A stretch of DNA of 64,000 nt from Thalassomonas actiniarum (GTDB lineage Bacteria > Pseudomonadota > Gammaproteobacteria > Enterobacterales > Alteromonadaceae): the NCBI RefSeq assembly GCF_000948975.2, contig NZ_CP059735.1, forward strand, positions 1,178,001-1,242,000, read 5' to 3'. Positions 1 through 64,000 of the stretch are shown in pieces. The notes beneath the pieces were generated by a model. The model did not search any database. It saw only the letters and a list, made by a program, of their open reading frames with translations, and was not told the origin of the DNA. A program made the position numbers and the translations under genes. Every line of letters begins with the position of its first letter. The first letter of the stretch is position 1.

Positions 1-426
1 GACCACGAACCCACAGCCGAAGAAATAGCCGTAGCCCTGGATAAGCCGGTGGCAGATGTCAGCAAAATGCTCAGGCTCAATGAGCGTATTACCTCAGTAG
101 ATTCTCCCTTTAGCGGCGATACCGAAAAAGCCCTGCTGGATGTCATTCCCGATGAAAAAAGCGGCGGCCCGGAAGGGGACCTGCAATCGGAAGATATGAA
201 CAACAATATCATCCACTGGCTCAATGAGCTCAACTCCAAGCAGCGGGAAGTGCTGGCGCGGCGTTTTGGTTTAATGGGTTACGAAGCGGCAACTCTTGAA
301 GATGTCGGCGTGGAAATTGGCCTCACCCGCGAGCGGGTAAGACAGATTCAGGTGGAAGCGTTAAAACGCCTGCGTGATATTTTAAGCCAGCAAAACTTGT
401 CAATAGAAGCAATTTTCCAAAACTAA
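1..426 (+). CDS. rpoS: RNA polymerase sigma factor RpoS, C-terminal part (5' truncated by window)
   Basis: The reading frame is open from base 1, so this is the 3' end of a gene that starts outside the window. RpoS directs RNA polymerase to stationary-phase and general stress promoters. The visible part holds the end of sigma region 3 ([14 protein letters not shown]) and region 4, with the -35-binding helix-turn-helix around [19 protein letters not shown] and the conserved [15 protein letters not shown] stretch. These match E. coli RpoS almost residue for residue, including the ...IEA-F-- tail, so it is RpoS rather than RpoD or RpoH. A rho-independent terminator follows 50 bases downstream. 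Identification is from recalled family sequence. Confidence 0.97.
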
Positions 427-472
427 CGATAGATACCTTAAGCGGTAAGTATCATTACACTCTGTAGTTTTT

Positions 473-506
473 AAGCCTTATCGCCTTGGCGGTAAGGCTT
501 TTTTAT
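473..506 (+). terminator. Rho-independent terminator of rpoS
   Basis: A 13-bp stem (AAGCCTTATCGCC pairing with GGCGGTAAGGCTT, one G-U) is followed by a run of six T. It lies just after the rpoS stop codon. Confidence 0.9.
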
Positions 507-573
507 ATATGGGTGGTTATAAAACGCGGTGTTAGTAGCTTATGCCCGGTAGATAATAGGGCTGAATTTTTGT

Positions 574-620
574 TTGGGTGAGCCAGCAAGATACCAACTT
601 GCCAGTGTTAGCTCACCCAA
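574..620. other. Long inverted repeat between rpoS and the 95-aa gene
   Basis: TTGGGTGAGC and GCTCACCCAA form a perfect 10-bp stem with an inner CAAG/CTTG pairing. It sits just past the stop of the minus-strand small gene. Neither strand has a clean T-run after it, so it may be a 3'-end-protecting or processed hairpin rather than an intrinsic terminator. Confidence 0.45.
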
Positions 621-647
621 GCCTTTTCCTTTAGTTAAGTCAATTAG

Positions 648-935
648 TTAAACCGGTTGTTCAGGTTTAAGATCGCGTAACCCCTGGAGGATCTTATCCA
701 TTTTATCCCGGTAGTCTCTGATCTGAATTTTTAAGCGATAACATACATGCCAGATACCTTCACTGGTTGGTGGGGTGATGCATTCGGGCTCGCGGGCAAC
801 CGCGGCGAAGGCATCACAGAGAAAGGAGCATTCATCGCTAAACTTGCTAAAGTCGTCGCAAAGATCGAGACACTCACTTGATAGCTGCTTTCGTTTAGCT
901 TCGTAGTCGGTATTTGGGCCGGTTGATTCAGACAT
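648..935 (-). CDS. Small cysteine-containing hypothetical protein, 95 aa
   Basis: I do not recognise this protein. It is acidic and helical-looking, has no signal peptide or membrane segment, and contains five cysteines, three of them in a cluster (SECLDLCDDF...CSFLCD) plus two later. The rest reads as charged helices (QIRDYRDKMDKILQGLRDLK). A good ribosome site, GGAGGG, lies 6-7 bases before the ATG. The start overlaps the end of another small minus-strand frame by 8 bases, suggesting translational coupling. It lies in the accessory patch between rpoS and mutS. Coding status rests on length, ribosome site and position only; function unknown. Confidence 0.6.
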   Translation of the reverse strand: MSESTGPNTDYEAKRKQLSSECLDLCDDFSKFSDECSFLCDAFAAVAREPECITPPTSEGIWHVCYRLKIQIRDYRDKMDKILQGLRDLKPEQPV

Positions 936-1104
936 GATATTGCCCTCCTATGATACTTGGTAGTGCACAGTAATGGGCAAGCTTGCTACTGGTTATTGGC
1001 AGGTGCCTAAGGTTAGACATAAGGTTAGGCATAAGGTCAGGTATATTTTCTGTTAAAGAAACTTTAACCGAGTGAAACTCTGGCATATCATTATAGTTAG
1101 CCAT
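928..1104 (-). CDS. Possible 58-aa upstream small ORF, coupled to the 95-aa gene
   Basis: An ATG at 1104 opens a 58-codon frame (MANYNDMPEFHSVKVSLTEN...) ending in TGA at 928-930. Its last codons overlap the ATG of the 95-aa gene in the arrangement ATGTCTGA. AAGG lies about 8 bases before the start. The middle repeats a short pattern (DLMPNLMSNLRHLP) that corresponds to repeated GGTTAGACATAAGGTTAGGCAT on the plus strand. It could be a real small protein or a leader peptide controlling the gene after it. No homologue is known to me. Confidence 0.4.
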   Translation of the reverse strand: MANYNDMPEFHSVKVSLTENIPDLMPNLMSNLRHLPITSSKLAHYCALPSIIGGQYHV

Positions 1105-1586
1105 GGTGGATACCTTATTTATCTGTTGTGGTTAGCTTCCTCTGAGTGTTGTAGCACTTAGGGGGAGCGCTTGGTTTATCTGCTGGTTCTCTTTGTTAAG
1201 CACCTCCGCTGGTGAATGGTTTACCTATTAGTCATAGTACAAAAGGCTGTAAAAATCAACAGTAATGGCTGGTTCTTGGTTATAAAGTGGGATAGGTTTT
1301 TAGTCTTTTTCAGCTGCAGTAGGTAAGGGTTTTTTGGGGGGCAATTTAGAAAATCACTCGCCATCAATCGTATTTTGAAACACTTTCCCGCAAAGTGTTC
1401 CGAGTTTTGATTCTGGCTTGCGACTTAAATCCATTAAGAGCAAATGGCTCGAAAGTGCGCAAAGCGGAAGTCAGGGCATTGAACTGGATAAGGTCCGCAA
1501 TGAGCGAAAAGCAGACTTTCAATATTGAAAATTATAGGGAGCTATGCTCCCTATTTACCAGATTCGCCTATCAAAAAGAGGACAGA
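1105..1586. other. Intergenic stretch in the rpoS-mutS accessory patch
   Basis: Apart from the candidate minus-strand promoter I see no convincing gene here. A perfect inverted repeat ATAGGGAGC-TAT-GCTCCCTAT lies at 1534-1554, close to the 3' end of the acetyltransferase gene that ends at 1587. A plus-strand frame at 1395-1619 overlaps that gene's end and is judged non-coding. Confidence 0.5.
1231..1259 (-). promoter_or_regulatory. Candidate sigma-70 promoter for the small-gene pair
   Basis: On the minus strand, TTGATT and TATGAC are separated by 17 bases, about 130 bases upstream of the 58-aa frame. Each hexamer matches consensus at four of six positions, so this is only a candidate. Confidence 0.3.
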
Positions 1587-2093
1587 CTAAACCTGCTCAC
1601 TCGGGTGCCCCCACATTAAGGGTTCAGCATAAGGCCCTTTGATTGATGAAGTAGATTCACCAATCCCATTTAATGCACCTTCTGTTAGTTCTCGTGCAAA
1701 CCAGCACACTAAAGGTGCCTGAGTCCTCACAGGAGGTAAAACGTTATGTGGCGTATTGTAGCGATTTCCATAATGGAATGGCTCTCCCATAACAAAAATC
1801 ATATCAGCATTAAGCTGTTCTTCAGCCTCTTCCATTAACCTCGTAGCATAACCTTTCCTTTGGTACTCGGGTAATACTGCTAAAGGAGCTAAAACATAGC
1901 ACTTTAAATGTGGCGCTTTATCAATTGTTATCGGGGTATAGCAAGCGTGAGCTACATCTTTGTATACGATAGAAAAACTACCATCCGCAATTAAGTTTTC
2001 GGCAAATTCGGCATACAATTTTGCATGTCTATCATCATATAAACCTCCAGCATTCACAAAAGCTTCATATTGAATTTTGTATGGTGTATTCAT
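1587..2093 (-). CDS. GNAT-family N-acetyltransferase (paralogue 1)
   Basis: A 168-aa GCN5-related acetyltransferase, predicted to move an acetyl group from acetyl-CoA to an unknown amine. The acetyl-CoA loop (motif A) is APLAVLPEYQRKGYATRLM, with Q-R-x-G-Y-A binding the pyrophosphate. The C-terminal tail (ELTEGALNGIGESTSSIKG...AEPLMWG) aligns with that of the next gene (ELSEGVLNSLGGK...MNPMFWD), so the two are tandem paralogues, diverged mainly in the N-terminal third. The genes run in the same direction with 89 bases between them. It lies downstream of a yjhX-like toxin gene. In E. coli the topAI (yjhX) gene is followed by yjhQ, an acetyltransferase-fold antitoxin, so either paralogue could play that part. 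Confidence 0.85.
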   Translation of the reverse strand: MNTPYKIQYEAFVNAGGLYDDRHAKLYAEFAENLIADGSFSIVYKDVAHACYTPITIDKAPHLKCYVLAPLAVLPEYQRKGYATRLMEEAEEQLNADMIFVMGEPFHYGNRYNTPHNVLPPVRTQAPLVCWFARELTEGALNGIGESTSSIKGPYAEPLMWGHPSEQV

Positions 2094-2182
2094 TTATTGA
2101 ATCCTTATATTTTAGTTCTGGGCTAGATGAAATCTAGCCCAGATATCTTTATAGAGTGAATTAAGTCCAAAGCTATTTGGTA

Positions 2183-2704
2183 TTAACCTCGCCCTGAGGT
2201 ATCCCAAAACATAGGATTCATAAACGGCTTATTAGCATACGTTTTGCCACCAAGCGAATTTAGTACGCCTTCACTGAGTTCAAGAACCATCCATGATTCT
2301 GGTATCGTAAGTAGGTCAGGATAAGGTGTTTGCTTATCTGTAGGTACAAAGCCATATTGTGGGTAATATGTAGGTACACCTAATACAAAAATTGCATCTG
2401 TTCCCATAGACTTCAATTTCTTTATACCTGCTTGCATTAACTCTTTACCAACGCCAAATCCACGCTGGTACTCTGGCAATACACCTATCGGCGCAAGTAA
2501 ATAACATTTTTTATCAGGGTGCTCTTCAAATACGAATGGCGTAAAAAGTACATTGCCTACCATTTTTCCCTCACGTTCAGCACTTATAGAAATAGTGTCT
2601 GGTTCAGCTAAAAATGCTTCAGCAAGTTCAGATGTTTCTTTTCCTTCTTCACCAAATGCTAAAAAGTGAATGTTTTTAACGATTTTTTTTTCAGATGATT
2701 TCAT
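2183..2704 (-). CDS. GNAT-family N-acetyltransferase, candidate YjhQ-like antitoxin (paralogue 2)
   Basis: A 173-aa acetyltransferase with motif A APIGVLPEYQRGFGVGKEL (Q-R-G-F-G-V-G) and the tail typical of YhbS/YjhQ-type proteins (PESWMVLELSEGVLNSLGGK). AAGAGG about 9 bases before the ATG serves as ribosome site. It is the first acetyltransferase after the YjhX-family gene on the same strand, 240 bases away, the same order as topAI-yjhQ in E. coli. Fold and cofactor are supported by the motif. The antitoxin role is inferred from position only; the gap and the hairpin in it could mean a separate transcript. Confidence 0.85.
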   Translation of the reverse strand: MKSSEKKIVKNIHFLAFGEEGKETSELAEAFLAEPDTISISAEREGKMVGNVLFTPFVFEEHPDKKCYLLAPIGVLPEYQRGFGVGKELMQAGIKKLKSMGTDAIFVLGVPTYYPQYGFVPTDKQTPYPDLLTIPESWMVLELSEGVLNSLGGKTYANKPFMNPMFWDTSGRG

Positions 2705-2878
2705 CTTCTAATACCTCTTAAGTAAATAAAGCAGTTGCTTTTGATTTACTGCGCTTAGGCGTATTTGAAATAAGAATATTGATATTCATTAGAATGTATT
2801 GGGATAACTCTCAGTGACCATCAAAATTTTTTCTAAACAGCCTTTAGAGCGCAGTGTTTTCTTGACAGTCACAGCAGA

Positions 2879-2910
2879 GTGAAGTGGCTAGCATGATACT
2901 GCTAGTTCAC
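2879..2910. other. Interrupted inverted repeat between yjhX and the acetyltransferase
   Basis: CTAGCA-TGATAC-TGCTAG forms a perfect 6-bp stem. It is extended by GTGAA/TTCAC after a four-base bulge on one side. It lies 35 bases past the yjhX stop and could end or process the toxin transcript. No T-run follows. Confidence 0.5.
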
Positions 2911-2944
2911 TAACTTTAATGTAAATGTCAGGATTTTTCTGGCT

Positions 2945-3229
2945 CTAATAGCGTTGAAACATTTGAGAACGGACAGAGTTAGCTCCTAATCGAGTAATTC
3001 GATAAGGTTGCCCTTTCTTTGAGCTAATGAGTTTCTTGCTTTTCAAGCGTTTGAAGCTATCAAGTGTACAATTAGACAGAACTAGACCGTCATTCGTGTA
3101 ACAGATAACTTTATGGATTTTACCGTTTTCACGGCGATATTGAATTTCGCCACCTAGTGCGAGCACGTGTAGAACGCGTTGGTCGTTTTTTGATATATTC
3201 ACTGGAGTAATCCCAAATAGTAATTGCAT
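2945..3229 (-). CDS. yjhX: YjhX/TopAI-family protein (topoisomerase I inhibitor toxin)
   Basis: A 94-aa protein matching the YjhX (UPF0386) family: NISKNDQRVLHVLALGG, then VICYTNDGLVLSNCTLDSF, then KLISSKKGQPYRIT. In E. coli YjhX (TopAI) binds and inhibits DNA topoisomerase I and is neutralised by YjhQ. The family normally begins at MNxS. Here an in-frame GTG (position 10) stands exactly at that place, so the true protein may be 85 aa. The upstream ATG, however, has the better ribosome site (AAGGGAG, 9 bases away). The gene has its own promoter and a leader of about 140 bases with a hairpin and a short frame. Family call is from recalled sequence; toxicity is inferred. Confidence 0.85.
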   Translation of the reverse strand: MQLLFGITPVNISKNDQRVLHVLALGGEIQYRRENGKIHKVICYTNDGLVLSNCTLDSFKRLKSKKLISSKKGQPYRITRLGANSVRSQMFQRY

Positions 3230-3283
3230 ATGAAAACACTCCCTTCATTAAAATAAATGATGGGGGTTAAATTAGTTTTCTAT

Positions 3284-3309
3284 GTTCACTAGTCCTTTGG
3301 ACTATGAAC
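3284..3309 (-). promoter_or_regulatory. Hairpin in the yjhX leader
   Basis: TAGTCC-AAA-GGACTA (minus-strand sense) is a perfect stem, extended by GTTCA/TGAAC after one bulged base. The stop codon of the 10-codon leader frame lies inside the left arm. The overlap suggests a translation-sensitive leader. Confidence 0.5.
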
Positions 3310-3334
3310 TTACAATTACCCGATTCTCTAGCAA
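3302..3334 (-). CDS. Possible 10-codon leader peptide of yjhX
   Basis: TTG at 3334 opens a 10-codon frame (MLENRVIVSS if TTG is read as Met) that ends with TAG at 3302-3304. GGAGAG lies 3 bases ahead of the TTG (GGAG at 5 bases), a good ribosome site for such a short frame. The stop is inside the leader hairpin. In E. coli the topAI operon is controlled by translation of an upstream frame (toiL); this frame does not resemble it that I can tell. Speculative. Confidence 0.3.
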   Translation of the reverse strand: MLENRVIVSS

Positions 3335-3375
3335 AAACTCTCCAACGAATTTAGATATAAATTAAAACGGGGGCG

Positions 3376-3404
3376 ATTCTAGGGAATACGATTACTTGTG
3401 TCAA
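3376..3404 (-). promoter_or_regulatory. Sigma-70 promoter of yjhX
   Basis: On the minus strand, a perfect -35 TTGACA and a -10 TAGAAT are separated by exactly 17 bases, about 150 bases upstream of the yjhX start. This is among the strongest promoter matches in the window. Confidence 0.7.
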
Positions 3405-3647
3405 GTTTGTTTTTTGAGCGTTCTACTAATGTTTTAAACTTTGATGAGTTATTTGAAATGATTGCGGGTGTCTGTTGTTGGCACAAAGCAAACCTTACTT
3501 TGGCCCATTTTGTTTACGACGAAATATCCGCTGTGTGGCAAAACCGGTCTAAAAATCACTGAAACAGAATCCCCCCTTCTGTTTCAAATGTTGTTATAAA
3601 CTACACTGTAAGCCGCATACTCTTGTCTAAAAAAGTTGCTATAACAT
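3405..3647. other. AT-rich intergenic stretch upstream of yjhX promoter
   Basis: I see no gene. A short inverted repeat, GAAACAGAA-TCCCCCC-TTCTGTTTC, lies near 3560-3585. The stretch lies between the yjhX promoter and the mutS terminator and marks the edge of the accessory patch. Confidence 0.4.
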
Positions 3648-3687
3648 AAAAAAATGAAACACTTCTCTAGGGAAGTGTTTCATTTTT
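3648..3687. terminator. Terminator downstream of mutS
   Basis: AAAAATGAAACACTTC and GAAGTGTTTCATTTTT form a stem of about 16 bp with a TCTAGG loop. The A-run on the left and T-run on the right allow termination on both strands. It is 24 bases past the mutS stop. Confidence 0.9.
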
Positions 3688-3710
3688 AAATTCTTAAAAA
3701 TTGGCTGTGA

Positions 3711-6269
3711 TTACAGCTGTTCTTTAAGGTTAAAAAGCAAATCCAGTGCCTGTCTCGGGCTTAAGTCATTAATATCAGTAGCGGCTAAAACATCCACCAC
3801 AGGATGGTTATCCATCAGTGGCAGCTGTTCAAAGCTGGCTTCACTGGCCGGTAAGATTGACGGTGCCTGTTGGTTTTCCAACTCGGCCAATCTTTGTTTT
3901 GCCCTGTGGATCACGGTTTTTGGTACCCCGGCAAGTTGTGCCACCTGCAAGCCGAAGCTTTTACTCGCAGCCCCTTCCTGCACTGCGTGCATAAAAATAA
4001 TATTGTCGTTATGCTCAACTGCATCCAGGTGCACATTGGCCAGGCTGGGAATTTGCTCTGCCAGCAGGGTCAGCTCGAAATAGTGGCTGGCGAACAGGGT
4101 AAAGGCGCGGGTTTTATTGGCGAGCATTTCTGCGCAGGCCCAGGCCAGGGATAAACCGTCATAGGTGCTGGTGCCGCGGCCGATTTCATCGAGCAGTACC
4201 AGGCTTTTATCGGTGGCATTATGTAAAATATTGGCGGTTTCTGTCATTTCCACCATAAAGGTCGAGCGGCCGCTGGCGAGATCGTCAGAGGCGCCGATAC
4301 GGGTGAAGATGCGATCTACCATGCCGATTTTTGCCGTGCTTGCCGGTACGTAACAGCCGATATGGGCTAACAGCACGATTAAGGCGGTTTGGCGCATATA
4401 GGTTGATTTACCGCCCATGTTCGGGCCGGTAATGATCAGCATTTTCCGATCCTGGTTTAAGGCGACCGGGTTGGCAATAAAGGCATCTTCGGTCATTTGC
4501 TCTACTACCGGGTGGCGGCCTGCTTCTATTTCGATACCGGGTGTGTTGCTTAGGCTGGGTTTTACATAATTTAAGGTTTCTGCTCTTTCTGCGAAGGTAT
4601 TTAATACGTCTAACTCTGCCAGGCCTTGGGCCAGTTGCTGCAATTGAGCCAGCTCAGGTAATACTTTGTCGAAAAGCTCGTCATATAGACGTTTTTCCAG
4701 TGCCAGGAATTTACTTTGGGCGCTGAGTACGGTTTCTTCGTGTTGTTTCAGCTCTTCGGTAATATAGCGTTCATTGTTTTTCAGGGTCTGGCGGCGGATA
4801 TATTCCGGCGGCACGTCACCGGCAGAGGCGCGGCCCACTTCAATGAAGAAGCCGTGTACCTTGTTATAACCTACTTTCAGGCTGTGAATGCCGGTACGGG
4901 CTTTTTCTCTTTCTTCAATTTCCGACAGTAAGCTGGTGGCGCCGTCGCTTAAGTCGCGTAACCTGTCCAGTTCCTGGTGATAGCCCGGGGCGATCACGCC
5001 GCCGTCGCGGATTAGTACCGGTGGGTTGTCTATGATTGCCTGCTCCAGCAATCCCTGGATTTCTGGCAGCGGTTTAGTATCCCGCGCCAGTTGCAGTAAA
5101 TAATCTTTGGGGCTTACTGCGAGTACCTGTTGTAATTCATCCAGTTGCTGTAGGGCATTACGTAAACGGGCAAAGTCGCGCGGACGGGCGGATCTTAACG
5201 CGATACGGGAGACGATACGTTCAACATCCCCTAAAGGTTTGAGTAAGTCGAAAAGCTCTTGCTGCAAATCGTGTGCTAAGATATCGCTAATGGCATTTTG
5301 TCTGTTGCTGAGAGTGTTTAATTCTCTTAGCGGGAAATGCAGCCAGCGTTTCAGCAGCCTTGAACCCATAGGGGTAGCGCTTTTATCCAAAATGGATGCC
5401 AGGGTATTTTCCAGACCGCCGGAGAGGTTCATGGTTAATTCCAGGTTGCGGCGGGTGGCGGCATCAAGCACTACACCGGTGGCGGAAGACTCACTAATAA
5501 TGGCGCGGATATGGGGCAGGGCGGTGCGCTGACTGTCTTTTACATATTGGAAAAGACAACCGGCGGCGGCTAGGCCACGGGTTTGCTCACTCACGCCAAA
5601 ACCTGACAGCTCTTTAGTGCCAAATTGTTTGTTGAGCAATTTAACTGCGGTATCAAGATCGTATTCCCAGTCGGGACGACGACGCAGGCCTTTTCTGTGG
5701 TCAATTAAGGTCATTTCGGAGAAAGACTCTGGGTAGAGTAGTTCCGCCGGTGATAAACGCTGTAACTCTGCCTGTAACTGTTCGCTGCTTCTGGGCTCGG
5801 TTAACACAAAACGGCCGCTGGTCATGTCCAGATAGGCCAAACCAAATCCCTGGGCTGTCTCGGCGATGGCGACAATCAGGTTATCCTGTCTGTCGGATAA
5901 TAATGCCTCGTCGCTGACGGTGCCTGGGGTGACAACTTTAACCACTTTACGTTCTACCGGACCTTTGCTGGTGGCGGGATCGCCAATTTGCTCACAAAGG
6001 GCTACCGATTCACCAAGCTGGACTAATTTTGCCAGGTAGGTTTCCACCGCATGATAAGGCACCCCCGCCATTGGAATGGCATTGCCGCCGGATTTTCCCC
6101 GGGCGGTAAGGGAGATATCTAATAAATCCGAGGCTTTTTTGGCATCGTCAAAAAACAGCTCATAAAAATCTCCCATGCGGTAGAACACCAATATATGGGG
6201 AAACTCGGCTTTAATGGTCAGATACTGGCGCATCATCGGGGTATGGGAGGAAAAATCTGTTGTTGTCAT
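3711..6269 (-). CDS. mutS: DNA mismatch repair protein MutS
   Basis: MutS recognises base mismatches and small loops and recruits MutL for methyl-directed repair. At 852 aa it has the standard length. The mismatch-reading Phe-x-Glu is present (GDFYELF, F35 and E37). The Walker A motif [15 protein letters not shown] is near residue 613, followed by [13 protein letters not shown] (Walker B and signature) and ASHYFEL. The end, with [12 protein letters not shown], is the usual dimer/tetramer tail. It is transcribed away from recA, with 338 bases between the two starts. It is intact, so there is no sign of a mutator state. Confidence 0.98.
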
Positions 6270-6607
6270 TGCTCTTGGATTATTTGTTAACAGGCATTAA
6301 ACATGCGGGAAATTATTTGCCGGGAATTATGCCACAGCCTCAGGGGAGAATCTTTAGTTATTACCCCGGGGGCTGGCTTAAATTATTTGTACAGTAAAAA
6401 TACCTGTATAGAAATGCTGTAGGAGTATTGTCAGTCAGAGGTTAATCGTTAAATGCTAAAAATAATTTTTATTTATTAACAATGCTTTAGGTTGGAACTT
6501 GCCGCTAAAGTTTAATTTAAATAACGAAAGGACTTGATACTGTACGACTATACAGTATACTGGCGTCATTGAAACAGATTAAACCTATCGTAATTGTGGA
6601 GCGATAA
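6270..6607. other. Divergent mutS-recA intergenic region
   Basis: The right third holds the recA promoter and LexA operator. In the rest I see no gene; a mutS promoter must be here but I could not single one out. Confidence 0.5.
6534..6561 (+). promoter_or_regulatory. recA promoter with LexA operator
   Basis: The -35 TTGATA (6534-6539) and -10 TATACT (6556-6561) are 16 bases apart. The whole spacer is a perfect SOS box, CTGT-N8-ACAG (6540-6555). E. coli recA uses the same layout (TTGATACTGTA...TACAGTATAA), so LexA repression and SOS induction are expected. Confidence 0.95.
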
Positions 6608-7636
6608 ATGGACGATAACAAAGAAAAAGCACTTTCAGCAGCGTTAAGCCAGATTGAACGTCAGTTTGGTAAAGGCTCAATCATGAAACTGGGTGAAAAC
6701 CGCAGCATGGAAGTCGAAACTATTTCTACCGGATCTCTGGGTCTGGATGTCGCCTTGGGTGCCGGTGGCTTACCTTTAGGACGTGTTGTTGAAATTTACG
6801 GTCCGGAATCGAGTGGTAAAACCACCTTAACTCTGGAAGTAATTGCCGAAGCCCAGCGTAACGGAAAAATTTGTGCTTTCGTTGATGCCGAGCATGCCCT
6901 TGACCCTATTTATGCGGAAAAGCTGGGTGTTAACATCAATGATCTTTTAGTGTCTCAGCCGGATACCGGTGAGCAGGCTTTAGAGATTTGTGACATGTTA
7001 ACCCGCTCTGGCGCTATCGATGTTATCGTGGTCGATTCAGTTGCAGCACTAACGCCAAAAGCGGAAATCGAAGGTGACATGGGTGACTCTCACATGGGCT
7101 TACAAGCCCGTATGTTATCCCAGGCAATGCGTAAGTTAACCGGTAACCTGAAGCAGTCTAATACCATGCTGATCTTCATCAACCAAATCCGTATGAAAAT
7201 TGGTGTGATGTTCGGTAGCCCGGAAACCACTACCGGTGGTAATGCCCTGAAATTCTACGCTTCGGTACGTTTGGATATCCGTCGTATCGGCGCAGTGAAA
7301 AGCGGTGATGAAATCGTTGGTAACGAGACCCGGGTTAAGGTTGTTAAAAATAAAATTGCTCCGCCGTTTAAACAAGTTGAATTCCAAATCCTTTACGGTG
7401 AAGGTATCAACAGCCTGGGTGAGTTAATCGACCTGGGTGTGCAGCATAAAATGGTAGAAAAAGCCGGTGCCTGGTATAGCTATAACGGCGAACGTATTGG
7501 TCAGGGTAAAGCTAATGCCACTAAATACCTGGACCAACACCCTGAAATGGCCCAGGAAATTGACGGCCGCCTGCGCGAGCTGTTATTAACGAAACATGCT
7601 GATAACGAAGCACAGGAAGAAGGCGTAAGCGAGTAA
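6608..7636 (+). CDS. recA: Recombinase RecA
   Basis: RecA forms filaments on single-stranded DNA, catalyses strand exchange and triggers LexA self-cleavage. It is 342 aa with Walker A GPESSGKT (residues 65-72), the loop [20 protein letters not shown], the Walker B region [15 protein letters not shown] and the L2 region [18 protein letters not shown]. The acidic tail ([12 protein letters not shown]) is typical of gammaproteobacteria. A LexA-boxed promoter precedes it and a strong terminator follows. The usual partner recX does not follow; the next gene is an unrelated secreted protease. Confidence 0.99.
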
Positions 7637-7688
7637 GTTTAATCAATATGCCATATCAAGCGGCATAGTTAAGCTGTCACTTAATAAA

Positions 7689-7720
7689 TAAAAACCATTG
7701 CCCGGCAATGGTTTTTTTTT
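7689..7720 (+). terminator. recA terminator
   Basis: AAAACCATTGCC pairs with GGCAATGGTTTT, followed by a run of nine T. Confidence 0.92.
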
Positions 7721-7870
7721 GCCGGTTTTTTGCGCTCAAGCATGTCAATTTCCCTATCCTGCAGGCTTTACCATACTGTAATGCTATGTAATGTTTTTCT
7801 TTAATAACTTCAATGTATTATCTTTATGCGCCATGGAATGGCCGTGGTGTTAATAATAAGGAAGTTACTT

Positions 7871-9850
7871 TTGAAAATATCAAAAAAACTGTTAAGTGTT
7901 ACAGTGACCCTGGCTTGCATAGCCAATATTTATGCCGGCGAAAATGACGCATTTGTGAGGAAACTCACGGAAGGTGAGCATTTTATTGTTAACCGTAATC
8001 TCCCCGAAAGTATATGCGGTCCGAATGATCTGCAGCATGTCGAAAGCTATGACAACAGGTATCAGAATTTAGGCTTTGATCTTGCCTTTGTCGATGCTCA
8101 TCAAGCGTCCGTTGGCGCAATGAAAAGTTCGGCAAGCAATAGTGCGGGCAGTTACTGCTCTGGTACCCTTATCAGTGAGCAGCTTTTCCTAACCGCGAGC
8201 CATTGTATTGATTCCGGCACCACCAATGATGTTGTTGCGTTTAATTACCAGTTAAATGCTACCTCGGGAGTTGTGCGAAACCAGGAGTTTTTCAACATTG
8301 AATCTGTGTTGGAAGATGGTGATGACAATAGCCTGGATTATGCCATTTTAGTATTGCAAGGTTCACCGGGTACTCGCTATGGCTGGCGTAATGTCCAGGT
8401 ACAGACAGCCAATGAAATACTGATCATTCAGCATCCGCTGGGCGAAGCCAAGCAGCTTGAGGCTGGCAACGATGTGCTGTCAAGCGGTAACAGGCTTACC
8501 TATGCCCAGCTCGATACCGAACCTGGCTCTTCAGGATCCGGGGTACTAAATAATAATGGAAATATTGTCGCTGTGCACACGAATGGCGGTTGTACCTCCA
8601 GCGGCGGCCGTAATTCCGGTACCAGTATGGCGGCTATTGTTGATAATTCTTCGGTTTTACCGATAGTAAATACGACTGGTTTTGATAGTGTCAAGTTAGG
8701 GCTTGCCGCCTTTGGATATGACGCAGGTGGCTGGCGTGTTGCTAATCATCCCCGCATGATGGCAGATGTCAACGGCGACTCCCTGGACGATGTGGTTGGT
8801 TTTGCCAATGGTGGCGTTTATACCGCATTATCCAATGGTGACGGTACTTTTGCCACGGCCCGGTTAGGGATTGCTGCTTTTGGTTATTCGGCCGGGGGGT
8901 GGCGCGTGGAAAGCCACCCTCGCATGATGGCGGACGTTAATGGTGACGGCAGCGCCGATATTGTCGGTTTTGCCAATGGCGGTGTTTATACCGCCTTGTC
9001 AAACGGTAACGGTACCTTTGCTTCGGCCCGGTTGGGCATAGCTGCCTTTGGCTATAATGCCGGGGGCTGGCGCGTTGAAAGCCATCCCCGTATCATGTCA
9101 GATATTAATGGTGATGGCCGTGCCGATATTGTCGGTTTTGCCAATGGCGGCGTTTATACCGCCTTGTCTAATGGCGACGGTACTTTTGTCCCGGCCCGGT
9201 TGGGCATAGCGGCCTTTGGCTATAATGCCGGTGGCTGGCGCGTTGAAAGCCATCCCCGTATGATGTCGGATATTAATGACGACGGCCGTGCCGATATTGT
9301 CGGTTTTGCCAATGGCGGCGTTTATACCGCCTTGTCTAATGGCGACGGAACTTTTGCCCCGGCCCGGTTGGGCATAGCGGCCTTTGGCTATAATGCCGGT
9401 GGCTGGCGCGTTGAAAGCCATCCCCGCATGATCTCGGATGTCAATGGCGATGGCAACGCCGATATTGTCGGTTTTGCCAATGGCGGTGTTTATACCGCAT
9501 TATCAAACGGCAATGGTACCTTTTCCCCGGCCAGGTTGGGAATAGCAGCATTTGGTTATAATGCCGGAGGCTGGCGTGTTGAAAACCATCCCCGCATGAT
9601 GGCAGATGTGAACAGCGATGGCCGTGACGATATCGTCGGTTTTGCCAATGGTGGGGTTTATACTGCTTTATCCAATGGTAATGGCACCTTTTCCTCAGCA
9701 CAGTTAGGGGTGGCCTCATTTGGCTATAGTGCCGGTGGCTGGCGTGTTGAAAATCATCCCAGGATGATGGCGGACCTTAACGGTGATGGCAGCGCGGATA
9801 TTGTTGGTTTTGCCAATAACGGCGTCAATACTGCTTTAAGTAATCGCTAA
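7871..9850 (+). CDS. Secreted trypsin/V8-like serine protease with FG-GAP/VCBS-like repeats
   Basis: A predicted exported endopeptidase. I chose the TTG start at 7871 because AAGGAAG lies 6 bases before it and it gives a clean signal peptide (KISKKL...CIANIYA, cut near residue 22); an ATG at 7826 would add 15 residues with no ribosome site. The chymotrypsin-fold triad is His111 (LTASHCIDSG), Asp156 (LDYAILVL) and Ser221 (EPGSSGSGVL), the last resembling glutamyl endopeptidases. Residues from about 276 to the end are six full and one partial copy of a 56-residue repeat (LGIAAFGYNAGGWRV...HPRMMADVNGDGRADIVGFANGGVYTALSNGDGTF) with the Ca-binding D-x-N-x-D-G-x-x-D pattern. This suggests a beta-propeller-like binding domain. 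It stands alone between recA and metA. Confidence 0.88.
   Translation: MKISKKLLSVTVTLACIANIYAGENDAFVRKLTEGEHFIVNRNLPESICGPNDLQHVESYDNRYQNLGFDLAFVDAHQASVGAMKSSASNSAGSYCSGTLISEQLFLTASHCIDSGTTNDVVAFNYQLNATSGVVRNQEFFNIESVLEDGDDNSLDYAILVLQGSPGTRYGWRNVQVQTANEILIIQHPLGEAKQLEAGNDVLSSGNRLTYAQLDTEPGSSGSGVLNNNGNIVAVHTNGGCTSSGGRNSGTSMAAIVDNSSVLPIVNTTGFDSVKLGLAAFGYDAGGWRVANHPRMMADVNGDSLDDVVGFANGGVYTALSNGDGTFATARLGIAAFGYSAGGWRVESHPRMMADVNGDGSADIVGFANGGVYTALSNGNGTFASARLGIAAFGYNAGGWRVESHPRIMSDINGDGRADIVGFANGGVYTALSNGDGTFVPARLGIAAFGYNAGGWRVESHPRMMSDINDDGRADIVGFANGGVYTALSNGDGTFAPARLGIAAFGYNAGGWRVESHPRMISDVNGDGNADIVGFANGGVYTALSNGNGTFSPARLGIAAFGYNAGGWRVENHPRMMADVNSDGRDDIVGFANGGVYTALSNGNGTFSSAQLGVASFGYSAGGWRVENHPRMMADLNGDGSADIVGFANNGVNTALSNR
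8696..9847 (+). repeat. Tandem 168-bp coding repeat, 6.9 copies
   Basis: Unit starts fall at 8696, 8864, 9032, 9200, 9368, 9536 and 9704; the last unit has 144 bases. The copies starting at 9032, 9200 and 9368 are almost identical at DNA level, while the first and last are more diverged. This is the pattern expected from repeated internal duplication or homogenisation of the middle units. Confidence 0.95.
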
Positions 9851-9867
9851 TTATTGTGAGTTAACTA

Positions 9868-9904
9868 AAACCAGGGGCGGTATATGCGCCGCCCCTGGTT
9901 TATT
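9868..9904 (+). terminator. Hairpin terminator after the protease gene
   Basis: AAACCAGGGGCGG and CCGCCCCTGGTTT form a 13-bp GC-rich stem with an 8-base loop, followed by TATTT. The T-run is short but the stem is very stable. Confidence 0.75.
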
Positions 9905-10112
9905 TAAGCAGCAACAACCTCTATGCTGTTACTTCTCCTTTAGCTCACTTGCTTTTAACTTCTATCTTTCTCGAGTCTTGCCCTGACGGCTTTGAGCCGA
10001 ATTTTAACATTATCGGTGCGAGTAAAGTGTACTTGGACAAGCGAGTAAATGGTGTGAATACCCCGGTGGTTTATAATTACCGGAAAGCAGAAAGGTATGA
10101 TTAAAATATTAT
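9905..10112. other. Intergenic stretch upstream of the metA operator
   Basis: I see nothing convincing in it. A perfect TATAAT occurs at 10072-10077, but without a matching -35 at a proper distance. Confidence 0.4.
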
Positions 10113-10152
10113 AGACGTCTAAACGTTTAGAAGTTGACATTTCTAGATTTCC
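10113..10152 (+). promoter_or_regulatory. MetJ operator (tandem met boxes) and metA promoter region
   Basis: Five contiguous 8-base units resemble the met box AGACGTCT: AGACGTCT (perfect), AAACGTTT, AGAAGTTG, ACATTTCT, AGATTTCC. A TTGACA -35 hexamer (10134-10139) lies inside the array, with only a weak -10 17 bases on. MetJ with S-adenosylmethionine would cover the promoter and repress metA-metH. Confidence 0.82.
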
Positions 10153-10203
10153 AAGTCACATTAGGCACTTTATATCTTAGTGCTCTTGATTAGGTTGATA
10201 GTT

Positions 10204-11145
10204 ATGCCCATTAAAATTCCGGATCAGTTACCCGCTTTATCCATTCTTGATAATGAGAATATCTTTGTGATGTCAGAGCACAGGGCGGTGAATCAGGACA
10301 TTCGTCCGATGGAAGTGGCGATACTCAACCTGATGCCGAATAAGATCGCCACCGAAGTACAAATTTTGCGCATGCTGGCCAATACCCCGTTGCAGATCAA
10401 TGTTGAGTTTGTCCGTATCCATGCCGATGAGTCCAGGCATACCCCTAAAGAGCATCTGGATAATTTTTATCGCCTGTTTGACGATATCAAGGACAAGCAA
10501 TACGATGGTCTGATCATCACAGGGGCGCCGCTGGCCCTGCTTGATTATCAGCAAGTAACGTTCTGGGATAAGATTTGCGAGGTCTTTGACTGGGCGGAAA
10601 AAAATGTTACTTCCACCATGTTTTCCTGCTGGGCCGCCCATGCCGCCCTGTATCATCATTACGGCATTAATCGCCACTTGCGTGAGCATAAGCTTTCCGG
10701 GGTCTATAATCACAGTCCGCTGGATGCCAGGGAGCAGTTGACCCGGGGCTTTGATGAAAGTTTTAAAGTGCCGCATTCCCGCTATGGTTATATCAGCAAA
10801 GAAGACTACCTTTCTATCCCGGGTTTGAAAGTGCTGGCAGAATCAGATACTGCCGGCGTCTACCTGGCGGCGAGTGAAAACAAGCAGCAGGTTTATCTGA
10901 CCGGGCACCCGGAATATGATGCCAGCACTTTAGCCGAAGAATATCAGAGGGATCTGCAGGCGGATTTATCGCCAACAATACCTGAGTTTTATTTCCCGGA
11001 AAATGATCCCGGCAAGTCGCCGCAGAGCACCTGGCGCAGCCATGGTAGTTTACTGTTTACCAACTGGCTCAACTATTACGTTTATCAAATCACACCTTAT
11101 AAATTGGATGCCGATAATATCCAGGCCATCCACCCGGGAGTTTAA
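10204..11145 (+). CDS. metA: Homoserine O-succinyltransferase (MetA)
   Basis: MetA activates homoserine with an acyl-CoA, the first committed step of methionine synthesis. The start at 10204 ([11 protein letters not shown]) matches the family start; an upstream ATG at 10180 would add eight unrelated residues. The protein is 313 aa. Cys142 in [11 protein letters not shown] is the acyl-enzyme nucleophile, and the His and Glu of TGHPEYD complete the site. The C-terminal [21 protein letters not shown] is nearly identical to E. coli. Whether it takes succinyl- or acetyl-CoA cannot be settled by eye. It is followed after one base by metH, so the two form an operon under the met boxes. Confidence 0.97.
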
Positions 11146-11146
11146 T

Positions 11147-14100
11147 ATGAAGCAGTCTGACTCTTTTGATTTATTTTCACAGCAACTAAGCAGCAGGATC
11201 CTAATCCTCGATGGCGCCATGGGCACTATGATCCAGGCGTATAAGCTCGAAGAGCAGGATTACCGCGGTGAGCGCTTTGCCGACTGGCACTGTGATGTAA
11301 AGGGCAATAATGACCTTCTGGTGCTCACCCAGCCGGACATTATCCGGGATATTCACCGTGAATACCTGGAAGCCGGGGCGGATATTCTGGAAACCAATAC
11401 CTTTAATGCCACGACTATCGCCATGGACGATTACGAGATGGCCGATATCAGCGCGGAAATCAATAAGGTGGCGGCGCAGCTGGCGCGTGAGGTGGCGGAT
11501 GAGTATAACCGCAAGACCCCGGATAAGCCCAGGTTTGTTGCCGGGGTGCTCGGGCCGACCAACCGTACCTGCTCGATCTCGCCGGATGTGAATGATCCCG
11601 CTTATCGTAATGTGACCTTTGAGCAGTTAAAAACAGCTTATATAGAATCCACCCTGGCCCTGATTGAAGGGGGCAGTGATATTATTCTTATCGAAACCAT
11701 TTTCGATACCCTTAATGCCAAGGCGGCCATTTTTGCGGTGGAAGAAGCCTTTGAGCAGCTGAACCTGCGTTTACCTGTGATGATTTCCGGCACCATTACC
11801 GATGCATCCGGCCGGACCCTGTCAGGGCAAACCACGGAAGCTTTTTATAATTCCCTGCGTCATGCCAAACCGATTTCCTTTGGCCTTAACTGTGCCTTGG
11901 GGCCGGTGGAATTACGCCAGTATGTTGAAGAGCTCAGCCGCATCAGCGATGTCGCGGTTTCTGCCCACCCCAATGCCGGTTTGCCCAATGCTTTTGGTGA
12001 ATACGATTTCTCGGTAGAGGACATGAATAGCCATGTGAAGGAATGGGCACAGTCGGGATTTTTAAACATTATCGGCGGCTGCTGCGGTACTACGCCTGCG
12101 CATATCAGGGGTATGCTGGACTCGGTTGAAGGGCTCAAGCCAAGGGAAATTAAAGCCCGTGACATTAGCTGTCGCCTGTCCGGTTTGGAAGCGCTGAACA
12201 TCGCCGGTGACAGCTTATTCGTGAATGTCGGCGAGCGTACCAATGTTACCGGCTCAGCGATATTTAAGCGTTTGATCACCGAAGAAAATTATGATCAGGC
12301 CATTGCCGTGGCACTGCAGCAGGTGGAGAACGGCGCCCAGATCATCGATATCAATATGGATGAAGGCATGCTGGATTCAAAAGCGGCCATGGTGCGCTTT
12401 TTGAACCTGATTGCCGGTGAGCCGGATATCGCCAAGGTGCCGATCATGATTGACTCCTCCAAATGGGATATCCTCGAAGCGGGGCTGCAATGTATCCAGG
12501 GCAAGGGCATAGTGAACTCCATCAGCTTAAAAGAAGGTGAAGAAATCTTCCGCAGGCAGGCAACATTATTGCGCCGTTACGGCGCTGCCGTGATTGTGAT
12601 GGCTTTTGATGAAGTCGGCCAGGCAGATACCCGGGTGCGTAAGTTTGAAATTTGCCAGCGCGCTTATCATATCCTGGTGAACGAAATTGGCTTTCCGCCG
12701 GAAGATATCATTTTTGACCCTAATATTTTTGCCGTAGCCACAGGTATCGAGGAGCATAATAATTATGCCCTCGACTTTATCGAAGCGGTGGCGGATATCA
12801 AAGAAAACCTGCCTCATGCCATGATCTCCGGCGGTGTTTCCAATGTTTCTTTCTCTTTTAGGGGCAATAATCCGGTACGTGAAGCCATACACGCGGTGTT
12901 TTTATATCATGCCATTAAAAACGGCATGGATATGGGCATAGTCAATGCCGGCCAGCTCGCCATCTATTCCGATATTCCGGATAATTTACGCCTGGCGGTG
13001 GAAGATGTGATTCAAAACAGCGACGATGGGGCAACCGAACGTTTGCTGGAAGTGGCTGAAGCCTTCCGCGGCCAGGGGGGCAGTAAAAGCTCGGCTGTGG
13101 ATTTAAGCTGGCGGGAATTGCCGGTTAATAAGCGCCTGGAACATGCCCTGGTCAAAGGTATCAATGAATTTATCGTTGAAGATACCGAAGCGGCCCGCCT
13201 TGAAGCCGACCGGCCTTTGGATGTGATTGAGGGGCCGCTGATGGACGGCATGAATATTGTCGGCGACCTGTTTGGCGCCGGGGAAATGTTTTTGCCCCAG
13301 GTGGTGAAATCCGCCCGGGTGATGAAGCAGGCGGTGGCCTATCTCAATCCTTTTATTGAGGCAGAAAAAACCGAAGTCAGCTCCAATGGTAAAGTGCTGT
13401 TGGCCACGGTAAAAGGGGACGTGCACGATATCGGCAAAAACATTGTCGGCGTGGTGCTGCAGTGTAATAACTATGACATTATCGATCTCGGGGTGATGGT
13501 TTCCTGTGAAGAGATCTTACGTGTGGCCCGTGAGGAAAAGGTCGATATCATCGGCCTGTCCGGCTTGATCACCCCGTCGCTGGATGAAATGGTACATGTT
13601 GCCAAGGAGATGAAACGGCAGGACTTTAACCTGCCGCTGTTAATTGGCGGGGCTACCACCTCAAAAGCCCATACCGCAGTGAAAATTGAACCCCAGTATC
13701 AGCACCCTGTGGTGTATGTGCCGAATGCTTCGCGTTCGGTTTCCGTGGTCACCAGCTTATTGTCGGATGAATTACGCCCGGCATTTATGGCGCGCCAGAC
13801 GGACGAATACCGGCGGGTGCGTGAACGTCATTATAAAAAAGGCCCGCGCTCGAGTTTAGTGTCGCTGGAGCAGGCGCGGGAGAATGCGACGCCGCTCAGC
13901 TTTGAGCATTATCAGCCGAAAACCCCGAATAAGCTTGGTGTTACCGTACTCGATGAGCTGGATTTAACCGAGATCAGAAACTATATCGACTGGACGCCGT
14001 TTTTTATGACCTGGCAGCTCTCGGGCAAATATCCGAAAATTCTTGAGCATGAGCTTATCGGCGAAGAAGCGAAAAAACTCTTTAACGATGCCAATGCCAT

Positions 14101-14839
14101 GCTCGATGATTTGATTAATAACGGCCAGGTTAAAGCCAAAGCGGTGTTTGGTTTATTCCCGGCGTTACGCGAGCAAGATGATTTGATCCTGTACCAGGAT
14201 GATACCCGCTCACAGCAGCGGATGAGGTTACATCAGCTGCGTCAGCAAAGTAAGAAACCGGCCGGGCAATATAACCGCTGTTTGTCGGATTATGTGGCGG
14301 ATAAAGCATCCGGCATTAATGATTATGTCGGTGCTTTTGCCGTTTCCGCCGGTTTTGGTGTTGATGAGCTGGTGAAAGTCTATGACCAGGCCCATGACGC
14401 CTACAACAGCATCTTGTTAAAAGCGGTGGCGGATCGCCTGGCAGAAGCCAGTGCCGAATATCTGCATATGAAGATACGCACTGAGTACTGGGGTTATGCG
14501 CCGGATGAAGCTTTGGATAATGAAGCTCTTATTCGCGAGCAATACCAGGGCATACGTCCGGCACCGGGTTATCCTGCCTGTCCCGAGCACACGGAAAAAG
14601 GCCTGTTATGGGAGCTTTTGAATGTTGAAGAAAACATTGGCATGCAACTCACTTCAAGTTATGCCATGTGGCCGGGGGCAGCCGTGAGTGGCTGGTACTT
14701 TGCCCATCCGGATGCCAAGTACTTTGCGGTGGCCAAAGTGGCCAAAGACCAGGTGCTCGATTATGCTGCGCGTAAAGAGATGACTTTGCCGCAAGCCGAG
14801 CGCTGGTTGGCGGCGAACCTGGATTATGAACCTGAATAA
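11147..14839 (+). CDS. metH: Cobalamin-dependent methionine synthase (MetH)
   Basis: MetH transfers the methyl group of methyltetrahydrofolate to homocysteine through methylcobalamin. The start at 11147 lies one base after the metA stop, within reach of GGGAG; a frame extension inside metA is ignored. It is 1230 aa, standard length. Domains in order: homocysteine-binding (zinc Cys in GLNCALG and [10 protein letters not shown]), pterin-binding ([16 protein letters not shown] and [15 protein letters not shown]), cobalamin cap and Rossmann domain with GDVHDIGKN, and the activation domain that binds S-adenosylmethionine ([15 protein letters not shown]). The last 50 codons are partly duplicated just downstream. 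The use of B12 implies cobalamin uptake or synthesis elsewhere. Confidence 0.98.
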
Positions 14840-14848
14840 GGAACACGG

Positions 14849-15013
14849 ATGAGCGGCGGGTACTTTGCCCGCTCAATCATCCGATATGCCAAATACTTTG
14901 CACTCGCCAAAGTGGCCAAAGACCAGGTGCTCGATTATGCTGCGCGTAAAGAGATGACTTTGCCGCAAGCCGAGCGCTGGCTGGCGGCGAACCTGGATTA
15001 TGAACCTGAATAG
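14849..15013 (+). pseudogene. Duplicated 3' fragment of metH (open 54-codon frame)
   Basis: This segment repeats the end of metH (14687-14839). The last about 108 bases differ from the parent by a single base plus the stop (TAA versus TAG). The first part is more diverged and carries a 9-base insertion. The frame is open from an ATG at 14849 to TAG, giving 54 aa (MSGGYFARSI...AANLDYEPE). AAGGA, formed by the metH stop and the next bases, lies 6 bases before the ATG, so it could be translated. It holds only the last helices of the activation domain, so I treat it as a gene remnant, although coupled expression is possible. Confidence 0.85.
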
Positions 15014-15065
15014 CTGCTTTGAATCAGCCTGATTGGGGCTGGACAGGCAAATAACTTGGGATAAA

Positions 15066-15102
15066 AATAACCCGGTGACTTGATAAGTGACCGGGTTATT
15101 TA
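15066..15102. terminator. Bidirectional terminator between metH and the DPP-IV-like gene
   Basis: AATAACCCGGTGACTT pairs with AAGTGACCGGGTTATT (one mismatch) around a short GAT loop. It is flanked by A-rich and T-rich ends and serves the two converging genes. Confidence 0.85.
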
Positions 15103-15123
15103 TTGCTTGTTTACCTTTGAAGT

Positions 15124-17439
15124 TTAATTGCCGGTACTTGTACCGGCTTCATTGCTGCTGGCAGCATTTTTACTTTCACTTTTGCTGTTGCTCTCTGCAA
15201 TCGCCGGGGTGACATTAAAGTGGCGGTTAAAGAAACCCATAATGGTATTGTTTAAATGCACTTTGACTTTTTTACCGCGCATACTGTGTTTGCTGCCGGG
15301 ATAGGTCATCAGCTCAAATACCTTGTTTTCATCCTGCAAGCTTTTGATAAGCTTAGTGGTGTTGGTAAAGAGTACATTATCGTCCGCCATGCCGTGATAG
15401 ACCATCAACGGTCCCTGCAGGCCGTTAACATATGGGAAAACACTGCTTTGCTGGTAGCCAAACGCATTGTTTTGCGGATGGCTCAGGTAACGTTCGGTAT
15501 AGTGGGTATCATACAATAACCAGTCGGTAACCGGTGCACCGGAAACCCCGGCTTTAAAGTATTCGCCTGCTTTAAACATGGTCATCAATGCCATATAACC
15601 GCCGTAGGAATGGCCAAAAATACCGATGCGCTCTTTATCGACATAAGGCAAGGTATGCAGGAATTTCACCCCGGTGATTTGGTCGGCAACCTCAACCACC
15701 CCTAAGTTTTCATAGATGGGGAATTCAAACGCCGTGCCCCGGTAGTTTGAGCCGCGGTTATCCAGCTGATAAACAATATAACCCTGCTGTACCATATACT
15801 GGCTCATGGCAGCTCCCTGCCATTTGTTGGTTACCCTTTGTGCGTGCGGGCCGCCGTAGACATTGACAATAACCGGGTATTTTTTCCCCGGCACCATGTT
15901 TTTAGGTTTGAATAATTTGTAATACAGGGTGGCCTTGCCGTCATCGGATTTCAGCGAGCCAAACTCCGGCATTATGATATCGTCGTAATAAGGTTTGATC
16001 GGGTGGTTGTCTGTGATCTGGTTTTGCTCGAGCCAGGTAATATGCTCACCGTTGACCTGGTGTAAACTCACCTGCTGGGGGGTCTGGATATTGGAGAACT
16101 TGTCGATATAACTGCGGTTGTCCCGGGAAAAGACTATGCTGTGGAAACCGTTGCGTTTGGTGACCCTTACCACGTGCTCAGGGGCTTTGCCGTCCAGCGG
16201 CACCTTATATAAATGTCTTTCCAGCGGCGTATCTGCGCGGCCGGTAAAATAAACCCAGCCATTTTCTTCATCGATACTTTTTAAGGAGTCTACGACCCAG
16301 GCGCCTTTGCTGAGCTGGGCGATAAGTTCGCCCTTGATATTGAAATGATAAAGGTGTTTAAAACCGTCGCGCTCCGAGGCCCAGATGAAAGATTTGGCAT
16401 CTCTTAAAAACTTCAGATCGTGATGCAGGTTTATCCAGTGATCTGAGGTTTCTGTTAACAAGGTTTTTTGTTTGCGGCTTTTCAGGTTATAGAGGTTAAG
16501 TTTAAGGGTCTTTTGATCCCGGCTTTGCCACTGGTAGGACAGGCTTTTACTATTAGGCAGCCATTTCACCCGCGGCAGGTAAATGTTTTGCTCTTTGCCG
16601 GTATCGATAAAGCGGATATCCTGATCTTCCAAGTCTACCGTTGCCAGCTGGATCTTGACATTGTTGCTGCCGGTGGCGGGATATCTTTGTTCTATCAGTT
16701 TGATTTCTTCGGCATAAATCTCATTGCGGATCACGGTTTGTACCGGAGATTCGTCTACCCGTAAAAAAGCGATGTGCTTTTCATTCGGCGACCACCAGTA
16801 ACCGGTCATACGATCCATTTCTTCCTGGGCGACAAATTCCGCCATGCCGTTTTTAATGGTGTCTTTGCCGTCTTTGGTCAGGCGGATTTCTTTGCCGCTT
16901 TTGATGTTGATGGCATAAATATTCTGCTCGCGGATAAAAGAGACGTAATTGCCCTTGGGAGAGAATTTGACATCGGTTTCAAATGCCGGGGTTTTTGTCA
17001 GCCGTTTTGAGGTTTTGCTGGCCAGATCGTAATGGTAAATATCACCATTGAGGGGGAACAACAAGGCGGTGCCGTCTTTTGAGAAGGTATACTCCATGAT
17101 CCCCTGACCATAGATGCGTTGGCGCTCACGCCGGGCTTTTTCTTCATCGGACAGGACTTCCTCACCGCTGAATAATTCCTGGGAATCCACCAGTAATTTA
17201 TTTTCCTTACTGATCAGGTTATATTCCCATAGATCATAGCGGTTTAAATCTTCGGTTTTGCCCTGAAGGTAAGTGACCCGGTTGCCGTCGGGAGAAAAAC
17301 TTAATGATTTCGGGCTCGGTCCGTCTAATGACGGTGAGCTGTAGATCCTTTCTATGCTTAACTGTTCCGCATGCAGACTTTGCATACCGGCAAGCGATAA
17401 AGTCGACGCGATTAAAGCCGTTTTTAGTATATTTTTCAT
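15124..17439 (-). CDS. Dipeptidyl peptidase IV-like S9 family peptidase, exported
   Basis: A 771-aa serine peptidase expected to remove Xaa-Pro or Xaa-Ala dipeptides from peptide N-termini in the periplasm or outside. Residues 1-24 form a signal peptide (KTALIASTLSLAGMQSLHA). The middle is the DPP-IV beta-propeller, including the double-Glu motif VAQEEMDRMTGYWW that holds the substrate amino terminus. The C-terminal alpha/beta hydrolase has the nucleophile in GIFGHSYGGYMAL, Asp in GMADDNVLFTNT and His in YPGSKHSMRG. The end is a low-complexity Ser/Asn/Glu tail. It is a single gene with a terminator directly after it. DPP-IV is favoured over prolyl oligopeptidase by the QEEMDR motif. Confidence 0.93.
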   Translation of the reverse strand: MKNILKTALIASTLSLAGMQSLHAEQLSIERIYSSPSLDGPSPKSLSFSPDGNRVTYLQGKTEDLNRYDLWEYNLISKENKLLVDSQELFSGEEVLSDEEKARRERQRIYGQGIMEYTFSKDGTALLFPLNGDIYHYDLASKTSKRLTKTPAFETDVKFSPKGNYVSFIREQNIYAINIKSGKEIRLTKDGKDTIKNGMAEFVAQEEMDRMTGYWWSPNEKHIAFLRVDESPVQTVIRNEIYAEEIKLIEQRYPATGSNNVKIQLATVDLEDQDIRFIDTGKEQNIYLPRVKWLPNSKSLSYQWQSRDQKTLKLNLYNLKSRKQKTLLTETSDHWINLHHDLKFLRDAKSFIWASERDGFKHLYHFNIKGELIAQLSKGAWVVDSLKSIDEENGWVYFTGRADTPLERHLYKVPLDGKAPEHVVRVTKRNGFHSIVFSRDNRSYIDKFSNIQTPQQVSLHQVNGEHITWLEQNQITDNHPIKPYYDDIIMPEFGSLKSDDGKATLYYKLFKPKNMVPGKKYPVIVNVYGGPHAQRVTNKWQGAAMSQYMVQQGYIVYQLDNRGSNYRGTAFEFPIYENLGVVEVADQITGVKFLHTLPYVDKERIGIFGHSYGGYMALMTMFKAGEYFKAGVSGAPVTDWLLYDTHYTERYLSHPQNNAFGYQQSSVFPYVNGLQGPLMVYHGMADDNVLFTNTTKLIKSLQDENKVFELMTYPGSKHSMRGKKVKVHLNNTIMGFFNRHFNVTPAIAESNSKSESKNAASSNEAGTSTGN

Positions 17440-17942
17440 GTATAAACCGTAATTGGGGTTCTGATTTGCCAGCGGCTTGCCTGTGTCGGAAACAGGCAGG
17501 GCAAAAATTATTTTTTAAATTCCTTAAATAGTAACAAAAACTGCCGCCAATAGCAGTGATCAAGAATGTAAATTTGTTGCAAGATATAACTTTTTACGGC
17601 AAAGGCCTTTTGCGAATGCTTAAGATATAAATGTCCCGGCTTGCCGGCGTGATAGCGTCAAGAATTTGAACCTTATGTTGTTTGCACATACTAAACGAAA
17701 GAAAACAGGGAAAAGCGATTGTTTCTTGTGCCTGTTTTGCTGGAGGGCAAAGAGCTCAGACGTTGTGGCCAAGGCTGCTGCGGGGGCTGTATAGTGAAAT
17801 AACCTTTGCTATTATTTAACTAAAAGGGGCGTAAAAATTGCTTAGCTTTATTTTGCTTACTTTTTAACGAATCAAATTATAATTAGTTTATGGTGTTAAC
17901 CTGAATAAGCATTTGTTCCATTATGATGATATATAAGCGTAA
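17440..17942. other. Divergent intergenic region, DPP-IV-like gene and PilZ gene
   Basis: Half a kilobase without a gene. A TATAAT at 17878-17883, 60 bases before the PilZ gene, is a possible -10 but has only a poor -35 (TTGCTT, 19 bases away). AAAACAGG/CCTGTTTT at 17702-17738 form a loose inverted repeat. I see nothing else. Confidence 0.4.
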
Positions 17943-20411
17943 ATGACTAAAGATTTCTCTCAGTATCAAAATATAATTAGCCAGTTTCGCGGCCGGGTGG
18001 CAAATGCCAGCTTTGAGGCAGAGTTTAATGCGGCCACCGAGCACCTGGCGAAGACAGAAAAATTTCTGCTGAAAATGGAATTAAAGCGCCTGGCAACCCC
18101 CTGTACCCGTTTGATTGACTTGCGTGGCCATGTTGACGGCGATTGCCGTCCTTATGAACATGATGGCAGTGTCCACTTTCTAGATGCCATCGCGATTAAG
18201 GTCTTTGAAGAGAATCTGGGTTTTTACGGTGATTATACCCTGGCGGTTTATGAAGCCGTAAATAATACCGAAAACAATTTTCGGGTGATCTACCAAAAAG
18301 AAAAAGCACAGTTGCAGTTGGCGAAAAGCCAGGGAGAAATCAAGCCGCTTGAAAAAAATCAATATCCGGCAACTTTATATCGTTTAGGGGAGTATCATAA
18401 CCGGCGCGAAGAGCGGATGAACTTTGCGGTGCCGCTGCTGGTGATCTTAGACGATGATACTGAGCTTGAGTCTACCAGCTCGGATATCAGTGTGCATGGT
18501 TGTAAATTTCGTTTGCCTGCGGTGTGTGTGCTTAATGTCGGCCAGGTGGTTGGCATACGTTTTGTCGGCCTGGAGCAAGAGTTCCAATTTGGTTTTGAAA
18601 ACAGCTTTAACTATGAAGTTTTGCAGGTTCAGGAAGAGAATAACCAGCTGCTGGTTTCCGTGAAAAGAGTTGATGCCCCCGCTGATGACAGCTTTATCAA
18701 GTTCCTGCGCGGCTTTATTCAGGGCAATAAAAGGCGCTATAAAATTAACCTGGATAATACCATTAACGCGCTCCAGGCGCGCAGCATGGAGCAGTTTGTT
18801 TTACCTAAATCCAATGAATTGCCGGTCTTTGTCGAAGAAAACCAGGGGCAGCTGGTGCCGCGTTATGTGCTGACTTCCGGCAACAATCAGCCCAGCTATC
18901 AGTATTGGCAGGATGAAAAACACCAGGTGACCTTACATTGTTTGATCAACAAAGACAGGATCGAGCGCTTACAGAAAAAACGCCTGCTGGAAAACTCTTT
19001 ACTGGTTTATAGCTTTATTCATTACAATCAGGGAAAGTCTTATTTTTATAGCGCAGACGAGGAGCAACTGAAAGACGATAAAGACTTTATGAAACGTTTT
19101 TTGGGCTTTGCCGCCGCAAGGGACTCTTTTGCCATCACAGAATTAAGCTTTTTTGAGCTGGATGCCAGCCGGGCGTATTCACCCTTTACCTTGTCCGACT
19201 CCCTGACCAAAAAAGATGAATATCTGAACTTGCCGCCTTCGCAGGAAGTGTTCGGCATTTTAGGCAAGCTACCCTATATCGTGGTGGCGAATAATATTAC
19301 CGATGAACGTTTGGTAGAAGACTACCGCTTGATTTCCTATGAAGGCATAGATATCAACCAGCTGAAAAATTTCGGCCATAAGCGTTTGAGCAAGCCTTAT
19401 CCGGTGGATGAACTGGGGATCAATTACCGCAACCAGCGCCAGGAGCCCAGGTTTAATTATAAAACGCCGGTGATCATTGAAAGCGAAGGTGTGAGCTGGC
19501 AAGGGATTTCCCATGACTTTTCCGTGTCGGGGTTAATGATAGAACTGGATAAACCGGCGGTGTTAAAAAAAGGCGATATTGTTCATCTTAGTTTCCCCAA
19601 ATTGCAGAAAATCACCTCCACCTTTGATCTTAAGTCGCTGCCTTATGAAACCGTGTGTATTAATAAAAAGAAGACCATCATTAACCTGCGGGTTTATGTT
19701 GAGCAGCACCAGCATATCGGCCGCAGTTTTTTTAAATTGTTGATTGAAAAAAACCGCGACAAGTTAACGGCGGATGAATATGCCATGATAGTGCCGGGGC
19801 TAAGCAAAGCGCTGCGTAATGTCTACAGTCATAGCCTGAATATTTCCTCTTTGGTGGTACAAACCAGCGGCAGCCGTTATAAGATAGAGGCAATTGCCTG
19901 CAGCGCAGAAAACAACGAATTGCTGTCTTTGATGCGCAGGTTAAGCGACCGCCAGCAGTATTATAATTTATATCCGCTGCTCAGTAATTTGCAGGCGACT
20001 AACATCATGAATAACAGTTTGAAAAAAATGCAAACCGGCGATGAGCCGATCACTGAAATTTTATATGTTGCCATAAACCATGATGTCGAAATGGTCGAAA
20101 AAGCGGTGATGACTAAGCTTGCCAGCGAATTAAAATCCACCGACGACAGAAAAACCTTTATCCGCGATGCGTTAAAAGCCGGCAGCTTTTATTGTGTCCA
20201 GGTGAAGTTGTCACGGGCGGATGAGCCGGATATGGATTACTTAAATCCCGAGCTCAGTTATATCGGCTCTTATGCCATCCACAGGGGCAAGCAAATCGAA
20301 CAGGAAATCTGGAGTGTTGCCGGGGTTATCCAGTTGCTGGATATTACCCACGAGGCGATGATCCGCTATAACTTTGTGCCTGAGGGGGTGCATTCCTCTA
20401 CCCTTTTATAA
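17943..20411 (+). CDS. Large protein with two PilZ domains
   Basis: An 822-aa cytoplasmic protein, likely a c-di-GMP receptor. The first PilZ region begins near residue 154 (RREERMNFAVPLLV, then SSDISVHGCKFRL). The second begins near residue 496 (RNQRQEPRFNYKTPVII, then SHDFSVSGLMIEL). Both keep the R-x(3-4)-R and D-x-S-x-x-G signature, though the first motif of the second copy is RQEPR. The N-terminal 150 residues and the C-terminal 200 are not recognised. No signal peptide or membrane segment is seen. It is a single gene with no obvious partner. What it controls is unknown; motility, adhesion or polysaccharide output would be usual for PilZ proteins. Confidence 0.8.
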   Translation: MTKDFSQYQNIISQFRGRVANASFEAEFNAATEHLAKTEKFLLKMELKRLATPCTRLIDLRGHVDGDCRPYEHDGSVHFLDAIAIKVFEENLGFYGDYTLAVYEAVNNTENNFRVIYQKEKAQLQLAKSQGEIKPLEKNQYPATLYRLGEYHNRREERMNFAVPLLVILDDDTELESTSSDISVHGCKFRLPAVCVLNVGQVVGIRFVGLEQEFQFGFENSFNYEVLQVQEENNQLLVSVKRVDAPADDSFIKFLRGFIQGNKRRYKINLDNTINALQARSMEQFVLPKSNELPVFVEENQGQLVPRYVLTSGNNQPSYQYWQDEKHQVTLHCLINKDRIERLQKKRLLENSLLVYSFIHYNQGKSYFYSADEEQLKDDKDFMKRFLGFAAARDSFAITELSFFELDASRAYSPFTLSDSLTKKDEYLNLPPSQEVFGILGKLPYIVVANNITDERLVEDYRLISYEGIDINQLKNFGHKRLSKPYPVDELGINYRNQRQEPRFNYKTPVIIESEGVSWQGISHDFSVSGLMIELDKPAVLKKGDIVHLSFPKLQKITSTFDLKSLPYETVCINKKKTIINLRVYVEQHQHIGRSFFKLLIEKNRDKLTADEYAMIVPGLSKALRNVYSHSLNISSLVVQTSGSRYKIEAIACSAENNELLSLMRRLSDRQQYYNLYPLLSNLQATNIMNNSLKKMQTGDEPITEILYVAINHDVEMVEKAVMTKLASELKSTDDRKTFIRDALKAGSFYCVQVKLSRADEPDMDYLNPELSYIGSYAIHRGKQIEQEIWSVAGVIQLLDITHEAMIRYNFVPEGVHSSTLL

Positions 20412-20622
20412 CAGAGAGAGTGCCGGCTGCCTTAGCGGCTTTTGCCTGGATAAGGGAGCTTTGACTTTTTCTCTGGTAAAAGGTGACACTTTGGTTTTTT
20501 TATGCGGCTAAGCGGTTGCCCGATCGCTTAAGCCCTGTTGTTTTCCCGCCTGCGCGCTTTTATTTGCATAAATAAAGAAGTTGACTAACGTTAGATGTGA
20601 TATCAGCAACTTGAGAATCACA

Positions 20623-21768
20623 ATGAAAAAAATTCTTTTTATATTGTATTTATTGCTAATGAGTACTCCTTCACTGGCGGAAGTTTCAATAAATGGATTT
20701 GGTTCAATAGTGGCAGCGAAGCTGACTTCAGGTGATGGCTATATTGCCGAATATCCCAACGTGGCGATTTATGAAGGGAGCTCGGTAGATTTTTCCAAAG
20801 AAACCCGTTTAGGCATACAGATCAGTGCCGATATAAACGAAAAAACCAGTGTCACTTCGCAGCTTATTATGCGCTCTGCCAATGATTATGATGTTGAGCT
20901 CTCCTGGTTATTTCTCTCTTATCAAATTGATAATGATAAAAAAGTACAACTTGGCAGGTTAAGGCTTCCGGTATATCACTTTTCAGAATACATGGATGTC
21001 GGTTACGCCTATCCCTGGCTGCGTATTCCTTCTGATACATACTCGCTCGATGTGACCAACTACAATGGCGTTCGCTATAAGCAATCTTTTCAAATATCCG
21101 ATTATGTTTTAGAAGCTACCGCCTTATTCGGGCGGGAGAAAGATGAGGACTCGGAACTTATCAGTTATTTATTTCCTAAACAAATCGATCGGGAATTTAA
21201 AAACCTCTATGGCGGCGTGCTTAATTTTGATATGGATACTTTTGTGGTAAGAAGCTCTTATGTAAAAGGGAACCTTGAAGAAACCCGGCACCTGCAGGGC
21301 TGGTTAGCTACTGTGTTAGGGTTTGAGGACACTTATATCAGTGATTTAGGTACGGTTGATGAAAATGGCGACCCTTTAGTGGCGGCCGATACGGAGTATG
21401 ATATTTCGTTTTTTGATGTTTCTGTGCAGTGGCACCTTGATAATTTTCATTTTTTTGCCGAATACAATAAGTTTAAGCCTTTTTACAAATCCTATTTTGG
21501 CAGTATCAGTTATTCTTTTGATGAGTTTGAACCTTACCTGTTATGGTCTAAGTTTGACCTGGAAGAGGCTTGGGAGTCTCACGATACCACCGCAATTGGC
21601 GTGCGTTATAACTTTATGCCCGGCATGGCGTTGAAGTTTGATGTCAGCCGTTTTGATGATACCGGTTATAACCCTTTTACCCGGGAGCCTAATCCCGTCT
21701 ATAAAGCGGATGATGATGGTGACGGGGATGTAACCATAGTGTCGATGGCGATAGACTTTGTTTTCTAG
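20623..21768 (+). CDS. Outer-membrane porin-like beta-barrel protein
   Basis: A 381-aa protein with a signal peptide (KKILFILYLLLMSTPSLAEV) followed by many short alternating strands ending in aromatic residues, typical of a 16- or 18-stranded barrel. It ends in VSMAIDFVF with a C-terminal Phe, the outer-membrane assembly signal. The start at 20623 gives the signal peptide directly; an upstream in-frame ATG at 20581 adds 14 residues. Ten bases separate it from a small PstS-like gene, so the two are probably co-transcribed. The barrel call is by pattern; the substrate is unknown, with a phosphate-type anion possible from the neighbour. Confidence 0.72.
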   Translation: MKKILFILYLLLMSTPSLAEVSINGFGSIVAAKLTSGDGYIAEYPNVAIYEGSSVDFSKETRLGIQISADINEKTSVTSQLIMRSANDYDVELSWLFLSYQIDNDKKVQLGRLRLPVYHFSEYMDVGYAYPWLRIPSDTYSLDVTNYNGVRYKQSFQISDYVLEATALFGREKDEDSELISYLFPKQIDREFKNLYGGVLNFDMDTFVVRSSYVKGNLEETRHLQGWLATVLGFEDTYISDLGTVDENGDPLVAADTEYDISFFDVSVQWHLDNFHFFAEYNKFKPFYKSYFGSISYSFDEFEPYLLWSKFDLEEAWESHDTTAIGVRYNFMPGMALKFDVSRFDDTGYNPFTREPNPVYKADDDGDGDVTIVSMAIDFVF

Positions 21769-21778
21769 GGGGTTGACG

Positions 21779-22204
21779 ATGAAAAAATCATTTTTTGTAC
21801 CGGCTTTACTGGCCTTGGCCATGTTAACCAATAGTTGGAGTGTTATGGCTGAAGTGGCTATTATTGCTCATCCTTCCAATGAAAACTCCCCGAATAAAGC
21901 TCAGCTTATTAAAATTTTTCTTAAAAAGAATAAAGCTTTTGGCGACGGCTCTCCGGCGAAACCTATTTACCAGAAGAGCGGACAGGACATCAGTAAGGAA
22001 TTTAACGCTAAGGTGCTGCATAAATCGGCGTCACAATTAAAATCCTACTGGACTAAGCTGATGTTTACCGGCAACGGTTCGGCGCCAAAAGAAGTCAAGG
22101 GGGCCGGTGAAGTGATTGAACTGATCGCTAACAACCCGAGTTTTATCGGTTATATTGATGCAAGTAAGGTGACCGGCGAGGTAAAGGTCATTGCCAAGTT
22201 TTAA
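21779..22204 (+). CDS. Small PstS-like periplasmic substrate-binding protein
   Basis: A 141-aa exported protein (signal peptide KKSFFVPALLALAMLTNSWSVMAE). The body resembles the first lobe of phosphate-binding PstS-type proteins: AIIAHPSNENSPNKAQLIKIFLKK, then WTKLMFTGNGSAPKEVKG and NNPSFIGYIDASKV. It is about half the length of a full PstS and no ABC transporter genes are near. It follows a porin-like gene by ten bases. Proteins of this short type are usually annotated phosphate ABC transporter substrate-binding. Actual phosphate binding is unproven, and a role in sensing or porin assistance is possible. Confidence 0.75.
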   Translation: MKKSFFVPALLALAMLTNSWSVMAEVAIIAHPSNENSPNKAQLIKIFLKKNKAFGDGSPAKPIYQKSGQDISKEFNAKVLHKSASQLKSYWTKLMFTGNGSAPKEVKGAGEVIELIANNPSFIGYIDASKVTGEVKVIAKF

Positions 22205-22360
22205 GCCCTGAGTTTGTCTCTGGTGCCGCAATTATTGCTGGTTCTCTGGTGGGGGAATTTCCCGGAGGCAAGGCCCGAAATAACCGCTATACATCCTCTC
22301 TCGCAATAAAGATAAAGGAGAGAGAATGACTTTGGCTATTACTGGTTTATTTCAAGCTTT

Positions 22361-23434
22361 TTATTTAAGGTAATGTAATAAACAGTCCAGGCCGCTGTGA
22401 TTAATGCTGACGTCGGCCTGTTCCAGTACCAGGGGTTTAGCTTTAAAGGCCACACCCAGGGCGGCACTGTTCATCATCACCAGGTCATTGGCACCATCTC
22501 CCATGGCCACGGTTTGTCTGTGGTCGAGAGCAAACTTGTCACTGAGTATTTTTAAGGTTTGAGCCTTAACTTTAGCATCGACGATGTCACCGGTGACTTT
22601 ACCGGTGAGCTTACCGTCTATGATCTCCAGTTCATTGGCAAAGGCGCCGTCGAGTTCCAGCAACTGACACAGGTGATCGGCAAAATAAGTAAAGCCGCCG
22701 GATGCGATGGCAACCCGCCATTGATGCTGTTTCAGGGTGCCCACCAGGATTTTCAGCCCGGGCATTAAAGGGATATCCCGCGCGACCTCTGCCAGGACAG
22801 ATTCCGGGGCGCCCCTTAACCGGGCAACTCTTTGTACTAAGCTTTGGGTAAAATCGAGCTTGCCCTGCATCGCCAGCTCGGTAACTTCCGCCACCTGCTG
22901 GCCGACACCGGCAAGGGCGGCAATTTCATCAATACACTCGACTTCTATGGTGGTGGAGTCCATATCCATCACCAGCAACCCGGGCTTACTTAAGCTGGGA
23001 GCATCTTTGAGCAGGGCAGCTTCTATCTTATGTTTTAAAGAAAACTGCGCCAGTAACTGCCGGGATTGCCCGGGGTTCTGACACGTGACCTGAAAGCGGT
23101 AGCTTGATTGTTGGTTACGGTTATTTATCCGGCTCAGGCCGTTAATCTTAATGTTGCTGTCGGTGACCAGGCCCTGAAGTTGTCCGATACTAGTTTGCCC
23201 CAAGACGACCAGCTCCAGAGCCTCTTGCGGGTCGACACTTATTTGGGGAATCGTTTCCTTGTTTTGTTGTAAGGGGAAATCTGCGGTACAAAGGCCGGTC
23301 TCGACTTTGAGATCTGTATTAGTGAGTTGAAAAAAACGGAGGTTTTTGTTTATGGTTGCCGACGGCGAAATGCACTGTTCCAGCGTCAGGTGGGTGATAC
23401 TATCTAATGGTATTGAATATGTGGCAATTGACAC
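22361..23434 (-). CDS. serB: Phosphoserine phosphatase SerB
   Basis: SerB removes phosphate from O-phosphoserine, the last step of serine synthesis. The haloacid-dehalogenase motif I is LLVMDMDSTTIE, with ECIDEIAALAGV next, then motif II ASGGFTYFAD and motif III VAMGDGANDLVMM. I prefer the GTG start at 23434 (357 aa), with GGGG ahead and room for a promoter. An ATG at 23530 would add 32 residues unlike the family and leave only 17 bases before the divergent gene. The N-terminal part is the less conserved ACT-like region. The divergent smp gene is the same neighbour as in E. coli. Confidence 0.93.
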   Translation of the reverse strand: MSIATYSIPLDSITHLTLEQCISPSATINKNLRFFQLTNTDLKVETGLCTADFPLQQNKETIPQISVDPQEALELVVLGQTSIGQLQGLVTDSNIKINGLSRINNRNQQSSYRFQVTCQNPGQSRQLLAQFSLKHKIEAALLKDAPSLSKPGLLVMDMDSTTIEVECIDEIAALAGVGQQVAEVTELAMQGKLDFTQSLVQRVARLRGAPESVLAEVARDIPLMPGLKILVGTLKQHQWRVAIASGGFTYFADHLCQLLELDGAFANELEIIDGKLTGKVTGDIVDAKVKAQTLKILSDKFALDHRQTVAMGDGANDLVMMNSAALGVAFKAKPLVLEQADVSINHSGLDCLLHYLK

Positions 23435-23547
23435 TATAAGCCCCTGTTTAGCTAACAAAATAATACAAATATGTTCACGCCGGCATTTAAAATGAAGGGA
23501 GAACCCTCTATAGTGTAAGAAAACCTTCACTTCACTATAAAGTTTTT

Positions 23548-24180
23548 ATGAAGCAATCCGAACAGCCTTTATACCCTAAAATTTCATCGATTTATAATAA
23601 AATTCTGCAATTAGCTATCGCGATTGTGTTTATTATTGTTTTGATGAATTTATGGCTGGCGGTGAACAATCGCGGGCAGGCAACAATCGAGCAGCATTTT
23701 GAACATTTGGGCGATGTTTACCTGGAACAGGTAGCTGTGGCGGTGCTGACGTTAATGGAAAAAAGTCAGCAGGAAGAAAATAACAGGAAAGACTTGCAGC
23801 TTTATATTGAGCAGCTGGGACAGACGCCTATGGTGAAGGATGTTTCCTTGTATGATCTCCAGGGGCGCTTGTTGGCGCAATCAAGCGAGGCAGAAACCGT
23901 GAAGGGGCTGTTTGGTTTATCCCCGGCAACTGAAGATCGCAGCCGGCTTTACGTGCCTTTTGTGCAAGAGTTACGTAATGATAAGTTACGGGGCTACTTG
24001 CGTCTTTCTATTGAAAAGTCCGTTTTTACTTCCGATCTTAATGCCACTAACTATGACGGTCAGCGCTTGCTCGGAGTCATGTTGCTTATGGCGGGGCTTA
24101 CCGGGTTCTTACTGACCCGGGGATTTAGCCGTTTCAGCCGCCAGGGCTACCGGCTGGCAAAGCCCAATAATCGCCGCTAA
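23548..24180 (+). CDS. smp: Smp/YtjB-family membrane protein
   Basis: A 210-aa inner-membrane protein of the Smp (YtjB, also called AhpA) family. It has one membrane helix at about residues 20-40 (LAIAIVFIIVLMNLWLAV), a periplasmic stretch with LYIEQLGQTPMVKDVSLYDLQGRLLAQS, and a second helix near residues 172-190 (LLGVMLLMAGLTGFLLTRG). In E. coli smp lies divergent to serB exactly as here, which supports the identification. The molecular role is poorly defined in the family. Confidence 0.85.
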   Translation: MKQSEQPLYPKISSIYNKILQLAIAIVFIIVLMNLWLAVNNRGQATIEQHFEHLGDVYLEQVAVAVLTLMEKSQQEENNRKDLQLYIEQLGQTPMVKDVSLYDLQGRLLAQSSEAETVKGLFGLSPATEDRSRLYVPFVQELRNDKLRGYLRLSIEKSVFTSDLNATNYDGQRLLGVMLLMAGLTGFLLTRGFSRFSRQGYRLAKPNNRR

Positions 24181-24207
24181 TATCAGCTCATGCAGTTGAC
24201 CGGCCAT

Positions 24208-25008
24208 TTACGGCAGCTGAAATAATTCATTGATATTGCTTTCTATCCTCTCGGCAATAATCTCTGCCGGTTCCTGGCGTATATGTTTTAAACACTCGAA
24301 CACATTCACCAGCTTGAGCGGGCTGTTACTTTGCCCCTGGAACCCCGCTAACGGCATCGAAGGAGCGTCGGTTTCCAGCACAATGGCCGATAAAGGCAGG
24401 CGTTTAACCGTGTTGATGGTTTTTACTGCCCTGTCATAGCTGATGGTGCCGCCGATGCCGAGTTTAAAGCCGAGATCGATATAGGTTTTTGCTTCCTGGT
24501 AGCTGCCGGAAAAGGCATGGATAATACCGCCATAAGGAGATTTGCCTTGTTTAAGCAAAGGAATAAGCTCATGGTGTGAGCGCCTGTGGTGCACGATCAC
24601 AGGTAAATGGCAGTCTTTGGCCAATTGCAGCTGGTATTCGAAGAAGCTTCTTTGCTGCGCCAGGTTATCTGCTTTGTCGGCGATAACTTTGTCTATGCCG
24701 GTTTCCCCTATGGCGATTATATCCTGGCGATGTTGCCGGCTTAAGGCAGCGAGTTGTTGAAGATGCTGCTGTGTTAACCCGGATAAAAACCAGGGGTGGA
24801 TACCCAGGCAGGGTAATAACAGGGGAGCCAGGTTCTCTCCGTTGTTACCTTGCCTGCATAATGTGATGACTTTAGACCAGTTATCCGGCGCCGTGGACGG
24901 TACTATGATACGGTGAATGCCTGAGGTTAGACAAGCTTGCAGTAATGCTGGCAAATGATTGGAAAACTCATCAAAGTCCAGGTGGCAATGGCTGTCGGTA
25001 AATATCAT
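24208..25008 (-). CDS. yjjV: TatD-family metal-dependent hydrolase (YjjV-like)
   Basis: A 266-aa TIM-barrel hydrolase, probably a DNase or nucleotide-processing enzyme. The metal ligands are visible: SHCHLDF at the start, the Glu in IAIGETGID, the His in VIVHHRRSH, the His in GGIIHAFSGS and the Asp in VLETDAPSMP. These are the TatD signatures; the N-terminal MIFTDSHCHLD and closeness to smp/serB and prfC, as in E. coli, favour YjjV over TatD or YcfH. It converges on smp with 27 bases between the stops. Confidence 0.88.
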   Translation of the reverse strand: MIFTDSHCHLDFDEFSNHLPALLQACLTSGIHRIIVPSTAPDNWSKVITLCRQGNNGENLAPLLLPCLGIHPWFLSGLTQQHLQQLAALSRQHRQDIIAIGETGIDKVIADKADNLAQQRSFFEYQLQLAKDCHLPVIVHHRRSHHELIPLLKQGKSPYGGIIHAFSGSYQEAKTYIDLGFKLGIGGTISYDRAVKTINTVKRLPLSAIVLETDAPSMPLAGFQGQSNSPLKLVNVFECLKHIRQEPAEIIAERIESNINELFQLP

Positions 25009-25102
25009 GTTGTTAAGGTTTTGCTCGGCTTGGCTTCTTATGCCAGTGTATTCATTTTTATGCCTTGCTGCGAGCGAAAGTGAAGTTTAGGGGCTGGGGC
25101 AA

Positions 25103-25858
25103 TTACCGTGGGGAGTGAAAATACTTGTTATACAGCAAGGAATATTTTTCATTGCTGATAACTTTTAATAAGGCTTGCTGGAATGTTTGTACTAATTTGT
25201 CATCAACCGCTTTATTAAAAGCAAAGCAAGCGGTGGTGGTTTTTAGCGGGTAAACGATTTGGTAATTTTCGGGATCGTAGCCGTATTGCCTGAGCATATT
25301 GGGCAGGGCATAACTGTCATAGGTAAAGAGCTGAATTCTGTTTTTATCCAGCAACACCAGGTTGGACTGTATCGAGACATTACTGCTGATATTATCGCCC
25401 AGCGCCACTTCATGCCTTAAGATATGCTCACCGGCGTCAGAGCGTACGGTACCTATACGATAGTCTTTCAATTCATTGAGGTGATTGATCGTGATATTGC
25501 GTGATTTCAGGGCCACCAGCACCACTTGTACCGTGCTGATCGGGCAGGCCCATTTAAACATCTGCTCTCTTTTTGCCGTTTTGCTGACCGCAAATAAGAC
25601 ATGATGGCTGTTTTGCTGCAGCTCCTTAAATGCCCTGGCCCAGGGCATGACATCTATTTTTTGCGGAGCAACGCCCAGTTCCTGCCAGACTTGATTTAAT
25701 ATCTCGATAGAGATACCGGTGAGCTTACCTTGTTCCCGGTAATTAAACGGCGGGTAATCTTCCGTGGTGTAGTAGAGGTTTTCGAACGGACCGGTAAATG
25801 AGGCAGGTGCGAACAGCAGGCTGGCGAGTAAAAGTATTCGGGTAACATCATTAACCAT
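25103..25858 (-). CDS. Periplasmic amino-acid-type binding protein (SBP family 3)
   Basis: A 251-aa exported protein with a signal peptide (TRILLLASLLFAPASF) and the family-3 solute-binding fold: LYYTTEDYPPFNYREQGKLTG at the start, GISIEILNQVWQELG next, and the hinge region LKDYRIGTVRSDAGEHIL. No permease or ATPase gene is adjacent. Orphan members of this kind are common in Alteromonadales and may work in sensing or with distant transporters. The ligand cannot be told from sequence. Confidence 0.82.
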   Translation of the reverse strand: MVNDVTRILLLASLLFAPASFTGPFENLYYTTEDYPPFNYREQGKLTGISIEILNQVWQELGVAPQKIDVMPWARAFKELQQNSHHVLFAVSKTAKREQMFKWACPISTVQVVLVALKSRNITINHLNELKDYRIGTVRSDAGEHILRHEVALGDNISSNVSIQSNLVLLDKNRIQLFTYDSYALPNMLRQYGYDPENYQIVYPLKTTTACFAFNKAVDDKLVQTFQQALLKVISNEKYSLLYNKYFHSPR

Positions 25859-25913
25859 ACTGGGGCATCAGCCATCTCGAGGCATTTATCACTGGTTACT
25901 GACATCAGTATAA

Positions 25914-25943
25914 TGAAAAAAGCCGGCTTTGCCGCCGGCTTTA
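25914..25943 (-). terminator. argS terminator
   Basis: AAAGCCGGC-TTTGCC-GCCGGCTTT is a 9-bp stem. On the minus strand it is followed by six T (AAAAAA at 25916-25921 in plus sense), about 85 bases after the argS stop. Confidence 0.85.
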
Positions 25944-26027
25944 TATACAGGATGTATGTATGACGTGATCACATGGATGTGAAAGAACGCCGATATCAGG
26001 TGTAACGGCTGCTACACCTTGCTTAAA

Positions 26028-27767
26028 TTACATCCGCTCCATCACTTCTATGCCTAAGATGTCCAGACCTTGTTTTAAGGTGGCGGCGATTTGTTTACAT
26101 AACAGCAAACGGGACGCTTTAACCTGGCTATCGATACCTTCTTTTAAGATCGGACAGGCTTCATAAAAGCTCATATAGAGACTGGCCAGTTCGTAAAGGT
26201 AATTACACAGCAGGTTAGGAGTACCCTCGGAGATCACGGCATCGAGGACATCTTCTAGTTGTAATAACTTCAAGGCCAGGGCCTTTTCCTGGGGCTCGGC
26301 TATGGTGATGCTACCGCTCAGGTCATCGCTGTCGATACCGGCTTTAGTGAAAATACTCTGGATACGGGCATAACCATATTGCAGGTAAGGGGCGGTAGCG
26401 CCTTCAAAGCTGAGCATGGTTTTCCAGTTAAAGATGTAGTCACTGGTGCGGTTTTTCGATAAGTCGGCAAATTTGACCGCACCGATCCCCACTTTTTGGG
26501 CGATTTCTTTGAGCTGTTCATCGTTATAATCCGGGTTTTTCTCGCGGATTAAATCGCCGGCGCGGCTGACGGCTTCATCGAGCAACTCTGCCAGCTTAAT
26601 GGTGCCGCCGGTGCGGGTTTTAAACGGCTTACCGTCATCTCCCATCATCATGCCAAACGGGCAATGGTGATACTCAACATGCTCAGGCAAGAAACCGGCT
26701 TTACGGGCGACGATTTCTACCTGTTTAAAGTGTAATGCCTGGCGGGCATCGGTGAAGATCATAATGCGATCGGCATTAAGCTCACCGCTGCGGTAACGAC
26801 AGGCGGATAAATCCGTGGTGGCATATAAATAACCGCCACCGGATTTTTGTACGATAAACACCGAAGGCTCGCCGTCTTTATTGGCCATCTCGTCAATAAA
26901 GACTACCTTGGCGCCCTGATCTTCAACGGCGATTTCTTTGGCGGTCAGTTCATTGATCACATTGGCCAGGTCGTGGTTGTAGCTGCTTTCACCCATAATA
27001 TCGGCGCGGGTTAAGGTAACATTTAACAGCTGATAAATTTCTTCACTGTGAGTGATGGAAATATCGATAAACTGCTGCCATAAGGCGGCACATTCGCTAT
27101 CGCCGCTTTGCAGTTTCACCACATATTCACGGGCACGGTCGGCAAAACCTTCTTCTTCGTCGAAACGCACCTTGGCTTCGCGGTAGAAGTTTTCCAAATC
27201 CGATAAGGCGGTTTCTGCCACTTCATTGGCGGCGAGTTTGTCGTTTAAATGGGCCAGCAACATACCAAATTGTGTGCCCCAGTCGCCCATATGGTTTTGA
27301 CGTATCACCTTGTCGCCGCGAAATTCCAGCGCACGTACCACGGCATCGCCGATAATGGTGGAGCGTAAATGGCCGACGTGCATTTCTTTGGCCAGGTTAG
27401 GGGCGGAATAATCCACGACCACGGTTTGCGGTTTTTCCCGTTGGCTGACGCCAAGTTTCTCGTCTGCGCCTGTTTGCGCCAGCTGCCCGGCAAGCCAGCT
27501 ATCGGCCAGTTTAATATTGATAAAACCCGGGCCGGCTAATTCGATATTGTCGGCAATACCGGATAAATCCAGCTGTTCTACCACTTTAGTGGCCAGCTCT
27601 CTGGGGTTGGTTTTCAGTTTTTTCGCCGCGCCCATAACGCCGTTGGCCTGGTAGTCGCCGAATTCAGGGCGGCTGGACAGGCTGACTGCCGGATTAGTAT
27701 CTTCAGGTAAGCCGGCGGCAATCATGGCCGCTTTTACTTTTTCACTTAATAATTGACGAATATTCAT
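26028..27767 (-). CDS. argS: Arginyl-tRNA synthetase
   Basis: ArgS charges tRNA-Arg with arginine. It is 579 aa, the normal length. The class I signature appears as SAPNLAKEMHVGHLRSTIIGD (HVGH for HIGH). The Arg-tRNA-recognising N-terminal domain precedes it, the anticodon-binding DALR region follows, and the protein ends in the typical LGIEVMERM. The canonical KMSK is replaced by a looser loop (GKPFKTRTGGTIKLAELLDEA), as usual in this enzyme. It is upstream of a good terminator and probably a single-gene unit. Confidence 0.98.
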   Translation of the reverse strand: MNIRQLLSEKVKAAMIAAGLPEDTNPAVSLSSRPEFGDYQANGVMGAAKKLKTNPRELATKVVEQLDLSGIADNIELAGPGFINIKLADSWLAGQLAQTGADEKLGVSQREKPQTVVVDYSAPNLAKEMHVGHLRSTIIGDAVVRALEFRGDKVIRQNHMGDWGTQFGMLLAHLNDKLAANEVAETALSDLENFYREAKVRFDEEEGFADRAREYVVKLQSGDSECAALWQQFIDISITHSEEIYQLLNVTLTRADIMGESSYNHDLANVINELTAKEIAVEDQGAKVVFIDEMANKDGEPSVFIVQKSGGGYLYATTDLSACRYRSGELNADRIMIFTDARQALHFKQVEIVARKAGFLPEHVEYHHCPFGMMMGDDGKPFKTRTGGTIKLAELLDEAVSRAGDLIREKNPDYNDEQLKEIAQKVGIGAVKFADLSKNRTSDYIFNWKTMLSFEGATAPYLQYGYARIQSIFTKAGIDSDDLSGSITIAEPQEKALALKLLQLEDVLDAVISEGTPNLLCNYLYELASLYMSFYEACPILKEGIDSQVKASRLLLCKQIAATLKQGLDILGIEVMERM

Positions 27768-27853
27768 CTTGTTTGTCTCTTACGGGTTGCCGGGGCCTTT
27801 ATTCAAGTTAACGGCCCAGGCAACGGATGTTATTGCGCTGCTAATACAATCGA

Positions 27854-29434
27854 TTAATGTTCACGGGTTTTGTGGAACTCAACGTCCGGGTAACGTTCCT
27901 GTGCCAGGCTTAAGTTCACCATAGTCGGGGCGATATACGTCAGGTTGTCGCCGCCGTCCAGGGCCAGGTTATCATAGGCCTTTTTCTGGAACTGCTCTAA
28001 GGTTTTGCCATCTTCACAGCTTACCCAGCGGGCGGTGGCCACGCTGATGGGTTCATACAGGGCGTCGACATTGTATTCGGTTTTAAGGCGGTGCACGACG
28101 ACTTCAAACTGCAATACCCCGACCGCCCCGACTATCATGTCGTTGGAGTTGAGCGGACGGAATACCTGTACCGCGCCTTCTTCCGATAACTGGATCAGGC
28201 CTTTTTGCAGCTGTTTGGCTTTCAGTGGGTCTCGCAAACGGATGCGGCGGAACATTTCCGGGGCAAAGTTTGGAATACCGCTGAATTTCATCATTTCCCC
28301 GGCGGTAAAGGTATCCCCTATCTGGATACTGCCGTGGTTATGCAAGCCGATAATATCGCCGGCATAGGCCTGTTCGACGTTGGATCTGTCACCGGCCATA
28401 AAGGTAACGGCATCGGCGATTTTGACATCTTTACCGATACGCACCTGCTTCATCTTCATGCCCTTTTCGTATTTGCCGGAGCAGATACGCATAAAGGCAA
28501 TGCGGTCCCTGTGCTTGGGGTCCATATTGGCCTGGATTTTAAAGACAAAACCGGAGAACTTTTCTTCCTCGGCGTTTACCGTCCGGGTGTCTGTGGTTCT
28601 GGGCAGGGGCTTAGGTGCCCACTTGGTCAGGCCGTCGAGCATATGGTCAACGCCAAAGTTGCCTAATGCGGTACCGAAAAATACCGGGGTCAGCTCGCCT
28701 TTAAGGAACTCGTCCAGATCAAATTCATGGGAAGCGCCCAGAACCAGCTCCAGCTCTTCACGCAGGTCGTCGGCATAATGGCCGATGGCTTGATCAAGCT
28801 CTGGATTATCCAGGCCTTTAATCACCCGTTTTTCTTGTATGGTATGTCCCTGACCGGACTGATACAGGATAGTTTCGTCGTCTAACAGGTTATAGACCCC
28901 TTTAAACTCTTTACCCATACCGATGGGCCAGGTGACCGGGGAGCATTTTATTTTTAAAATGTCTTCGACTTCGTCCATAACTTCGATCGGGTCACGGACA
29001 TCACGGTCCATTTTATTCATAAAGGTAATGATAGGGGTATCCCGCAAGCGGGTGACTTCCATCAGTTTAATGGTCCTGTCTTCGACACCTTTGGCGGTGT
29101 CGATGACCATTAAACAGGAATCGACCGCGGTCAGGGTCCGGTAGGTATCTTCGGAGAAATCTTCGTGCCCCGGGGTGTCGAGCAGGTTTACCAGGCAATC
29201 GTTATAAGGGAACTGCATCACCGAGGTGGTAATAGAGATCCCCCGGTCTTTTTCCATTTCCATCCAGTCGGACTTGGCATGTTGCCCCGACTTTTTGCCT
29301 TTTACCGTACCGGCCTTTTGTAAAGCCTGGCCGAACAGCAAGACTTTTTCGGTAATGGTGGTTTTACCCGCATCGGGATGCGAGATGATAGCGAAAGTGC
29401 GACGTAGGTCGACTTCTTGCTGTTGTACAGACAT
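27854..29434 (-). CDS. prfC: Peptide chain release factor 3
   Basis: RF3 is a GTPase that recycles RF1/RF2 from the ribosome after termination. It is 526 aa, the normal length. G1 is [13 protein letters not shown], the switch region is [12 protein letters not shown]3 is [18 protein letters not shown], and G4 is [13 protein letters not shown]. The C-terminal RF3 domain has [20 protein letters not shown] and [17 protein letters not shown]. This separates it from EF-G and TypA. It lies near rimI-holD, the arrangement known from E. coli, though the intervening yjjG is missing here. Confidence 0.98.
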
Positions 29435-29641
29435 GCGAGTTACCTGATAAAATAAAGACGAGAATAAATTTTTAAGCGCAGTAGTATAGCGAAAAGACGG
29501 CTGCGGGGCAGCAATTAATCGCTAACTTTCACGGAAAATTTTATTGGCGGGAGACCGGGTGGCTACCTGACGGATGGCCGGGCGGGCTTTTGCCGGAAAA
29601 GCCATATCCCTTATCCGGCTAAATAAAGTTATTCGCCGTAA

Positions 29642-30118
29642 TTATAACGACCGGGCCATCACTATGGCATCTTCATAACCTATAGTGCTGGGGTAATAAC
29701 CGGTGCGGCGACCGATTTCACTAAAGCCGTTATTGATATACATCATTTGTGCGCTGATATTGCGGGACCGAACTTCCAGCAGGGCTTTTTCCGCCCCCAG
29801 GTTTTTAGCCTGTTCAATATAATGTTGCAGTAGCTGTTTGCCAAAGCCATGCCCCTGCTGCTCCGGATGCACGCAAATATCCATCAGGGTGCTTTCGCCG
29901 GCGATATAATCACCGATATAAAAGCCCAGGATCGCCGGCGTTTGCCCGCTGTGTTCCCGGGTAAGACTTTTTCCTTGAACAAGGTAATGACCGAAATAAC
30001 GTCCGCCGATGCAGGAACTAAAGACCTGCCGGCTCCAGGGATGGCTGTGGCAGGCATTTTCAATCGCCATTAAACGATCGATATCATCCGGGGTTACCGG
30101 GGAAAAACGTAAGGTCAT
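29642..30118 (-). CDS. rimI: Ribosomal protein S18 alanine N-acetyltransferase
   Basis: RimI acetylates the N-terminal alanine of ribosomal protein S18. I place the start at 30118, where ATGA overlaps the stop of holD; this gives 158 aa with MTLRFSPVTPDDIDRLMAIE and the family hallmark ACHSHPWSRQVF. An ATG at 30145 would add nine residues. The acetyl-CoA loop is ICVHPEQQGHGFGKQLLQ, followed by LEVRSRNISAQMMYINNGF and GRRTGYYPS, all RimI-specific. It is translationally coupled to holD, the same pairing as in E. coli. Confidence 0.95.
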   Translation of the reverse strand: MTLRFSPVTPDDIDRLMAIENACHSHPWSRQVFSSCIGGRYFGHYLVQGKSLTREHSGQTPAILGFYIGDYIAGESTLMDICVHPEQQGHGFGKQLLQHYIEQAKNLGAEKALLEVRSRNISAQMMYINNGFSEIGRRTGYYPSTIGYEDAIVMARSL

Positions 30119-30558
30119 AAGCTGTGTTCTTGCAGTAATTGCCAAAGCTGGCGTTTTAGTGTGCCGCTGGCGGCTAATACCTGGATGGGCGGGGTCGTTA
30201 ATACCTTGTCTGATAAGGCTAACTCTTGCTCCGGGCTAAATTGCCAGTGCAGTAATCCCAGATCCAGTTGCTCCTCAGTGGCAGTGACTTCGCCGACAGA
30301 GAGCCCGATACTCAGGAGAATATCATGAAATAAGGGCTGGGCCATGAGAGCGTCAAAGTTCGGGGGCGTGCTCTTTTGCTGATCTTTTTTAGCGGGAAGG
30401 GCTGCTTTATCGGCAAATTTGTTGCCTGACTTTTCTGCAGCATTTTCTTTAGACTCTTTTTCTGGCAAGGGCCGGGCAGAAGTTTCGGCGGTTCTTGGCT
30501 GCCATAACGCGATACCCATTTCACTGAGCAGTTGAAACTGATGTTTACTTACGGCCAT
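30115..30558 (-). CDS. holD: DNA polymerase III psi subunit
   Basis: HolD (psi) links the clamp loader to chi and SSB at the replication fork. It is a poorly conserved 147-aa protein. The start MAVSKHQFQLLSEMGIALWQPR carries the conserved L-x-x-M/L-G-I-x-x-W motif that binds chi. A lysine- and glutamate-rich linker (about residues 30-65) follows, longer than in E. coli, then a fold with FHDILLSIGLS and LHWQF. The ATGA overlap with rimI confirms the identification by context. Confidence 0.88.
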   Translation of the reverse strand: MAVSKHQFQLLSEMGIALWQPRTAETSARPLPEKESKENAAEKSGNKFADKAALPAKKDQQKSTPPNFDALMAQPLFHDILLSIGLSVGEVTATEEQLDLGLLHWQFSPEQELALSDKVLTTPPIQVLAASGTLKRQLWQLLQEHSL

Positions 30559-30687
30559 TTTTTATCGAATAAGCTTTCATATTAGCCACAGATGATATAA
30601 CAGATAAAAGATAAAAACAGTATTATTCAATCGCGCTAAGTTTTTGTTTAGAAGATTGATTGATATACGAGAAATAAAAAGAAAAGA

Positions 30688-30764
30688 TGGCAGGGGTAGA
30701 GAGATTCGAACTCCCAACCGTCGGTTTTGGAGACCGCTGTTCTACCAATTGGAACTATACCCCT
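30688..30764 (-). tRNA. tRNA-Trp (CCA anticodon)
   Basis: On the minus strand the 77 bases run from AGGGGTATAG to TACCCCTGCCA, with a perfect 7-bp acceptor stem and encoded 3' CCA. The anticodon loop CTCCAAA gives CCA. The D-loop TTGGTAGAA and T-arm GGGAGTTCGAATCTC are intact and closely match E. coli tRNA-Trp. The outermost anticodon-stem pair is a G-A mismatch. It stands alone, with no neighbouring tRNA genes. Confidence 0.97.
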
Positions 30765-30858
30765 GCTGAGGGCTTCGCATTATACGCAAGCCGAACTAAA
30801 GGTAAAGGGGTAAATTAAAAAAATTTACCGTTCGCTTAAATGTTGAACAAAACAGGCG

Positions 30859-32655
30859 TTATTTAGGGATCAGGCCGTTTTTGTTGTCGTCTTTTTGTAC
30901 GCCATCGCTGGTTAAATTGCAAAAACGTATCTTATCCGGGTAGGGATAAACATCTTCAAAGATGCCGTCGGCAATATTTTGCTGGCATTGTTGCCAGAAG
31001 GCGGCATCGAGTAACTCTGCGTGATGTTCCATAAAGGCATTGCGGTAGCGCTGGTTGGCCAGGGCAAAGGTGGCCAGTTCTTCGGGAAAGACATCGCCGG
31101 GGTCTACCGAGTACCAGGGCTCGGAGGCATAAATCTGCTCTTCGGTTTTCGGTTCGGGTTTTACCCGGAAGTTAACTTCATTCATATAGCTGATTTCATC
31201 ATAATCATAAAAAATGACCCTGCCGTGGCGGGTGACGCCGAAGTTTTTAAGCAGCATATCGCCGGGAAAGATATCGGCGGCGATCAGCTGTTTTATTGCT
31301 TTGCCATAGCCATACATGGCATCGCTGACCTGCTGGTCATCGGCATCAGCCAGATAAAGGTTTAACGGGTTCATCCGGCGTTCGATATACAGGTGCTCGA
31401 TGATCACCAGATCGTCTTCTAAGCGGATAATGGAGTCGGCGACCTTGGTCAGCTCTTCCAGTAACTCGGGAGAAAAGCGTGCCTTGGGGAAGGCAACTTC
31501 CGAATATTCCATGGTATCTGCCATGCGGCCGACCCTGTCGTGGAGTTTCACCAGGCGATATTTTGCCTTAACATCTTTTTTGGTGATGTTTTTACTGGGG
31601 GAGAATTTATCCTTGATGATTTTAAAGACATAAGGGTAGGAAGGCAGGGTAAAGACCGACATCACCATGCCTTTAATACCCGCTGCCAGTTCAAATTTAT
31701 CTTTACTGTTGTCCAGGTGGTTGAGAAAGTCCCGGTAAAACTGGGTTTTTCCCTGTTTATGAAAACCTATCGCCGCATATAAGTCCGCCCGGGTTTTATG
31801 GGGGATAAGGCGATGGAGGAATTCCACCAGGGCATGGGGGTGCTGACAATCGACAAAGAAATAGGCCCGGGCAAAGCCAAAGACCACCGCCATGCTCTCC
31901 CCTTCGGTGAGCAGGGCGTCGATATAAAGGCCGCCTTTTTCATCGTTGAGTACGGCAACGATAAAAGGGGTTTGCCCGGCAGGAGAAAGGACCCGGCCGA
32001 TAATGTAGGCGCCTTTATTGCGGTAAAAGATAAAATCCAGGATATCAAACTGCAATTCTTCCAGGCGGAACATGGTTTTTCTCGCCTGGTGGCGAAAAGC
32101 TTTGATCAAGGTATCTATATCCCGCGGGAGATTTTCGTAGGCAATATCAAACTGATGAAAAGTGAAAATATCTTCTATGGTTTGTGCCAGGCCCTTTTCC
32201 GCCGGTAAATAACTGCGGTATATCGGCGGCGCCGGCCTGCTGTCGAGACGGGTGACCGTGCTTTCGACGAAAATATAGGCATTATGATAATATTTACGTT
32301 CAAACAGGTGGCAAAATACTGAGTTATAGAAACTTTCTGCCAGTTCCGGCTGGTTATGCCGGCTGAGCAATTCTATATACAGGTTTTTTATGTTTTGCCA
32401 TAAAGTATCGTCAAGGGAGGTGATATTAAAATCCTGGCGTATGGTGACCAGGGTTTCTGCCACCCGCTTATCGTAATAATCGGTTCTGTCCCTGGCGGCG
32501 GTTTGTACCTGGGCCCACTGGCATAATTCAAACCTTTGCTTGGCGGAGCGGGTGATTTCACTGAAAAGATGAATATGGCGTTCAAAACCGTTCAAAATGG
32601 TTTTAGCTATGGCAAAAGCGTGATCTTTCATATCCGTATAAGTCTTGATAAGCAT
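30859..32655 (-). CDS. aceK: Isocitrate dehydrogenase kinase/phosphatase
   Basis: AceK reversibly phosphorylates isocitrate dehydrogenase, steering carbon between the Krebs cycle and the glyoxylate shunt. Its 598 aa match the family: IAKTILNGFERH, ELFYRNKAAW-like FIFYRNKGAYIIGR, GIKGMVMSVFTLPSYPYVFKIIKDKF, HDRVGRMADTMEYSE, HLYIERRMNPLNLYL and LLKNFGVTRHGRVIFYDYDE. A second ATG at 32631 (MKDHAFAIAKTIL) matches the E. coli start better; neither has a clear ribosome site. The usual aceB and aceA partners are not adjacent, so it is regulated apart from them. Confidence 0.96.
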   Translation of the reverse strand: MLIKTYTDMKDHAFAIAKTILNGFERHIHLFSEITRSAKQRFELCQWAQVQTAARDRTDYYDKRVAETLVTIRQDFNITSLDDTLWQNIKNLYIELLSRHNQPELAESFYNSVFCHLFERKYYHNAYIFVESTVTRLDSRPAPPIYRSYLPAEKGLAQTIEDIFTFHQFDIAYENLPRDIDTLIKAFRHQARKTMFRLEELQFDILDFIFYRNKGAYIIGRVLSPAGQTPFIVAVLNDEKGGLYIDALLTEGESMAVVFGFARAYFFVDCQHPHALVEFLHRLIPHKTRADLYAAIGFHKQGKTQFYRDFLNHLDNSKDKFELAAGIKGMVMSVFTLPSYPYVFKIIKDKFSPSKNITKKDVKAKYRLVKLHDRVGRMADTMEYSEVAFPKARFSPELLEELTKVADSIIRLEDDLVIIEHLYIERRMNPLNLYLADADDQQVSDAMYGYGKAIKQLIAADIFPGDMLLKNFGVTRHGRVIFYDYDEISYMNEVNFRVKPEPKTEEQIYASEPWYSVDPGDVFPEELATFALANQRYRNAFMEHHAELLDAAFWQQCQQNIADGIFEDVYPYPDKIRFCNLTSDGVQKDDNKNGLIPK

Positions 32656-32881
32656 AAAGGGGCTTTAGCTCAGCATACCTTATAGTGACTGACTAGGGGG
32701 ATAATTCTTTGATGAATGACGGTAATAATCTCCCTGAATCTGTTTTAAATCAAGCCGGTATCAGCTTCTTAAAAGCGGTGTTACACGTATATGTGCCCGG
32801 CCGCTAAAATAAGGTGCTGATATCGGGTCCGACGGCCCGGTTGCTTTTAGCTTGCCCGGCAGGGAACAGGGGAATGTCTGC

Positions 32882-32910
32882 TTGTTATTTTTGTGTAATT
32901 AGACTAAAAT
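32882..32910 (+). promoter_or_regulatory. queA promoter
   Basis: TTGTTA and TAAAAT are separated by 17 bases, 38 bases before the queA start. It probably drives queA-tgt and perhaps yajC-secDF. Confidence 0.65.
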
Positions 32911-32948
32911 ACTGCGCCTTTAAACTTGCCTATTCTTGTTGTAAATTC

Positions 32949-33992
32949 ATGCGTGTAGCAGACTTCTCATTTGACTTACCCGAAGAGCTTATTGCTCGTT
33001 ACCCTAAAACCGACCGCAGTGCCAGCCGGCTGATGGCTTTGGATGGCGCCAGTGGCAATATTCAGGATCTGGTTTTTACCGACCTGGTGGATAAGCTTGA
33101 ATCCGGTGATTTACTGGTGTTTAACAATACCCGGGTGATCCCCGCCCGTATGTTTGGCCAAAAAGCCAGCGGCGGCAAGGTGGAAGTTTTGGTGGAGCGT
33201 TTGTTGGATGAGCGCAGGGTGCTGGCGCATATCCGCGCCAGCAAATCACCAAAAGTCGGCACTGAATTATTGCTGGAAAATCAGGTGAATGCCACTATGG
33301 TAGCCCGCCACGATGCCTTGTTTGAGCTGGAATTTCACGGCGATAAATCGGTCTTGACCGTGCTGGATGAAATTGGCCACATGCCTCTGCCGCCTTATAT
33401 CGACAGACCGGATGAAGACAGTGACCGCGAGCGTTACCAGACGGTTTACAATGAAAAACCCGGCGCCGTGGCCGCACCGACCGCGGGGCTGCATTTTGAC
33501 GAAGCCCTGATGGAAAAAATTCGCGCCAAAGGGGTAAACTTTGCTTTTGTGACCTTACATGTCGGCGCCGGCACTTTTCAACCGGTGCGGGTGGAAGAGA
33601 TCAGCGAGCATGTTATGCATGCCGAATATGTGGAAGTACCGCCGGAAGTGGTGCAGCAGATAACCGACACGAAAAAGGCCGGCGGCCGGGTCGTTGCCGT
33701 GGGCACGACTTCGGTACGCTCGCTGGAAAGCGCCGCACGCGATGCCCTTGATAAGGGCACAGAGTTGAAGGCTTTTTACGGGGATACCGATATCTTTATT
33801 ACCCCGGGGTTTGAGTTCCAACTGGTGGATGCCCTGGTGACCAACTTCCATTTGTCTGAGTCGACCTTGCTGATGCTGGTCAGTGCCTTTGCCGGTTATG
33901 AGCATATTATGCAGGCCTACCGCCAGGCGGTGGAGAAAGAGTATCGCTTTTTCAGTTATGGCGATGCCATGTTTTTAACCCGAAAAGACTAG
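32949..33992 (+). CDS. queA: tRNA preQ1(34) S-adenosylmethionine ribosyltransferase-isomerase
   Basis: QueA converts the preQ1 base in tRNA to epoxyqueuosine using the ribosyl part of S-adenosylmethionine. The start at 32949 ([19 protein letters not shown]) is the family start; the frame is open further upstream but the extra residues do not fit. It is 347 aa. Signatures: [58 protein letters not shown] and [19 protein letters not shown]. It is followed by tgt, the preceding step of the same pathway. Confidence 0.97.
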
Positions 33993-34058
33993 CCTTGTTG
34001 GAAAATAACGAAAAAGAAGAAAAATGAAAGCTTTGTCTTGCTCACTCCCTATAGCTAA

Positions 34059-35309
<1,251 letters not shown>

Positions 35310-35401
35310 AACATACCGTGCCGGATTGACGCTTTCGAGTTAAGCCAAATTCCGGTATGGTTCCAAAATTAGCTATTGATAAAAAAAATTAAGAGGAAGT
35401 T

Positions 35402-35737
35402 ATGAGTTTATTTATAAGTCAGGCGCATGCCGCTGCGGCACCAGCACCACAAGGTGGCGGTATGGAAATGGTGATCATGTTATTGGTCTTTGGTCTGGTT
35501 TTTTATTTTATGATCTATCGTCCGCAGGCCAAGCGGGTGAAAGAGCATAAGAATCTGATGTCAGAATTATCAAAAGGAGATGAAGTGCTGACCCAGGGCG
35601 GCGTTGTCGGTAAGATCGTCAAGGTTTCTGATGAAAAAGACTTTATTGTCGTCAGTATTGCCGAAGGCACTGAAGTGACAGTGCAAAAAGGTGCGGTCAC
35701 CGCGGTATTGCCTAAAGGCACGATGAAGTCGCTTTAA
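35402..35737 (+). CDS. yajC: Preprotein translocase subunit YajC
   Basis: YajC is the small accessory subunit of the SecDF-YajC complex in the inner membrane. Its 111 aa hold one membrane helix (MEMVIMLLVFGLVFYFMIY), the conserved RPQAKRVKEHKNLM, then GDEVLTQGGVVGKI. AGAGGAAG precedes the ATG. It lies 22 bases before secD, the standard arrangement. Confidence 0.97.
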   Translation: MSLFISQAHAAAAPAPQGGGMEMVIMLLVFGLVFYFMIYRPQAKRVKEHKNLMSELSKGDEVLTQGGVVGKIVKVSDEKDFIVVSIAEGTEVTVQKGAVTAVLPKGTMKSL

Positions 35738-35759
35738 CCGCTAAAATAAGGACAAACTT

Positions 35760-37607
35760 GTGTTAAATAAGTCTCCACTATGGAAGTCACTGCTGGTACT
35801 CTTTGTAGTCGCCTTTGGTGCATTATACGCTTCGCCGAATCTGTACGGTGAAGATCCTGCAGTGCAGGTTTCCGGCTTGCGCGGCGTTGAAGCCGATGCC
35901 GCGACATTAGACAATGTCCGGGCTCAGCTGGAACAAGATAAAATCGATTTTGCCAGTATCGCGCTTGAGAAAGGCCAGGTATTGGTGCGTTTTCATGATA
36001 CCGAGTCTCAGCTTAAGGGCCGGGATTTACTGGATGAGAACCTGGGCAATCAATTTTCCGTGGCATTAAACCTGACGCCGGCAACTCCCGAGTGGTTGGC
36101 GGATATAGGCGGCACGCCGATGAAATTAGGTCTGGATTTAAGCGGCGGCGTCAGTTTCCTGATGGAAGTGAACATGAATGAAGCCATCATCAAGGCAAAA
36201 GAAGCCATGGTGGGGGATTTCAGAAATGACTTACGCGGCGAAAAAATACGTTATCGCAGCGTGAAAGAAGGCGCTAAAGGCATCAATATCCAGTTCCGTA
36301 ATGTTGAAGATCTGGCGAAAGCCAAGTCGCTGTTAAAGAAACGTTATCGTGACTTATTGTTGGTGGACAATGAAGATACTTTGATGTTAACCGCCTCGAT
36401 GACGGAGCAGAAGCTTAAAGAAACCCGCGAATATGCCTTGCAGCAAAACATCACCATTATCCGTAACCGGGTTAATGAGCTGGGTGTGGCCGAGCCGTTA
36501 GTGCAGCGTCAGGGACAAAAACATATCGTCATAGAATTACCCGGCGTTCAGGATACCGCCCGGGCCAAAGAAATTCTTAATGCCACTGCGACCATAGAGT
36601 TCCGTATGGTGGATACCGAAGGCGATTTGGCTAATGCCCTTAACGGTCGTGTGCCGGGTAGCTCTGAGCTGTTATATGACAGGGACGGTAAACCGACCTT
36701 ATTGAAAAAGCGGGTCATGCTAACCGGGGATCATATTGTTGACGCCGGTTCCAGCTTTGATGAATACAGCCGTCCGCAAGTAAATATTACCCTGGACTCT
36801 CCCGGTGGCAGCAAATTTTCAAATGCCACGAAAAATAATATCGGTAAGCCAATGGCGACGGTATTTATTGAATATAAGGCAACGGATAAACTTGACCCTC
36901 AGGGCAATACCGTTTTTGAAAAAATTGAAGAAGTGATCAGTGTTGCCACTATCCAGGCGCGTTTAGGCAAATCTTTCCGGATTACCGGTGCCGGTTCCCA
37001 GGCGGAAGCCCATAACCTGGCGTTGTTATTGCGTGCCGGTGCCCTGATTGCCCCAATCCAGATTGTGGAAGAGCGTACTGTCGGGCCGACTTTAGGGGCT
37101 GAAAACGTCCAGTTGGGCTTCCAGGCGATCATGATGGGCTTTGGTCTGGTCTTTATCTTTATGATGATTTATTACCGTGCCTTTGGTGTGGTGGCCAACC
37201 TGGCGCTTGGCGCCAACCTGGTATTGATTGTCGGCGTGATGTCGATGATCCCGGGGGCGACCCTGACCTTGCCGGGTATGGCGGGGATAGTGTTAACCGT
37301 AGGTATGGCGGTAGATGCCAATGTGCTGATTTTTGAGCGTATCCGGGAAGAAATGCGGCAAGGGAAATCGGTTCAGCAGGCGATTCACCAGGGTTATGAT
37401 GCGGCCTTTTCCACTATCTTGGATGCCAACATCACCACCTTGATTGCCGCCTTGATCTTGTTTGCCGTGGGTACCGGGCCTATTAAAGGTTTCGCGGTTA
37501 CCTTATCCATCGGTATCGTCACTTCCATGTTTACCGCCGTTGTCGGTACCCGTACCGTAGTAAATGCGGTCTGGGGTGGTAAACGCCTTGAAAAACTGTC
37601 GATATAG
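35760..37607 (+). CDS. secD: Protein translocase subunit SecD
   Basis: SecD with SecF uses the proton gradient to help proteins through SecYEG. It starts with GTG, preceded by AAGGA. It is 615 aa: one N-terminal membrane helix, a large periplasmic part with [16 protein letters not shown], and five C-terminal helices including [29 protein letters not shown], the RND-type signature. The stop is 12 bases before secF. Confidence 0.98.
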
Positions 37608-37619
37608 GTTGGAATTAAC

Positions 37620-38567
37620 ATGCAAATTTTAAGATTAAAAGAAACCGTTAACTTCATGGCCTTTCGTAAGGTGGCCATGGTCTTCAGCATAGTGCTGATG
37701 ATCTCGGCCATTAGCCTGTTAATGGTCAAGAAGCTGAACTTTGGTTTGGATTTTACCGGCGGTACCCTGATTGAAGTTGGTTTTGAGGAAGCGGCGGATT
37801 TAACGAAAATTCGTCAGGTACTCGACAGCAATGGCTTTGAAGATGGCGTGGTGCAATTATACGGTAGCAGCCGGGATATTGTGATCCGCTTGGCCCAACG
37901 TGAAGACGTAAAGGCGGAAATGCTGGGCAACCAGGTGTTGTCGATATTACAGCAAAGTACCGATAAAAATATCGATATGCGCCGTATTGAATTTGTCGGC
38001 GCCAGTGTCGGTGAAGAGTTGACGGAGCAAGGCGGTCTGGCAATGCTAACCGCGCTGATTTGTATCCTGGTTTATGTTGCTTTTCGCTTTGAATGGCGTT
38101 TTGCCCTGGGCTCTGTGGTGGCTTTGTTCCATGATGTACTGCTGACCTTAGGTTTATTCGCCCTGCTTGGCCTGGAATTTGACTTAACGGTATTGGCGGC
38201 CATTCTGGCGGTTATCGGTTACTCCCTCAATGATACTATTGTTGTTTCCGATCGTATCCGTGAGAATTTCAGGAAAATCCGTGAAGGGGGCCCGGCGGAA
38301 GTCATTAATATCTCCCTGACGCAAACCTTGAGCCGTACCTTTATTACCTCGATCACTACCTTGCTGGTATTGGCGGCCCTGTTCTTTAAAGGCGGCGCTT
38401 TGATTCACGGTTTTGCTACGGCATTATTATTTGGTGTTTTTGTCGGTACCTACTCTTCAATTTATGTGGCCAGTGCGGTTGCCCTTGCCCTTGGGATCTC
38501 CAAAGAAGATTTGATCCCGGAAGTGATTGAAAAAGAAGGTGCGGAACAAGAACAAATGATGCCTTAA
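37620..38567 (+). CDS. secF: Protein translocase subunit SecF
   Basis: SecF is the second membrane subunit of SecDF. Its 315 aa include an N-terminal helix, LNFGLDFTGGTLIEVGF in the periplasmic part, and the C-terminal helices with LAAILAVIGYSLNDTIVVSDRIREN, where the Asp belongs to the proton path. It closes the queA-tgt-yajC-secD-secF cluster and is followed by a terminator. Confidence 0.98.
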   Translation: MQILRLKETVNFMAFRKVAMVFSIVLMISAISLLMVKKLNFGLDFTGGTLIEVGFEEAADLTKIRQVLDSNGFEDGVVQLYGSSRDIVIRLAQREDVKAEMLGNQVLSILQQSTDKNIDMRRIEFVGASVGEELTEQGGLAMLTALICILVYVAFRFEWRFALGSVVALFHDVLLTLGLFALLGLEFDLTVLAAILAVIGYSLNDTIVVSDRIRENFRKIREGGPAEVINISLTQTLSRTFITSITTLLVLAALFFKGGALIHGFATALLFGVFVGTYSSIYVASAVALALGISKEDLIPEVIEKEGAEQEQMMP

Positions 38568-38606
38568 GCTTTAATAACTGACAGCGGCGGGTTTATTCCG
38601 CACCAT

Positions 38607-38632
38607 AAAACCGGGCATTTTGCCCGGTTTTA
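38607..38632. terminator. Terminator of the secDF operon
   Basis: AAACCGGGCA-TTT-TGCCCGGTTT with a following T. The A-rich left side could also stop the converging kinase transcript. Confidence 0.85.
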
Positions 38633-38776
38633 TTCTATTTGTAGTACGATATTTGTACACCCCTGCTTATGTTCCCGTCCCCAAGTTATGATGATGTCAG
38701 TTATGCGGGCTTGATAAGCAACTCTCCCCTTTGAAAATTCCCCTGATGATTCCGGCGCACCCGGTAGTATGCTGTA

Positions 38777-41700
38777 TCAGGGAAGAGGCGGCTTTTCCTG
38801 GAGCTGTTTGTTAATTGCTTCCAGTACTTGTTGTAGTTGCTTTGCCATGTTCTCAAGCTGGTTCTTGTCCATATCGCCAGGGGACAGGGTTAACTGGCGA
38901 TATAAATCGGCAACTTGTCGGGCAAGGGTTAACGCCCCTATGTTGCCGGCAATGCCTTTAAGGTTATGTAGCAGGGCGCAGGCCTGTTTGATGTCGCCGT
39001 TTTCCAGCAAGTTTTTGAGCCGTTGAATGCTGTCCCCGTGTTTATCTGAAAACTGTTGCCATAAACTATTGAGTAAGTGCTGTTTACCGGCGCAAACCTT
39101 TAATCCTGCTTCAATATCGAGGATCTGACGACTAAATTCTGCGGGAGCTGCTGTAACCGGCTCCGGCGCTGTCTGGTGTGTTGCCGGTAAAATATCGGTA
39201 TTGGTGCCGTCAAAGCTGCCGGGCACTTTAGGAGGGGCAGCAGCTGACATTTTTGCCTGCGTTGGAAACTCACCGCACCAGCGTATCAGGCTCTGATATA
39301 ATTTATCGGAAAAGACAGGTTTAGTCAGGTAATCGCTCATCCCTATCGCCAGGCCTTTTTCTTTGTCTCCGCGCATGGCACTGGCGGTCAGGGCTATGAT
39401 GGGGATGGCCTGCCACTGAGTTTGTCGCCGGATTTGTTTGGTGGCTTCTATACCATCCATGACCGGCATCTGAATATCCATCAGGATAGCGTCAACTTTG
39501 TGTTCCGACAGTAACTCTATTGCCTGCAAGCCATTTTCTGCCAAAATGACATTGATGCCGACATCAGATAATAATTCCACGATTATTTGCCGGTTCATGG
39601 CATTGTCTTCTGCCAGCAGAATGCGCTTTCCCCTGAGGTTATCTTCCAAACTCACTATTTTGTTCCGGTGCAAGGCTTGCTCTGTCTTGAGCTGTTGCGC
39701 AATCATGCCTATATCTGCCGCCAGGCAGAAGCTGCTTAAGTGGACGGCTTTTGATAATATTGCCAGTTTTTCCTGTGCTAATGCCTCGGGCAATTCCGCT
39801 TGATTGCTTAACAGGATATTTGTGGTGCGAAGATTTTTTTGCCTGAGCAGGCTGAGAAAATCACGGATGTCCTGTGCCCTGAAATGTTCGTTAATCAGCA
39901 GAATATTGCCGTTGCTGATATGAGTGAGAGCTGAGGTAAAGGTGTTAAAGCGTTCGATATTTGCGCCATAACTGGCCAGGGTATGGGTGATGGCCAGGGC
40001 TAATTTATTATCGCTGGCAATGATGATGATTTGTTTGCCGGCCAGGGCATCACAGACTTCACGGTTGCTGTGGTTGCTTTTTTCAAAGCTCAGTTCGACG
40101 GTTATTTGTGTGCCTTTGCCTAATTCACTGCTCAGGCTGATTTTCCCCCCCATCAATAAGATCAATTGCCGGGAAATACTCAGCCCCAGACCCGTGCCGC
40201 CATATTGGCGCGTGGTTGAGGGGTCTGCCTGGATAAATTCATCAAAAATATGCTCGGCGCTTTCTTCGGACATGCCTATACCGGTATCTTCTACCGTGAT
40301 GATTAAGCTTACCTGCTGCTGTGTTTGCTCAACCAACTTGACCGTGACATAAATTGCGCCGCGCTCTGTGAATTTTAATGAGTTTTGTACCAGGTTTAAG
40401 GCGACTTGCCCTAAACGCAGCAGATCCCCTTTAAGCATAAAAGGGAGTTTGGCCTGGACATCAAAAATTAACGGCACGTCTTTTTCCCTGACGCTTTCAA
40501 AGGTAAGGCGATCGAGATAACTCAGGCAGTCATCTAACGTGAAATCAGTGATTTCCAGTTCCATTTTTCCGGCATCAATTTTGGAGAAATCCAATATGCT
40601 GTTAAGCAGGCCAAGTAAAGAGCTGGCGGTGTGATGAATATTGTTGATATACCTGGCCTGCTTCGCAGAAAGTTCGGTGCGCTGGCATAAATAGGACATG
40701 CCGAGGATGGCATTCATCGGGGTTCGGATCTCATGGCTCATATTGGCGAGAAAATCCCCCCGGGCACGATTCGCTTTTATCGCCTGCTCCCTGGAGAGCT
40801 CAGCTTCATCTTTGGCCTGCTCGGCATCGTCTTTGGCAAGCCTGAGTTGAAAGGTACGGTAATCAACCTCTTTTTTTATTTCCTGGTTCACCTTTTTTAT
40901 TTTGGTGTTATAAACACAAAACAAGGTCAACAAGGTCGTACCGAGCAGTAACAGGCTCAGTAAGATGGTCATCGAGGTCAGGGTGCTGGCATCTATACCG
41001 TGCATGGTGATATCTCGGGGAATATTGGCGTGTATTTTTAGTGCCGGCTGGTTAAAGATATCCCTGAGCAAACCGTGGGCAATAAGCACATGTTTATTGG
41101 TGGTGATCAGCTCTTTGTCCTTTTCCTGGTTTGAAGCAGGGGGGCTGTGAATTTTGTTTTTTTCTACCGGTTCAACAAAGAAGCTGATCTTGGTTTGTTT
41201 TGATAATCTTCTGATGATGTCCTGGCTGATAAAACGGCCCATTATTAAAGTGCCGTTAACCGGTCCTGAACCATCATCTTTGAGTATGGGTAAGGCACTG
41301 AGCATCAGGGGCCCATATTCGCTCAATACTATGCCCTGGAGCAGGTCTTCGGGCTGGGCTTGAAAAAAGTTATCGTGTCGCGGCAGCAGCTGGCGATCAA
41401 ACAGGCTTAAGGTAATGTTTTTCAGGTAGAGGGGGTCAAAAATCTCCTCTTTGATCTTTTTTCCTGCCCGGTCATAAATTTGGAAAAGGTGTATCTGGGT
41501 GATTTGCATTACGGTCATGCCGAAGTTGTTTTTGATATAGCTTTGATTGCCGTCTTCGGCAAATTTATAGGTATCTATCCAGGAAGAAAAAGTATTGGTG
41601 ACATTGGTTAAATGGTTCGTTTCCTGCTCTATGGCATCAAGCACCCGGTTCAGGTCCTTAATGGCCAGCTCCCGTTCCAGCTGGTAAAAACTTGGCAGGA

Positions 41701-41782
41701 TAATCCATTGCTGAATACCGTAGCTTAATCCGGCCAGAAAAAGGGCGAAAAAAATGATGATCAGGACTATTTTCTTTGCCAA
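38777..41782 (-). CDS. Hybrid sensor histidine kinase (CHASE4-like, HisKA, HATPase, pseudo-REC, REC, HPt)
   Basis: A 1001-aa BarA-like kinase. A membrane helix at about residues 5-25 leads into a periplasmic region resembling CHASE4 (SSWIDTYKFAEDGNQSYIKNN). A second helix lies near residues 270-290 and a coiled coil follows. HisKA has the phospho-His near residue 349 (FLANMSHEIRTPMNAIL), then ATPase boxes (NLVQNSLKFTERG, DTGIGMSEE, GTGLGLSISRQL). Residues about 600-680 look like a degraded receiver with Asn where the Asp should be (NILLINEHF). A true receiver follows (ILMDIQMPVMDG, Asp near 767), then an HPt domain (LLHNLKGIAGNIG, His near 939). It lies 50 bases downstream of a REC-GAF regulator, likely its partner. 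Confidence 0.92.
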   Translation of the reverse strand: MAKKIVLIIIFFALFLAGLSYGIQQWIILPSFYQLERELAIKDLNRVLDAIEQETNHLTNVTNTFSSWIDTYKFAEDGNQSYIKNNFGMTVMQITQIHLFQIYDRAGKKIKEEIFDPLYLKNITLSLFDRQLLPRHDNFFQAQPEDLLQGIVLSEYGPLMLSALPILKDDGSGPVNGTLIMGRFISQDIIRRLSKQTKISFFVEPVEKNKIHSPPASNQEKDKELITTNKHVLIAHGLLRDIFNQPALKIHANIPRDITMHGIDASTLTSMTILLSLLLLGTTLLTLFCVYNTKIKKVNQEIKKEVDYRTFQLRLAKDDAEQAKDEAELSREQAIKANRARGDFLANMSHEIRTPMNAILGMSYLCQRTELSAKQARYINNIHHTASSLLGLLNSILDFSKIDAGKMELEITDFTLDDCLSYLDRLTFESVREKDVPLIFDVQAKLPFMLKGDLLRLGQVALNLVQNSLKFTERGAIYVTVKLVEQTQQQVSLIITVEDTGIGMSEESAEHIFDEFIQADPSTTRQYGGTGLGLSISRQLILLMGGKISLSSELGKGTQITVELSFEKSNHSNREVCDALAGKQIIIIASDNKLALAITHTLASYGANIERFNTFTSALTHISNGNILLINEHFRAQDIRDFLSLLRQKNLRTTNILLSNQAELPEALAQEKLAILSKAVHLSSFCLAADIGMIAQQLKTEQALHRNKIVSLEDNLRGKRILLAEDNAMNRQIIVELLSDVGINVILAENGLQAIELLSEHKVDAILMDIQMPVMDGIEATKQIRRQTQWQAIPIIALTASAMRGDKEKGLAIGMSDYLTKPVFSDKLYQSLIRWCGEFPTQAKMSAAAPPKVPGSFDGTNTDILPATHQTAPEPVTAAPAEFSRQILDIEAGLKVCAGKQHLLNSLWQQFSDKHGDSIQRLKNLLENGDIKQACALLHNLKGIAGNIGALTLARQVADLYRQLTLSPGDMDKNQLENMAKQLQQVLEAINKQLQEKPPLP

Positions 41783-41832
41783 GGCAGGTAACTCCAGCCA
41801 ATAGCCGAGCTGTCAGCAGCGGACAGTTTGGC

Positions 41833-42945
41833 TCAGTGAACAAATTTTTGCAGCTTGGTGAGAATGATGTTAAACGCCTTAGTGATCATGCTGGTCTTAT
41901 CTATCGCCCCAAATGCCCGTTCGGTATGGCTGTGAATAATTTCATTGAGCTGCTCTTCCTGCTCTTCGGTTAACGCCAGAAATTGCAGGCTTTTTTCCAT
42001 GTCTTTGGTCATATCGAACATGGCAGCCTCAAAAACACTGTGATTGACTTTTAATTCCCGTTCAATAACGACAAATTGTTCGCTGACTTCCTGCACGGTT
42101 TCCCGCAGCAGTTTCTCTTGCTTACTTAATTGGAAACCTATATCCAGGTTTTTTAAATAACCGTCGGTGAGTCTGAGCATAAAAGGCAAATGGTCTTTTA
42201 AACGGCCATACTCTTCCGGGTTTTGCGGCATATTATTAACCAATACGCTTACCCTTTTTTCATTGATTTGTGAGCGCTGCTCGAAATCATATATGCGCCC
42301 CCTGTCTTTTAATAAGATCAGGATTTCCTGTTCCATCGGGGAGCACTGGCCGCGGTTGGAATAAAATGCTTCGCCGTAATCAGCCCTGATATGCACCGCG
42401 GCATCGACATTAAATAAACCTAAAGTGCGCAGCATGGTTTCGGCCACCTGGCTGTAGCTTTTGGCGTTATAGATCTCCAGGGCAAAATCCACGACATAGC
42501 CAAATTCGCTGCTAAAGCTCAGGGCATTCATAAAGGCGCTGGTGGTTTCTTGAGCGGTTTGTTCCAGGGCCTTTTTCTCGGCCTGATGCTCGAGGATAAG
42601 CTTGATCTTTGCCAGTAATTCATAACCGTCAACGGGCTTGACGATATAATCATAACCGCCGGCGGCATAGCCGGCTAAGCGCTCTTCCAGGCTGCCTTTG
42701 GCAGAAACAAAGACGATGGGGGACTGGGCGATGATTTGCAGTTCGCGTGAGACTTGTAATCCATCCATGACCGGCATTTCGACATCAAGCAGCACGATGT
42801 CCGGGTCTATGGACAGAAACTGTTCCAGGCATTGTTCACCGCTGGTTAATGCGATAACTTCATAATCATCTTCCAGGATACCGGTTATCAACGACAGATT
42901 GAGCTCTTCATCGTCTACGACTAAAATGCGTTTTTTTTCGGTCAT
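41833..42945 (-). CDS. Response regulator with GAF-like output region
   Basis: A 370-aa regulator. The receiver domain (1-120) has the acid pair VVDDEELN, phospho-Asp54 in IVLLDVEMPVMDG, and Lys in YDYIVKPVDG. After a short coiled coil, about residues 140-265 look GAF-like (FALEIYNAKSYSQVAETMLRTLGL...AAVHIRADYG). The last 100 residues are helical and strongly acidic/coiled. No DNA-binding, GGDEF or HD domain is visible, so the output is unknown. It is upstream of the hybrid kinase on the same strand and divergent from the chemosensory operon, with 403 bases between. Confidence 0.85.
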   Translation of the reverse strand: MTEKKRILVVDDEELNLSLITGILEDDYEVIALTSGEQCLEQFLSIDPDIVLLDVEMPVMDGLQVSRELQIIAQSPIVFVSAKGSLEERLAGYAAGGYDYIVKPVDGYELLAKIKLILEHQAEKKALEQTAQETTSAFMNALSFSSEFGYVVDFALEIYNAKSYSQVAETMLRTLGLFNVDAAVHIRADYGEAFYSNRGQCSPMEQEILILLKDRGRIYDFEQRSQINEKRVSVLVNNMPQNPEEYGRLKDHLPFMLRLTDGYLKNLDIGFQLSKQEKLLRETVQEVSEQFVVIERELKVNHSVFEAAMFDMTKDMEKSLQFLALTEEQEEQLNEIIHSHTERAFGAIDKTSMITKAFNIILTKLQKFVH

Positions 42946-43348
42946 CAGAACTTCTCATATCTTGAACTTAAGTAATCATGATTTGACCCGAGCTCTTTAT
43001 TCCTCCTTGAAAATGTTTCCCTGTTAAATAGCCAGGGCGGTATTTTGCCCTTTCAGTATAGTAAAAATATTATTTTTGCTGCCCCCGGAAATAAAAACTC
43101 TGTTGATAAGCTGCAAAGGCTCCTTTTTATTTGGCTTTTAGAAAAATGAGAAAAGCTTATGCCGAAATTATCTTTTAAGGTGATGATTTGCTTGCTCTTA
43201 AAATTGCCGGATAAGCTCCTTGGCAGCAGGTTTGTGACAAATTAAGAAAAAATATCTACTTGTATCTATAATTGAACAAGCAAACTTATGATTCATTGAC
43301 GAATGCCTCATTCATAAAGGGAATTCTAAGTGGAAAATAGGTATACAG
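42946..43348. other. Divergent region between the two-component and chemosensory operons
   Basis: AT-rich, without a gene. TATAAT at 43267-43272, 77 bases before the first MCP gene, is a possible -10 but lacks a good -35. I found no sigma-28 site at correct spacing. Confidence 0.4.
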
Positions 43349-44521
43349 GTGATTGATAAAAGCAAAAGTAACTGGCTAAACGCTTCACCTTTGATCATTT
43401 CTGTACTGGCTGTTGGTGTTATATTATTCAATGATCTTTCCTTGTTCTCCTGGCTTGGTATTGGCGTTTTATTGGTTTTGGGCATAATCTCCAGCCTGCA
43501 ATTGCATAATAGCTGCAAGCTTGCCTGGCAAAGTAGCCAAAAGCAGGAAGAACAAGCACAAACCCGGAAAGAAAAACAAGCCTATCAATATTTAAATCAA
43601 GCCATTTGCACCCTGATGCCGATATGGTCCCGGCAAATCAGCCATTCCAGAGATATTAGCGGCGATGCCATTACCCAATTAAGCCGGAAATTTACCGACA
43701 TAGTTAACCGTTTAACGGCAACCATAGACACGACACATCAAATGAATGCCGAGGGGGAGCAAGGGGCTTTTGGTTACATTAAAAACAGCAATAAGGAGCT
43801 GGATATTAGCCTGGATACCCTGGCGGAAGCTTTTGCCAGCCAGGAGCTGGCGCTGAAGGAAATGAATGTTTTGGTTGATTTAACCGAGGAGCTTAAAGCC
43901 ATGGCGGTTGAGGTTTCCGGTATCGCAGAGCAAACCAATATGCTGGCGCTTAATGCCGCCATAGAAGCTGCCCGGGCAGGAGATAGCGGTCGGGGGTTCG
44001 CTGTGGTTGCCGATGAAGTGCGTAACTTGTCTATCCGTTCATCACAAACCGGTAGCAGTATGTCGCAGAAAGTAGACGATATCAATGCCGCCATGGACTC
44101 GGCGTTAACTACAGTAAAAAGCGGAGCGAATACAGCAGCAAGCCTCCTGGAGAATAGCCGGGAGAAGATAGGCAAAGTGATCTCGGACTTTGAGCTTATT
44201 ACCGGAAAAATGTCAGAGTCCAGTAAAGTCATCCAGCATGATAATACTGAGTTGCTAAAAGATGTTTCTGATGTCCTGGTGTCGCTGCAATTCCAGGACA
44301 GGGTCAGCCAGATGCTAACGCATATCAGTGATTTCATGGGCAAGGTTGAGCAGGAGTTGCCCGGTTACCATGCAGGCTTATTTGATGGCGGCATTATTGA
44401 AAAATGGCTGGCAGAAAGTGAAGCCACTTACACTATGGTTGAGCAAAAACAGCTTCACCATAATAGCGCACCGGAGCAAGCTAAATCTTCCGGTAATAAC
44501 GATGAAGTCGAGTTCTTTTAA
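43349..44521 (+). CDS. Methyl-accepting chemotaxis protein with minimal membrane anchor
   Basis: A 390-aa MCP opening the chemosensory operon, starting at GTG. Residues about 12-52 form two closely spaced membrane helices with almost no periplasmic loop, so there is no classical sensor domain. A helical linker follows. The signalling tip is [35 protein letters not shown]. The C-terminal part ([19 protein letters not shown]) resembles the short MCPs that sense membrane or cytoplasmic state. No CheR-binding pentapeptide is seen at the end. It lies 11 bases upstream of cheY. Confidence 0.9.
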
Positions 44522-44532
44522 CGGGGAATATT

Positions 44533-44898
44533 ATGGCGAAAACTATTCTTATTGTGGATGATTCGGCGTCACTTCGCCAGATCATAAAAATCACCCTAAC
44601 GGGAGCCGGTTATCAGGTGATTGAAGGAGAAAATGGCCAGGACGCGCTGGATAAGCTGGCGGGACAAAAAATCAATCTGGTGGTCAGTGATGTCAATATG
44701 CCGGTAATGGATGGCATTACCTTTGTGACGGAATTGAAAAAATTACCTTTGTATAAATTTACGCCGGTGATCATGCTGACAACAGAGTCCGAGCAGGAAA
44801 TAAAAGAGGCAGGCAAAGCGGCCGGGGTCAGGGCATGGATGGTCAAACCTTTTAAACCGGCGCAAATGCTCACTGCCGTGCAAAAGCTTATTATGTGA
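44533..44898 (+). CDS. CheY-like single-domain response regulator
   Basis: A 121-aa receiver alone: acid pair IVDDSAS, phospho-Asp53 in LVVSDVNMPVMDG, Thr in IMLTTESE, Lys in WMVKPFKP. There is no output domain, so it acts through protein binding, as CheY does. It lies between an MCP and the STAS/cheA genes and is the expected phosphate acceptor of this CheA. Whether it binds the flagellar switch or serves another output is open. Confidence 0.94.
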   Translation: MAKTILIVDDSASLRQIIKITLTGAGYQVIEGENGQDALDKLAGQKINLVVSDVNMPVMDGITFVTELKKLPLYKFTPVIMLTTESEQEIKEAGKAAGVRAWMVKPFKPAQMLTAVQKLIM

Positions 44899-44908
44899 GT
44901 TGCTCAGG

Positions 44909-45211
44909 ATGTTGACGGTTTTAACATCACAGGAGAAAAAGGAAGTTGTGTTTGAGGGTGACATGACCATTTATGAAGCGGCATTGTTATATCAGGAAAT
45001 AAGCGAAAAACTCACTTTTGATGCCGATATTGCGGTGAATTTAACTCAGGTGGGAGAGATCGACACTTCGGGTATTCAGCTTATTTTGCAGCTGTATTTT
45101 CTTGCCCAAGGCCATAATTTCACTTTGAGCCATATTGTCCACGGTGATGCCAGTGCTCAGGCATTTGAGTTGTTACAACTCGATGTTGACCGTTTTAACC
45201 AATATCTTTGA
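44909..45211 (+). CDS. STAS-domain protein in the chemosensory operon
   Basis: A 100-aa STAS (anti-anti-sigma-like) protein. VVFEGDMTIYEAALLYQEI is the first strand-helix unit and VNLTQVGEIDTSGIQLILQLY the loop that, in SpoIIAA-type proteins, bears the phosphorylated Ser; here D-T-S-G keeps that Ser. The start is uncertain: ATG at 44909 has no ribosome site, TTG at 44900 is another option. It sits between cheY and cheA in one unit. Its role is unknown, possibly an adaptor or a phosphate-independent regulator of the CheA pathway. The family is clear, the function is not. Confidence 0.87.
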   Translation: MLTVLTSQEKKEVVFEGDMTIYEAALLYQEISEKLTFDADIAVNLTQVGEIDTSGIQLILQLYFLAQGHNFTLSHIVHGDASAQAFELLQLDVDRFNQYL

Positions 45212-45226
45212 CGATAAGGTTTAACC

Positions 45227-47446
45227 ATGGATTTAGATCCGGTAATACAAACATTTCTTATTGAAGCGAAAGAGCAGCTGGAAGAGATGGAAGAAAAGCT
45301 ATTATCGCTGGAACAAGATCCCGGGGATACTGAAGCGGTAAATGCGGTTTTTCGCGCCGCCCATACCATTAAAGGCAGCGGCGGTATGTTTGGTTTCGAG
45401 CACCTGGTTGCCTTTACCCATGAGGTTGAATCTGTCTTGATGCGCATGCGCAAAGGGGAGCTGGCAATCGATCAGGGACTGATCTCGGTATTGCTCAGCT
45501 GTAGTGATCATATCAGGCTGTTGGTGGATTGTACCGGTGCTGACGGTGAAAATATTTCCGGGGAAACCGGGCAGGCGAGCCAGAAGTTGGTGAACAAACT
45601 TTTCCCTTATGGCGGTAAAGCCGGACAAGAGCATGAACACAGTGGGAAAACATCGCCGGGGCCGGGTGATATAGGTTCGGTAGATAATAATAAGCCGGGT
45701 TTGGAGAGGGCGGAGTCGGGGACGGTTTCTGATAACTGGCATATCTCACTGAGGTTTAATGCCCAGGTATTAAAAAATGGCATGGATCCGCTGTCGTTTA
45801 TTCGTTTTCTCGCTACTGTCGGAGATATTAAATCGGTACATACTTTGGTTGATAACCTGCTCGCTGCCGGTGAAGCATTCGATCCCGAAAACTGTTATCT
45901 CGGTTTTGAGGTGCAGTTATATTCCCGGGCGGAAAGAAAAGATATCGAAGAAGTATTTGAGTTTGTCCGTGATGACTGCACTCTGACTATTATTGCCCCC
46001 CATAGCAAGACCGAAGAATATATAACCTTGATTAACTCCCTGGCAGATGACGATGCCAAGCTGGGGCAGATTTTATTGCAGGTAGGGGCACTGACGCCGA
46101 AAGAGCTGGAAAGTATTTTACAAACGCAGATGGCCATGCCGGCGGAAGAAGAGCCTGTAAAAGTCGGCGAACTGATCCCCGCTCAAGGGGTGGATAAACA
46201 AGTCGTGGATACTGCCCTGAACAAGCAAAAACAGTCCCGGGAGCGACAGGCAAAAAGCAAAGCAAATGAAAGTACCAGCATGCGTATAGATGCCGAAAAG
46301 CTCGACAGTCTGATCAATCTGGTGGGGGAGTTGGTGATTGCCCAGGCAAACAGTGCTTTGTTAGCCAAACAGAGTCGTATCAGTAACTTAATTGATGCCA
46401 TGGCATCTACTTCGAGCCTGATTGAAAGTATACGGGATAATTGCCTGAAGCTGCGTATGGTACCTATAGGACAAACGTTTTCACGTTTTCAGCGTGTGGT
46501 CCGGGATATTAGCCTGGAGCTGGATAAGGACATACGTTTGACCACTTCCGGGGAAGATACCGAGCTTGATAAAAGCATGGTGGAAAAGTTGGTGGATCCC
46601 CTGATGCATTTAGTGAGGAATTCTATGGATCACGGCATTGAAAATGCCGAGCAAAGGCTTGCGGCCGGCAAACCCGAATACGGACAACTTGCCCTGAGGG
46701 CCTATCATGATTCCGGCAACATAGTGATTGAAGTCAGTGATGACGGTCAGGGGATCACAAAAAAGAAAGTGATTAAAAAAGCGATAGAAAATAGCCTGAT
46801 AACAAGCGCTGAAGGCATGGCGGATTATGATATTTACCGTTTGATTTTCGAACCCGGGTTTTCTACCGCCGAAACAATCAGCAACATCTCCGGGCGCGGC
46901 GTTGGTATGGATGTTGTTAAACAAAACATTGAACAGCTTAAGGGCACTATTGAAATTGATTCCCGCCCCGGACAGGGATTGACCATGCGTATCAGGGTGC
47001 CGCTAACCTTAGCGATAATCGATGGTTTTTTGCTGGAAATCAGCAATAGTCAGTACGTACTGCCGTTAAACAGTGTGATTGAGTGCCTGGAACTGTCCGA
47101 GTCGAGCGATATTAAAACAATCAACCGTAATTTGATCAACTTGCGTGGCGAGGTTTTGCCTATTGTCCGTTTACGGGAGTTATTTGCCTGCCAGGACCGG
47201 CCGCCGCCCAGACAAAATATTATCGTGGTGCGTTATGGCAACCGCAAAGGCGGCGTGTTGATTGACCGCTCCCTTGGTGAATATCAAACCGTGATCAAAC
47301 CTCTGTCCAATATTTTTAAGCGCTTAGACTGGCTCGCCGGTTCAACTATCCTGGGCAGTGGCGAGGTTGCGATGATCCTTGATGTTGCAGGTTTATTTAA
47401 AAATGCCGACTTGCAGGCGAGCGGTAAAAATCCAGGCCTGTATTAG
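45227..47446 (+). CDS. cheA: Chemotaxis histidine kinase CheA with an inserted MshEN-like motif pair
   Basis: A 739-aa CheA. P1 (about 1-105) has phospho-His46 in [18 protein letters not shown] linker leads to residues 170-270, a W-x-I-x-x-x-F domain ([21 protein letters not shown]) in the place of P2. Residues 278-301 ([12 protein letters not shown]...ESILQTQ) and 312-334 ([12 protein letters not shown]...TALNKQ) repeat the L-G-x-x-L-x(3)-G-x(6)-L-x-x-x-L-x-x-Q pattern of MshEN domains, which bind c-di-GMP. P3 dimerisation ([20 protein letters not shown]), P4 ATPase ([27 protein letters not shown]) and P5 CheW-like domain follow. It is preceded by the STAS gene and followed by an MCP. Kinase function is clear; c-di-GMP binding is a guess. 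Confidence 0.95.
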
Positions 47447-47481
47447 TTTTAGACACAGCTATATGTTTGTGGAGAGCACTT

Positions 47482-49818
47482 ATGAAAATGTCACTTCATC
47501 TGAAATTAGGTAATAAGGTGACCCTCGCTTTTGTTATTGTGACGCTGATCACTATTATTTTTACTGCTATCCTCAGTTATAACGCCGCCCATGATGCCTT
47601 GGTTTCCAGTGCCTTTTCCCGGCTGACATCGGTCAGGGAAATTCAGAAATCCCGGATTGAAGATTATTTTAAAAAGATCCGGGCTCAAATTATTACTTAT
47701 TCCGAAGACCGTATGATAGTGGATGCTATGAAAGCCTTTAAAAAAGACTTTAATAGCATAGAAAAAGAGCTGGCCTTTAGTAATAAAGCCCTTGCAAGCC
47801 TGGATAGTAAATTGCGCGCCGAATATAGCAATGAATTTTTAAAGCGGTTAAATAACAATCTGGATACTAAGGTCGAGCTCAATCAATACCTGCCACAAAA
47901 CAGTACTACCAGGTTGCTGCAACATTTATATATTGTTGAAAACCCGGAGGCAACCGGGGATAAACATAACCTGGATGTCGCCCCGGATGGCAGCAACTAC
48001 AGTAAAACTCATGCCAGCTACCATCCGGTCATACATAATTTTCTGAAGCAGTTCGGCTATCACGACATTTTCCTGGTGGATAATAAAACCGGCGATATCG
48101 TTTATTCCGTATATAAAGAGATGGATTACGCGACTTCATTGTTAACCGGCCCCTATAAGGACAGCAATATCGCGGAGGTTTTTCGCAGTACCCGGGCCTC
48201 TGCTGCGGCTGATGACATCAAGATTGTTGATTTTAAACCTTATATTCCGACATTTAATGCCCCCGCTTCTTTTATTGCTTCACCTATTTTTGATGGAAAT
48301 GAGCAGATTGGCGTGCTTATTTTTGAGATGCCGGTAGATCGTATCAATAATATCATGACAAATAATAACCGCTGGCTAGAGGCCGGTTTTGGTGAGTCGG
48401 GAGAAACTTATCTGGTCGGGGAAGATCTGACCCTGCGTAACCAGACCCGTTTTTTAATTGAAGATAAAAGCGCATACATCGAAGTGCTCAGGGATTCTGG
48501 CATGGATAACAAACTTGTTGATAAAATTAATAAGATTAGCAGTGCTATCGGTCTGCAATCGATAAAAAGCAAAGGGGTCAAAGCGGCCCAGCAAGGGGAA
48601 AGCGGAGAGGATATTTTTAATGATTACCGTAATGTCTCTGTGCTGTCGGCCTATGCGCCACTCGATATTATCGGGGTGAATTGGGTTATTTTAAATGAAA
48701 TTGATGAAAGTGAAGCCCTGGCGCCTGCTTACGAGCTGAGAAATACAATTTTAATGTCGGCTTTGTTTTTACTGCTGATTGCCACCATCATTGCCTTGTG
48801 GTTTTCCCGCACCATTATCATCCGGCCCATTAATGCCATGTTAACGGCCGCAGAAGACTTACGTTCCGGTGAAGGGGATTTGACTGCCAGGATCCCCAAC
48901 TTTGGAGAGGATGAACTGGGACAAACGGCCCGATCATTGAATGGCTTTCTGGAAAAGTTGCATGATGTTATTTATGAAATACGCGATTCTATCCAAGTGC
49001 TGACGGTTGCGTCGACGGAAGTCAAAACCACGGCGCATTCGGTTAGTGACGGGGCTTCCCAGCAGGCCAGCAGTGTGGAAGAGACCAGCGCCGCCCTGGA
49101 GCAGATGACGGCATCGATAGGTCAAAATGCGGAAAGCTCTAAAATTACCGATAATATTGCTTCCAAGGCCGCCACCGATGCCCGCGGGGGCGGTAAAGCG
49201 GTGGAGCAAACTGTGTCTGCGATGCAAGAAATTGTCGAGAAAATCAGTATTATCGATGATATTGCCTATAAGACTAATTTGTTATCGTTAAATGCTGCCA
49301 TTGAAGCGGCACGTGCCGGCGAGCATGGTAAGGGTTTTGCTGTCGTTGCGGCCGAGGTGAGTAAACTGGCGGAGCGCAGTCAGATTGCCGCCAAAGAAAT
49401 CGGTGAACTGGCGAAAAAAAGCACGGCAACGGCGGAAGGTGCAGGGGAGTTACTTGATGCCATAGTACCGGGCATAGAACAAACCGCCGATCTGGTGCAG
49501 GAAATTGCCAATGCTTCCGACGAACAGGCCGGAGGGGTCAGTCAGATCAGTGAGGCGATGAATCTGGTGGATCAAACCACGCAAAAAAATGCTGCAGCCG
49601 CCGAAGAATTGGCTGCCACTTCAGAAGAAATGAGTAACCGTATTATCCAGGTCAGCCGTTTAGTCTCTTATTTTAAAGTCAGTGAACAGGGAGCTTCTTC
49701 TGCTCCGTCTACTCCCCTTGAAAGTGCGGCCAACCCTATGGCTGGGGAGGGCAGCAAAGGTGTGGCGGGAGTCCCGCAGCCTAAAATCAATAAACAAGAC
49801 TTTGAACCTTTTGAATAA
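47482..49818 (+). CDS. Methyl-accepting chemotaxis protein with large periplasmic domain
   Basis: A 778-aa MCP (start at 47482 with GGAG 8 bases before). The first membrane helix is about residues 11-31 ([19 protein letters not shown]). A periplasmic domain of about 390 residues follows, with features of a Cache-type sensor ([23 protein letters not shown], then [18 protein letters not shown]). The second helix is near 425-445 ([19 protein letters not shown]), then HAMP ([13 protein letters not shown]) and the signalling domain with tip [30 protein letters not shown]. It is inside the che operon between cheA and cheW. The ligand is unknown. Confidence 0.93.
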
Positions 49819-49829
49819 GGAATAAACCT

Positions 49830-50402
49830 ATGTCTGAGCATGAAAGTCATCAAAGGGAAGAAGCGGTTGTCAGCTGCGATCAGTTTCTTACTTTTTCCCT
49901 GGGAGATGATGAATATGGATTGGATATACTCTCCATCAAAGAAATTATTGAATATGTTGAGTTGACCAGGATCCCCCTGATGCCTGACTTTATTCGCGGT
50001 GTGCTTAATTTGCGTGGTCTGGTGGTGCCTATTATTGATTTACTAGCCAGGTTTGGCAATGAACCGGCACAAACAAGCCGACGTTCCTGTTTTGTTATCG
50101 TTGAATTGGCAACGGATGAGGGGCCGTTAGAAGTAGGCATGCTGGTAGACGGTGTCAATGACGTGGTTGAAATCAGCAGCGACAATATCGAGCCGCCACC
50201 TTCATTTGGCAATCAGATACGGGCCGATTTTATTTTTGGCATGGGAAAAATAGCCGGGCATTTTATTGTCTTACTTCAAATAAATAAGGTGCTATCCATA
50301 GATGAGCTCTCGATGTTGAGCGAGATAAACCAGAGCGTTGATCAAGCCTGTAAAGCCAGCCAGAGCGAGCTGGCGCAGCAACAAGATCATGAAAAAGAAT
50401 GA
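49830..50402 (+). CDS. cheW: Chemotaxis coupling protein CheW
   Basis: A 190-aa CheW, linking CheA to receptors. It shows LTFSLGDDEYGLDILSIKEII, TRIPLMPDFIRGVLNLRGLVVPIIDLLARFG and VGMLVDGVNDVVEISSDNIEPPP, all typical of the two SH3-like subdomains. It has a C-terminal extension of about 25 residues. It follows the MCP by 11 bases and is directly upstream of cheR. Confidence 0.96.
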   Translation: MSEHESHQREEAVVSCDQFLTFSLGDDEYGLDILSIKEIIEYVELTRIPLMPDFIRGVLNLRGLVVPIIDLLARFGNEPAQTSRRSCFVIVELATDEGPLEVGMLVDGVNDVVEISSDNIEPPPSFGNQIRADFIFGMGKIAGHFIVLLQINKVLSIDELSMLSEINQSVDQACKASQSELAQQQDHEKE

Positions 50403-50403
50403 T

Positions 50404-51216
50404 ATGCTTGATACCAATCAACTTACCTTAAGCAAGCAGGTATTCGAGCAATTTAAAAGCCTGATGTTTAAAGAATCCGGGGTGACGCTTGGCGAGGAAA
50501 AGCAAGCCATGGTTAAAGCAAGGTTGGCGAAACGTTTACGGCAATTGCAGCTGAGCAGCTTTGAACAATACTTGCAACTGGTGAAATCACCGGATAACCG
50601 TCAGGAAATACAGCATTTAATTGATGCTCTTACCACCAATGAAACCAGTTTTTTCAGGGAAGCGCAGCATTTTGAGTTTTTGAGTCGTCAGCTGGCATCG
50701 TTTTCCGTCACCGTACCGATCAGGATCTGGAGTGCCGCCTGCTCTACCGGTGAAGAAGCTTACAGCCTGGCGATGACGGTTGCCGAAAACCGTTGCCATC
50801 CCGATTGGCAAATATTGGCAAGTGACATCAATACCCAGGTTTTGGCCAGTGCCGGACTAGGTATGTATGATATATCCCGGGCGTGCTCTATCCCCCGCCG
50901 TTATTTGATCAAGTATTGCCTTAAAGGAGTACGCAGCCAGGCCGGGCAATTGTTGTTCAGTGAGCCGTTAAAGCAACATATACGTTTTGTTTTATTGAAT
51001 TTAGACGGTGAACTGCCGGAAATCGGCCGGTTCCATTTTATTTTTCTGCGCAATGTTTTAATTTATTTTAATGAAATCAAGAGAAAACAAATCATCAACA
51101 AAATGATCGGTAAGTTAGTACCGGGAGGTTATTTATTTATCGGCCATTCGGAAAGCCTCAGGGGGATGACGGATCTTTTACGGCCGGTACAGGCGACTAT
51201 TTATCAAAAATGCTGA
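50404..51216 (+). CDS. cheR: Chemotaxis protein methyltransferase CheR
   Basis: CheR methylates glutamates in receptors using S-adenosylmethionine. It is about 270 aa. The N-terminal helical domain (LSKQVFEQFKSLMFKESGVTL) comes first, then NETSFFREAQHFEFL, the SAM-binding IRIWSAACSTGEEAYSLAM, ILASDINTQVL, and FHFIFLRNVLIYF. The start is either ATG at 50404 or at 50389; neither has a strong ribosome site, and coupling to cheW is likely. It overlaps cheD by 7 bases. Confidence 0.96.
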   Translation: MLDTNQLTLSKQVFEQFKSLMFKESGVTLGEEKQAMVKARLAKRLRQLQLSSFEQYLQLVKSPDNRQEIQHLIDALTTNETSFFREAQHFEFLSRQLASFSVTVPIRIWSAACSTGEEAYSLAMTVAENRCHPDWQILASDINTQVLASAGLGMYDISRACSIPRRYLIKYCLKGVRSQAGQLLFSEPLKQHIRFVLLNLDGELPEIGRFHFIFLRNVLIYFNEIKRKQIINKMIGKLVPGGYLFIGHSESLRGMTDLLRPVQATIYQKC

Positions 51217-51734
51217 TTATGCTTTATCTCGATAATAAAGTGGTGCTCTTACCCGGTGACTTTTATTTTGGCAAACAAGAAGCATATCAATATATACAAA
51301 CCTTGCTTGGCAGTTGTGTCGCGTTAACTTTCTGGCATCCGGTGAAGAAAATCGGCGGTATGTGCCACTTTGTGATCCCAAGGGATGTTAGCCGGGAGCA
51401 GCAGGGGACAGCAAAGGGAGCTTTATTAAACGGGCGTTACGGTGACCAGGCAATCAAACTGTTTCAGCAGCATATGGCCCTTGAGCAAAGTGATATACAA
51501 GAATACCGGTTGGGGCTGTACGGAGGCATGCAGGCACTACAGGTGGCTGATGAAGGAGCAATGGGCCGGATCGGAAAAATGAACCTGGATTTTGCCCTGA
51601 CGCAGATACGGGAGAATAACTGGTTGATTGCCCACAGTTATACCTCAGGCAAGGGAGCTTTAAAAATTTTGATGGATCTGGCCGATGGCAGAGTAGAGGT
51701 TTCGACGGTGGCAGAGCTCAAGGGCCTGACTTAA
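51210..51734 (+). CDS. cheD: Chemoreceptor glutamine deamidase CheD
   Basis: CheD converts receptor glutamines to glutamates. It is 174 aa with the catalytic Cys36 in TLLGSCVALTFW and His53 in GGMCHFVIPRD, the usual pair. ATG at 51210 overlaps cheR; a second ATG at 51219 is possible. Its place between cheR and cheB is the common order. Confidence 0.95.
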   Translation: MLIMLYLDNKVVLLPGDFYFGKQEAYQYIQTLLGSCVALTFWHPVKKIGGMCHFVIPRDVSREQQGTAKGALLNGRYGDQAIKLFQQHMALEQSDIQEYRLGLYGGMQALQVADEGAMGRIGKMNLDFALTQIRENNWLIAHSYTSGKGALKILMDLADGRVEVSTVAELKGLT

Positions 51735-51866
51735 AGCGGATATTGATCAGCAGCTTGAATCTGGTTGTGTGACAGGCAGACAAGTGGAGTTAACGTCCGG
51801 GGGGAGCAAGAAGTAATATGCCGGTTGATGTCAGTGGTGTTAATAAGGGGGATAAACGAGGTAAAA

Positions 51867-52949
51867 GTGTCAAAAATTAAGGTATTAATCGTTGATGATT
51901 CGGCAACGGTGAGAACGGTGATCGCCAATATTTTATCCCGGGATAATGACATCGAAATCCTGGGGGCGGCGGCGAACCCGGTTTTTGCCCAAAGAAAAAT
52001 GGAAAAAGTCTGGCCCGATGTCATTATTCTAGATCTTGAAATGCCGAAAATGGATGGCTTAACGTTTTTAAAACATATCATGTCTACCCGGCCAACCCCG
52101 GTGATTATTTGCTCCGCACATGTGGAATCGGGGGCCGGGGATGCCATCAAGGCTTTGTCCTTAGGGGCGGTGGAAGTTATCAGTAAACCCGCCTTGGGAA
52201 TACAAGCCTTTTTAACCGAAAATGCCCGGGGCTTTATCCACTCGGTTAAAGCGGCTGCTTGCGCCAGTACCACTAAATTAACAGCCAGTGTTGCCGCCGC
52301 CGGTGAGCAAGAAGCGTTAAAAAAACAAGATGCCGAGGTTATTTTGCCTTTATCTAAACCGCAGGAGAAAAAGCTTGTCTGCTCGGGGACTAAAATCGTA
52401 GCCATTGGCAGCTCAACCGGCGGTACCATAGCGATCGAAAGTGTGCTCGCCCGGTTAAGCGATAATATTCCGCCACTGCTTATTGTTCAGCACATGCCGG
52501 GGAAATTTACCCGGGCTTTTGCCAATCGGTTAAATAATATTTGCCGGTTAACCATTAAAGAAGCGGAAGACGGAGATCGACTAAATGCGGGGTGTGTCTA
52601 CATCTCTCCAGGAGATCGGCATATGCTTTTGAAATATAAGGATAACCGATATTATATTCAGTTAAAGGACGGCCCTTTGGTCAGCCGCCATAAGCCATCG
52701 GTCGATGTATTATTTCGCTCGGTAGCTTCTTGTGCCGGGAAAAATGCCCTGGGAATTATTCTTACCGGAATGGGTAACGACGGCGCACAAGGTATGCTGG
52801 AAATGCGCAAGGCCGGAGCCTTGACCTTGGCCCAGGATGAAGCCAGCAGCATCATTTTTGGTATGCCAAAAGCAGCGCTGAAAAACGGCGGCGCGATGCG
52901 TGCCGTGAGTTTAGCCGATATTCCCGGTACCATTTGTCAATTTAAATAA
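51867..52949 (+). CDS. cheB: Chemotaxis response regulator protein-glutamate methylesterase CheB
   Basis: CheB removes receptor methyl groups when phosphorylated by CheA. I place the start at GTG 51867 (SKIKVLIVDDSATVR), with GAGG 6 bases before; the frame extends upstream to 51765 but those residues do not fit the family. It is 360 aa. Receiver: phospho-Asp56 in VIILDLEMPKMDG. Esterase: Ser in AIGSSTGGT, His in LIVQHMPGKFTRAFANRL, Asp in ILTGMGNDGAQGMLEM. It is the last gene of the operon. Confidence 0.96.
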   Translation: MSKIKVLIVDDSATVRTVIANILSRDNDIEILGAAANPVFAQRKMEKVWPDVIILDLEMPKMDGLTFLKHIMSTRPTPVIICSAHVESGAGDAIKALSLGAVEVISKPALGIQAFLTENARGFIHSVKAAACASTTKLTASVAAAGEQEALKKQDAEVILPLSKPQEKKLVCSGTKIVAIGSSTGGTIAIESVLARLSDNIPPLLIVQHMPGKFTRAFANRLNNICRLTIKEAEDGDRLNAGCVYISPGDRHMLLKYKDNRYYIQLKDGPLVSRHKPSVDVLFRSVASCAGKNALGIILTGMGNDGAQGMLEMRKAGALTLAQDEASSIIFGMPKAALKNGGAMRAVSLADIPGTICQFK

Positions 52950-52997
52950 AGGGCTGGCTTAAGTTTTGTTGCCGGCTTTAGTGGCTGACCCGGCGGC

Positions 52998-54716
52998 TTA
53001 AACCTTAAACTGGCTCACCAATTGTTCCAGTTGCCGGGATAATCGCAGCAGATTTTCCCCGCATTTTACCGTGGCTTTTACCGCTTCCGTGGTGGTGGTG
53101 GAGGTATCGCTGATATCCACCACATTCTGGTTGATCTCATCGGCGACCACGCGCTGTTGCTCCGCTGAGGTGGCGATAATGTTGTTCAAATCGTTGATCT
53201 CCCCTACCTGGTGGGCAATTTGCTGCAGGGAGCTTTCGGCATTTTCAGCCTGGTTGGCGACACTTTTGACCTCTTCATTGCCTTTGCCCATTAAGTTAAC
53301 GGCCTGGGCGGTACGGGCCTGAAGGCTGGAGATCATAGTATCAATTTCTTCCGTCGACTCCTGGGTTCTTTGCGCCAGGGTTCTGACTTCATCGGCGACC
53401 ACGGCAAATCCCCGTCCTGCTTCACCGGCCCGGGCGGCCTCAATGGCGGCATTTAATGCCAGCAGGTTGGTTTGTTCGGAAATACCACGGATCACATCTA
53501 ATACCCCGCCGATTTCCTTGCTGTATTTCTCCACCAGGGTGATGGAGTCATTGGTATCATTAAATAACGTGGCTAAACCTTGCGTCGCGGCCACAGAGTT
53601 TTGTACCACTTCACGGCTTTCTTCGGCGGTGAGTTTGGCTGAAGCGGTAGATTTGCTGGCGGTTTCGGTATGTCCGGCCACTTCCTGCACCGTCGTCGCC
53701 ATCTGGTTGATTGCTGCGGCGACCTGGTCGGTGGCTCTTTCCTGGGAGACCACGCCTTCCTGGGTTTCCTGCATTAAATCAACCAGGTAGTTGGTGGCAT
53801 TTTCCATTTCATCACAGGCGGTTTTCACCTGTAAGATGATATCGGAAAACTGCGTCATCATTTCATTAAATGAACTGCCGGTGACCCCTATTTCATCCAT
53901 GCTGACGATTTTAAACCTTTCCCTGAGATCTGAGTTCAGCTGGATCCGCTCTACTGTCGTGCGTAACCTCTGGATGGGATTACAGATCTCCCGCCTCAAC
54001 ACGACACTAAAGGCGATACTGAGCAGGGTCGATAATACCAGGATCACTATGGTGATATCCCACATGCTGGTATTTTCCGAAACTATGCTATCAGACGCCA
54101 GTTTGACCTTATTGGCGGAGTCGGCAACAGACTGGCCCGCCAGGGTGACCTGCTGGTTGGCCCTACTCAAAGTTTCATCAATATTGGCGGTAAATTCCCG
54201 GATAAGGTAATCGACTTCTGAGGCGATAAGGCGGGCGTCAGCCGTTAACGAATTACCTTTTACCCGGTTTTCATCAACATAGGCATCAACGGCATCGAGC
54301 ATGGTTTGATAAAATAGCTCGGACTTTTCTTTGATTGTCTGGCTAAGGTTTTGGTCTATGCCGGTGAGTTTTTCTAACTGGTTGTTGAGTTTTTGCTGGG
54401 AGAGCTCGGCATTTTCTTCTGCTTCATTTAACCAGCTGACGGTCAGATCTAACAGCCAGACCCGCATATCGGTAAAATGGCGGTCTACGGCAAGAATGAC
54501 CATTTGTTCATTGACTGCCCGGCGCTGGTTTTGCAGTTGGTTGCCCTGGTTGGTGACCGCTGTTATTTGCTGGCTCACTAATCCCTGTTGCTCCTCTATG
54601 ATGCCTGAGGTTGAATTGACAGTGATCAGGATATAAACAAAAGCTATGGTCACCAGAGCCGAAAAACCGCCACTGGAAAGATTGAGTTTAGTGGCGATAG
54701 TCATGTACTTAAACAT
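52998..54716 (-). CDS. Methyl-accepting chemotaxis protein paired with the haem protein gene
   Basis: A 572-aa MCP. The first membrane helix is residues about 14-34 ([18 protein letters not shown]). The periplasmic part of about 180 residues looks entirely helical and is rich in Gln, Asn and Glu, without a haem motif or Cache pattern. The second helix is near 220-240 ([19 protein letters not shown]), followed by HAMP ([13 protein letters not shown]) and the tip [37 protein letters not shown]. It begins 20 bases after the stop of the haem protein gene and converges on cheB. No C-terminal pentapeptide is seen. Confidence 0.92.
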
Positions 54717-54736
54717 TTGAGCTCTCCGTTAATCCG

Positions 54737-55471
54737 TTAATGGAAAATGGTCAGACTAATGGCTCCGCCCAATTCATTTAATACCCCGCCTTCTTTTTTA
54801 CCGCCGGTAATATCCCGCTCTCCTTTGGGGCTGCCGTGACAACCCAGGCAGGAAGGTCCGTAATATTCGGGTAAAATAAAACGGAAGGCGCTTTTGCCTT
54901 TCACCTTAGTATCTTCATAAAATGATTTGCCCTTTTCATAATCCGGATTTTTAAAAACGGTTTCTACAACATTATGTTCCCACTTGTCCGGGCGGTTAGC
55001 CCGGTTTCTGACATATTTTTTCGGGGCGGTGAGCTTAATGTTCATTTTACCTTTCATGTCCAGGCTAAACGCCGTGGCGACCTGGCGGGCAAAAATGGCG
55101 GGTAGGAAGCCTTTTAATCCCGTGCCTTTTTCATTGATCAAATCCTGATTATCATCCATCACTTTTTTCACGGCATTAAGCATTGCCGCCTGTGCCTGGC
55201 TCATCTTGGCTTTACTGATGGTTTTTCCGGTTGCCGCCTGATAATTTTCCAGGGTTTTGGCCGCCACGACTTCTCCGGATAAACCTTTATCACCGATGGC
55301 GGCATTGTTGATATGTCCCTGGTTATCGGAAATTACCTTCCTGGCAGCCCGGTAGAGGGTGGTCAGTTCTTCACTTATTTCGACATTGGTGGCGGCATAG
55401 AGCGGTCCGGGGGTAACAAAGATTAACAGGGGGAGGCATAGCAGGATCCTGGCAATAAGGGCATTCATCAT
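54737..55471 (-). CDS. Periplasmic c-type haem protein, DUF3365 (Tll0287-like)
   Basis: A 244-aa exported protein (signal peptide LIARILLCLPLLIFVTPGPLYA). A single CXXCH haem site lies at residues 208-212 (SCLGCHGSPKGE), in the C-terminal context EYYGPSCLGCHGSP typical of DUF3365 proteins, which adopt a PAS-like fold. Phrases such as KGFLPAIFARQVATAFS and KYVRNRANRPDKWE are family hallmarks. It lies directly upstream of an MCP gene with 20 bases between. In other organisms DUF3365 domains are fused to kinases or MCPs; here the haem unit is separate. A redox, NO or oxygen sensing role is inferred. Confidence 0.85.
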   Translation of the reverse strand: MMNALIARILLCLPLLIFVTPGPLYAATNVEISEELTTLYRAARKVISDNQGHINNAAIGDKGLSGEVVAAKTLENYQAATGKTISKAKMSQAQAAMLNAVKKVMDDNQDLINEKGTGLKGFLPAIFARQVATAFSLDMKGKMNIKLTAPKKYVRNRANRPDKWEHNVVETVFKNPDYEKGKSFYEDTKVKGKSAFRFILPEYYGPSCLGCHGSPKGERDITGGKKEGGVLNELGGAISLTIFH

Positions 55472-55787
55472 CTCTCTCCATAAGATAAGTTTAAAGAGTA
55501 AAAGCTATTATAAAATGAGTGGTTTTTGCTACTTAGGTATCCGAATTATTCTGTATTGATAAATGTGGTAAACAATGCACTCTCTGTCAAATTTTGTATG
55601 AAAAAATAAATGATTTGTACCTGTCCTTTAAAATACCGCCGGCTAATATTAATGCTAGACCTGTCAGTGCCGCACGGGCAGAAAAATACCCTGCTTGCTG
55701 TCATTGCCCTGACCGGTTAAATCCGGTATGCTGCACCGCCGCTGATCCGGCACTAATAACAAAGCCAACGCAACAAGAGACATATCT
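55472..55787. other. Divergent region before the RNA helicase gene
   Basis: No gene that I believe in. It must hold promoters for the haem protein-MCP pair and for the helicase, which may have a long 5' leader, as cold-induced helicase genes often do. I could not identify firm promoter boxes. Confidence 0.4.
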
Positions 55788-57164
55788 ATGAGTTTTTCCT
55801 CACTGGGCTTATCAGACCCTATCCTTAAAGCAGTCACGGAACAAGGTTATGAGACGCCGTCTCCGATACAGCAACAGGCGATCCCTGCGGTTATCCAGGG
55901 CAAAGATGTTATGGCCGCGGCGCAAACCGGTACCGGCAAAACGGCGGGCTTCACCTTGCCCTTACTGCAAAGACTGGCTCAAGGGGAGCAAGTTAAGGCC
56001 AATAATGTCCGTGCCCTGGTGTTAACCCCGACGCGGGAGTTGGCTGCCCAGGTCAGCGACAGCATCAGTACTTATGGCAAATACCTGCCGCTGAACTCAA
56101 CCGTGGTGTTTGGCGGGGTGAAAATCAATCCGCAAATGATGCGTCTGCGCCAGGGGGTTGATATCCTGGTGGCCACCCCGGGACGTTTACTGGATTTGTA
56201 TAACCAAAATGCCGTCCGTTTCAGTCAACTGGAAGTGTTGATTTTAGACGAAGCCGACCGCATGCTCGATATGGGCTTTATCCGGGACATTAAAAAAATA
56301 CTGGCCCTGTTGCCGAAACAAAGACAGAACCTGCTGTTTTCTGCGACTTTTTCCGATGAAATTCGTGAACTGGCCAAGGGCCTGGTGCATAACCCGGTAG
56401 AAATTTCCGTAACCCCGCGCAATACCACGGCAGAAAAAATCAGCCAATGGATCTCTGCGGTAGATAAAAAGCGCAAACCGGCCCTGCTGACCCATTTAAT
56501 TAAAGAGAACCAATGGCAACAGGTACTGGTGTTTACCAAAACCAAACACGGCGCTAATAAGTTAACCCGGCATTTAGAAGGCGAAGGCATTAAAGCGGCG
56601 GCGATCCACGGCAACAAGAGCCAGGGCGCGAGAACAAAAGCCCTGGCGGCTTTTAAGGATAAGAGCATTGAGGTGCTGGTGGCGACGGATATTGCCGCCC
56701 GCGGCATAGATATTGATTTACTGCCCCAGGTGGTTAATTTTGAGTTACCCAATGTGCCTGAAGATTATGTTCACCGCATTGGCCGCACCGGGCGGGCGGG
56801 CAGCAGCGGGCAGGCGGTTTCCCTGGTGTGCGCCGATGAGCATAAGTTATTATGCGATATCGAACGTTTGATCCAGCAACTCATTCCCCGTAAGGAAATT
56901 GACGGTTATGTGCCGGTTAATGAACTGCCCGAGTCCCGGCCGCTGCGTCCCAATAAACCGAAAAAGCCGAAAAAGCCGAAAAAACCTAAGGTTGAGCATA
57001 AAGACGGGCAAAGATCCGGTGAAAATGCCCGGGGGCACAAACCTGCAGGCAGGCATGGCGATAAAAACTCTGCGAATCGCAGGTCTTCCGCTAACCGGAA
57101 CAGGCGCCCGGCAAACAGTGGCAATGGCAATAAATCGGGTGGTAACCAGCGCAAACCGGCTTAA
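55788..57164 (+). CDS. rhlE: DEAD-box RNA helicase, RhlE type
   Basis: An ATP-dependent RNA helicase of 458 aa. Motifs in order: Q motif [24 protein letters not shown], Ia [64 protein letters not shown] and [12 protein letters not shown]. The C-terminal 75 residues are very basic and disordered-looking, with a K-P-K repeat ([13 protein letters not shown]) encoded by tandem 9-base units. The start ASFSSLGL-like [12 protein letters not shown] and the GLV-x-N-P region favour RhlE over SrmB or DeaD. Confidence 0.93.
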
Positions 57165-57262
57165 CGGCTGATAAACAGGCGTTAAGTGCAGGCAGTGCCG
57201 GTCCGGAGGGAATGGCCATACCAGCTTGTCTGGCTGTTGCTGGGGACTAAGGCAAGTTTGTT

Positions 57263-58060
57263 TTAACTTGCCGATAAATAACCTGAATTTTTCAGATATT
57301 CTTCATTAAAAGTACCAACAACATCCCCGATCACGATTAAGGTCGGGGGCTTGATGTTATGGGCGGCGACCAGTTTGCTCAATTGGCTGAGCTGCCCCCG
57401 GATCACTTGTTGATCCGCCTGGGTGCCTTTTCTGATCAAGGCGGCTGGCGTTGATGGTACCCGGCCGGCATCAATCAGCTTATCGGCAATGATATTCAGG
57501 CTTTTTACCCCCATATAAAATACCAGGGTTTGCTTGGCATCATTAAGGATCTGCCAGGGCAGGTCCAGTTCGCCGCTTTGCTGTAAATGCCCGGTAATAA
57601 AGGTACAGCTTTGGGCAACCTGGCGATGGGTGAGGGGAATGCCGACATAGCTGGTACAGGCGGAAGCCGCCGTGAGCCCGGGAACGACATGCACCGCGAC
57701 CTGGTGTTCAAGCAGGTATAGGGCTTCTTCGCCGCCACGCCCAAAGACAAAGGGATCTCCCCCTTTGAGGCGGACAACTTTTTTCCCCCGGCGGGCATGT
57801 TCCACCAGCAAATCATTGATGCCTTCCTGCGGCACCCTGTGGTCCGCCTGTTTTTTACCGACATAGACTTTTTCGCATTGGCGGGGCAGCAGGGCCATAA
57901 TTGCTTCGCTGACCAGGCGATCATAAATCACCACTTCCGCCTGCTGGATAAAACGGTAAGCCTGCAGGGTAAGCAGATCAGGATCTCCCGGGCCAGCGCC
58001 TACCAAGGCGACTTCACCGGCTAAAAAGGGCTGTTTATCGGGATTTAAGCTGTTGATCAT
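57263..58060 (-). CDS. cobA: Uroporphyrinogen-III C-methyltransferase
   Basis: This enzyme adds two methyl groups to uroporphyrinogen III, giving precorrin-2 for sirohaem or cobalamin. I prefer the ATG at 58060 (GGAG 5 bases ahead); another ATG at 58081 adds seven residues. It is 265 aa. Signatures: VALVGAGPGDPDLLTLQAYRF, VIYDRLVSEAI, VVRLKGGDPFVFGRGGEEA and VPGLTAASACTSYVGIPLTHR. No CysG dehydrogenase/ferrochelatase part and no nitrite reductase genes are adjacent. Confidence 0.95.
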   Translation of the reverse strand: MINSLNPDKQPFLAGEVALVGAGPGDPDLLTLQAYRFIQQAEVVIYDRLVSEAIMALLPRQCEKVYVGKKQADHRVPQEGINDLLVEHARRGKKVVRLKGGDPFVFGRGGEEALYLLEHQVAVHVVPGLTAASACTSYVGIPLTHRQVAQSCTFITGHLQQSGELDLPWQILNDAKQTLVFYMGVKSLNIIADKLIDAGRVPSTPAALIRKGTQADQQVIRGQLSQLSKLVAAHNIKPPTLIVIGDVVGTFNEEYLKNSGYLSAS

Positions 58061-58285
58061 CAGTGCTCCGGTGCAGGTCATGCATTTTTAAGGGGAAAAA
58101 TGCTACTTCTGGGGTATTTTAGCGTGTTTTATGTATAACATACCAGTCAACTATTTTGATTTGTTATTCTAAATGGTTATATGTGGTAATGGCTATAGCG
58201 CTTTAGCTGCTATTGGGCGAAAGTTCGATCTAGCGGATGCATCGGGCAGGTAAACCGGCTTTTTTACCGGCGAGCTGCGCAGTGC

Positions 58286-61200
58286 TTAATCCGGATTCTT
58301 GCCGGGAGGCGGGGCCGGCTGTACCGGTTCTAGCGGCCGGGCATGCCTGCCCAATTGCAATAAACTGGGTAAAAACAGCAGGGTAAACAGGGTGCTGATA
58401 CTCATTCCGCCAACGATAACAGCGGCAATGCCGCGATAGAGCTCTGCGCCGGCGCCGGGGATCAATAATAGCGGCAGCATGCCGCAAATACTGGTTAAGG
58501 TGCTCATCAATATCGGGCGCAGCCGTAAACGCACCGCCTGCTCTACCGCCTTACGGCGGCTCAGGCCCTCTTCTTCGCCGGTGCGGGTCTGGTAGACCAG
58601 TAAAATAGCATTATTGACCACCAGCCCCAGCAAGATCACGAAACCTATCATGGTTAATAAATCCAGCGGCTGGAAGATCACCTGATTCGTTAGCTGTAAC
58701 AAGCCCAGGCCGCCGACGGTAGCCAGCGGTATGGTCAGCACCACAAGCAAGCTGTCTTTGAAGGATTTAAATAACGCGGACATTAACAAATAAAGAATGA
58801 TTAATGCCAAGAGAAAGCTTTGGCTCATATTCGCCAGGGCCTCGGTGAGGGCTTCGGCGCTGCCGCGAAAAGCGATAGCGCCGTTGTCGCTCAGGCGGGC
58901 CAGTATCGTCGGCTCTGCCCGGCTTTTGAGTTTGGCAATGGCTTCTTCCAGGCTTAAATCAGCCGGAGGGGTGACTTGCAGGGTAATGGTGCGCTTACGG
59001 TCGATGCGCCGGATAGAGCTGGGGCCCGCGGTACGCTCCAGCTCAACCAGCTCCGCTACAGGTTGTATGCCCGCCTCAGGTGTAAATAAAGGGATCGCGG
59101 CCAATTCTTCCGGTGTTTGCCATTGCTCTGCGCGTAAAAATACATTTAAACGTTTTTGACCGTTAAAAAAGTCCCCGACATACAGTCCCGTGCCCAGGGC
59201 ACGTGAAATCGCCGAGACCTGTTGGCGGGTCCAACCGGCTTCTGCCACCCTGCGTTCATCGGGGATCAGGCGAAGCTCAGGCTCTGCCAGGGTTAACCCC
59301 GGCACCGGCCTGATTTGCGCCCCGGGTAAAGTTTCATTGATAACACGATAACCTATGCGTGCCGCCTGTAATAATTCATCTACCTGGTTGCCCTGAATAT
59401 CGATATCTATGCGCCGGCCACCGCCGAGATTGCGAAATAACTGGGCTTGCGTTGCAAAAGCCAGGGTATCGGGAAAACCGGCGAGCAATTCGCTATTGAC
59501 GATTTGTACGATTTTCTGAATGTCGTCGGCATTTTCCCCGCGTCCGCCCATAAAGCCGAAGCTGCCGAAAAATCCCATCCAGGTATGGGCAATTTTTGGC
59601 TGCTTCTCTCCTTTAAGGTAGGGCATCAGCCTCTGGTTCACTTTATCGCTAAGCTCGATACGGGCTGCCGGGTAACTCAGACCCGGCGGCGGCATGATAA
59701 AGGCCTGAAACTGGTTTTGGTTGCCTTTGGGCAGGTAATCGACTTTCGGGAAGATCAGGTAGCTACCGGCGACGGAAAAAAGTAATAATCCCAGGATCCA
59801 GCCATAACGCCTGGCCGGGGTGGCGGTGAGCAACATTATGCTCTGGGTGATATGATGCCACCAGTGACTATGGGGATCTGATGTCGATACCCGGGTCAGT
59901 AATTTTCGTGCAGCACTCGGTAAAACCGTGACGGCAATTATCAGGGAAGTAGAGATAGCCACGGCTATGGTGATGGCCAGATCGGCAAATAGCTGGCCCG
60001 AGACTTCCTCGAGAAAGGCGATTGGCAGGAAAATGGCTATTGTGGTGGCAGTGGAGGCAAGCAAGGCGCCCCAGACCTGGGTAGCCCCTTGCAATGAGGC
60101 TTTTTCAGGGGGCAGTCCCTGCTCCCGTAAACGCACGATATTTTCCAGCACCACGATGGCGGCATCGAGAACCATGCCGACGGCAAAAGCCAGCCCTGCC
60201 ATGGAAATAATATTCAGGCTGCGGCCGCTGGCATACATGACGATAACCGTAATGATGATGGAGATGGGAATGGCGACAGCGACGATCAAGGTGGCGCGAA
60301 ATTTACGTAAAAACCACCACAGGACGCTGATGGCGAGCAGGATCCCCAGCAGCAGGTTATTCTGTACTAAGGTCATAGAGCGGCCGATATAGATACTTTC
60401 ATCATACATCTGAATAAGTTCCAGGCCTGCCTGTTTCAGGGGCCCCCGGTTGAGCTCCGTTTTTGCCGCTTTAAGGCCATGCATGACTTTAATGACATTA
60501 ACCCCTTGCTCCACCTGGGCATTCATGGCTATTGCCGGTTCGCCGTTCAGGGTCAATATCCCGGTCCTGTCGGCGAAAGTCATCTCAACCCGGGCGACAT
60601 CCCTGAGTAGCACCGGGCGGCCGTCACGCCATTCCAGTATCATTTCTTCCAGCTGTTTAATGCCGTATTTTCCGGAAAACCTCAGGGTGTATTTTCGCCT
60701 GCCGACGTCATTAAAGCCGCCTGAGCTGTCGGTATTACCGGCTAACTTTTGTGCCAGCTCAGGTATGTTTAACCCTAAAGCCGCTGTTTTATAGGGATTA
60801 AAAGAGATTCTTAATTCGCTGGACAGGCCGCCGAAGGCATTGGTTTGTGAGATGCCGGCAACCCGCTCCAGTCGTGTCTGGATCACTTCTTCGACATAAT
60901 CCTGGTAAAAAGCGATATCCCGGTTATTGCCGGGCAGGGGCTTGAGGGCAAACCAGGCAATAGCGGTAAAAGTACTGCTGCCGCCGACGGCAATGACAGG
61001 CTCATCGGCATCCGGAGGATAGCTGGGCACCTGGTTTAAGGCATTCATCACATCGATTAATGCCCGCTCCAGGTTGACGCCGGTACGATAGCGCAAGGTG
61101 ATACTGCCCCGGCCCTGGCCGGAGTCGGATTCAAGGGAAGCCAGGCTTTGCAGGCCTTTTAATACATCTTCCTGGCGCTCGATGATCTCTGCTTCCATTT

Positions 61201-61372
61201 CTTCCGGCGCGGCGCTGCGCCAGTTGGTTGAGATGGTGATCATGGGCTGGCTGATATCCGGGGTCAGCTGTACCGGCAGCTTGAACAGGCTGATCCCGCC
61301 GAATAAGGCGGCGAGCAGGATGCCGACCACGACTGCGGTAGGATTTTTCAGGGAGAGGGCGGTTAGTTTCAT
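58286..61372 (-). CDS. RND efflux permease (AcrB/MexB-like superfamily)
   Basis: A 1028-aa inner-membrane pump. It has an N-terminal helix (AVVVGILLAALFGGISLFKLP), two large periplasmic loops and two sets of membrane helices, including SMAGLAFAVGMVLDAAIVVLENIVRLREQG (proton-relay Asp in helix 4) and LLGLVVNNAILLVYQTR. It is 11 bases downstream of the adaptor gene; no outer-membrane channel gene is present, so a shared TolC is likely. The substrate is unknown. The absence of metal-binding signatures favours drug, dye or metabolite export over metal export. Confidence 0.93.
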   Translation of the reverse strand: MKLTALSLKNPTAVVVGILLAALFGGISLFKLPVQLTPDISQPMITISTNWRSAAPEEMEAEIIERQEDVLKGLQSLASLESDSGQGRGSITLRYRTGVNLERALIDVMNALNQVPSYPPDADEPVIAVGGSSTFTAIAWFALKPLPGNNRDIAFYQDYVEEVIQTRLERVAGISQTNAFGGLSSELRISFNPYKTAALGLNIPELAQKLAGNTDSSGGFNDVGRRKYTLRFSGKYGIKQLEEMILEWRDGRPVLLRDVARVEMTFADRTGILTLNGEPAIAMNAQVEQGVNVIKVMHGLKAAKTELNRGPLKQAGLELIQMYDESIYIGRSMTLVQNNLLLGILLAISVLWWFLRKFRATLIVAVAIPISIIITVIVMYASGRSLNIISMAGLAFAVGMVLDAAIVVLENIVRLREQGLPPEKASLQGATQVWGALLASTATTIAIFLPIAFLEEVSGQLFADLAITIAVAISTSLIIAVTVLPSAARKLLTRVSTSDPHSHWWHHITQSIMLLTATPARRYGWILGLLLFSVAGSYLIFPKVDYLPKGNQNQFQAFIMPPPGLSYPAARIELSDKVNQRLMPYLKGEKQPKIAHTWMGFFGSFGFMGGRGENADDIQKIVQIVNSELLAGFPDTLAFATQAQLFRNLGGGRRIDIDIQGNQVDELLQAARIGYRVINETLPGAQIRPVPGLTLAEPELRLIPDERRVAEAGWTRQQVSAISRALGTGLYVGDFFNGQKRLNVFLRAEQWQTPEELAAIPLFTPEAGIQPVAELVELERTAGPSSIRRIDRKRTITLQVTPPADLSLEEAIAKLKSRAEPTILARLSDNGAIAFRGSAEALTEALANMSQSFLLALIILYLLMSALFKSFKDSLLVVLTIPLATVGGLGLLQLTNQVIFQPLDLLTMIGFVILLGLVVNNAILLVYQTRTGEEEGLSRRKAVEQAVRLRLRPILMSTLTSICGMLPLLLIPGAGAELYRGIAAVIVGGMSISTLFTLLFLPSLLQLGRHARPLEPVQPAPPPGKNPD

Positions 61373-61383
61373 GACACTAAGTC

Positions 61384-62457
61384 CTATTGTCCCGAAATTA
61401 ACTCTTGATTGTTTTGCTTTATTTGTACAGCCTGTCCGGGTTTGAGGCGTTCGGCCCCGCGGATCACTATATTATCTCCTTCCTTGACATCTCCTGTCAC
61501 TTGCACCAAATTACCGGCTCCTATGCCGACCTCTATCGGGATTTGTTCTGCCTGGTTTTCCCGGTTGATCCTGAAGATGCTGGCACCCTCGCGCCTGAGC
61601 ACCAGGGCATCCCGGGGCACGGCAAGTACCGCCTTGCTTTCGCCATAGGCAATGGCGATTTTTATATCCAGGCCAATCGGCCAGTCAAAGCCGGACATAT
61701 CCAGGCGGACTTCCATTAAGTGGGAACGCTGATCTGCTACCGGGATCAGACTTTTTATGCCGGCCATCCCCTTCCCCAGCGGCGATTCGACGGCCAGATC
61801 TTTGGCTTTTTGTAAATAACGGTAGGCGGTGAGGGGAGCAAATACCGAGGCTTCGATGTTTTCGGTTTCCACCAGGCGGATAATGGCGGTGCCATCTTTG
61901 ACATATTCCCCCAGGTTGCTGAGCCGCTCTACCACTAAACCGTTAAAGGGGGCTTTTAAGCGGGTAAATGCCAGGTTTTGTTGGGTTTGGGCGAGCTTGG
62001 ACTCGGCAATTGTCAGTTCACCCCGGGCAATGTCCCGCAGGGAAATATTTTCGTCCAGATCTGTGATCGCCGACAGGTTAATTTTTGCCAGGGTTTGCTT
62101 GCGTTTGACTTCCGATTGTAAAAAAGCCAGTTTGGCTTTGGCATTTTCTATGATGGCAAAATCCTGCTGCTGCTGAATGAGCAATTGGCTATCGTCTATC
62201 TTGGCTAAAATATCCCCTTTTCGTACCCGAGTGCCGGGCTGGGCCAGAGTCACCAGCCGGCCGGAGACTTCGGCGGCTATTTGTGAATTGTTCGGGCTGA
62301 CAACAGTACCGGATACCCAGGAAACCGGGGATAAAGAGGTTATTTTTGCCGGTACGACATTGACGCTGGCGGGAGGAAATCCCTGAGAGGATGCCGCTAA
62401 TGGCATAAGCAGCATAGCAGCAAAAGTGAGTGTGTTTACATACGAGGTTTTTCCCAT
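61384..62457 (-). CDS. RND efflux periplasmic adaptor (membrane fusion protein)
   Basis: A 357-aa adaptor that bridges the RND pump and outer-membrane channel. It has a signal peptide (NTLTFAAMLLMPLAASSQG) and the lipoyl-like halves VSGTVVSPNNSQIAAEVSGRLVTLAQPGTRVRKGDILAKI and AFTRLKAPFNGLVVERLSNLGEYV around a helical hairpin. A beta-barrel end follows with VQVTGDVKEGDNIVIRGAERLKPGQAV. No lipobox Cys is seen. It is the first gene of the pump operon. Confidence 0.93.
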   Translation of the reverse strand: MGKTSYVNTLTFAAMLLMPLAASSQGFPPASVNVVPAKITSLSPVSWVSGTVVSPNNSQIAAEVSGRLVTLAQPGTRVRKGDILAKIDDSQLLIQQQQDFAIIENAKAKLAFLQSEVKRKQTLAKINLSAITDLDENISLRDIARGELTIAESKLAQTQQNLAFTRLKAPFNGLVVERLSNLGEYVKDGTAIIRLVETENIEASVFAPLTAYRYLQKAKDLAVESPLGKGMAGIKSLIPVADQRSHLMEVRLDMSGFDWPIGLDIKIAIAYGESKAVLAVPRDALVLRREGASIFRINRENQAEQIPIEVGIGAGNLVQVTGDVKEGDNIVIRGAERLKPGQAVQIKQNNQELISGQ

Positions 62458-62822
62458 ATCTGCTTCTGCCAGCCTTATGCCATGGACCCTGAGCGTGATT
62501 GCTTTCCCGTAAACTTTTTATGCCAGAACCTTTATTGATAAAATAATTGACGGTAGCTGCTGTCGCAGGCTTGTGAGTTATTGATATTTACAGCCAAGGA
62601 AAAGCTCTTGTTGAAGAACTGACAACTGCAAGCTGCTGGTTATATTAAACTTGTTTTTACTTCTTTATCGATTTTATTTTCTCTGCCTTTATCATAATGA
62701 GACACATTCGTAAAAACTTCAAATTTAAAGCTTTTTTCTTGATTACTTGTGTTCTCTTGCCTGAAAAATACCGGGTTATCATCTAGGATTACTAGTGACG
62801 TAAACTGAACAGGAGATAACAA
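62458..62822. other. Divergent region between efflux operon and bacterioferritin genes
   Basis: No gene is supported. AGGAG 7 bases before the first bacterioferritin ATG is the only firm signal. A TCATAATGA near 62692-62700 only faintly resembles a Fur box. Confidence 0.4.
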
Positions 62823-63305
62823 ATGAAAGGTAATGATAAAGTAATCGCCAGTCTCAACGGTTTATTGCATAACGAACTGGCTGCTATCGATCAGTATTTC
62901 ACCCATTCAAGAATGTACGATGATTGGGGCTTAAAAAAGTTGTACCATCAGTTGGATCATGAAATGCAGGAGGAGATCACCCATGCGGATGCCTTAATCA
63001 AACGGATTTTATTTTTAGAAGGTACGCCTAACTTAAAGGATCGCCGGGATTTGCTGATCGGCAATGATGTGCCCAGCATGCTGAAAAATGACTTGGTGCT
63101 GGAAATGGAAGTCGTGGCGGCATTAAAAGCCACTATTGAACTATGCGAGCAGGAAAGTGATTTTCAAAGCCGGGAAATGTTAGAGAAATTGCTCGAGGAT
63201 ACCGAAGAAGATCATGTCTATTGGCTGGAAAAACAGCTGGGATTAATCGATAAAGTCGGATTGCAGAATTACATTCAATCCCAAATGTCAGGCGAAAGTG
63301 AATAA
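62823..63305 (+). CDS. bfr: Bacterioferritin, ferroxidase-type subunit
   Basis: A 160-aa iron-storage protein that forms 24-subunit shells. The dinuclear ferroxidase ligands are all present: Glu18 (HNELAAIDQYF), Glu51 and His54 (EEITHAD), Glu94 (LVLEMEVV), Glu128 and His131 (EEDHVYW). The haem-ligating Met52 of E. coli Bfr is replaced by Ile. It is followed nine bases later by a second subunit that shows the reverse pattern. Together they look like the two-subunit bacterioferritins known from Neisseria and Pseudomonas. The strong ribosome site AGGAG precedes it. Confidence 0.95.
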   Translation: MKGNDKVIASLNGLLHNELAAIDQYFTHSRMYDDWGLKKLYHQLDHEMQEEITHADALIKRILFLEGTPNLKDRRDLLIGNDVPSMLKNDLVLEMEVVAALKATIELCEQESDFQSREMLEKLLEDTEEDHVYWLEKQLGLIDKVGLQNYIQSQMSGESE

Positions 63306-63314
63306 GGCGAGATT

Positions 63315-63788
63315 ATGAAAGGTGATAGCAAGGCAATAGCCTTATTGAATAAAGCGTTAGGTATTAAATTGGTGGCGATCAATCAATACTTTCTTCACGC
63401 CCGCATGTATAAAAACTGGGGCATAGATGAATTGAATGAGGCGGATTATGACCAATCTATTTTAAAAATGAAGCATGCCGATAAACTGATCGAGCGAATT
63501 TTATTTTTGGAAGGTTTACCTAATTTACAGGATCTCGGGCGGTTATTTATCGGTGAGAATACTCCGGAAATGTTAAAGTCCAACCTTGAGCTGGAGCATA
63601 ACTGCCGGGAAATTCTTCAGGAGTTGATCCGTGAATGTGAATTGATGAAGGATTATATCAGCCGGGACTTAGGGGAAAACCTGCTTGAAGATGTCGAAGA
63701 GCAAATTGACTGGCTTGAAAGTCAAGAGTACCTGATTGCCCATGCCGGCCTGGAAAATTATATACAGTCAAAAATGGGAGATGATTAA
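63315..63788 (+). CDS. bfr: Bacterioferritin, haem-binding-type subunit
   Basis: A 157-aa bacterioferritin paralogue. Met52 is kept (ILKMKHADKLIERILFLEG), so haem can bind between subunits. The ferroxidase site is lost: position 18 is Lys (GIKLVAINQYFLHAR), position 51 is Lys and the last His is replaced (EEQIDWLE). Residues around LVAINQYFLHAR are nearly E. coli-like. It is co-transcribed with the ferroxidase-type subunit. The likely job is to bring haem for electron transfer during iron release. Confidence 0.94.
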   Translation: MKGDSKAIALLNKALGIKLVAINQYFLHARMYKNWGIDELNEADYDQSILKMKHADKLIERILFLEGLPNLQDLGRLFIGENTPEMLKSNLELEHNCREILQELIRECELMKDYISRDLGENLLEDVEEQIDWLESQEYLIAHAGLENYIQSKMGDD

Positions 63789-63888
63789 CGGTTCGTTTTA
63801 ATTTTCCCCTAAAAACTGCTGAATAAAAGACACCGGAATTAACGCTGTTGGTTGCCAAGCATAACAACCGGGCATGTGCTTAAGCGTG

Positions 63889-64000
63889 TCAGGCTACGTC
63901 TGCCTGCGCTTCTGCTATTTGCATCAGTTTAGTGTTGAGGATTTTTTTCGTACACTGGCAGCATTTTCCGCACTGCGAACCGACTTTAAGCTCAGCAGTA
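63889..64000 (-). CDS. bfd: Bacterioferritin-associated ferredoxin, C-terminal part (cut by window end)
   Basis: The minus strand is open from the window end to TGA at 63889-63891, giving 36 residues: TAELKVGSQCGKCCQCTKKI and then LNTKLMQIAEAQADVA. The V-G-S-Q-C-G-K-C pattern matches the second half of the [2Fe-2S] site of Bfd (VGNQCGKC in E. coli). Bfd passes electrons to bacterioferritin haem to release iron, which fits its place facing two bfr genes. The first cysteines and the start lie outside the window. Confidence 0.9.
   Translation of the reverse strand, partial: TAELKVGSQCGKCCQCTKKILNTKLMQIAEAQADVA

Follow-up and report, generated by a model that had tools for sequence, protein, structure and literature searches.

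A periplasmic haem c protein gene paired with a chemoreceptor gene in Thalassomonas actiniarum and other bacteria: a candidate receptor in two pieces

In the window analysed here (a stretch of 64,000 nucleotides of Thalassomonas actiniarum, positions 1,178,001 to 1,242,000 of contig NZ_CP059735.1), a gene for a free periplasmic haem c protein is followed by a gene for a chemoreceptor (MCP), and the locus raises the question of whether the two proteins act together. An earlier note, made from the sequence alone, had proposed a two-part chemoreceptor; the split-off haem unit gains comparative support below, whereas the accompanying claims that such haem domains are usually fused, that the MCP lacks a pattern of its own and that the che operon has a role do not stand. 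Our reading, to which we give a probability of about 0.7, is that the haem protein and the MCP form one receptor in two pieces, in which a change in the haem pocket would be signalled through docking at the tip of the MCP.

The two genes and their predicted proteins

An open reading frame check bore out the coordinates and the 20-base spacing of the two genes, and the haem protein ends at its own stop codon, unfused. Promoter-like and terminator-like sites scored no better than chance. The features of the locus are as follows.

54737..55471, minus strand: haem c protein gene, an open reading frame of 244 amino acids, assigned from a PF11845 profile match, relatives and predicted structure
52998..54716, minus strand: MCP gene, an open reading frame of 572 amino acids, assigned from a Pfam search and predicted structure; layout TM1, four-helix periplasmic domain, TM2, HAMP (240-289) and MCPsignal (356-537)
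54717..54736, minus strand: 20-base spacer with a Shine-Dalgarno-like GGAGA ahead of the MCP start
55394..55471, minus strand: signal peptide, about residues 1-26 of the haem protein, judged by eye and from the N-termini of relatives
55226..55375, minus strand: copy 1 of the helix pair, N-terminal, residues 33-82 of the haem protein, from the internal duplication
55052..55201, minus strand: copy 2 of the helix pair, residues 91-140, where the PF11845 match starts, from the duplication and Pfam
55091..55105, minus strand: LPAIF pocket signature, residues 123-127 of the haem protein, from the alignment and its conserved columns
54836..54850, minus strand: CXXCH haem c attachment site CLGCH, residues 208-212, CXXCH being kept in 47 of 47 rows of the haem protein alignment
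54408..54488, minus strand: tip motif 1, MCP residues 77-103, where helix 1 ends and helix 2 starts; consensus FxxxRYWLxDLxVSWLNESExNAE
54231..54311, minus strand: tip motif 2, MCP residues 136-162, where helix 3 ends and helix 4 starts; consensus [21 protein letters not shown]

The haem protein matches the Tll0287-like family PF11845 (formerly DUF3365; E 5e-16, with a score of 59.8 bits, the cut-off being 24.1). The description of it as secreted with a single CXXCH agrees with the CLGCH site and with a hydrophobic N-terminus that by eye resembles a signal peptide; the mature protein has no Cys except those of CXXCH. Its alignment comprises the window protein and 46 relatives (after manual removal of seven fragmentary or overlong sequences; L084 and L087 contributed no row). 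The predicted single-chain structure has a pLDDT of 92, and Foldseek lists GSU0935 (3b42) and Cache domains among its matches, but at E 0.08 and above. None of the PDB sequence searches that started from the haem protein, from its profile or from a fused relative led to a related structure; a search started from a Cys-type relative did reach Tll0287. In the N-terminal part, hhalign aligns one helix pair with the next (probability 95.7, E 9e-9 for a single comparison), which marks a duplication, and this duplication is probably not special to the pair, because stand-alone PF11845 groups without MCP neighbours also match almost the full alignment profile. Met105, which is Met in 42 of 47 rows, is put forward as a candidate weak distal ligand as a guess, because the axial Met position of GSU0935 could not be mapped.

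We compared the haem pocket across 33 PF11845 genes (L001-L033). At the pocket column, PAT[FM] occurs in all 12 fused relatives and Cys in 15 of the 18 other stand-alone relatives; the aligned axial-Cys column holds Pro in the window protein versus Cys in L005-L017, L019 and L020; the three stand-alone relatives without this Cys bear a lipoprotein-like Cys near the N-terminus, and three of the 33 genes fall in the window group, with the signature LPA[IV]F. As judged by alignment, the window pocket thus carries the PAxF signature of the fused, sensor-type relatives. The portions considered of a preprint on this family (Deshpande et al., 2026, PMC12889525) split it into fused, NO-sensor-like and stand-alone, redox-like members, nearly half of the family being stand-alone; there, a fused-type member without Cys released its bound NO slowly and gave no stable complex with O2, and a stand-alone member with Cys did not bind NO strongly. 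The window protein resembles this sCache_heme family in its PF11845 match, CXXCH and apparent export, and its lack of an axial Cys is shared with the fused NO-binding member and sets it apart from Cluster 1, the stand-alone redox type; being stand-alone, it is not assigned to Cluster 2. It differs from the published division, as far as those portions give it, in being stand-alone yet having a sensor-type pocket and an adjoining receptor gene, and they describe no such pairing. The earlier note had named redox state, NO or O2 as the signal: since the pocket has no axial Cys and bears the PAxF signature, as in the fused sensor-type relatives, NO or redox appears likelier than O2, which is disfavoured by analogy with the members characterised in the same portions.

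The expectation that DUF3365 domains are usually fused is contradicted by our count, in which 29 of 63 PF11845 places in 98 genomes, the window's own and relatives, lie in stand-alone-sized open frames (fewer than 300 residues, as against more than 400), close to the preprint's share. In a quick tree of 51 haem domains, with 10 of 48 inner branches well supported, the Cys type (eight rows) forms one well supported group, and the fused and lipoprotein types fall together, separate from it. The window group clusters but needs two changes, three sequences of a second Nitrospinota group falling inside it.

One alternative is that the two proteins are functional partners without contact: the haem protein would handle redox or NO in the periplasm, the MCP would sense a product or a ligand of its own, and the operon would be shared for the same conditions. 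A stand-alone Pseudomonas putida relative with redox-like properties, reported in the portions of PMC12889525 considered, fits this alternative, but the sensor-type pocket signature without axial Cys speaks against it.

The MCP itself is well identified by Pfam (MCPsignal E 2e-41, HAMP E 1.5e-7). Its periplasmic domain had been described as all helical, and an AlphaFold2 model agrees (pLDDT 92, pTM 0.68), predicting helices at 3-90, 93-114, 118-143 and 147-240 in a four-helix fold. No Pfam family reaches its cut-off in this domain (TarH comes to E 0.015 and 15.7 bits, where 25.2 is required); the domain shares with TarH/4HB_MCP a predicted four-helix periplasmic fold between two TM helices, and differs in that score and in the tip motif and variable stalk length that mark the window group. 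The earlier note had seen no ligand-binding pattern in this domain; the alignment of the receptor head (the window and 37 relatives, L075 being left out) does show a conserved pattern, with 16 columns at least 90% conserved, nine of them invariant, all inside two tip segments. Mean conservation is 0.67 and 0.72 in these 27-residue segments, 0.30 in both stalks and 0.35-0.43 in the remaining segments. In the model, the two segments correspond to the turns between helices 1 and 2 and between helices 3 and 4, which meet at the membrane-distal end. The stalk is shortened in many members by matched gaps in the first and last helix, the pattern to be expected if a coiled stalk carries the head.

A protein partner is not the only possible reason for a conserved tip: the distal part of E. 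coli Tar also binds small ligands. The tip motif could be the small-molecule site of a new four-helix family, with the haem protein delivering, making or removing the ligand, and two observations are in keeping with this: five of the nine invariant residues at the distal four-helix end are charged, and the PcaY_PP chemoreceptor domain is among the fold matches listed. Foldseek with the periplasmic model returned nothing at E<=0.001, long helices matching many things; LytSN of the XylFII-LytSN crystal complex ranked second (E 0.005, 2.0 A over 120 columns), and its TM-score on target of 0.82 is the highest among the 50 fold matches listed. XylFII docks on the four-helix domain of LytS, where, in the parts considered of PMC9769921, it contacts helices 3 and 4, unlike the contact at the tip that we propose for the window pair.

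Conservation of the pairing

Starting from the haem genes, with one genome per species, we obtained 55 loci, labelled in their records as Gammaproteobacteria, Alphaproteobacteria, Nitrospinota, Verrucomicrobia, Planctomycetota and others; many are contigs of metagenome-assembled genomes (MAGs), and L050 and L051 come from one MAG. A gene with the tip domain lies within 5 kb in 41 of the 55, on the same strand in all, a count that is not independent because the head alignment was built from neighbours of haem genes, which makes the receptor-side test fairer. In 37 of the 41 the two genes are at most 250 bases apart (the match in L049 is a fragment, E 1e-5). Gene order varies, with the receptor downstream, upstream or 1-3.5 kb off with intervening genes.

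In the other 14 loci, no tip-domain gene lies as close as 5 kb to the haem gene. Five of them, the close relatives L039, L069, L072, L073 and L074, have none detected in their genomes (the contig of L039 ends downstream of the haem gene in an apparent transposase start); the genome of L043 has four tip-domain receptors elsewhere; and the remaining eight (L078-L081 and L083-L086) are divergent or partial. The genome-wide search for the tip domain took in 49 of the 55 loci and gave a match in the genomes of 36. The haem gene is thus the looser partner of the two.

Two side observations concern these haem genes. A PF13372 alginate-export-like gene lies beside the haem gene in three loci (L048:5841-7031, L059:5818-7023, L210:5573-6937), and stop codons interrupt the haem genes of L062, L199 and L200, all Nitrospinota MAGs, through decay or assembly error.

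Counting from the receptor, a search with the head profile (E<=1e-8) found it in five of 398 Pseudomonadota genomes, with the haem gene directly upstream in all five: the gap is 20 bases in the window's own genome and 73 bases in L210, and the genes overlap by four bases in L211, L212 and L213. Within the family of the window, eight of 246 genomes have the head and all eight the haem gene at E<1e-100, one further genome (G503) having such a haem gene without the head (Fisher p 3e-14). Among 77 Nitrospinota genomes, chosen because the haem scan had matched there, 12 hold both, one the receptor only (the match sits 171 bases from a contig start), four the haem gene only (G586, G590, G591 and G613, E<1e-90) and 60 neither (p 6e-10). 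Both p-values are overstated because related genomes are not independent, and the two haem cut-offs were chosen after a gap in the scores had been noticed; at E 1e-10 the haem profile matches 15 of the 246 family genomes and 27 of the 77 Nitrospinota, seven and 15 of them without the receptor, most of these weaker matches falling in other stand-alone groups. In the class survey (274 genomes), the head occurs, apart from the window's own genome, in G160 (E 2e-12), a genome 85% complete with no haem gene at E<=1e-10; G133 has a weak receptor match (6e-5), and five genomes have weak haem matches only.

Across these four overlapping surveys, the receptor domain passes E<=1e-8 in 26 genomes, 24 of which contain a haem gene of the window group too, and the co-occurrence proposed as a test of the pair is borne out from this side. 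In 21 of the 24 it lies within 250 bases of the receptor, in G031 and G384 some 1.1-1.2 kb away with an ATPase-like gene between, and in G639 on another contig. Six of the tip-domain receptors examined have no adjoining haem gene (L125, L126, whose gene is cut by a contig end, and L202-L205), and their genomes hold one elsewhere. On whether homologues regularly occur apart, the answer therefore differs by side: receptors are mostly paired, and the 14 unpaired loci are on the haem side.

The co-occurrence bears on the alternatives unequally. A small-molecule site at the tip would by itself leave it unexplained, and we consider that alternative improbable. Functional partnership without contact could draw on the haem genes and tip-domain receptors that are located apart, and on a mirror-tree test in which the distance matrices give the periplasmic domains no advantage (haem-sensor 0.40 versus haem-signalling 0.48; the window and 26 loci, 11 loci being dropped because the hairpin did not fit the pattern, L062 left out by hand and L087 having no haem row); it has against it that an MCP lies within about 1.5 kb of none of the 15 Cys-type stand-alone genes. 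Passive linkage, in which the genes travel together by horizontal transfer with unrelated functions, could explain the short branches that span phyla in the haem tree, but the pair persists though gene order varies, and the four-base overlaps at three loci suggest translational coupling; we regard it as highly improbable. The reading as one receptor in two pieces accommodates the pairing, and that the pair is one functional sensor we consider probable.

In two cases (L042/L130 and L044/L129) the protein encoded between receptor and haem genes is a HATPase_c-only protein, of 372 amino acids in L130 and 406 in L129.

Outputs and genomic context

In the haem-side loci, every partner open to assessment matches the signalling part of MCPs; L049, L052 and L057 are cut by contig ends, the MCP match of L082 is weak (E 7e-4), and that of L058 lies in the next frame. 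The cytoplasmic halves of these MCPs are not alike: some contain several HAMP domains, and one has six HAMP_2 stretches. In three of the five Pseudomonadota genomes with the receptor head (L211-L213), the tip-domain partner is not an MCP but a hybrid kinase of the layout HAMP-PAS_7-HisKA-HATPase-REC-REC, with a single-receiver protein encoded next. In these loci the haem protein is 41-45% identical to that of the window, and the tip 35-39%. As judged from these sequences, the pairing follows the periplasmic halves and not the output, because the same head pairs with the haem gene whether the output is an MCP or a hybrid kinase. This is not what co-regulation by itself would predict, and we judge functional partnership without contact to be unlikely. 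The swap of outputs, seen at three loci, is the strongest comparative argument for what would be a joint input module. Behind the kinase, L211 (4280-6198) and L212 (4545-6500) encode the single-receiver protein and also a protein with HisKA, a receiver and an adenylate/guanylate cyclase domain, neighbours that suggest a cyclic-nucleotide output.

The MCP gene converges with cheB (51765-52949, plus strand), and this much of the supposed link with a che operon holds. The operon as part of the system was rejected: close che homologues stand beside the pair in only one of the 55 loci, the closest one (L034, haem protein 96% identical), where homologues of the window's CheB, CheD, CheR and CheW adjoin it. 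More distant che genes occur near the pair in L066 and L085, and only CheY-like receiver domains in L039, L043, L053 and L068. The che cluster of the window (43349-52949) encodes a STAS protein, two MCPs, CheY and CheA and, by eye, CheW, CheR, CheD and CheB. By analogy with the Che1 locus of Shewanella oneidensis, which it resembles and which the parts considered of PMC9855816 link to RpoS control, it may not serve swimming.

MCPsignal matches 46 times in the window's own genome; as two matches share one frame, this makes 45 MCP places, one with an internal stop. A single one of the 45 carries the tip domain, and it adjoins the genome's one haem gene of the window group. Three genes in this genome are fused PF11845 genes, two of them MCPs by position, so fused and split haem sensors coexist there.

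Other stand-alone groups served as controls. None of the three lipoprotein-type genes has an MCP-like gene within about 1.5 kb. In windows of about 6-11 kb, one was found for one of the seven members of a haem group preceding a substrate-binding-like gene, about 2.9 kb off, and for none of two others or of the seven in the second Nitrospinota group. In L132-L138 another stand-alone PF11845 gene is followed by one for a protein of 243-256 amino acids, which in L134 resembles a periplasmic substrate-binding protein by eye; four of these neighbours, when tested, gave no Pfam match at E 0.01. In L142 (5383-7759) the gene of a divergent stand-alone haem protein (CVACH, no other mature Cys) ends 40 bases before an MCP gene whose sensor part is a different helical-looking one, with no tip motif, from the sequence possibly a second, separate haem-MCP pairing.

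At three Nitrospinota loci that were examined with Pfam, a fused PF11845 MCP lies upstream of the stand-alone haem gene in the same direction (L064:2095-4575, L186:4577-7327, L189:6510-8918). This arrangement supports a haem-sensing context, and the stand-alone protein of these loci might serve the fused MCP instead.

Proposed mechanism and meaning

The mechanism that we propose would begin with export of the haem protein and covalent attachment of haem by the cell's cytochrome c maturation system; PF01578 (cytochrome c assembly) has three matches in the genome. His212 of CXXCH would be the proximal ligand, and the distal site, without an axial Cys, would probably be open or weakly liganded. 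Binding of NO, or oxidation or reduction, would alter the pocket; the haem protein, docked on the membrane-distal tip of the four-helix domain, would pass the change down the long stalk helices through HAMP to the kinase-control hairpin. In this scheme we infer that docking takes place, where it does so, what the signal is and which way it runs. That the haem protein docks directly at the tip seems likely; by analogy with characterised relatives, an NO-like gas ligand stands at somewhat below even odds, and a redox signal is the more doubtful of the two. By further analogy, and as speculation, the spare N-terminal helix pair could pack on the receptor.

The analogy is with the Geobacter haem c MCPs GSU0582 and GSU0935, in which, in the parts considered of PMC8396549 and PMC3460858, a haem c Cache/PAS-like sensor with an N-terminal helix pair feeds an MCP and the two helices swap between chains. 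There the haem domain and the MCP are one chain, whereas the window has two proteins, and in the window haem protein the helix pair is duplicated internally. The known two-part receptors MBP-Tar, XylFII-LytS, TorT-TorS and LuxP-LuxQ, as presented in the parts considered of PMC6321045, join a soluble periplasmic protein to a membrane receptor, as proposed here. The window group shares with such systems a conserved pairing of partner and receptor genes; their partner is of the substrate-binding-protein (SBP) kind, and that of the window group has no SBP fold but is a haem c protein of PF11845, putatively of Cache type. In the open-access literature searched, we found no description of the pairing presented here.

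Known periplasmic haem c sensors, in the published parts considered, are built into the receptor chain and known two-part receptors use SBP-kind proteins, so a haem protein signalling in trans would, if our reading is true, join both designs, and it would be an exception to the division that assigns stand-alone members redox roles in the portions of PMC12889525 considered. The short conserved tip motif flags candidate haem-reporting receptors in genomes, and the pair is a clean test system, its soluble part being removable or mutable with the receptor left intact. More tentatively, as a possibility that we do not rate as probable, a free periplasmic haem c protein and a helical docking head may make up a portable haem receptor in two pieces, with the helix pair handed to the tip. 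If so, a periplasmic gas or redox signal would reach any output bearing the head, from MCPs in several phyla to the hybrid histidine kinase that some Pseudomonadota encode close to a receiver-cyclase gene, and the duplicated helix pair, whose counterpart is swapped between chains in the Geobacter haem MCPs, would go to the receptor tip.
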